Under the pieces are notes generated by a model, which was not told the DNA's origin, made no database searches, and saw only the letters and a list, made by a program, of their open reading frames with translations. A DNA stretch of 25,569 nucleotides from positions 1 through 25,569 of the IMG/VR virus record IMGVR_UViG_3300048026_000022; one strand, given 5' to 3'. This stretch comes from a virus. Shown piece after piece: positions 1-25,569 of this stretch (position 1 is its first letter; each line of letters begins with the position of its first letter). Both the position numbers and the translations under genes were made by a program.

Positions 1-161
1 TCTGGTGTAAAACTGCAAGTACCATAAGAACTACCGTAATGACTTACTGCGTCATCACCAGTTCCTACTTCCTCGCTATCACTTGCTCGCCAGTGTGCAA
101 CGATTACACCATCGTCACTTGAGTTTCTTTCGAGCTGTACTACTGTCCATACTACTGCCAT
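1..161 (-). CDS. Conserved phage protein of unknown function (3' end outside window)
   Basis: The gene starts at an ATG (159-161) behind an AGAGGA ribosome binding site and stays open to the left edge, so only 53 codons are seen. The peptide begins MAVVWTVVQLERN and continues with VIVAHWRASD and GDDAVSHYGSSYGTC. From memory, this N-terminal pattern (MAV.W.V..LER then VVAHWR..D) recurs in small proteins next to tail-fibre genes of marine phages, but I cannot name a function. It lies 28 nt after the neighbouring small gene and reads the same way, so it probably belongs to the fibre-end operon. It could be a minor virion or fibre-associated protein; that is inference from position only. Confidence 0.75.
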   Translation of the reverse strand, partial: MAVVWTVVQLERNSSDDGVIVAHWRASDSEEVGTGDDAVSHYGSSYGTCSFTP

Positions 162-189
162 CTTCTTGTCCTCTAGTAAAAGTTAAGTG

Positions 190-456
190 TTAGTCTTTCC
201 AAATCGCGGCACAGATGTCTTGCACAATTTGAATTTGTCCAGTGACATCAGTAGCTTCACCATCAGCATCGTAGCGATTCAAATGGGTAACATGGTTTGA
301 CACTGCTGGTAACTCAGCGTCAGTGGTGTCATCGAATGTAATCGTCATAACGACCATTAAAGTTGGGTTACCTTCGTTAGTCGTAGAGGCCGCTGTAGAA
401 TCTGACGCAGGGTAGACTTCGGTCCTCTGCATCACTTGGGTTTTGGTTATAGCCAT
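190..456 (-). CDS. Small phage protein of unknown function downstream of the tail fibre
   Basis: This 88-residue protein starts MAITKTQVMQRTEVYPASD and has an ATG start four bases after the fibre stop codon. The middle, VVMTITFDDTTDAELP, looks like beta structure, and the C-terminal half (IVQDICAAIWKD) looks helical. There is no signal peptide, membrane segment or recognisable catalytic motif. Its place between the S74 fibre and another small virion-type gene suggests a role at the tail tip or in fibre assembly, but nothing in the sequence proves this. It may be a small beta-sandwich accessory protein. I do not recognise a named family. Confidence 0.75.
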   Translation of the reverse strand: MAITKTQVMQRTEVYPASDSTAASTTNEGNPTLMVVMTITFDDTTDAELPAVSNHVTHLNRYDADGEATDVTGQIQIVQDICAAIWKD

Positions 457-460
457 TGTT

Positions 461-3400
461 CTATTTCTCCTTTTGAGAAAGTTGAGTTTTTAGGTCATCG
501 ACCTCAGATTTAAGTTCTTTGATAGACTCGACAAGCAACGCAACTACGCTACTGTAATCAATTGTTTTAATATCGTTAGTTTCACCTACAGCTTCAGGTA
601 GTACAGCCTCAACATCTTGAGCTATTAACCCTGCGTGAACTTTGGTTGTGTCTTGCCCTGCATCAGTTCTAGTGTAGGTAGAACCTTGCAAAGCACAGGT
701 CTTAGATAGAGCATCCGTGATTGGTGCAATGTTATCTTTGATTCTCCTGTCAGAGTTTTGCGTGAGTGACCCAGCAATATTTAAACTACCAGTAGAACCA
801 AGAGTCATAAGGTTAGAGCTTGCACCTACGGTTCTCCAATTTGTTGTCGGAGTACCTGTGCCAGTTACGTAGTTTTCTATGTTAGCTGATGATGAGCCTA
901 CTAGAGTTAATTTAGAGGTAGATGCATTGACTATGTTTTCTAGGTTTCTGCTAGAGTCTATTACAGTTTGCCCACTGACAGCTAGAGCGACTGTAGAACC
1001 TACTAGCCCATCACCGCCTGACAGCAGATTAAGGCCACCATTGTTGCTTATGGTGAACCTTGTTATGTCTGCACCATCTCTAAAGTTGTAACCGTTATCT
1101 GAACCAAAGAAGGTTCTGCCGCCTCCTTCAAAGTAGAATCGAGCTTTGCCTCCTGTATCATACATCCAATCATTGGCTTCAAAACGCGCACCTGTGTTTG
1201 AGTGACCAAGCGTTACATTTTCAACTACTCTACTAGAGTTTATTACTGTAGTAGAACCCACCTTGTAATCACCAAGACTCTTGATTCCAGTGGTATCAAT
1301 AATCGCGTGTATATCTAAAGCACTTCTACCTCTAAAGTAATGCGTGTCGTTACTATAGTAGTTAGTATCGTAATCACCGCCCGTTAACAATAGGCACGAA
1401 TGATTATCTGGGTCGTTAATAATGGTGCTGTCGGCATTGTTTAGGTCCATGACTTGAGAACCTGCCGCGTTATAGATGTTTGCCGCTGTTACTTTTCCTG
1501 ATAGGTAGAGGTCTTTGAAGCGTTGGCTTGATAAACCTAAATCAGTTGTTCCGTTTTCTACGGCAGTGCTATTGCCTGTTGGTGCTATGTATCCATTCCC
1601 AAAACGTAACCCTTTATGTCCTGAAGCACCAGCATAAATATTAAAGTCGCCATCAACAGTACCAATACTACCTACTTGCGCTCCCTGCCGCCAAAAGTCT
1701 ATCAGGCTTCCGTCTGACCCAAGCCGACCAATATTCATTGGAGTTCCTGAACGACTTAGTGTGAATCGACCATCTTGAGTTACCGCCAAACCTGTTGCAG
1801 TAGTAGAAGTCGCAATAAAGTCGTCAGATTCTCCAACGAGCAATGTGCCGTCACTGAGGAGTCTCATGCGTTCGCCACCGTTGCCGCTATGGAACTGCAT
1901 AGAATCATCAGAGTGATTGTATTGAACACCGCCTACATTGGCATCAGCACTATCACCGAAAATAAGTTGCGACCTAGATGTAGTGTCATTTGTAGTAATA
2001 AATAACTGAGAATTACCAGACGAGGCTTCTAAATTTAAAAGACCTACAGGCGAACTAGTACCAATACCAAGCGATTCAGCACTCGCATCCCAGAACAACT
2101 TTGGTGTTGTGCCTGTGTCCTCGTAGAAGCTGATGTCACCGTTGTTATTAATCTTAAGCCTTTCTGCTGAATTTACAGTGACGTTAAAACTTCCATATCC
2201 GCTTGGTACGGTAAGTCGGTGTATAGCGTTGTTTTGACTACCACTTGCCTCAGAGGATAAAGTTAATTGTCTGCCAGAAACGCTGTCATCACCGCCTGTA
2301 AAGTACGTGGTATTTGCACCTGAACCTCTAAACTCTCCAGTAGCACCATCTACAGTAAGCCCTGTGCTTGTCACGCTACCTGAGAACGTGGCGCTGTTAA
2401 ACGAAATATCGCCATCACCCTCAATTTTACCAATCAGACTATTTCCATCACTTCTAAGTTGCAAGAAGTCAATTGAATCTGCGCCTGTTGAGACTTTTCT
2501 AAGAGTTAAACTTGCGTTAGATGTACTGTTGCTTTTTAAATAAGCGTAGTCTTGTCCTATCTGACTATCACCTGTCATTATGTATTTGTCGGCTGTCACG
2601 CTACCTGAGAACGTGGCGTTGCCTGATGAGTTGATGGCCATTGCCGCAGTTGTACCTGTTGTTGTACCGTTCCCAGTATGTAACTCTATTTGAGTAACAG
2701 AATTAAAATCTCCTGTTGCACCAAGACCACCACCAATAGTTAAAATAGAATTAGTGTTTGAATCTGTAAACATACCAATCATATTATGGTCTTCTTCTGA
2801 AGAGGTATAATGTCGTGCCGCAATTGCTTGCCTTTTAACACCAGTAGCGGAAGTACTACCAATTCGTATACTGCGATAGTTTGTAGCACTGATTAAATCA
2901 ATACCATATTGAGGCGCAGTTGTCCCCAACCCTAGTCGCGAGGTAGAGCTATCGAAAAAGAAGCCTTGGCTCGCAGAGTCATTGTAGAAGCTGATGTCTC
3001 CGTTGGTGGCTATTGATAGCTTTTTAGTTGTAGGAGTACCAATAACATAAGATGTGCCGTCGTTAAATGTACCTGTTCTCCAATCTTCTGTACCTCCCGT
3101 GTAATACCTTGTAAGCGCATAGTTACTAGAAGAGCCTTTATCTAGTTTTAGAAAAGCCTGTGTAGAGCTGTTTAAAATAATTTCATCGCCAGTCGCAGTC
3201 ACATCCCCATCAACAGTAAGCCCATCGGCTACAACTGAGCCTGTTACGTCTATGCCTGTGGAGGTGGTTTCAAACTTTGAAATACCATTATGGTATAAAT
3301 AAACACTACCATCACTTGCAGAAAAAATTTGATTTTCTGTTCCAGCGGCGTTCAGTATTTGTACATTATCGCCAAGTAGTTTTAAATTACCTGCTCCTAA

Positions 3401-3619
3401 TTCTCTTATATAAGAAGAATTATCTGTTGAGTTATGATAAATCTGCAAATCATCACTAGCACCAAACTGTGCCTTGACGTTATCGCCTAGAGATAGGTTG
3501 CCTGTGAAAGTTGATCCAGATAGTTCGGCTTTATCTGTATTGAGATTGCTGAAGTTACTATCAAGCTCTGTATTAGTAAGGGGCGATCCCTTGCCAGCTC
3601 TAGTTACAATTGTAGACAT
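461..3619 (-). CDS. Tail fibre / receptor-binding protein with C-terminal peptidase S74 chaperone
   Basis: The 1052-residue protein is built like a trimeric phage fibre. The N-terminus (MSTIVTRAGKGSPLTNTELDSN) is a pattern common at the virion-binding end of marine phage fibres. A long shaft follows, rich in G, S, T, N and D, with recurring units such as GSVTADGLTVDGD, NGDISFYND and LGIGTSSP. The last 97 residues form an intramolecular chaperone of the peptidase S74 family: the cleavage motif SDRRIKDNI starts at about residue 956, GLIAQDVEAVLPEAV follows, and a charged coiled-coil tail (ESIKELKSEVDDLKTQLSQ) ends the protein. In this family the chaperone trimerises the fibre and then cleaves itself off before the conserved serine. 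The start follows a GGGG-type ribosome binding site. It is the probable host-recognition protein; the receptor cannot be inferred. Confidence 0.9.
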   Translation of the reverse strand: MSTIVTRAGKGSPLTNTELDSNFSNLNTDKAELSGSTFTGNLSLGDNVKAQFGASDDLQIYHNSTDNSSYIRELGAGNLKLLGDNVQILNAAGTENQIFSASDGSVYLYHNGISKFETTSTGIDVTGSVVADGLTVDGDVTATGDEIILNSSTQAFLKLDKGSSSNYALTRYYTGGTEDWRTGTFNDGTSYVIGTPTTKKLSIATNGDISFYNDSASQGFFFDSSTSRLGLGTTAPQYGIDLISATNYRSIRIGSTSATGVKRQAIAARHYTSSEEDHNMIGMFTDSNTNSILTIGGGLGATGDFNSVTQIELHTGNGTTTGTTAAMAINSSGNATFSGSVTADKYIMTGDSQIGQDYAYLKSNSTSNASLTLRKVSTGADSIDFLQLRSDGNSLIGKIEGDGDISFNSATFSGSVTSTGLTVDGATGEFRGSGANTTYFTGGDDSVSGRQLTLSSEASGSQNNAIHRLTVPSGYGSFNVTVNSAERLKINNNGDISFYEDTGTTPKLFWDASAESLGIGTSSPVGLLNLEASSGNSQLFITTNDTTSRSQLIFGDSADANVGGVQYNHSDDSMQFHSGNGGERMRLLSDGTLLVGESDDFIATSTTATGLAVTQDGRFTLSRSGTPMNIGRLGSDGSLIDFWRQGAQVGSIGTVDGDFNIYAGASGHKGLRFGNGYIAPTGNSTAVENGTTDLGLSSQRFKDLYLSGKVTAANIYNAAGSQVMDLNNADSTIINDPDNHSCLLLTGGDYDTNYYSNDTHYFRGRSALDIHAIIDTTGIKSLGDYKVGSTTVINSSRVVENVTLGHSNTGARFEANDWMYDTGGKARFYFEGGGRTFFGSDNGYNFRDGADITRFTISNNGGLNLLSGGDGLVGSTVALAVSGQTVIDSSRNLENIVNASTSKLTLVGSSSANIENYVTGTGTPTTNWRTVGASSNLMTLGSTGSLNIAGSLTQNSDRRIKDNIAPITDALSKTCALQGSTYTRTDAGQDTTKVHAGLIAQDVEAVLPEAVGETNDIKTIDYSSVVALLVESIKELKSEVDDLKTQLSQKEK
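2369..2618 (-). repeat. Pair of exact 25-bp in-frame direct repeats inside the fibre gene
   Basis: The same 25 bases, starting tgtcacgctacc on the plus strand, occur at 2369-2393 and 2594-2618. They are 225 bp (75 codons) apart, so the repeat is in frame and encodes the shaft motif ATFSGSVT in both places. A related shorter pair around agaagctgatgtc lies near 2124 and 2984. Such identical in-frame units could allow lengthening or shortening of the fibre shaft by recombination; that consequence is inference. Confidence 0.8.
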
Positions 3620-3635
3620 AAGAAGCCCCTTCTAA

Positions 3636-4085
3636 TTAAGATGCAGTTAAAGTAATAGTCCAAGTGATACTCATGGTGTCGTCAGAGTCTTTGTTGACAA
3701 CAGCAAACACTGTACGACATAACATAGTTCCACCTGATGAAGCGTTAAATACACCTGCCTCTGTAACCGCTCCAGTTCCCTCACCTGCCTCAAACGAGGA
3801 TACATAGGTAATCGTATTGCTAGAAGCCGTAGTGCTGTCTAACGCCTCTCTAGAGCCTAGAGCAGATACTAAACTAGTTTGTCCTGCTGATGCGGCTGTA
3901 GTTCCTGATCCAACCGCCATATGTGTCATCACATTAGCAGAAGTACCAGCCATGCGAGAGCAAATGTACTCAAGACCTGCACTGACTACTAAGTTATGAA
4001 TTTCACGGCTGTCTTTTACTTTGCCGTCCTTATCTTTTACTACTATTGCTACATCGCCTCGTAGCTTTAAATTATCGTTAATCAT
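3636..4085 (-). CDS. Virion-associated structural protein, probable fibre or baseplate accessory
   Basis: This 149-residue protein starts at an ATG eight bases after the preceding stop codon. The N-terminal part reads MINDNLKLRGDVAIVVKDKDGKV, then VVSAGLEYICSRM, then MTHMAVGSGTTAA, and the C-terminus is a run of strands ending MSITWTITLTAS. The phrase MAVGSGTTAA followed by an alternating hydrophobic C-terminal half resembles small beta-rich proteins found beside fibre genes in marine phages; that is recalled resemblance, not a search. It has no membrane segment or signal peptide. The neighbours are the 9-residue-repeat protein upstream and the S74 fibre downstream, so a structural role in the adsorption apparatus is likely. 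Confidence 0.75.
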   Translation of the reverse strand: MINDNLKLRGDVAIVVKDKDGKVKDSREIHNLVVSAGLEYICSRMAGTSANVMTHMAVGSGTTAASAGQTSLVSALGSREALDSTTASSNTITYVSSFEAGEGTGAVTEAGVFNASSGGTMLCRTVFAVVNKDSDDTMSITWTITLTAS

Positions 4086-4093
4086 AAATCACC

Positions 4094-4801
4094 TTAAAAA
4101 GTTCGGCTTGCGCCTACAAAGTCCTCTGCCATATAGTCAAAAGATACATACCCTTGACTGCGTAATGAGCCAGAATCACTAACAGCAGAAGAATCTGCAA
4201 GAAGCCTGACTTGGTTTAACAAAATACTAATTACATCTGTCACACTAGTAAGATCTGTTCGCACCTTAACGAATGTCATTTCCTGATCGTCTTGTGCTGT
4301 TGCCTCTCCATCTAAGTCATCAGTCGCATAGAATGCTTCATTAATAAACTTATGGAATGCAGTTGATCTATTTTCTGACGTTACTGGGGTTTCACTTAAC
4401 CCTTTTCCAATTGCAAATGTATCTATGGAATCAGTTAAACTACCAGAGTCAGATAAAACCTTACCTGCTTTTGTAGATACAACATCAGTTGCCGCAAATG
4501 TATCTGTTCGTATCTTTTGTAAATCGTTAGAAACATTATCAGAAATATCTTGGCTATCACTTAGCGCCTTACTGGTCGCCTTTGATACTGTCTCTGTTGT
4601 ACCTATGTTATCAGTAATGAACTTAAAAATTAAGAACACACCAAATTCAATCTTTGCAATTGCCTTCTTAAACGTAACACTGGCAACTGCTTTCTTAAAT
4701 GTTATTGCCGCTACTGCTTTCTGAAACGTAACTGCCGCTACAGCCTTTTTAAACGCTATCGCAGATACTGCTTTCTTGAACGCAACAGACAGCTTAATCA
4801 T
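4094..4801 (-). CDS. Repeat-containing structural protein, probable tail or baseplate component
   Basis: The 235-residue protein has three parts. Residues 8-52 are five tandem 9-residue units of the form F-K-K-A-V-A-A-V-T, highly regular and basic. Residues 53-60 (GVFLIFKF) are a short hydrophobic link. Residues 61-210 are acidic and carry loosely repeated motifs such as KALSDSQDISD, KVLSDSGSLTD and SSAVSDSGSLRSQ. The C-terminus (GYVSFDYMAEDFVGASRTF) resembles the end of structural proteins seen near marine phage tail fibres. The start codon overlaps the stop of the BppU-like gene (TAATG), so the two are translationally coupled. Function is inferred from position and repeat architecture; I do not recognise a named family. 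Confidence 0.75.
   Translation of the reverse strand: MIKLSVAFKKAVSAIAFKKAVAAVTFQKAVAAITFKKAVASVTFKKAIAKIEFGVFLIFKFITDNIGTTETVSKATSKALSDSQDISDNVSNDLQKIRTDTFAATDVVSTKAGKVLSDSGSLTDSIDTFAIGKGLSETPVTSENRSTAFHKFINEAFYATDDLDGEATAQDDQEMTFVKVRTDLTSVTDVISILLNQVRLLADSSAVSDSGSLRSQGYVSFDYMAEDFVGASRTF
4646..4780 (-). repeat. Five tandem 27-bp units encoding a 9-residue repeat
   Basis: The codons for residues 8-52 of the structural protein form five head-to-tail 27-bp units. The peptides are FKKAVSAIA, FKKAVAAVT, FQKAVAAIT, FKKAVASVT and FKKAIAKIE. The DNA copies differ mainly at third positions, so the peptide is more conserved than the DNA. This points to selection on the protein rather than a very recent duplication. 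Confidence 0.85.
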
Positions 4802-5127
4802 TAGAAGTCTGCGCGAATGTAAAAGTCCAGTACTTGAAAGATTGTCTCTACGTTTCCGTCTGAATAAGTAATCTCTATCTCACCCTCATAATACCCTTCA
4901 GGCTGATCTAAATTGGTACCAGAAAAACCAAAGATAGCTATACCATTAGCAAGGTCTGTACCTGCATCAGCCGCAGTTAAAGTAAACAGAATACTTGAGC
5001 CACCTTTGGCTCTAAAATACATACGGACTGTACCGCCAGAGCAATCTATTGCCGCACCAGTATCGTCTCTTGTTAAAGTAGCTTTGACCTGCGGGGCTGT
5101 ATCGTCTTTAACTAATTGGTATGTCAT
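4801..5127 (-). CDS. BppU-like baseplate/tail protein domain
   Basis: This 108-residue protein reads MTYQLVKDDTAPQVKATLTR, then IDCSGGTVRMYFRAKG, FTLTAADAGTDLANGIAIF, and finally GYYEGEIEITYSDG with VLDFYIRADF at the end. The order of motifs (D.AP.v.atltrd, idlsGatv.m.fr, G...y.gEieiTysdG) is that of the immunoglobulin-like BppU N-terminal domain found in baseplate proteins. It makes up the whole protein here. The ATG follows an AGAGG ribosome binding site. The gene lies between the J-like tail protein and a repeat-containing structural protein, which fits a role attaching fibres or decorating the tail tip. Family assignment is from remembered motifs. Confidence 0.7.
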   Translation of the reverse strand: MTYQLVKDDTAPQVKATLTRDDTGAAIDCSGGTVRMYFRAKGGSSILFTLTAADAGTDLANGIAIFGFSGTNLDQPEGYYEGEIEITYSDGNVETIFQVLDFYIRADF

Positions 5128-5167
5128 CTTAAACCTCTGCTCGTATTAGCATATTATACTACTTGTT

Positions 5168-5371
5168 TTACGTTAATTCTTGATCAATATAAGCGTATCT
5201 ATCCCAAACGCTCTCTGTAATTTGTATTTCTAAATAAAAACAATCAATGCTTTGATCACCTGCTTTATTTTCTGCAAGCAAAGCAATAGATTTATTTGCT
5301 AGTTTTGCATTAGCGACTGTTTCGTGCGTTACACTACTGCCGTCTGTTGTCATATATCCAACGCGAATCAA
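5168..5371 (-). CDS. Small unknown protein coupled to the J-like tail protein
   Basis: The frame encodes 67 residues if translation starts at TTG (5369-5371), directly at the stop of the J-like gene, where a GGAG ribosome binding site lies 8 nt upstream. An ATG seven codons in (5351-5353) is an alternative start with a poorer site. The protein reads MIRVGYMTTDGSSVTHE and ends VWDRYAYIDQELT. It has no membrane segment, signal peptide or recognised motif. It may be a small tail-tip accessory factor, but only its location supports this. Start choice is uncertain; the reading frame itself is solid because it fits tightly between its neighbours. Confidence 0.65.
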   Translation of the reverse strand: MIRVGYMTTDGSSVTHETVANAKLANKSIALLAENKAGDQSIDCFYLEIQITESVWDRYAYIDQELT

Positions 5372-8300
5372 GATACATTCTCCATCGTTCCAACTAGTCG
5401 TTTTATGGTATATGTAATACCTGATTGAGGGCTTGACGTGTTAGCCATAACTCGATAGTTAGATGCAGTTGATGTTCTGCCGTAACTCATTTTGAAAGGT
5501 AGTATAACTGTTTGTCTGCCAACCCCTGACAAAGCTGTAGTCGCTGTAACATAGGCAACGTCTGAGTCGATTGGCGTAGGAGCAAAAATAGTGTCTGTAA
5601 GACTTGGACTTACCCACGTTCCAGAGCTTGCAAATTTATCTTCGTCATAATAAAGATCATCGCCAGTGCTGAATACATCCTGATAAGCCGCGACTTGTAT
5701 AAAAGTTTTATTAGCTGTTGCATCGTAATAAAGGCCATATATTGATGCAGGCTCATAAGTGCCAGATGCATCATCGTTTGCCGCTACCCCACCAACTAAA
5801 TCGATCTTGTCAATTTGATTGCCTGTTAAGCTTATTAGCTGTTGATACTGTATAGACTCAGACTCAACAACTACCTTGTTGCTAGAGCTACTGACTTCTG
5901 TTGCATTTTGACCTTTGCTTTTTTTCTGTATTATAAACGAGATTGCCGCTTGCGCTCCCTGTATTTGATTCTGGTTAGTTATTTCAAATACAACATTGAC
6001 ATCAATTTTATTGCGCTTTGGTACGGATAGTTCTGATGCAGGCAAGCTAAATGCTCCCATCTGCGTTGGTGTGCTTGTTAGTGTTGTCTCATAATATTGT
6101 CTTATCGGGTAAACTTCAGTTACATCACCTGTAAGTTTATTGACAGCAATCGTATCAGTAGTAATTAAACCACCGTCAATTGTTGTTATGTTTCCACCTG
6201 TGTTAGCTAAAGCTGTATTTAAACTTGTAAACGTGACTAGGCCACTAAAGGTACTTGATGCAAATACACTGCCTAAATCTACAGATTCAGTCCCACCATA
6301 GCTTGCTTCTGTAACGTAATAATTTATTGCCCAATATTTTGCATCTCCGCTTGTAACATCTGGCGGTGTTTTAGACCAAGTACCAGTGTCGCCACCGTTA
6401 GAGCTTATGTTAGAAAATACTCCTGTTGTGTAATTGTATCCGCTTACTGTTGGCGCAGATGGCGAAGTAGTTGATGACAAAGAATAATACAAATAACCGT
6501 TTGCATTTCTTACACCTGCCGCTCCGTCATCGCCATTAGTTCCATTAGTTCCGTTAGAAGAAAATAAACGTGCGGGAGACCAATCACTTACAATAACTTC
6601 ATCTGTAGTTTGTCGGCTTTTTGCAACCGCACTGCAAACATATAAGTCATCTGTTCCTGTAGGTATTAAACCTGTAAAGCTGTTGCCTAAATCATTGTTG
6701 TTCCATGTTCCGCTTGAAAAAGTCCAAGTTCTCGCTGTGCTAGGCTGATCAGTAACCGCAGTTGATGATCTTTTATAAGCATATACATTAGCTGTATTAA
6801 AACCATCTTCGCCATCTATAGAAGCCGCATCTGTCGTGGCATTTACAGGTGTTTGACCATTAAAGTCAGAGTCAGATGTTTTATTGTCTGACCGATCAAC
6901 AGATTTAAATTTGTAATAAAACGCAGTTGCATCTGCTAATCCACCATCTAGATGCTCAGATTTTGCACCAAATCCACCCTTGGCAATAGATACTTGAACA
7001 TAAGTACCATTAGAAGTTGTTGCACGATGAATCTCTACATGATCAAAGTCTTTTTCACTAGGATTTGTCCAAACTAAACTAATTGACTTGTAACCTGCTG
7101 TTGCTGTGATAGATGTTGGCAACGATGGTGCTGTTGTGTCAGTAGCGGCAGTTTGTGTTGCAGAAACATAGGCACTAGAAACGCCAATACCGTTAACTGC
7201 TTTAAGTCGGACGTTGTATTGCTGTCCGTTCTGCAATCCGATTATTGTAAAAGGACTGCTTTTTGTTTGTTGGGAGAAGTAATCAGATGCAGTGGTTAGC
7301 TTATGCTCTACAACATAATGATCTGTAAACGCATCAACAGCATCAGGCCAACTAACATTAAATGAAGTGCTAAATGTACCATCTGCCGCTAAAAATGAAT
7401 CACCAGCAACACTAACACTTGCAGGTGCTATTGCTACAGTTCCATCGTAAAGGTCAACTTCACCTGCGCCTAAAAATACCTCTTCGTCAGATGTTGCCCA
7501 ATCCCATATGCTTGCGGCTGTTTCTATAGCCTCAACATTTACGACCATTTGATCCGAACTAAAGCCCATCGAATAGCCAACAACTTCAAACACTTTACCT
7601 GAGTAACCTAGTCGGGTATTAGTAACGCTGATATTGTCGCCTATTTTAAATTTAAGCGCATTTAAGTTGCAGGGTATAGTTATGGCTTCTTGTTGCCTAG
7701 AACGCTGTAGAGCCAGCTTTGCAAGCCTCTGAGCGCGTATATTATTAACCGTGTAAGGCAAAGGCATATCTAGGTAAATAGGATCACCATCTTGCGCGGC
7801 ATAAGTGCTAGATATTTGTGCTGGATAGTCTGCTAGTATGTAGTTATCAGTCTCGCTAAGAAATACGCCTTTAACACCATTGTATGCGTTTCGTCTTGAC
7901 TGCTTAGTTTGAACGCTTATCTCGCCAATGATCATTGACTCATCTATCGTAACCGTAGGAGCTACGTATTTACCTGCGTGTAGTTCAAACTTGCCGCCTG
8001 AGTAAACCAAGCGTCCAATCATAGCCCCTGTCATGTTCTCTATATTGGCTTTAATAGAATTACCAGTGTCAATAACTCCGTCCATCGTGTAACGAACTTG
8101 TGATGTTGTATCAGAGAGTGTAATTGTTTCATTACAAACATCTGTTGCAGTATCTATTGATGACCTTAAAATATTGTCAACAGACTCTCCTAATCCGTAT
8201 CTAACGTCAACAAGGTAATCTCTAATGCATAGAGCAGGGTTCTGACTCCATTGCCATGTAGCAGAATTATTTTCTCTTTGTGTACTTACACCTAGACTAG

Positions 8301-8970
8301 ATTCGTAATATGGACTAGTGCTATCTTTTTGTGCATCGTAAACTTTTTTACCACGAATAACAGTCGATATGTTTGGCAAGCCTTGAGCAAACTTGTCTTG
8401 GTCATAGGTTAACTTAACAACCATATAAGCTGTGCCTAATAACTTATGGTTATCAGTCCACTTGGTTGAGTTTTCAACTAAACTTGCACTACCTCTTTGC
8501 GCGTTGTTATCAGCAGTTGTCTGATCTCCTTTATAAAAACCAATGTCAATATAAGGTGAAGTTGCAGAATTGCCCTGAGTCGCCCAAGCAGAGGTAAAAT
8601 TACCGTTTTCCCAGACCTTTTGATCGTTAAACCATACTTGCTCATACGCATCTATCTCATGCCCTGCAATTGCAGTCACTAGCCAAAGGTATTTGTTATC
8701 TGTGCCAGTAGACTCTAAGTAAACGACATTGCCACCAATACGCGCACGACCATAAACAATCTTACGCGAATGTGCCGCGTCTCTAGTCATAACAGATTGA
8801 CCTGCCATTTGTGCGCCTAAGTCTGGACTAGGAGCAAGAGCGCGAGAAACTAAAGATAAACCTGCGCCTATAGCAAAAGCACCAAATGCCGCGCCTATAG
8901 AGATAAGACCACCTGCCGCAATCATTGCTGATCCGACAGATGCTAATCCTGCTACAAAGGTAATCGCCAT
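5368..8970 (-). CDS. J-like central tail / tail tip attachment protein
   Basis: The 1200-residue protein occupies the lambda gpJ position. Residues 1-45 are a hydrophobic Gly/Ala-rich segment (AGLASVGSAMIAAGGLISIG). The hub region then carries RKIVYGRARIGG at about 69-80, YEQVWFNDQKVW at about 109-120, and NPALCIRDYLVDVRYGLG at about 244-261, a pattern characteristic of J-like tail proteins. Residues about 430-485 (LKFKIGDNISVTNTRLGYSGK) complete the hub. Two fibronectin type III-like domains lie at about 515-605 and 612-705, a short collagen-like GTNGTNGDDGAAG at about 807-819, and a beta-rich C-terminal region after that. It would form the tail tip, contact the host surface and carry the fibre-associated proteins. 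The N-terminal hydrophobic stretch is common in this family and need not be a true membrane anchor. Confidence 0.88.
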   Translation of the reverse strand: MAITFVAGLASVGSAMIAAGGLISIGAAFGAFAIGAGLSLVSRALAPSPDLGAQMAGQSVMTRDAAHSRKIVYGRARIGGNVVYLESTGTDNKYLWLVTAIAGHEIDAYEQVWFNDQKVWENGNFTSAWATQGNSATSPYIDIGFYKGDQTTADNNAQRGSASLVENSTKWTDNHKLLGTAYMVVKLTYDQDKFAQGLPNISTVIRGKKVYDAQKDSTSPYYESSLGVSTQRENNSATWQWSQNPALCIRDYLVDVRYGLGESVDNILRSSIDTATDVCNETITLSDTTSQVRYTMDGVIDTGNSIKANIENMTGAMIGRLVYSGGKFELHAGKYVAPTVTIDESMIIGEISVQTKQSRRNAYNGVKGVFLSETDNYILADYPAQISSTYAAQDGDPIYLDMPLPYTVNNIRAQRLAKLALQRSRQQEAITIPCNLNALKFKIGDNISVTNTRLGYSGKVFEVVGYSMGFSSDQMVVNVEAIETAASIWDWATSDEEVFLGAGEVDLYDGTVAIAPASVSVAGDSFLAADGTFSTSFNVSWPDAVDAFTDHYVVEHKLTTASDYFSQQTKSSPFTIIGLQNGQQYNVRLKAVNGIGVSSAYVSATQTAATDTTAPSLPTSITATAGYKSISLVWTNPSEKDFDHVEIHRATTSNGTYVQVSIAKGGFGAKSEHLDGGLADATAFYYKFKSVDRSDNKTSDSDFNGQTPVNATTDAASIDGEDGFNTANVYAYKRSSTAVTDQPSTARTWTFSSGTWNNNDLGNSFTGLIPTGTDDLYVCSAVAKSRQTTDEVIVSDWSPARLFSSNGTNGTNGDDGAAGVRNANGYLYYSLSSTTSPSAPTVSGYNYTTGVFSNISSNGGDTGTWSKTPPDVTSGDAKYWAINYYVTEASYGGTESVDLGSVFASSTFSGLVTFTSLNTALANTGGNITTIDGGLITTDTIAVNKLTGDVTEVYPIRQYYETTLTSTPTQMGAFSLPASELSVPKRNKIDVNVVFEITNQNQIQGAQAAISFIIQKKSKGQNATEVSSSSNKVVVESESIQYQQLISLTGNQIDKIDLVGGVAANDDASGTYEPASIYGLYYDATANKTFIQVAAYQDVFSTGDDLYYDEDKFASSGTWVSPSLTDTIFAPTPIDSDVAYVTATTALSGVGRQTVILPFKMSYGRTSTASNYRVMANTSSPQSGITYTIKRLVGTMENVS

Positions 8971-8973
8971 TAA

Positions 8974-9426
8974 TTAATCCTTAAAGCATTTAGAGTAAAT
9001 GCGCTCAATAAGATCAAACTCCATTCCAACCATAAGATCATCAAAAGGTATGTGAACTTTAGTATTGATGTTTAATAAAGATATGCCATTTTCTCGGCAG
9101 TGATCTTCTGCATACTTAACTAACTTGTAACCAGTAGCACCTGCTCTGTGATCTGGCAAAACAAAAACAACATCGTTGTTAGCGAATATATGATCCTTAT
9201 AATGCAGACTTTTGTTAACTATAAGAACACAATACCCTACCAACTCGCCATCTTGTCTTGCCGTAAATATTCTAAGTATACCAGCGGCATCTAATCGAGC
9301 ATATTCTTCCCAATCAGGATTTAGCTTTATTGTTCCTTGATTTAACGCCACCATTTCCCAATGCTTTTCAAGCAAAGGTTTCATGTCTTCTTTGACGTTA
9401 GCTAGACACTCGTGCGCTATAATCAT
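8974..9426 (-). CDS. GNAT family N-acetyltransferase encoded within the tail module
   Basis: The protein is 150 residues from the ATG at 9424-9426, which overlaps the stop of the hub gene as ATGA. A TTG four codons upstream is open but a less likely start. The fold signature is clear: ILRIFTARQDGELVGYCVLIV forms the central GNAT strands, then DVVFVLPDHRAGATGYKLV supplies the acetyl-CoA pyrophosphate loop (R-A-G-A-T-G), followed by a helix (KYAEDHCRENG) and a final strand/helix (INTKVHIPFDDLMVGMEF). GNAT enzymes move an acetyl group from acetyl-CoA to an amine. The substrate is unknown. In lambda and GTA-like tail modules this slot often holds a cell-wall peptidase, so an acetyltransferase here is notable. 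It could modify a virion protein or a host protein. Confidence 0.8.
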   Translation of the reverse strand: MIIAHECLANVKEDMKPLLEKHWEMVALNQGTIKLNPDWEEYARLDAAGILRIFTARQDGELVGYCVLIVNKSLHYKDHIFANNDVVFVLPDHRAGATGYKLVKYAEDHCRENGISLLNINTKVHIPFDDLMVGMEFDLIERIYSKCFKD

Positions 9427-10256
9427 GCCGCAGTCCAATCACCGTTATTTCCTACTCCACCTCGATTTCCTGATGATCCTGTTGAGCCGTTTTGTGATGA
9501 TCCAGTTGGACGACCCCACATAATTTGTTTCTCTACAATCGCAGTAACAAACTCAAACCCTGCGTCATAGTTAGGGTTGTCGTTACCGTTAGCTAATTTA
9601 AGCGGATAGTCAATTTTTTGATCTTCTGCTGTGTAGCGCCTAACCTTCGTTTTTTCAAATGCTACCAGTTTGTTTTCAGCCGCAATCGTAATTGTCGAAT
9701 ATTCGCCATTCTCTGCAATTGTCATAGTGTCCATAAAACCACTAAAAACAATAATCGGATCGCTAACTAACGAACCAGATGCATTAAAAGCACCTAGGCG
9801 TACAGTAATTGGGCGACCTTGGTATTCATGATCTTTTGCAATAACAAGAAAAGAAGATTTAACACCTGTAATGCTAACATTCATTCCAGAAGCAGATATG
9901 TCAGACGTTTCTTGTATCTGACTAATTCCGAGCAAGTCACCTACGCCAAGATAAGTTTCACCGCCATAGGTTAAATCACCGACACCAGACCAGACGTTTA
10001 ATTGGGCAGGGCTTTCACTTGCAATTCCAGAACCTGAACCTGCACCAGTTGCAGTAAAAGTCACTCCAACCGTGTTCGCGCTTGCTCCAATAGCTGTAAA
10101 ATCAGTATCACCAAGACTTACTATCTTATATTTATGACCTGTAACAAAAGTACCTGCCGCAATATTTTGATCAAATTCCATGTTGACAAGGTAGATAGGT
10201 CTAACAGTATCAGCAACAAGTGCGTTGCTCATTGCAGTAGTTAATGTTCTGCTCAT
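9423..10256 (-). CDS. DUF2163-like tail hub protein with inserted beta cassette
   Basis: This 277-residue protein lies between the distal-tail-like protein and the GNAT gene and starts with an ATGA overlap. The N-terminus (VRPIYLVNMEFDQ) and the later LNVWSGVGDLTYGGETYLGVGDLLGI match the pattern of DUF2163-type hub proteins of siphophages and gene transfer agents. These two halves are separated by a cassette at residues about 34-79. The region around 150-215 (GRPITVRLGAF, IVFSGFMDTMTIAE, STITIAAENKLVAFEK, RRYTAEDQK) also fits that family. The C-terminus is a Gly/Ser/Asn-rich tail after GRPTGSSQNG. It probably forms the hub ring connecting the tail tube to the tip protein. Family placement is from motif memory. 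Confidence 0.72.
   Translation of the reverse strand: MSRTLTTAMSNALVADTVRPIYLVNMEFDQNIAAGTFVTGHKYKIVSLGDTDFTAIGASANTVGVTFTATGAGSGSGIASESPAQLNVWSGVGDLTYGGETYLGVGDLLGISQIQETSDISASGMNVSITGVKSSFLVIAKDHEYQGRPITVRLGAFNASGSLVSDPIIVFSGFMDTMTIAENGEYSTITIAAENKLVAFEKTKVRRYTAEDQKIDYPLKLANGNDNPNYDAGFEFVTAIVEKQIMWGRPTGSSQNGSTGSSGNRGGVGNNGDWTAA
10020..10157 (-). other. Inserted FTAIGA-type beta cassette inside the hub protein
   Basis: Residues about 34-79 of the hub protein read AGTFVTGHKYKIVSLGDTD, then FTAIGASANTVGVTFTATGA, then a GSGSGIA linker. This is the recurring phage module with the pattern G..Y.I...G.TDFT.IGA..N.VG..FTATG.G.G.G, which I recall in many unrelated structural proteins. Here it sits in the loop between the strand ending MEFD and the strand starting LNVWSG, where DUF2163-type proteins normally have a short turn. 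Confidence 0.7.
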
Positions 10257-10834
10257 AGTGCTTCAATACAAGCAAAGGTAAAACCGTAAATGCTTGCCTC
10301 GTTTATAGACCATCCTATATCGTTTGATGACATACGCCATAGACTTTTAGGCAGGTTATAGGTAATCGCTTGAGATGAAGTAACTGCTATACGAAGAGGT
10401 GGTTGAAAATTAAGCGTAGCCTCGTTAGCCGCTTTATCTTCTGTAACTAAGTAAAGGTAATCGTTTAGTTGAAAATAAGTACCTGCTGGAACTGCAACAG
10501 TACCTGAACCTAGCTCTAAAGTTTCTGCTCTTATAGCGGCACTACTGACAGTGTTAGCCGAAAGAGTGCTTGTGTGTAAAGGATTACCAAAAGTAAAAGT
10601 ACCTTCTCTTCCTTTAAGGCCGACAATAAATGCTTCAACACTTCTAGCCTCCGCATGACTTAATGGCGGCAACGATATTTCAGCTTCCCATCGCGCACCC
10701 TGATGAGTATATACCTGAGTATCTAAAGTAAACGGTGACTCAGAAACAGCAACTACTCTGCGTAATCTCATTGACATATTTTGAATGCCAACAAGCGCTC
10801 CTGTAACTGGATTTGTTGGCCATGATAAAGGCAT
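10253..10834 (-). CDS. Distal-tail-like minor tail protein
   Basis: The 193-residue protein follows the tape measure and precedes the hub, the usual position of a distal tail (Dit) or lambda gpM/gpL-type protein. The sequence MSMRLRRVVAVSESPFTLD, then TQVYTHQGARWEAEISLPPL, then AEARSVEAFIVGLKGREGTF is a pattern I recall from siphophage minor tail proteins: an N-terminal beta-barrel with an alpha element after the SLPPL strand. The C-terminal half (LNDYLYLVTEDKA, TLNFQPPLRIAV, YGFTFACIEAL) is beta-rich. It would form the ring joining the tail tube end to the tip. There is no catalytic motif. DUF2460 or a related family is possible; the position is the strongest evidence. Confidence 0.65.
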   Translation of the reverse strand: MPLSWPTNPVTGALVGIQNMSMRLRRVVAVSESPFTLDTQVYTHQGARWEAEISLPPLSHAEARSVEAFIVGLKGREGTFTFGNPLHTSTLSANTVSSAAIRAETLELGSGTVAVPAGTYFQLNDYLYLVTEDKAANEATLNFQPPLRIAVTSSQAITYNLPKSLWRMSSNDIGWSINEASIYGFTFACIEAL

Positions 10835-10837
10835 TTG

Positions 10838-12676
10838 TTATGCTCCTGCCATTGCTTTAGAGAAGTTACCACCGCGCAATCTAGCATCTGCTACAGCGCC
10901 TTTAGCGGCTTGAGCTATCTGGGGCATTAACTGTACGATCTCAGCACGTACGGTTTGCTGTACGCCTGTCGTTACGTTAATTGTTTGGTTAACAACAACA
11001 CCATTTCCGCCACCAAGATTCTTATTAGATACAATTGATCCTGACTGATTTGGAACAAAAAGTTCAGTGCCGCGCTCACCAACCATATATGACTGACCTG
11101 CCTGTACAGAACCACCTATAGCTTTAGGCGGTGACGGCATCGTTCCAATTCCTTCAACAATAGGCGCTGGGGTTGTTACATTTTCTCCTAGAGATGGAAA
11201 TGCTTTTGTAATTGCGCCAAATATTGACTGAGTGATGTAATACTGAACAAGCATCTCAATTAGGCTATCAACAACGCTTTTTGCCATCGCTTTCATAGCA
11301 TCAGAAAACTTTTGTGCGCCAGTTATCGCGTCTGTAAATCCTTTTGTAAAACCTGCCATTGCTTTATTGGTAAGGCTTGTAATACCTTCTTCGTAAGTCG
11401 GTAGTTTTTTACTAAAATCATCAAAAGCTTGCCTAAACGTAGAAACAGAGTCAGCGGCATTTTCATTAGCATTTACAATTGTATCTGTTGCCCTTTTGTA
11501 ATTTTTTGTTTTTTCTTGTGCCTCGTTTAAATTTTGTAAAGCGTCTGCCAAATCTATAGGATCAATTAAGCTTGTACCTTGCCCTTGTTCTTGCAAGTTT
11601 TTAAGCAAAGACAGTAAATTGTTTTTTTTCTGTTTAAGTTCACTGTCACTGTAATATTCTACAATTCCATCATCGCCAAAAAACCTAATTCTTTCTGGAT
11701 TAAAAGCACTTGTACCAAGAAGTTTGTTAATTATTGCAACATCTTTTTTAATTGCGTCAAAATTTGTTTTACTGCCCATCAAACGATCATATTCTGCCTT
11801 TGCACTGATCATGGCGTTATAAGTACCAATTACAGCGTTACCTATAGCCGCTCCTGCTCTTACTGCTTTTTTAGCACCTTCTATAAAATCGACAGCTATT
11901 TGACGACCAAAATCCTCAATACTTCCTCCTGCTAGTTCTATTTGCTCAAGCATATCTTTTTTAAGCATTTCAGAAATAGCGTGTATTGCAGGAGCCAATC
12001 CTGCTGTCATTTGTCTAGCAAGCCCAATAAATAATGACTTAAGGTTAGTCAAAGCATCGTTAGCATCTTCAACGCCCTTAGCGGCATCACTAGACATTAC
12101 AAGCCCTAGTGTCTCAGCCTCTTGCATTAAGGCTTTCATTTCCTCTGCGCCAAGACCTAATGTGTTTACAAGTGCCACACCCTCCGAATCAAACAGCTTC
12201 ATAGCTAATCTAACTTTGTCAGCAGAGTTTGTAACTTTAGAGAATCGGTCAGACAGAATTAACATTTGTTCATCTAGTGGCAACTTCATTAAAGATGACG
12301 CATTAATATTTAATTCTTTTAAAGCACCTTTAGCTTCACCAGTCCCTTTGGCGGCTTCTGCAAGTCGCCTTGTGAATCTTTGCATAGCCATGTCAAGCGT
12401 AGATGTTTGAACGCCACTAATCTCAGCGGCATAACGCAATGCTGATAAAGCCTCTGTGGTAGTGCCTATCTTTTGCGCTGTTTTTGAAAGAGAATCTATT
12501 GCCTCAATATTTTTCTTAACGAGAAGTCCAAATCCTGCCGCACCTGCGGTAACAGCTAAAGCAGACCTCATAGAAAAGACTGCCCCAGTGACTTTTTTTA
12601 GACCAGAAGTAACAGAGCCGAATGCTTTTTTGGTTTGATCAAATGCTTTTATATAAAAATTAAAATCTGTCGCCAT
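10838..12676 (-). CDS. Tape measure protein
   Basis: At 612 residues this is the long, largely helical protein expected right after the tail assembly chaperone. The N-terminal region has a helical pattern (FNFYIKAFDQTKKAFGSVTSGLKKV), an Ala/Gly hydrophobic segment (SALAVTAGAAGFGLLVKKN), and the tape-measure signature LSKTAQKIGTTTEALSALRY and then LDMAMQRFTRRLAEAAKG. Near the C-terminus are AMAKSVVDSLIEMLVQYYITQ and GGSVQAGQSYMVGERGTELFVP, the usual tape-measure ending. By the rule of about 1.5 angstrom of tail per residue, the tail would be about 90 nm long. The start ATG (12674-12676) lies inside the end of the -1 frameshift extension of the upstream gene, a 17-nt overlap. Confidence 0.92.
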   Translation of the reverse strand: MATDFNFYIKAFDQTKKAFGSVTSGLKKVTGAVFSMRSALAVTAGAAGFGLLVKKNIEAIDSLSKTAQKIGTTTEALSALRYAAEISGVQTSTLDMAMQRFTRRLAEAAKGTGEAKGALKELNINASSLMKLPLDEQMLILSDRFSKVTNSADKVRLAMKLFDSEGVALVNTLGLGAEEMKALMQEAETLGLVMSSDAAKGVEDANDALTNLKSLFIGLARQMTAGLAPAIHAISEMLKKDMLEQIELAGGSIEDFGRQIAVDFIEGAKKAVRAGAAIGNAVIGTYNAMISAKAEYDRLMGSKTNFDAIKKDVAIINKLLGTSAFNPERIRFFGDDGIVEYYSDSELKQKKNNLLSLLKNLQEQGQGTSLIDPIDLADALQNLNEAQEKTKNYKRATDTIVNANENAADSVSTFRQAFDDFSKKLPTYEEGITSLTNKAMAGFTKGFTDAITGAQKFSDAMKAMAKSVVDSLIEMLVQYYITQSIFGAITKAFPSLGENVTTPAPIVEGIGTMPSPPKAIGGSVQAGQSYMVGERGTELFVPNQSGSIVSNKNLGGGNGVVVNQTINVTTGVQQTVRAEIVQLMPQIAQAAKGAVADARLRGGNFSKAMAGA

Positions 12677-13156
12677 CGTTCTCGCTCATTATTTGAAAGT
12701 AGGCCAACCACTCATTGAAGTGATTGACAGGCATTTGCTCTGCTTCTTCTATCGTAATGTGAAGGCGATCAGCCAAAGATAATAGATTCATCCTTGATTG
12801 ATCGCTTCTTAGTTTTTTTCAGCCACCTCCGCAGATTCAATTTCAGCAAACATCTGATTGGCTATTTCTGATATGACGCTTGTTTCTTCGCCCATCAAAT
12901 CTAACCTATCTTCCGCAGACCCAAACAGCTTACTGCCGCCCTCATCTTCTGCCTTCATGCAAATCAAATCTACCATTGCACCGATAGTTGTGTTGTTAAG
13001 AAAGTCGGGGTGCTTTTTCTGTAACTGGTCTAAGTCATAGCACGTAATGGTTCTACAATATAACTTAAATGCTCCAGATTCGTCACCCCATGCAGGAACT
13101 ACAACTTCTCGCGCCTGTATCTTTCTTCTGTTTCGTAACTCTTTTGCTAATCCCAT
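12660..13156 (-). CDS. Tail assembly chaperone gpGT, -1 frameshift fusion product
   Basis: A -1 shift at the slippery heptamer (12812-12818) lets ribosomes leave the gpG frame just before its stop codon and read 50 further codons to a TAA at 12660-12662. The added peptide begins LRSDQSRMNLLSLADRL and contains HITIEEAEQMPVNHFNEWLAY, a helical sequence with the E-x-M-P...E-W pattern of tail-chaperone T domains. The full product is about 165 residues. In lambda and related siphophages, gpG coats the tape measure and the T domain recruits tail-tube subunits. No start codon with a proper ribosome binding site precedes the T part, so frameshifting is the only plausible way to express it. Confidence 0.85.
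12761..12818 (-). promoter_or_regulatory. Programmed -1 ribosomal frameshift site with downstream stem-loop
   Basis: Reading the minus strand, the heptamer A AAA AAC is in phase with the gpG codons GAA AAA AAC and directly precedes its TAA stop. Six bases later comes GCGATCA (12799-12805), whose perfect partner TGATCGC lies at 12765-12771 across a 27-nt loop. Allowing one bulged C, three more pairs (GAA with TTC) extend the stem to 10 bp. Slippery site, spacer and stem are the three classic parts of a -1 frameshift signal. Confidence 0.85.
12809..13156 (-). CDS. Tail assembly chaperone gpG-like (zero-frame product)
   Basis: This 115-residue protein lies between the major tail protein and the tape measure, the conserved site of gpG-like chaperones. 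It is largely charged and helical: MGLAKELRNRRKIQAREV at the start, a middle strand VVPAWGDESGAFKLYCRTIT, then LDQLQKKHPDFLN and an acidic end (ANQMFAEIESAEVAEKN). Chaperones of this type bind the tape measure and keep tail assembly orderly without entering the virion. Translation normally stops at TAA 12809-12811, but the slippery sequence at its end should send a fraction of ribosomes into the T extension. The function is assigned from position and the frameshift architecture more than from direct sequence identity. Confidence 0.85.
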   Translation of the reverse strand: MGLAKELRNRRKIQAREVVVPAWGDESGAFKLYCRTITCYDLDQLQKKHPDFLNNTTIGAMVDLICMKAEDEGGSKLFGSAEDRLDLMGEETSVISEIANQMFAEIESAEVAEKN

Positions 13157-13169
13157 GGTTTAAATCCCC

Positions 13170-13571
13170 TTAGTTAGATGCTGTAGTTACTGCTCCAGTA
13201 CATTGTATTGTAAAGCTTGCCTCTACCATGCCGTCAAAAGCGCCAGTAATAGACTTGCTTGTTACAATTCCTGATCCTGAGTAATACTCTTCACCAGAAC
13301 CAGTGCCAGTTGGATGTACTTGCCAATCGATAGATGCTCTCTCATCTAAGGCAGTTTGCTGTGCATCAGCCTCATCCCAGTAAACTTCTAGAGTCAATGT
13401 GTTAGTCGAAAGACCTTGCTTGTACGATCGTACAGAATCACCCATTACTGAATCTTCAATAGTGTCTGCTGAACCGTCTAACGTGAAAGAACGAACCTCG
13501 CCCACAACGGCCACAGAGCCGCCAGATGCCGCGATTTTTACTACACCAGATGCGCCTGTTTTAGTCGCCAT
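13170..13571 (-). CDS. Major tail (tube) protein
   Basis: The 133-residue protein starts MATKTGASGVVKIAASGG and is beta-rich, with a pattern common to small siphophage tube proteins: VGEVRSFTLDGSADTIEDSVMGDS, then LTLEVYWDEAD, and a last part GIVTSKSITGAFDGMVEASFT. The D-x-I-E-D-S-x-x-G-D stretch is a frequent tube-protein signature. It sits after the tail terminator and before the tail chaperone, as expected. The subunit would stack in hexameric rings around the tape measure. The upstream leader (13572-13594) carries an AAAGGT ribosome binding site. Confidence 0.85.
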   Translation of the reverse strand: MATKTGASGVVKIAASGGSVAVVGEVRSFTLDGSADTIEDSVMGDSVRSYKQGLSTNTLTLEVYWDEADAQQTALDERASIDWQVHPTGTGSGEEYYSGSGIVTSKSITGAFDGMVEASFTIQCTGAVTTASN

Positions 13572-13594
13572 GATTATTTACCTTTTAAGTTAAG

Positions 13595-14029
13595 TTAAGT
13601 TGTGCCGCGAGTATACTGATATACAATGCGAACTGTAATAATGACCCCACCAACGGGATCAATAGAACCTTCATCTATCTCAACATTAACCACTTGCGTA
13701 TCTATGGCTTTATTGCCTCTAGTACGGTCAACGTCAAGACTTTCTTCAATCGCCTCGATTATGTTGTTTCTTGCGCTGTCAATTGCAGAGCTTTTAACAA
13801 AACAAACCAAGTCATAATTTATTGTACCCATTCTCTGGGTAGTCGATCCACCTATTGATGCATCCTCTCTGCTTTCATCAGCACTACGTACTAAGACGGC
13901 AGGGTATTGAGCATTTGATAACTTCTCAAAGTCAAACGGCTCACGTGTAACATATTTTACAGCAACAGGACTGTTAATACCTTTAAGCGTGGTAACGATA
14001 TTTTCTGCTATCTCTTCTCTTACGCTCAT
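13595..14029 (-). CDS. Tail terminator / tail completion protein
   Basis: This 144-residue protein starts MSVREEIAENIVTTLKGI, a helix typical of lambda gpU-like tail terminators, followed by VKYVTREPFDFEKL, then QYPAVLVRSADES, TINYDLVCFVKSS and ARNNIIEAIEESLDVDRT, and a closing pair of strands (VGGVIITVRIVYQYTRG). That order of helix, strands, second helix and strands is the tail-terminator fold. It is encoded between the gp10-like neck protein and the major tail protein, and its start overlaps the previous stop (ATGA). The protein would cap the tail tube and connect it to the head. Confidence rests on pattern and gene order. Confidence 0.75.
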   Translation of the reverse strand: MSVREEIAENIVTTLKGINSPVAVKYVTREPFDFEKLSNAQYPAVLVRSADESREDASIGGSTTQRMGTINYDLVCFVKSSAIDSARNNIIEAIEESLDVDRTRGNKAIDTQVVNVEIDEGSIDPVGGVIITVRIVYQYTRGTT

Positions 14030-14448
14030 TTTAAGTTCCTAAAAAAGACCTGACTTAGTTGCTTTTCTTCTTTGCGATTAAAACCAAAGAATGGTCTGGA
14101 CTTGTTATTCATTGCCGCCTTTTTAGCTTCTGCGGCACGTGTAAAAAATATAACAGCCTGTTTACTATTTGCCTTAGTTGTCATACTGCCAAGCATCTTA
14201 CCTGTAAACTGCAAATCAGGTGTTGATCCTCTCCCTCTTTTACTTCTAAATGCCGCATAGGTAGGGTTGTACTTTTTAAAAAAACCGCCTTTAAATCCTC
14301 TTCCTTTAGCAGTCCTGTCCTCAATGATACCTACGCCAGCTTGTGCAGTAATTAATAAAGCCCTACGCACACTTGCTGATAATTCTTTTCCCTTCTTTCC
14401 TATTCGCCTTGATACTTCTTTAGCGTTTGTTTTAACGCTGAATTGCAT
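14026..14448 (-). CDS. HK97 gp10-like neck / head-tail connector protein
   Basis: The 140-residue, strongly basic protein starts MQFSVKTNAKEVSRRIGKKG and continues with a helix (ASVRRALLITAQAGVGIIEDRTAKG). The motif GFFKKYNPTYAAFRSKRGRG, then DLQFTGKMLGSMTTK, is the L-x-x-T-G-x-M-x-x-S signature of HK97 gp10-like and related virion-morphogenesis proteins. The C-terminus (RPFFGFNRKEEKQLSQVF) also fits, since these proteins often end in R-P-F-x-G followed by a helix. Start and previous stop form a TAATG junction. Its place between the connector adaptor and the tail terminator agrees with a neck role. Confidence 0.8.
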   Translation of the reverse strand: MQFSVKTNAKEVSRRIGKKGKELSASVRRALLITAQAGVGIIEDRTAKGRGFKGGFFKKYNPTYAAFRSKRGRGSTPDLQFTGKMLGSMTTKANSKQAVIFFTRAAEAKKAAMNNKSRPFFGFNRKEEKQLSQVFFRNLK

Positions 14449-14858
14449 TATCTATCTAACCGCTGTCCGACAGGCTGTTTCTCATCTTCTTTAACAACGC
14501 CATCGCCATCTTCGTCATAGTCTACGCCATCAGCCAATACGGCTTCTAACTCTTCGCCATATCGTGCTTTGTAGAAATCTATCATACTTTGAAATCTGTC
14601 ACCTTCTACCCAGTTAGTCAACTGAGGTAACGCATAACGCCACAACACAAGATAAGCACTTGCCATTGTAAACTGCGTTGCTGTGAGCTTGGTATTGTCC
14701 ATCTCACCAGCAATGTTCTTGCGAGGCCACCATCTAATGCGTAACTCACGCTGTATGTCAGCCTGTGCTTTAGGGTGTTCGAGAACAAAAGACTCGATAC
14801 CTAAATCGAGAATGTCTGGAATTAATTTTAATAAATCTGCATCGCTTGAATAAGCCAT
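14448..14858 (-). CDS. Head-tail connector (gp6-like adaptor) protein
   Basis: I place the start at the ATG 14856-14858, forming a TAATG junction with the preceding gene, 8 nt behind an AAGGTG ribosome binding site. An in-frame ATG six bases upstream lies too close to that site. The resulting 136-residue protein starts MAYSSDADLLKLIPDILDLG, has a helical core (IQRELRIRWWP, TATQFTMASAYLVLWRYALPQL, FQSMIDFYKARYGEELEAV), and ends in an acidic tail with an EF-hand-like DYDEDGDGVVKED stretch. Helical adaptors of this size follow the capsid gene in many siphophages and dock on the portal. The acidic Asp-rich end might bind a divalent cation; that is only a possibility. Confidence 0.72.
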   Translation of the reverse strand: MAYSSDADLLKLIPDILDLGIESFVLEHPKAQADIQRELRIRWWPRKNIAGEMDNTKLTATQFTMASAYLVLWRYALPQLTNWVEGDRFQSMIDFYKARYGEELEAVLADGVDYDEDGDGVVKEDEKQPVGQRLDR

Positions 14859-15145
14859 TACCATTTCACCTTGTCAGCCCAATAAGCCGCTGATGCTGTT
14901 TTGTCTTTACGTCCTTTTGCTATCTGCTTTGCAAATCGTGCTTTGAACGATCTTCTCTTTGCTTTGTCTGCTTCTGATTCATTCTTTCTAGGCGGTTTGT
15001 TATCTGCACCTTTCTGTCCAAACCTAATTAGCTTTATCTTATCGCCTTCTTTTGCCAGTACAGCGTGACTCTTGCTGTCATGGTTAGGTGTTCTCTTAGG
15101 TTTGTTGTAACCGTCAAACCTTTCACCGCGATAATTTACTGCCAT
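14858..15145 (-). CDS. Basic conserved phage protein after the capsid gene, function unknown
   Basis: The 95-residue protein is strongly basic (K/R-rich). It begins MAVNYRGERFDGYNKPKRTPNH, continues SKSHAVLAKEGDKIKLIRFG, and ends with SFKARFAKQIAKGRKDKTAS and AAYWADKVKW. I recall this pattern (YNKPK.TP.H..KSH.V, IRFG..GA, SFKARHAKNI, SAAYWADKVKW) from many marine phage genomes, always near head genes, without a proven function. No membrane segment is present. A DNA-contacting or capsid-associated role is plausible given the charge and location directly behind the capsid gene. It sits downstream of a strong stem-loop that may lower its expression relative to capsid. Confidence 0.8.
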   Translation of the reverse strand: MAVNYRGERFDGYNKPKRTPNHDSKSHAVLAKEGDKIKLIRFGQKGADNKPPRKNESEADKAKRRSFKARFAKQIAKGRKDKTASAAYWADKVKW

Positions 15146-15161
15146 ATAAACCTCGTAAGAA

Positions 15162-15179
15162 TGCCCCCTTTCGGGGGCA
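15162..15179 (-). terminator. GC-rich stem-loop after the capsid gene, partial terminator or mRNA 3' stabiliser
   Basis: On the minus strand TGCCCCC-GAAA-GGGGGCA forms a perfect 7-bp stem closed by a GNRA tetraloop, seven bases after the capsid stop codon. The following bases are TTCTTACG, so the U-run is weak. This argues for a leaky terminator or an RNA 3'-end stabiliser that raises capsid mRNA relative to downstream genes rather than full termination. Confidence 0.7.
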
Positions 15180-15186
15180 ATCAGTA

Positions 15187-16020
15187 TTACAATGCCGCGT
15201 CAGATAGAATCTCAACACCGAACGAGTCATCAAGCTCTGCAACACCATATACAGCAGTGGCGTTTAGCTCGAATGCTCTGAGAGACTCATCACGCTGAGG
15301 CGCAATGTTAAAGTCGCGCTTCATAGCAATCATCAATGCTTCTGGAGCAAATACAGCACCTTTTGCATCGTCATTGCCGTCTACAGATACGTTAGCAGAC
15401 TCATATACATTAATACCTGCGATAGTACCAACATAACCAGAACGCATTGCTTCGTTTTGCAAGTCGCCACCATTTGGATTAGCAAAGGTGTTAGTTAGGT
15501 TAGCTTTCAACTGGTAAGCTTGGAACGGATGTACAACAGCGTTAATCGCTCCAGTAACCTTGTTAGAGCGCAAAGTAGCCGCGGCCTTAAACAAGTCAGC
15601 AACAGTAATCTCTGCGCCAGCCGATCCAATAGAGCTAGAGAAACCGTCAAACAAAGCAATAAGGTCAGTATCAATCTTAGTAGCAATAGAGTTACCAAGA
15701 ACAGTACCAAGCTCAACAGCAGGGTTCCCGTCACCGTAAGTTGCCATATCAGTCAATAGAACTTGTGCGCCTACCTCACCAACAGTTACAGAAACTGAAG
15801 AAGTAGAAACAGTAGTGCTAGTCATGTCAGTGCCTTCAGTCAATGCCGCGGCAGTAATCGCAGGATACTTAGGAACCTGAATTGTCTTGCCAGCTTGTGC
15901 TTGAATGTTGTACTGAGTTACTAGACCCATCATTAGGGATTGCTCTTCTGCGGTAAAACGCGCCTGAGCTACGATATTGACGAACAGGTCGTCAAGAGTT
16001 GTGGAAGTTGTTGCGGCCAT
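15187..16020 (-). CDS. Major capsid protein (HK97 fold)
   Basis: This 277-residue protein follows the scaffold gene. The N-terminal helix (TLDDLFVNIVAQARFTAEEQ) leads to QYNIQAQAGKTIQVPKYPAI, an E-loop-like segment with TEGTDMTSTTVSTSSVSV, then VGAQVLLTDMATYG and the spine helix VLGNSIATKIDTDLIALFDG. Later motifs include LFKAAATLRSNKVTGA, VVHPFQAYQLKANL, and a peripheral-domain end GVAELDDSFGVEILSDAAL. This arrangement is that of small HK97-fold capsid proteins that lack an N-terminal delta domain and use a separate scaffold. The ribosome binding site GAGG lies 9 nt upstream of the ATG. No protease gene is seen nearby. Confidence 0.92.
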   Translation of the reverse strand: MAATTSTTLDDLFVNIVAQARFTAEEQSLMMGLVTQYNIQAQAGKTIQVPKYPAITAAALTEGTDMTSTTVSTSSVSVTVGEVGAQVLLTDMATYGDGNPAVELGTVLGNSIATKIDTDLIALFDGFSSSIGSAGAEITVADLFKAAATLRSNKVTGAINAVVHPFQAYQLKANLTNTFANPNGGDLQNEAMRSGYVGTIAGINVYESANVSVDGNDDAKGAVFAPEALMIAMKRDFNIAPQRDESLRAFELNATAVYGVAELDDSFGVEILSDAAL

Positions 16021-16056
16021 GATTATATCCTCAAAAATTAAATTAGTGGTTTGTGG

Positions 16057-16716
16057 TTACTTTTTCTTCATCGCGGCAAATTGCTCTTTGCCACCATTAC
16101 TCCAGTTTGCAACCATATCTGCCACAGATTGAGGCTTCTGTGTAGAGCCACCAGCGTTACCCATCGATCCTGTGCCACCTTGTGACGCTTTGACCATGTG
16201 TGGGTTTACTGTCAAAAATTCTGCTACCATTTCATTAACAGATAGCAGATCACCGCTGTCATTGTATCGCGGTACTCCGTTACCGTCTAGCACCTCTACC
16301 ATTCCATCATCTGACAGTCTGGTTTGGTCTTTTAGCAACTGAGATACTTGATTTGGATTGACAGCGTTATTATTAGAAGCCGCACCAAGAATCGCTCCAT
16401 CTACTAGCGTCTGTTGCAACTTACTTTTGTAACTCTGTATTTCCGCATCTTTCTTTTCAACTGTTTTCTTCAGGATAGAATCAAACTCGCCTCTCTCTTT
16501 TTGTCGCTCAAGTTCTGCGGCCTCTCTCTTTGCCATCAGTTCTTTTGCGTCATCAAGATCAATGCCTTGTATCTTCTTATCGAACTTGCGTTGCTCTCTT
16601 GCTACGCGATCCGCAACAATGCGGTCTAGTTCATCCTGTGTAAACGTCTTTGTTTCCTGAGTTTCTACTGCCGCTGTTTCAGTCTCAGCTTGTGTTTCCA
16701 TGATATCATCGCTCAT
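16057..16716 (-). CDS. Capsid scaffolding protein
   Basis: The 219-residue acidic protein precedes the capsid gene. Residues 1-24 are Glu/Thr-rich, then FTQDELDRIVADRVAREQRKF (about 25-45) matches the signature at the start of phage scaffold proteins (F-T-Q-E-E-L-D-x-I-V-x-x-R-L-x-R-E). A long charged coiled-coil follows at about 55-105 (DAKELMAKREAAELERQKE, KKTVEKKDAEIQSYKSKLQQ), then a mixed part and a Gly/Ser linker (GGTGSMGNAGGS), and a short C-terminal helix with basic end (FAAMKKK) that would bind the capsid protein. Scaffolds guide procapsid assembly and then leave. It starts MSDDIMETQ behind a GAGG ribosome binding site. Confidence 0.85.
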   Translation of the reverse strand: MSDDIMETQAETETAAVETQETKTFTQDELDRIVADRVAREQRKFDKKIQGIDLDDAKELMAKREAAELERQKERGEFDSILKKTVEKKDAEIQSYKSKLQQTLVDGAILGAASNNNAVNPNQVSQLLKDQTRLSDDGMVEVLDGNGVPRYNDSGDLLSVNEMVAEFLTVNPHMVKASQGGTGSMGNAGGSTQKPQSVADMVANWSNGGKEQFAAMKKK

Positions 16717-16751
16717 GTTACGAACCTCTTATAGAGTATTGGTGAATCAAC

Positions 16752-16760
16752 AGTATAGCA
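16752..16760 (-). promoter_or_regulatory. Possible extended -10 promoter before the scaffold and capsid genes
   Basis: The minus-strand bases TGCTATACT match an extended -10 element (TGnTATAAT with one change) 36 nt upstream of the scaffold start. The upstream DNA is an A-rich tract with no -35 match. Extra transcription of scaffold and capsid from here would make sense, but the evidence is one motif. Confidence 0.3.
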
Positions 16761-16766
16761 TATTAC

Positions 16767-16841
16767 TTATTTCTTCTTTTTTTTATTTTTTTTCTTTGGT
16801 CGTCCTACTTTAGTTCCGTATGTACCTTTACCTTGTGGCAT
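16767..16841 (-). CDS. 24-residue basic conserved phage peptide
   Basis: A complete reading frame encodes MPQGKGTYGTKVGRPKKKNK followed by four lysines. The ATG is preceded by AAGGAG at the ideal distance of six bases. The N-terminal pattern MP.GKGTYG...GRP.KK is one I recall as a recurrent tiny gene in marine phages, near portal, scaffold and capsid genes, which makes chance unlikely. GRPKKK resembles the core of an AT-hook, so the peptide could bind DNA or the acidic scaffold. The lysine codons include two runs of eight adenines separated by one T, where RNA polymerase could slip. It lies between the MuF-like gene (10 nt gap) and the scaffold. Confidence 0.8.
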   Translation of the reverse strand: MPQGKGTYGTKVGRPKKKNKKKKK

Positions 16842-16851
16842 TATTGTCTCC

Positions 16852-17595
16852 TTAAAAAACAGCCCTAAATCTATGACGGCAGTTATAGCCGCCACGCACA
16901 ATAAACGGATTACCTTCTATTTTTCCAGCCCAATCACCAGACCAGATTTCTTCAATTTCTTCTTTGGTGTATGTCTTGCCTACGTGCTTTGAACAGAACT
17001 TGCGCGTAACCTCATCATCTGGCCCTTGATACTTAAACTCTTTAGCACCTGCCTCTAAAGCTATTCTGGTATTTACAGAAGCATCAAACTGCATCAGCGA
17101 ATCATGTAGCTGTTGACTAGCATAACGACCTAAATCACTGCCTACAGTTGCTCTAATCGTTGCTACGCTTGCGGCAAAGGGTGTGCCTACTAATGTGCTT
17201 TCATAAACTTCTTTGGCTATTACATCTAAATACTGCTGACCTAAGTCCTCAAACCCTTTAAAGGTTAAGCTCTGTAGTTGCTGGATAATACTTGCATCAA
17301 GATTAGCTATGTCACCATACTGACTCAGCATAGCTACAACTTTATTTGCTACACCTGTGTACTCTCGAACTAAACTATCAACGACCGTCAAATACTCTTG
17401 GTCTATAGCTTCTCTTAATAAAACCCTAGCCTGTACAGCCCATTCTAAATCGAACAACTCACCATCACGCAATGGCGCAGTAGCCATAATATCTGCTATA
17501 CGGTTTTCTAGCTTTACCAGAGCATTTGCAAGCTTTGCCTGATGTGTTTCAGCAAGCTTTACAAGATCACGCAACTGATCTATATCAGCGGCCAT
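16852..17595 (-). CDS. MuF-like minor head / head morphogenesis protein
   Basis: The 247-residue protein directly follows the portal gene with a TAATG junction, the classic site of MuF or SPP1 gp7-like proteins. The first 150 residues are helical (LVKLAETHQAKLANALVKLE, TVVDSLVREYTGVANKVVAM). The C-terminal part reads NTRIALEAGAKEFKYQGPDD, then RKFCSKHVGKTYTKEEIEEIW and NPFIVRGGYNCRHRFRAVF. The pattern of a conserved C..H, a spacer, and G-G-Y-N-C-R-H-R matches the C-terminal MuF domain (usually ending N-C-R-C). These proteins are minor capsid components that help head assembly and may be ejected with DNA. The cysteine and histidine residues could bind a metal. Confidence 0.82.
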   Translation of the reverse strand: MAADIDQLRDLVKLAETHQAKLANALVKLENRIADIMATAPLRDGELFDLEWAVQARVLLREAIDQEYLTVVDSLVREYTGVANKVVAMLSQYGDIANLDASIIQQLQSLTFKGFEDLGQQYLDVIAKEVYESTLVGTPFAASVATIRATVGSDLGRYASQQLHDSLMQFDASVNTRIALEAGAKEFKYQGPDDEVTRKFCSKHVGKTYTKEEIEEIWSGDWAGKIEGNPFIVRGGYNCRHRFRAVF

Positions 17596-19109
17596 TAGAA
17601 CTGCCCTAGATTACTACCAGTGCCTTCTTCTTTAGCAGACATAAGCTCATCACCGCCCTCGACTTCATCAAGGCCAATTTTTTCTCTAACCTCGTTAGGC
17701 GTTACAAGACCAGCGTCAATATGGTAGCTGTAAATTTGAGTCTTATCTGAGAAGTCGCCAAGGACAGATGCTGTCTCTTCTATCTCTGCGTGAACCTTCG
17801 CTAGAGCCTCGTCATCAAGTATTAGATCAGCGATCTTTTTATCTATCTCCATCGACAGGGTAGCCGACTTAACGCCAGTAGAACGCATTTGCTGAAGGAA
17901 CATAAGCTCCTTATCGTAATCTCTAAGATCAAATGCATCAGGGTAGAATATTTCAACATCAGGGGTAACATCTTGCCAATCACAGAACAACAACCATAAC
18001 TGCTCTTCGGCTAACTCTAACAAATCAGCCTTCTCTGCTAATTTAGCATTGAGCATTTGGAATTCTGTTGCCATAGCCACACCGCTCATAGTTTTAGCTT
18101 CTGTGCCACGTACAGCACCCATATGACTCATTCTGTTAATAGACTGAATCTTATCTTGTATTGACGCTCTAACAGCGTCTAAGTTCTGTCCGCTTGGCTG
18201 TAGTTGGTAAGGCTTTAGGCTTGCGTCCATATCATCAGGTAAATTAATGACTGCACCTGCCCCTGCACTGGCATCTGTCTGATATGACTTTACTAGTGTC
18301 GGGTGGTTGCTGATCCGAATCAATTGCTCGATTTCTGATAGCTCTTGGTAGATAGCGCGTTGCATATAACTAGCATCGGCTATATCGCTTAATCCTATGC
18401 CTCTTGTAACGCTACGGTTAGCAGGTAAGAATACGGCAGGTATACGACCTAACACATTGTCATCAACTTCTATCTGCTTATCTAAGTCATTTACCGAATG
18501 CCATAACTCTACGCGGTCTTTGTACCAGACTCTGTAGTATGTTTCTGTGGTAGTCTCATCTACACGTATAACAGACTCTCTGACCTTTAGGTAGTCAAGC
18601 TCAAACCTACCGCTAGGCGTTCTAACATAGTTCCAATCTAAGACGTTTTCAGGGGTGAACATAGTCACATAAGGCCGTATGTCTTGCGCTAACTCTTCTG
18701 CCTTTGTACCTGCGTTAGACTTTGGCTTATCCATCATAATCCAGACATGACCATATACACTTGACCAAATCTGGCACTCACGCATAAACGAATTAAAGCT
18801 ACGACCTTCTAAGTCACAGTCGTCTATGAAAGGTTCTAATGCTACGTTATTAGCCGCGCTGTTGTAGGCTCTAGTGGGTGGCACTCGCCATAAAAAGCTA
18901 GAGTATATGTGAACTATAGACTTTGCATGATTGTCTAGTGGGGTTAAGTCTAATCTACGGTCATAGTCATCACTAGTTTCTGATATGTAGCGCGTCAAAT
19001 ATGCGCCATTAAAGTAATCCTCTCCACCCAGATAAGAGCGAACATAAAACTCCCATCGGCTTTCGTATTTATCATAATCGGGGTGTGTTGTATCTGCGTT
19101 CAATCTCAT
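17595..19109 (-). CDS. Portal protein
   Basis: With ATG at 19107-19109, which forms a TGATG junction with the terminase stop and lies 5 nt after AGGTGG, the protein has 504 residues. A GTG three codons upstream is a less likely start. It begins MRLNADTTHPDYDKYESRWE. Portal features include LDNHAKSIVHIYSSFLWRVPP (wing), the clip/stem part RNAxxIGL-like GRIPAVFLPANRSVTRGIGL with SDIADASYMQRAIYQELSEI, and TMSGVAMATEFQMLNAKLAEK in the crown-proximal helices. The C-terminus, LVTPNEVREKIGLDEVEGGD, is very typical of portals. The portal is the dodecameric ring through which DNA is packaged and where the tail attaches. Its position between large terminase and MuF agrees. Confidence 0.9.
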   Translation of the reverse strand: MRLNADTTHPDYDKYESRWEFYVRSYLGGEDYFNGAYLTRYISETSDDYDRRLDLTPLDNHAKSIVHIYSSFLWRVPPTRAYNSAANNVALEPFIDDCDLEGRSFNSFMRECQIWSSVYGHVWIMMDKPKSNAGTKAEELAQDIRPYVTMFTPENVLDWNYVRTPSGRFELDYLKVRESVIRVDETTTETYYRVWYKDRVELWHSVNDLDKQIEVDDNVLGRIPAVFLPANRSVTRGIGLSDIADASYMQRAIYQELSEIEQLIRISNHPTLVKSYQTDASAGAGAVINLPDDMDASLKPYQLQPSGQNLDAVRASIQDKIQSINRMSHMGAVRGTEAKTMSGVAMATEFQMLNAKLAEKADLLELAEEQLWLLFCDWQDVTPDVEIFYPDAFDLRDYDKELMFLQQMRSTGVKSATLSMEIDKKIADLILDDEALAKVHAEIEETASVLGDFSDKTQIYSYHIDAGLVTPNEVREKIGLDEVEGGDELMSAKEEGTGSNLGQF

Positions 19110-20317
19110 CAAGTCCACCTAGTCGGTTGTGGTGTATCGTATTCTGTGCGAACAGGGAACAAATATTCTACCAAGTAACCGAGGGCATCGTTCATATGAT
19201 CAAAGCCATCTTTATTTGGTATGCTTGTTCCTTCCTTGTATGTTTGTCGTTCTAAGCTCTTAATCGTTTGCTTACACTTAGGACTAAAAAACAATTTCCG
19301 CTGACCATTAATACTTAGTAAACGGCTATTCACTGCGTTTATTCTATCTCTAACCAGAGCATGGGACTTCTTGGCTTTAACCGCGAACCCTGCGTTCTGT
19401 AAGATCGACAAATCTGTACGACCACCTGCGCTTGTTTTGCGCTGTCTTGATGCTGGGTCTGGATAAACTATTATATGACGATTCGGGTAACGGTCTTTTA
19501 TCTCCGTAACCATCTCGTCAGTGTTCGACCCATAGATGACAATCTCGTCAACTGCATACAGCATCTCGCCTTTACGAATGCAGATTACGGCTGACATAGG
19601 GTCTAAGTTAAAATCCATACCAATATGTAGAGTACCATCATCCTTGCAATCAACGACAGATAGTTCTCTACTAAATGCATAATATATCAAACCGCTGTAT
19701 GTCACAAACTCTGCACAGTATTCTTGATTAAATGTACGCTCATCAAGGTCTATTTTAGCGGCTTCAACCTCTGATTCAGGAACATTACCACCCTGTAAAG
19801 TTGTATATTGAAAGCTTGACCAATTTGGTAGGTTATTAACACCAGATGCCCACAAATCATAAAAGTGGTTTCTGCCTTTCGGTGTGCCAATAAAAAGTGC
19901 TGAACCTTCTCTATCTGATAATGACGGTCTAATTACTTCGTACCACGCCTCTGGTCGCATATCTGCAAATTCATCTAAAACCACAAAGTCTAAAGCCCTG
20001 CCTCTTAAATTATTAGGTTTTTCGGCTCCTTTAAGACTGATAACTGATCCATTAATTAATTTGAGAGTTAAAGTACTTTCGTTAGACTTATTAATATATT
20101 CTTCAGGTATCGTATGAATTAACATATCCCATGCAATTTCTTTTGCAGATCCATAGGTTGGCGCTACATACCAGCAGTTTCTATTCTTACCACTGACAGC
20201 CGCTTTAAGAAGTTCGCCTGTTGAGAGAAAGGTCTTGCCAAATCTTCTGCCAGCAACGCAGACACGAAAACGAGATTTAGAACAAAATATCTCACTCTGC
20301 GGCTTGGTTAATTGCAT
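19109..20317 (-). CDS. terL: Terminase large subunit
   Basis: The 402-residue ATPase/nuclease packages DNA into the head. Walker A is AGRRFGKT (residues 22-29) and Walker B is FVVLDEFAD (111-119) with its catalytic glutamate at 116. The coupling motif is LFIGTPKGR (141-149). The C-terminal RNase H-like nuclease shows HIGMDFNLDP (231-240, Asp 235), IVYPDPASRQRKT (283-295, Asp 287), and DHMNDALGYL (373-382, Asp 377), which supply the metal-binding acidic residues. The length is at the short end for the family but all motifs are present. The gene starts within the 3' end of the small-subunit gene (26-nt overlap). Confidence 0.95.
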   Translation of the reverse strand: MQLTKPQSEIFCSKSRFRVCVAGRRFGKTFLSTGELLKAAVSGKNRNCWYVAPTYGSAKEIAWDMLIHTIPEEYINKSNESTLTLKLINGSVISLKGAEKPNNLRGRALDFVVLDEFADMRPEAWYEVIRPSLSDREGSALFIGTPKGRNHFYDLWASGVNNLPNWSSFQYTTLQGGNVPESEVEAAKIDLDERTFNQEYCAEFVTYSGLIYYAFSRELSVVDCKDDGTLHIGMDFNLDPMSAVICIRKGEMLYAVDEIVIYGSNTDEMVTEIKDRYPNRHIIVYPDPASRQRKTSAGGRTDLSILQNAGFAVKAKKSHALVRDRINAVNSRLLSINGQRKLFFSPKCKQTIKSLERQTYKEGTSIPNKDGFDHMNDALGYLVEYLFPVRTEYDTPQPTRWT

Positions 20318-20672
20318 TACTATCTACGATAATATTAATAGGTGGTATTTCTTGAACTTCTGCTTCTGTTTCTTTCCAACCTGCTTGGGTTTTAAGGTAA
20401 AAAATATTAGCCGCTACGTTACCTGCTTTAGCTAATTTTATTAGATTAGAACCCATACTAGCGCACTGTCTTACCCTTCCTTTTTTATAAGCGTCAGAAA
20501 CTTCTGGCTGTCGTTCCTCTATTGCTCTCAAAGTAGTTTCAGAAATGCAAAAGTAATCAGCTATCTGCCCTTTAGTAAGTACAGCGGACAACGCTTCTAG
20601 CTGGGTTATTTGATCCTCAGTAAACTCTATTATAGGTCTACCTCCACCATCACCTTGATTACCTTTCTTCAT
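20292..20672 (-). CDS. terS: Terminase small subunit
   Basis: This 126-residue protein overlaps both neighbours (14 nt with the methyltransferase, 26 nt with TerL). After a Gly-rich start (MKKGNQGDGGGRPIIEF), residues 17-65 hold a helix-turn-helix: LEALSAVLTKGQIADYFCIS with ETTLRAIEERQPEVSDAY. Then GRVRQCASMGSNLIKLAKAG and AANIFYLKTQAGWKET, the oligomerisation helices, are a highly characteristic pattern (F-Y-L-K-T-Q-A-G-W-K-E). Small terminases recognise the packaging start site and regulate TerL. The C-terminus (EIPPINIIVDSNAIN) likely binds TerL or the portal. The cos or pac site cannot be located from this sequence alone. Confidence 0.9.
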   Translation of the reverse strand: MKKGNQGDGGGRPIIEFTEDQITQLEALSAVLTKGQIADYFCISETTLRAIEERQPEVSDAYKKGRVRQCASMGSNLIKLAKAGNVAANIFYLKTQAGWKETEAEVQEIPPINIIVDSNAINQAAE

Positions 20673-21861
20673 TAGCTAACTCATTATATTTCTTGCCTGT
20701 TGATTCCATCACGGCTTCTTGACCTGCAAAGTCCTGCCACCGCTTAATAATGACATCGGCATAATGGCAATCAAGTTCCATCATGTAACAGCTACGATTT
20801 GTTTTTTCGCAAGCAATTAGCGTGCTACCACTACCTCCAAATAAATCTAATACAGTATTTACATTTTTAAAATAATTAAATGACCATTCAGCAAGGGCTA
20901 TAGGTTTTTGAGTTGGGTGAACTCTAGCAATTCCATGCTCACTGCCTTTTATTAAACCTTTCCATAAATGCCTAAATATTCTTACTGAAGAAAATTCAGA
21001 TTTAACCCAAGCCATTTCACAATCTGAGTTTAAATCTTTTTGTTTTTCTTCAACCCTTTTGTCCCATATAAACCAATTATTTGATTGAGGCAATGAATGG
21101 CAATAATAATTAGCACCCCACCATACTTGTCTAGGTATCTTTAAAGTCTCGCACAGGTTATAAGCGTCTACTGCATATCGAATGGTGTCATCATTAAAAT
21201 CTCCATATTTAACTCCATCTGATAACGACTTTGCACCTTTCCTTTTTGACCTATCGCCTTTTTCATTTATTCCGTAAGGCGGGTCAGTAAAGACCATATC
21301 GGCTTTGTTACCGTCCATCAGCTTATCTACTGCATCAATACTAGTAGAGTCCCCACACATTAATCTGTGATTTCCCAATATCCAGACATCACCTTCAACC
21401 GTTACAGGGTTTTTAGGGGCATCAGGAACAGCGTCTTCATCGGTTAAACCTTCGGCTGGCTCTTCTTCCATAAGCCCTGCAAGCATATCGTCATCAAACC
21501 CTAATAAACCAATATCAAAGTCTAACTCTGTTAGTCGGTCAACCTCTAGCTTTAAAGAGTCTAAGTCCCACCCTGCATTTACGGCAAGTTGATTATCAGC
21601 AATAACGTATGCTTTACGCTGTGCCTCTGTAAGCCCCTCTAAAGTAATAGTAGGAACTTCATCAAGTTTTAGCAACTGCGCGGCCTGTAGACGACCATGC
21701 CCTGCAATAATACCGCCATCATGATCTATCAAGATAGGATTAGTAAATCCAAATTCTTTTATGCTTGCCGCTACTTGTTGTACTTGCTGTTCGCTATGTG
21801 TTCTTGAATTATTAACATAGGGAACAAGCTCCCCAGTTGACTTGTACTCTATAGATAGCAT
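20659..21861 (-). CDS. ParB-like domain fused to beta-class DNA amino-methyltransferase
   Basis: From the ATG at 21859-21861 (TGATG junction behind a GAGG site) the protein has 400 residues; a TTG one codon upstream is unlikely. The N-terminal ParB/sulfiredoxin-like domain spans about 1-120, with GGIIAGHGRLQAAQLL at 49-64. The methyltransferase domain follows a linker: NHRLMCGDS (164-172), the catalytic DPPY at 193-196, HPTQKP at 315-320, and the S-adenosylmethionine-binding FGGSGST at 341-347 with MELD at 361-364. Because DPPY precedes FGGSGST, this is the beta order. It methylates an adenine or cytosine amino group in DNA, site unknown. No restriction nuclease is next to it, so it is probably an orphan that protects phage DNA or marks packaging substrates. 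Confidence 0.9.
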   Translation of the reverse strand: MLSIEYKSTGELVPYVNNSRTHSEQQVQQVAASIKEFGFTNPILIDHDGGIIAGHGRLQAAQLLKLDEVPTITLEGLTEAQRKAYVIADNQLAVNAGWDLDSLKLEVDRLTELDFDIGLLGFDDDMLAGLMEEEPAEGLTDEDAVPDAPKNPVTVEGDVWILGNHRLMCGDSTSIDAVDKLMDGNKADMVFTDPPYGINEKGDRSKRKGAKSLSDGVKYGDFNDDTIRYAVDAYNLCETLKIPRQVWWGANYYCHSLPQSNNWFIWDKRVEEKQKDLNSDCEMAWVKSEFSSVRIFRHLWKGLIKGSEHGIARVHPTQKPIALAEWSFNYFKNVNTVLDLFGGSGSTLIACEKTNRSCYMMELDCHYADVIIKRWQDFAGQEAVMESTGKKYNELANEER

Positions 21862-22097
21862 CAAACCTCAGTACCGAATAACTCTTCGGATAATGGTTGT
21901 GGGATTGTAGGTTCAGGAGGTGGCTGATTAAGCTTTACGTTTACTTCTTCACACCAGTTTAAAATCTCTTCTCTAACTTGCTGTCGATTATACTCTGGAT
22001 AAGTTAAAGTCTGGGTAATCGCATCGATCTTTTCGACTAATTCTACCCAACCTCTGTCATTTGCTTCGTTGATTTTAGATACTAATTGCAACTCCAT
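21861..22097 (-). CDS. Small unknown protein at the head of the packaging operon
   Basis: The 78-residue protein starts MELQLVSKINEANDRGWVEL behind an AGGTGA ribosome binding site and ends in a Pro/Glu-rich tail (PPPEPTIPQPLSEELFG). The first 55 residues are predicted helical and amphipathic; no metal-binding or catalytic motif is visible. It is the first gene after the promoter at 22127-22155 and is translationally coupled to the methyltransferase (TGATG). A partner of the methyltransferase or of the terminase is possible but unproven. I do not recognise the family. Confidence 0.75.
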   Translation of the reverse strand: MELQLVSKINEANDRGWVELVEKIDAITQTLTYPEYNRQQVREEILNWCEEVNVKLNQPPPEPTIPQPLSEELFGTEV

Positions 22098-22126
22098 ACT
22101 ATCACCTGTATGTCATTAGTTGCTAC

Positions 22127-22155
22127 ATTGTACTACATATAACTAAAAGTGTTAA
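22127..22155 (-). promoter_or_regulatory. Sigma70-like promoter for the packaging and virion operon
   Basis: The minus strand carries TTAACA (22150-22155, five of six to TTGACA), a 17-bp spacer, and TACAAT (22127-22132, five of six to TATAAT). Transcription should begin near 22120, about 23 bases before the ATG of the 78-aa gene. It is the best promoter match found in the intergenic gaps and lies at the border between the small-gene region and the terminase/virion block. Confidence 0.6.
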
Positions 22156-22217
22156 TTAAATTCATCTTTTGCTATAGCGCATAAGGCAAGCAAGCAAAAA
22201 GCCATAAAAAACATCAT
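22152..22217 (-). CDS. 21-residue hydrophobic micro-protein
   Basis: A frame of 21 codons starts at ATG 22215-22217, five bases after a near-perfect AGGAGGT ribosome binding site. The peptide is MMFFMAFCLLALCAIAKDEF plus one asparagine: a hydrophobic core of about 16 residues with two cysteines and a short charged end. The length barely allows a membrane span. The strong ribosome binding site on such a short frame is the main evidence. It could be a tiny membrane peptide or a leader peptide; the -35 element of the next promoter overlaps its stop codon. Confidence 0.5.
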   Translation of the reverse strand: MMFFMAFCLLALCAIAKDEFN

Positions 22218-22364
22218 AACTACCTCCTGTTTAGAGGCGCATTTTATCTATATAAAACAACAAGTTGTAATGTTATTTTTGCATTAATCATATGCGTATA
22301 GTTGATAGTCCGTTGCGACCACCAGTGGACTAATCTGGCTCAAAAGGCGAGGGGTAGCCTTGGT
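22218..22364 (-). other. Noncoding stretch with inverted repeats
   Basis: No protein frame with a ribosome binding site is visible here. Two inverted repeats are: TAGTCC/GGACTA (22306-22332, six pairs, 15-nt spacer) and AAGGC/GCCTT (22344-22361, five pairs, 8-nt loop TACCCCTC, then TTTTG on the minus strand). The second, 4 bases after the stop of the 37-aa gene, could be a weak terminator. An AT-rich part (22233-22275) includes TAAAAT, a -10-like element without a convincing -35. Confidence 0.4.
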
Positions 22365-22478
22365 CTATTTGTTTCTTTCTTCGTATCTTTTTTGTGCGTC
22401 TTGTAATAACAGCCATGCCCCTGATAATAATACTCCAAATACTGCTAATCCTATTACACCGATTACTATATCTAACAT
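22365..22478 (-). CDS. 37-residue single-pass membrane protein
   Basis: The peptide is MLDIVIGVIGLAVFGVLLSG, then AWLLLQDAQKRYEERNK. Residues 2-25 form one clear transmembrane helix, followed by a charged tail with net basic start (QKRYEERNK). The ATG is preceded by AGAGGG at eight bases and lies one base after the stop of the 117-aa gene. Size and topology are compatible with a small holin-like or inner-membrane regulatory protein, but single-pass micro-proteins are common in phages and no specific family is recognised. Confidence 0.7.
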   Translation of the reverse strand: MLDIVIGVIGLAVFGVLLSGAWLLLQDAQKRYEERNK

Positions 22479-22479
22479 A

Positions 22480-22833
22480 TTATTGCCCTCTGTTGTAACC
22501 TGCAAACTGCTCTACAGGCGTATTGTTTACTTCATCATATACTTCTTGTACTAATTCACGCAATGTTGGCTCTAAGGTCAGGTATATGTCATCTCGTAAA
22601 ACACCTGCTACTATTTCTTTATAAGAATCGTTGTAGAGCAACTTTAAAAACTGCCGTCTGTCGAGTATAGGGTGAGGTAGTATATCGTCCCACCAGCTTT
22701 CCATCGCATCTAAAAACGCATAACAAAAATGATCTTTCCAATCACAATCTAGGTCTATGATGTCTCCATCCCACTTAACGTCCATAGATTGAATGCTGTT
22801 AGCGATGTTGTCTCTAGCTATTGACATAGACAT
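22480..22833 (-). CDS. Unknown acidic protein
   Basis: I choose the ATG at 22831-22833, which forms a TAATG junction with the 55-aa gene and has GGGGGTG upstream, giving 117 residues; a GTG two codons earlier is less likely. The protein starts MSMSIARDNIANSIQSMDVK, has an aromatic and acidic middle (CDWKDHFCYAFLDAMESWWD, then DILPHPILDRRQFLKLLY), and a helical C-terminal half (LEPTLRELVQEVYDEVNN). It is soluble, with no signal peptide. The function is unknown. It is flanked on both sides by small membrane proteins. Confidence 0.75.
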   Translation of the reverse strand: MSMSIARDNIANSIQSMDVKWDGDIIDLDCDWKDHFCYAFLDAMESWWDDILPHPILDRRQFLKLLYNDSYKEIVAGVLRDDIYLTLEPTLRELVQEVYDEVNNTPVEQFAGYNRGQ

Positions 22834-23000
22834 TAGCACACCCCCAAATTAATACAGTCGTTGTAACCCATATTAGATACAACGCAGTACAAGAAAAATA
22901 CGATCCCTGCAAGGGCTAGGTCTTTTAAATCATTCTTTCTGCGAATACGTTTAACGTCTTTAGCGCGTAGATGTGATAAATAACATTCGTTGACTTTCAT
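22833..23000 (-). CDS. 55-residue single-pass membrane protein
   Basis: The frame fits exactly between its neighbours, with TAATG overlaps at both ends, which strongly supports it. The protein starts MKVNECYLSHLRAKDVKRIR and has a basic cytoplasmic part (KRIRRKNDLK), one transmembrane helix at about residues 27-45 (LALAGIVFFLYCVVSNMGY), and a short external tail with two cysteines (NDCINLGVC). By the positive-inside rule the N-terminus is cytoplasmic. Its family is unknown. The ribosome binding site (GGAGG, about 10 bases before the ATG) lies within the end of the upstream gene. Confidence 0.75.
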   Translation of the reverse strand: MKVNECYLSHLRAKDVKRIRRKNDLKDLALAGIVFFLYCVVSNMGYNDCINLGVC

Positions 23001-23224
23001 TAAGCCACCTCCTTCGGAATGCGGCCTTTTGCAAAAACATCCATCGAATCAAGCTGGGCAATGTAGTCAGAAAGTTCTTGCCTTTGACTTTTGTTTTTTA
23101 ACAGCAAGTAACTTGATACAGCCCAATAAGTTTCATCTCTATCTAAATCTTGACGAAAACATTGCAGAATGTAATCACTGATATGCGGATATCTTTGAAT
23201 ATCCCATTTTGGATAATTGTTCAT
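23000..23224 (-). CDS. Small unknown soluble protein
   Basis: The 74-residue protein starts MNNYPKWDIQRYPHISDYIL and looks helical and charged (CFRQDLDRDETYWAVSSYLL, then LKNKSQRQELSDYIAQLDSM). No catalytic or binding motif is seen. The ATG follows an AGAGGT ribosome binding site that lies in a possible hairpin. Its stop overlaps the start of the 55-aa membrane protein, so the two are coupled. I do not recognise a family. Confidence 0.7.
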   Translation of the reverse strand: MNNYPKWDIQRYPHISDYILQCFRQDLDRDETYWAVSSYLLLKNKSQRQELSDYIAQLDSMDVFAKGRIPKEVA

Positions 23225-23228
23225 TTTT

Positions 23229-23255
23229 TATACCTCTTTAATTGATTGAGGTGTA
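23229..23255 (-). promoter_or_regulatory. Inverted repeat covering a ribosome binding site
   Basis: On the minus strand TACACCTC and GAGGTATA are separated by 11 nt and pair in seven of eight positions. The right arm contains the AGAGGT ribosome binding site of the 74-aa gene, so folding would hide it. The stem is short, so its effect may be modest. Confidence 0.4.
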
Positions 23256-23284
23256 ATGATGAACTATCTAAACTACATTGTCAA
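23256..23284 (-). promoter_or_regulatory. Possible sigma70-like promoter before the small-gene cluster
   Basis: A perfect TTGACA (23279-23284) is followed after 17 bases by CATCAT (23256-23261), four of six to TATAAT. It lies in the 68-bp gap between the HNH gene and the 74-aa gene, one of the few real gaps on this strand, and would drive the cluster of small genes to its left. Confidence 0.45.
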
Positions 23285-23292
23285 CTGTTTTG

Positions 23293-23682
23293 TTAATTAA
23301 ATGATACAGGGCTGTAGTGTTCGTCAGTTTCCATCTTGCGATGCTCTAGCCTGTAATGTTTGGCAATTTCTGATCTAAGTTGTTTGTTGGTTTTCATTAG
23401 CTGGTTTTTCTTTTCTAACAACATATCCATATGACCTATGCCTAAGTATTCTAATAACCATGCAGTAAACTCTGTGGGGTTCTCTGTGTAGTAGCGATGA
23501 CATCCGTGACACATACAAACAAGATTGTCTAAACTGTATCTGACGCTTTTTGCTCGTCTACCATGTATATGACAGCACTCCATTCTGGCATCTTGTAATC
23601 CGCAATGCTCACAGGTGTAGTTAGCTTTCAGTCTAACGACTTTGCTCGTCCACGTGTCTGCGGCATCAATCTTTATTGGCAT
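23293..23682 (-). CDS. HNH endonuclease (NinG-like or related)
   Basis: The 129-residue protein has a zinc-bound HNH core: CEHCG at 24-28, ECCHIHGRR at 35-43 (His 38 and His 40), NLVCMCHGCHRYY at 53-65 with the second cysteine pair at 58 and 61. This is a beta-beta-alpha metal nuclease module. A C-terminal basic helix (about 85-115, LLEKKNQLMKTNKQLRSEIA) follows. HNH proteins near a NinB-like gene often act in phage recombination or repair, and the C..C / H.H / C..C layout recalls lambda NinG, though the protein is shorter. It could also act in packaging, as terminase-associated HNH nucleases do, but it lies ten genes away from the terminase. It overlaps the DUF3310 gene by 17 nt. Confidence 0.82.
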   Translation of the reverse strand: MPIKIDAADTWTSKVVRLKANYTCEHCGLQDARMECCHIHGRRAKSVRYSLDNLVCMCHGCHRYYTENPTEFTAWLLEYLGIGHMDMLLEKKNQLMKTNKQLRSEIAKHYRLEHRKMETDEHYSPVSFN

Positions 23683-23875
23683 ACTCTAACTCCAACAATA
23701 ATTCGCAATAATGTATGGCTTTGCGTATGTCCTCTGCGCCATTCTTTTTTCTGGTTACGTACTTAATGACATTTCCCCTTAAATAATCAAGTCGATTTTT
23801 GTATATAAACTCAACTGGCTGGATTGGTAGTTTGTAATGATCGCCACCTATTTGACTGTCTAATGCTTTACCCAT
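23666..23875 (-). CDS. DUF3310 family protein
   Basis: The 69-residue protein shows the full family pattern: IGGDHYKLPIQPVEFIYKN, then YLRGNVIKYVTRKKNGAED, then IRKAIHYCELLLE. The G-G-D-H-Y-K and G-N-x-I-K-Y-V-x-R motifs are distinctive. Members are widespread in phages, are often fused or adjacent to nucleotide-metabolism proteins, and are sometimes called nucleotide kinase-like, although activity is not established. The ATG has AAGGAA nine bases upstream, inside the end of the zinc-ribbon gene. Confidence 0.9.
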   Translation of the reverse strand: MGKALDSQIGGDHYKLPIQPVEFIYKNRLDYLRGNVIKYVTRKKNGAEDIRKAIHYCELLLELEYANKD

Positions 23876-24045
23876 TCGTCTTTTTCCTTGACAGTAATTT
23901 TTTCAGGCATATCAAGATCACAACGAGGGCAAATACCGTAAGCGCAATTGTCATCCCCAAGCCAGTACTCCAAAGTATGTCCGCAATCACAGTATAGCTT
24001 TTTAAGATTGTGACAGCCTGAGTGTAACTTAGTAACATTACTCAT
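23860..24045 (-). CDS. Small zinc-ribbon protein
   Basis: In this 61-residue protein, Cys 19, Cys 21 and His 23 (CDCGH) and Cys 39 and Cys 42 (CPRC) are spaced as in a zinc ribbon, with HTLEYWLGDDNCAYGICPRC between. It has eight residues of overlap or less with each neighbour and is read from the same transcript as the phosphoesterase. Zinc ribbons of this size bind nucleic acid or protein partners. No enzyme domain is present; the partner is unknown. Confidence 0.78.
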   Translation of the reverse strand: MSNVTKLHSGCHNLKKLYCDCGHTLEYWLGDDNCAYGICPRCDLDMPEKITVKEKDEWVKH

Positions 24046-25216
24046 CCTTTAAGCTCGGTACGACCGTCTTTCTCGAATGCTCACCAGCCGTTGAATGATA
24101 GGTTATGGCGTGAGCCGCTCGCCATGAAATGTATCCACCTCTTGCCGCGTAAGCATCGCTACCTGCAATCGTTGGGTGTCTTTCGACAATTGCCCCACCC
24201 TGTTCTGACATATCTTGTTCTGCATGATGATAATGTCCTGTATGAATGTAACAATATTTTGCATTACCCCACATACTTCTGTAACGAGGCTCTGAACTGA
24301 AAAGCGTTGGTAATGCCGCATTTTTCTTTTTATGTCCATGATGAAATCCAAGCATAATTTCACCGTGCAAATGTGCGTAGTATGGAAACTCAGTGTCATC
24401 TACTTCTAGTCTAGGGTTATTCTTGTAAATTACCTTAGCGGCCTTTCTAAGCCACGCAGAGCCAGATTCGTCATGATTGCCTTCACATACTAACAATTTT
24501 ACTTTTTTATGCTTTAAAAGAAGTATTTCAATACACTGCATTGTTATTGTTAAAGATAACTCAATTAATTTTCCCCATCTACCGTCAGCATCAAGTATGT
24601 GCTTTGAAATTGGTGTAACTGCTTGCAGTCCATCCCAGTGCAAAAAGTCTCCTTGCAAATTTAAAATTGCCACCTCGCTATTTGGTGATCCTTCAGCCAT
24701 TCTGGTAATTGCAGACAACGCTTCATGCTCTGCAATTGTCATATCCCAGTTGTTGCCTGTTTCAGCCTTCCATGCATAACAACCTAAGTGAAAATCAGTT
24801 AGCGTATAAAGGGTCAAAAGTTCAGTATCATGACCTTTTTCAGCTTTGATTTTTGGTGCTGGCTTCCATTCAAAGCCTTCAATAGCTTCAATAACTTCAG
24901 ATAGGCTAATTGACTTTTCTTTTTCTTGCCTTACATATTGACCTTGTAAATTACCCTCACCGTCATATCTGCTTGTAACAAACTTAGTGTTGAATCCGTC
25001 CATTGTTCGATGATTAACATCTCGATGAGGTGCTACGCCTTGAGATGCGGCTCTTCTTGACAGACGTTCTATTAGTTTATCAACGCTTCGCCTATTACAT
25101 TTTAAAAATTCAGAGGCTTTGGTGTTAGAACCATATTTAATAACTGCGCTGAGAACTTCTTGCTGTCTGTCCGTGTCTGCAAACTCTAGTAAAACGTTTG
25201 GGTCTACCCTAGCCAT
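24038..25216 (-). CDS. Helix-turn-helix plus calcineurin-like metallophosphoesterase
   Basis: The 392-residue protein starts five bases after a perfect AGGAGG site. Residues about 15-52 form a helix-turn-helix (QQEVLSAVIKYGSNTKASEF, LKCNRRSVDKLIERL). The phosphoesterase domain carries all metal ligands in order: DFHLG at 141-145, GDFLHWDG at 189-196, GNHDES at 246-251, HHGH at 292-295 and GHYHHAE at 327-333. Such enzymes cleave phosphodiester or phosphomonoester bonds with two metal ions. The helix-turn-helix suggests it acts on DNA, perhaps like the SbcD/Mre11-type nucleases, but there is no partner ATPase next to it. It sits between a NinB-like recombination gene and a zinc-ribbon protein, which supports a DNA-processing role. 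The substrate is inferred, not shown. Confidence 0.88.
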   Translation of the reverse strand: MARVDPNVLLEFADTDRQQEVLSAVIKYGSNTKASEFLKCNRRSVDKLIERLSRRAASQGVAPHRDVNHRTMDGFNTKFVTSRYDGEGNLQGQYVRQEKEKSISLSEVIEAIEGFEWKPAPKIKAEKGHDTELLTLYTLTDFHLGCYAWKAETGNNWDMTIAEHEALSAITRMAEGSPNSEVAILNLQGDFLHWDGLQAVTPISKHILDADGRWGKLIELSLTITMQCIEILLLKHKKVKLLVCEGNHDESGSAWLRKAAKVIYKNNPRLEVDDTEFPYYAHLHGEIMLGFHHGHKKKNAALPTLFSSEPRYRSMWGNAKYCYIHTGHYHHAEQDMSEQGGAIVERHPTIAGSDAYAARGGYISWRAAHAITYHSTAGEHSRKTVVPSLKDE

Positions 25217-25569
25217 TCAAACCTCCTGTTGGTTTTTTAGCTTTTGATATTCCGAATGTTCTGGAACATCTAATAACACCCCATTATCTCTAGCCCAATG
25301 ATACACGTTATCCATAAAATACACCATTTCGCCTTTATCTAAGTGGCTGGTGTGCTTTACCTGACCTTCGATTACCGTTTTACCAACCTTGATATCTTCT
25401 AATCCAAGAAACCTTTGTTTCATCATAAGCTTCATATTTTCTTTCGTTGCGTTGGGAACTTTTGCAATAAAGTGTTTAGACATCTGTTCACACCATTTAT
25501 GGAACAAAGAATTCTGATTTAAAGTGCGAGGATTAGTATATGGTAATAGTTTTATAGCTATGGGTTTAG
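25217..25569 (-). CDS. NinB-like recombination protein (5' end outside window)
   Basis: The frame is open to the window edge, so the start is not in view. A TTG at 25505-25507 is not the real start, because the residues before it continue the family pattern: IKLLPYTNPRTLNQNSLFHK. The R-x-L-x-Q-N motif near the N-terminus, then KHFIAKVPNATKENMKLMMK, GLEDIKVGKTVIEGQVKHTS and HLDKGEMVYFMDNVYHWARD, followed by GVLLDVPEHSEY, is that of the NinB/YqaN-like single-strand-binding recombination proteins of phages. These proteins assist annealing or modulate Rec-type recombination. It is followed directly by the phosphoesterase gene (stop TGA touching ATG). Confidence is high for the family pattern and moderate for the exact name. 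Confidence 0.75.
   Translation of the reverse strand, partial: KPIAIKLLPYTNPRTLNQNSLFHKWCEQMSKHFIAKVPNATKENMKLMMKQRFLGLEDIKVGKTVIEGQVKHTSHLDKGEMVYFMDNVYHWARDNGVLLDVPEHSEYQKLKNQQEV

Follow-up and report, generated by a model that had tools for sequence, protein, structure and literature searches.

The closest described counterpart of the locus presented here is the G/GT pair of phage lambda, the frameshift mechanism of which was reviewed in PMC5009743. In lambda, the genes follow the order tail tube, G, T and tape measure, a -1 shift occurs near the end of G, and T, with ~144 codons, overlaps the start of the tape-measure gene; the lambda sequence has the slippery heptamer G_GGA_AAG 15 nt ahead of the G stop. 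In the SEA-PHAGES data used to train PRFect, the heptamer-to-stop distance averages 26 nt (PMC10885494). A second point of comparison is given by the -1 signals of IS elements, which very likely use A_AAA_AAC and G_GGA_AAC, both weak motifs in E. coli, with or without a downstream structure (PMC4066793); the genes are unrelated to those considered here and the product is a transposase. Homologues of gpG occur in CRP-822-type roseophages and pelagiphages (CRP-821, CRP-811, CRP-406, and HTVC026P). In these four and in HTVC111P the heptamer directly abuts the stop of gpG, the records of all five cultured phages leave the T frame unannotated, and the word frameshift is absent from the roseophage paper (PMC12629253).

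Here we analyzed a 25.6-kb virus record (25,569 nt, as a whole referred to as the window) in which the end of a gpG-like gene very probably carries a programmed -1 ribosomal frameshift site of the lambda G/GT type (probability of about 0.94, judged from sequence comparisons). The locus is similar to lambda in its gene order, in the predicted shift near the end of G, in the overlap of T with the start of the tape-measure gene and in the match of T to PHROG 337, while it differs from lambda in the length of T (50 codons), the heptamer (A_AAA_AAC), the heptamer-to-stop distance (0 nt) and the presence of a hairpin. As far as can be told from the sequence, it is an ordinary instance of a known mechanism with a lineage-wide layout, i.e., a heptamer flush with the stop and a T of ~50 codons, and it adds a well-supported case of G/GT frameshifting in marine phages.

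Gene order and the gpG gene

The window contains a siphovirus-like head and tail module encoded on the minus strand, in the order terminase, portal, capsid, tail terminator, tail tube, gpG, tape measure, and distal tail protein. Its terminase and capsid are nearest to those of the Pelagibacter phages HTVC111P, HTVC202P, and HTVC026P and the freshwater phage DSL-LC06 (44–54% identity within the phage collection), and its gpG is nearest to that of CRP-822-type roseophages (35–43%). By order and by protein family alike, the gene flanked by those for the tail tube and the tape measure is a G-like chaperone gene. The features discussed below are:

13170..13571, minus strand: major tail (tube) protein gene (Pfam Phage_tail_2 and PHROG major tail protein), directly upstream of gpG and the expected partner of T
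12809..13156, minus strand: gpG-like tail assembly chaperone gene, an ORF of 115 aa ending in TAA (12811-12809); PHROG 344, predicted fold of the HK97 chaperone 2OB9
12818-12812, minus strand: A_AAA_AAC, the in-phase slippery heptamer adjoining the gpG stop; an in-phase heptamer occupies this position in 245/245 loci
12758..12811, minus strand: gpG stop, short spacer and candidate stimulatory hairpin (paired part ~12808-12761; fold -22.6 kcal/mol, z -5.8; covariation in related clades)
12660..12812, minus strand: T segment in the -1 frame, 50 codons and TAA, the C-terminal part of a predicted gpGT of 165 aa (junction EKN-LRSD)
10838..12676, minus strand: tape measure protein gene (PHROG tape-measure families, best E 2.5e-58), its start overlapped by the end of T over 17 nt

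The profile match of gpG is PHROG 344 (tail assembly chaperone), and 2OB9 (HK97 chaperone) and YqbN (3KLU) are among the four solved structures that best match its structural model (pLDDT 73); the modelled fold is that of an HK97-type tail chaperone, despite the lack of any sequence match when the gpG profile was compared with the PDB. Neither Pfam nor NCBIfam provided an informative match for G, T or GT. Two single viral proteins, the tail assembly chaperone of RcRhea and D6PII1, are each matched by the G model as well as by the T model (with weak E-values for T), and the G and T of CRP-821 align weakly to successive parts of the 160-position PHROG 16513 (E = 0.0018 and 0.32, respectively).

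Elsewhere on the minus strand, a ParB-like N-terminal domain is fused to an N6/N4 DNA methylase (Pfam; 20659-21864) in a gene adjoining a probable small terminase gene, and at the start of a 235-aa protein (4094-4801) a motif resembling FKKAVAAVTF is repeated in tandem about six times.

The slippery heptamer and the -1 frame

The initial annotation placed an A AAA AAC in phase immediately before the gpG stop, which is correct base for base: the final gpG codons are AAA AAC, the A of the preceding GAA completes the heptamer, and the TAA adjoins it. Relatives were collected in three scans of viral contigs seeded with the gpG of the window, HTVC026P, and CRP-406, which yielded 240 loci and, together with four cultured phages and the window, a set of 245 that is redundant and comprises 106 distinct site/T combinations. 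None of the seed peptides used in scans one and two extends over the heptamer, and one of the six seeds of the third covers it (SVEEQEKN). In all 245 loci, an in-phase slippery heptamer immediately precedes the gpG stop; since in-phase XXXYYYZ motifs account for only ~0.4% of codons in the genes of this window, a chance origin of the heptamer is excluded. Three variants occur (AAAAAAC in 218 loci, GGGAAAC in 19, and AAAAAAT in 8), with the XXXYYYZ pattern intact in each. Four further relatives found by other routes agree, namely one MAG contig each of Akkermansiaceae (AAAAAAC TAA) and Pseudomonadales (GGGAAAC TAA), DSL-LC06 (AAAAAAC TAG), and HTVC111P (AAAAAAG TAA).

The change from AAAAAAC to GGGAAAC turns a gpG codon from Lys to Gly and preserves the slip pattern alone, and is therefore hard to account for except by frameshifting. 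The same variant bears on the idea that RNA polymerase slips on the A-run and produces mRNAs with an inserted or lost A, in which the extra frame is opened. Runs of seven consecutive A in the window and nine in the HTVC026P group would suit this explanation, but seven A are short for strong polymerase slippage, and the GGGAAAC relatives keep the T frame with only three A and three G, which excludes slippage on an A-run in those relatives and leaves it an extremely improbable source of T at this site. In the HTVC026P group itself (L084-like loci), where the heptamer lies within the nine-A run, polymerase slippage could add to ribosomal shifting.

Downstream of the heptamer, the -1 frame reads CTA AGA AGC GAT ... 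and stays open from 12812 to 12663, with its TAA at 12662-12660; the tape-measure ATG lies at 12676. The earlier statements that the frame is open for exactly 50 codons and ends inside the start of the tape-measure gene hold in their coordinates, and the gap of 132 bp that would precede the tape measure without a shift was measured as 132 nt (12808-12677). T was also described as unusually short, which is true in comparison with lambda but not for the lineage, where 47–56 codons are normal: the -1 frame is open over this length after the shift in 245/245 loci, one of them cut by the contig end. Over the 40 codons after the gpG stop, pN/pS in three groups of relatives was 0.22, 0.23, and 0.17 in the -1 frame, as opposed to 0.76–1.03 in the 0 frame and 1.9–3.3 in the +1 frame, and in these groups every member has stops after gpG in the 0 and +1 frames, while no member has one in the -1 frame. 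Judged by these ratios, purifying selection acts on the -1 frame only, and the comparison among relatives proposed by the initial annotation found no loss of the frame. Stop-codon readthrough was also considered and rejected, as the 0 frame beyond the TAA runs for only 6 codons in the window (adding six residues) and is interrupted by a stop in all relatives belonging to the three groups.

The T segment is modelled confidently as three helices (pLDDT 87.5), and a W-x-x-Y motif in a T frame of similar size is common to the window, the CRP-822-type roseophages and the HTVC026P/HTVC111P-type pelagiphages. Both the T segment and lambda gpT match PHROG 337 (for the T of CRP-821 with E up to 2.6e-6), whereas hhalign gave a weak result when the T profile was aligned directly to lambda gpT by itself, so that, as profile comparisons go, PHROG 337 is the better link between the two. 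The absence of a Pfam or NCBIfam match for T would fit a reading in which a short intergenic stretch contains an open -1 frame, a heptamer and a hairpin by chance; against it stand selection confined to the -1 frame, the universal openness and heptamer, and the match to PHROG 337, and as the pN/pS contrasts between frames refute it, its probability is practically negligible. In Vibrio phage 1.168.O, a more distant relative by its terminase, no comparable site was present at the one gene end examined.

The downstream hairpin

A perfect 7-bp stem (GCGATCA/TGATCGC, 27-nt loop) had been noted after a 6-nt spacer and is present in the sequence. Its proposed extension to 10 bp with one bulge was found again as the lower stem, but the structure had been understated, as the 27-nt loop itself pairs: the full fold is one long hairpin, in which this lower stem (10 bp, one bulge) carries an upper stem of 10 bp and a 5-nt loop. 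Folding of this region, which the initial annotation had suggested as a check, gave a minimum free energy of -22.6 kcal/mol (z = -5.8), with 0/200 shuffles as good, and the hairpin ranks second strongest of 1963 windows tiled along the minus strand. The strongest one (15146-15186, GCCCCCGAAAGGGGGC followed by ATTCTT) lies directly behind the capsid gene and looks like a terminator or attenuator. An Rfam search of 12600-13200 returned only sub-threshold chance matches.

The canonical -1 combination of an X_XXY_YYZ heptamer and a structure 3–6 nt downstream of it is found in the clade of the window, not in all relatives. Within the clades that have the hairpin, it covaries: 88.8% of cells are paired, all slid controls being lower, and both-side changes affect 46 cells compared with 16.6 ± 2.7 in shuffles, numbers that do not translate into probabilities as the sequences are related; an example is a G-C to C-G exchange at columns 14/54 in seven sequences. 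Members of the hairpin clade have z mostly between -3.4 and -7.2 (one at -2.2). No significant downstream hairpin was detected within the first 57 nt in CRP-821, CRP-811, CRP-406 or HTVC026P, and the CRP-406-, CRP-821-, and HTVC026P-like loci tested over the same length mostly lack significant structure as well, with L180 (z = -3.2) as an exception. Flush placement of the heptamer is thus what all clades share, whereas the hairpin, found in some clades and missing or short of significance in others, is optional.

The hairpin also matters for a reading without any frameshift, in which T is a separate 43-aa protein started at ATG 12791-12789 by internal initiation or by re-initiation after the gpG stop. 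This ATG is only 17 nt past the gpG stop, near enough for coupling, and the same codon is an in-frame ATG in 79 loci and a GTG in one; yet it is buried inside the hairpin, there are 0 Shine-Dalgarno matches upstream of it in the loci having that start, and the stretch before it is also open and conserved. Moreover, 120 of the 245 loci, including the cultured CRP-821, have no start in codons 3–12 of the -1 frame and keep the heptamer and T nevertheless. Separate initiation as the origin of T is thus very unlikely, while the ATG may add some free T in the clade of the window.

The Akkermansiaceae gpG/T relative named above (L247; MAG contig JAGYIT010000017.1, 582 kb) combines A_AAA_AAC TAA with a hairpin that is likewise strong (-22.9 kcal/mol); its occurrence inside a bacterial MAG contig possibly reflects a prophage or a binning error.

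Expected course of the proposed frameshift

The proposal that the signal yields a gpGT tail chaperone is supported by the conserved and selected -1 frame, the universal heptamer, the gpG fold and PHROG 337. In the programmed frameshift favored here, most ribosomes would terminate at the TAA and release gpG, while a small share would slip back by one base with tRNA-Lys and tRNA-Asn on A_AAA_AAC, presumably assisted by the hairpin in the clade of the window, and read 50 more codons to give the predicted gpGT. By analogy with lambda, the G part would bind the tape measure and the T part would recruit the tail tube protein. Against this reading stand the weakness of the heptamer motif in E. coli, which may differ with the tRNAs of the phage's own host, the lack of a significant stimulator in most hairpin-less relatives tested over 57 nt, and the in-frame ATG in the clade of the window. 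The weak motif is also consistent with a low share of gpGT.

Given the flush stop, competition between termination and shifting, also raised by the initial annotation, is plausible. An active part for the terminating ribosome, with the gpG:gpGT ratio tuned by how slowly termination proceeds at the neighboring stop codon (a shifty-stop component), would give a reason for the heptamer being held flush and could replace the hairpin in hairpin-less clades, but we consider this addition unlikely. Clades that have and clades that lack the downstream hairpin form a natural experiment on one and the same chaperone pair, in all of which the heptamer touches the stop, and the respective roles of termination and stimulator in setting the gpG:gpGT ratio are therefore testable.

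In many relatives without a significant hairpin, UAAGGAG, a strong Shine-Dalgarno match overlapping the gpG stop, directly follows the gpG heptamer (L175, L178, L180, L186, L200, L203, L210, and L085); ribosomes could pause there, or the motif could merely follow from the coding of Leu-Arg-Ser.
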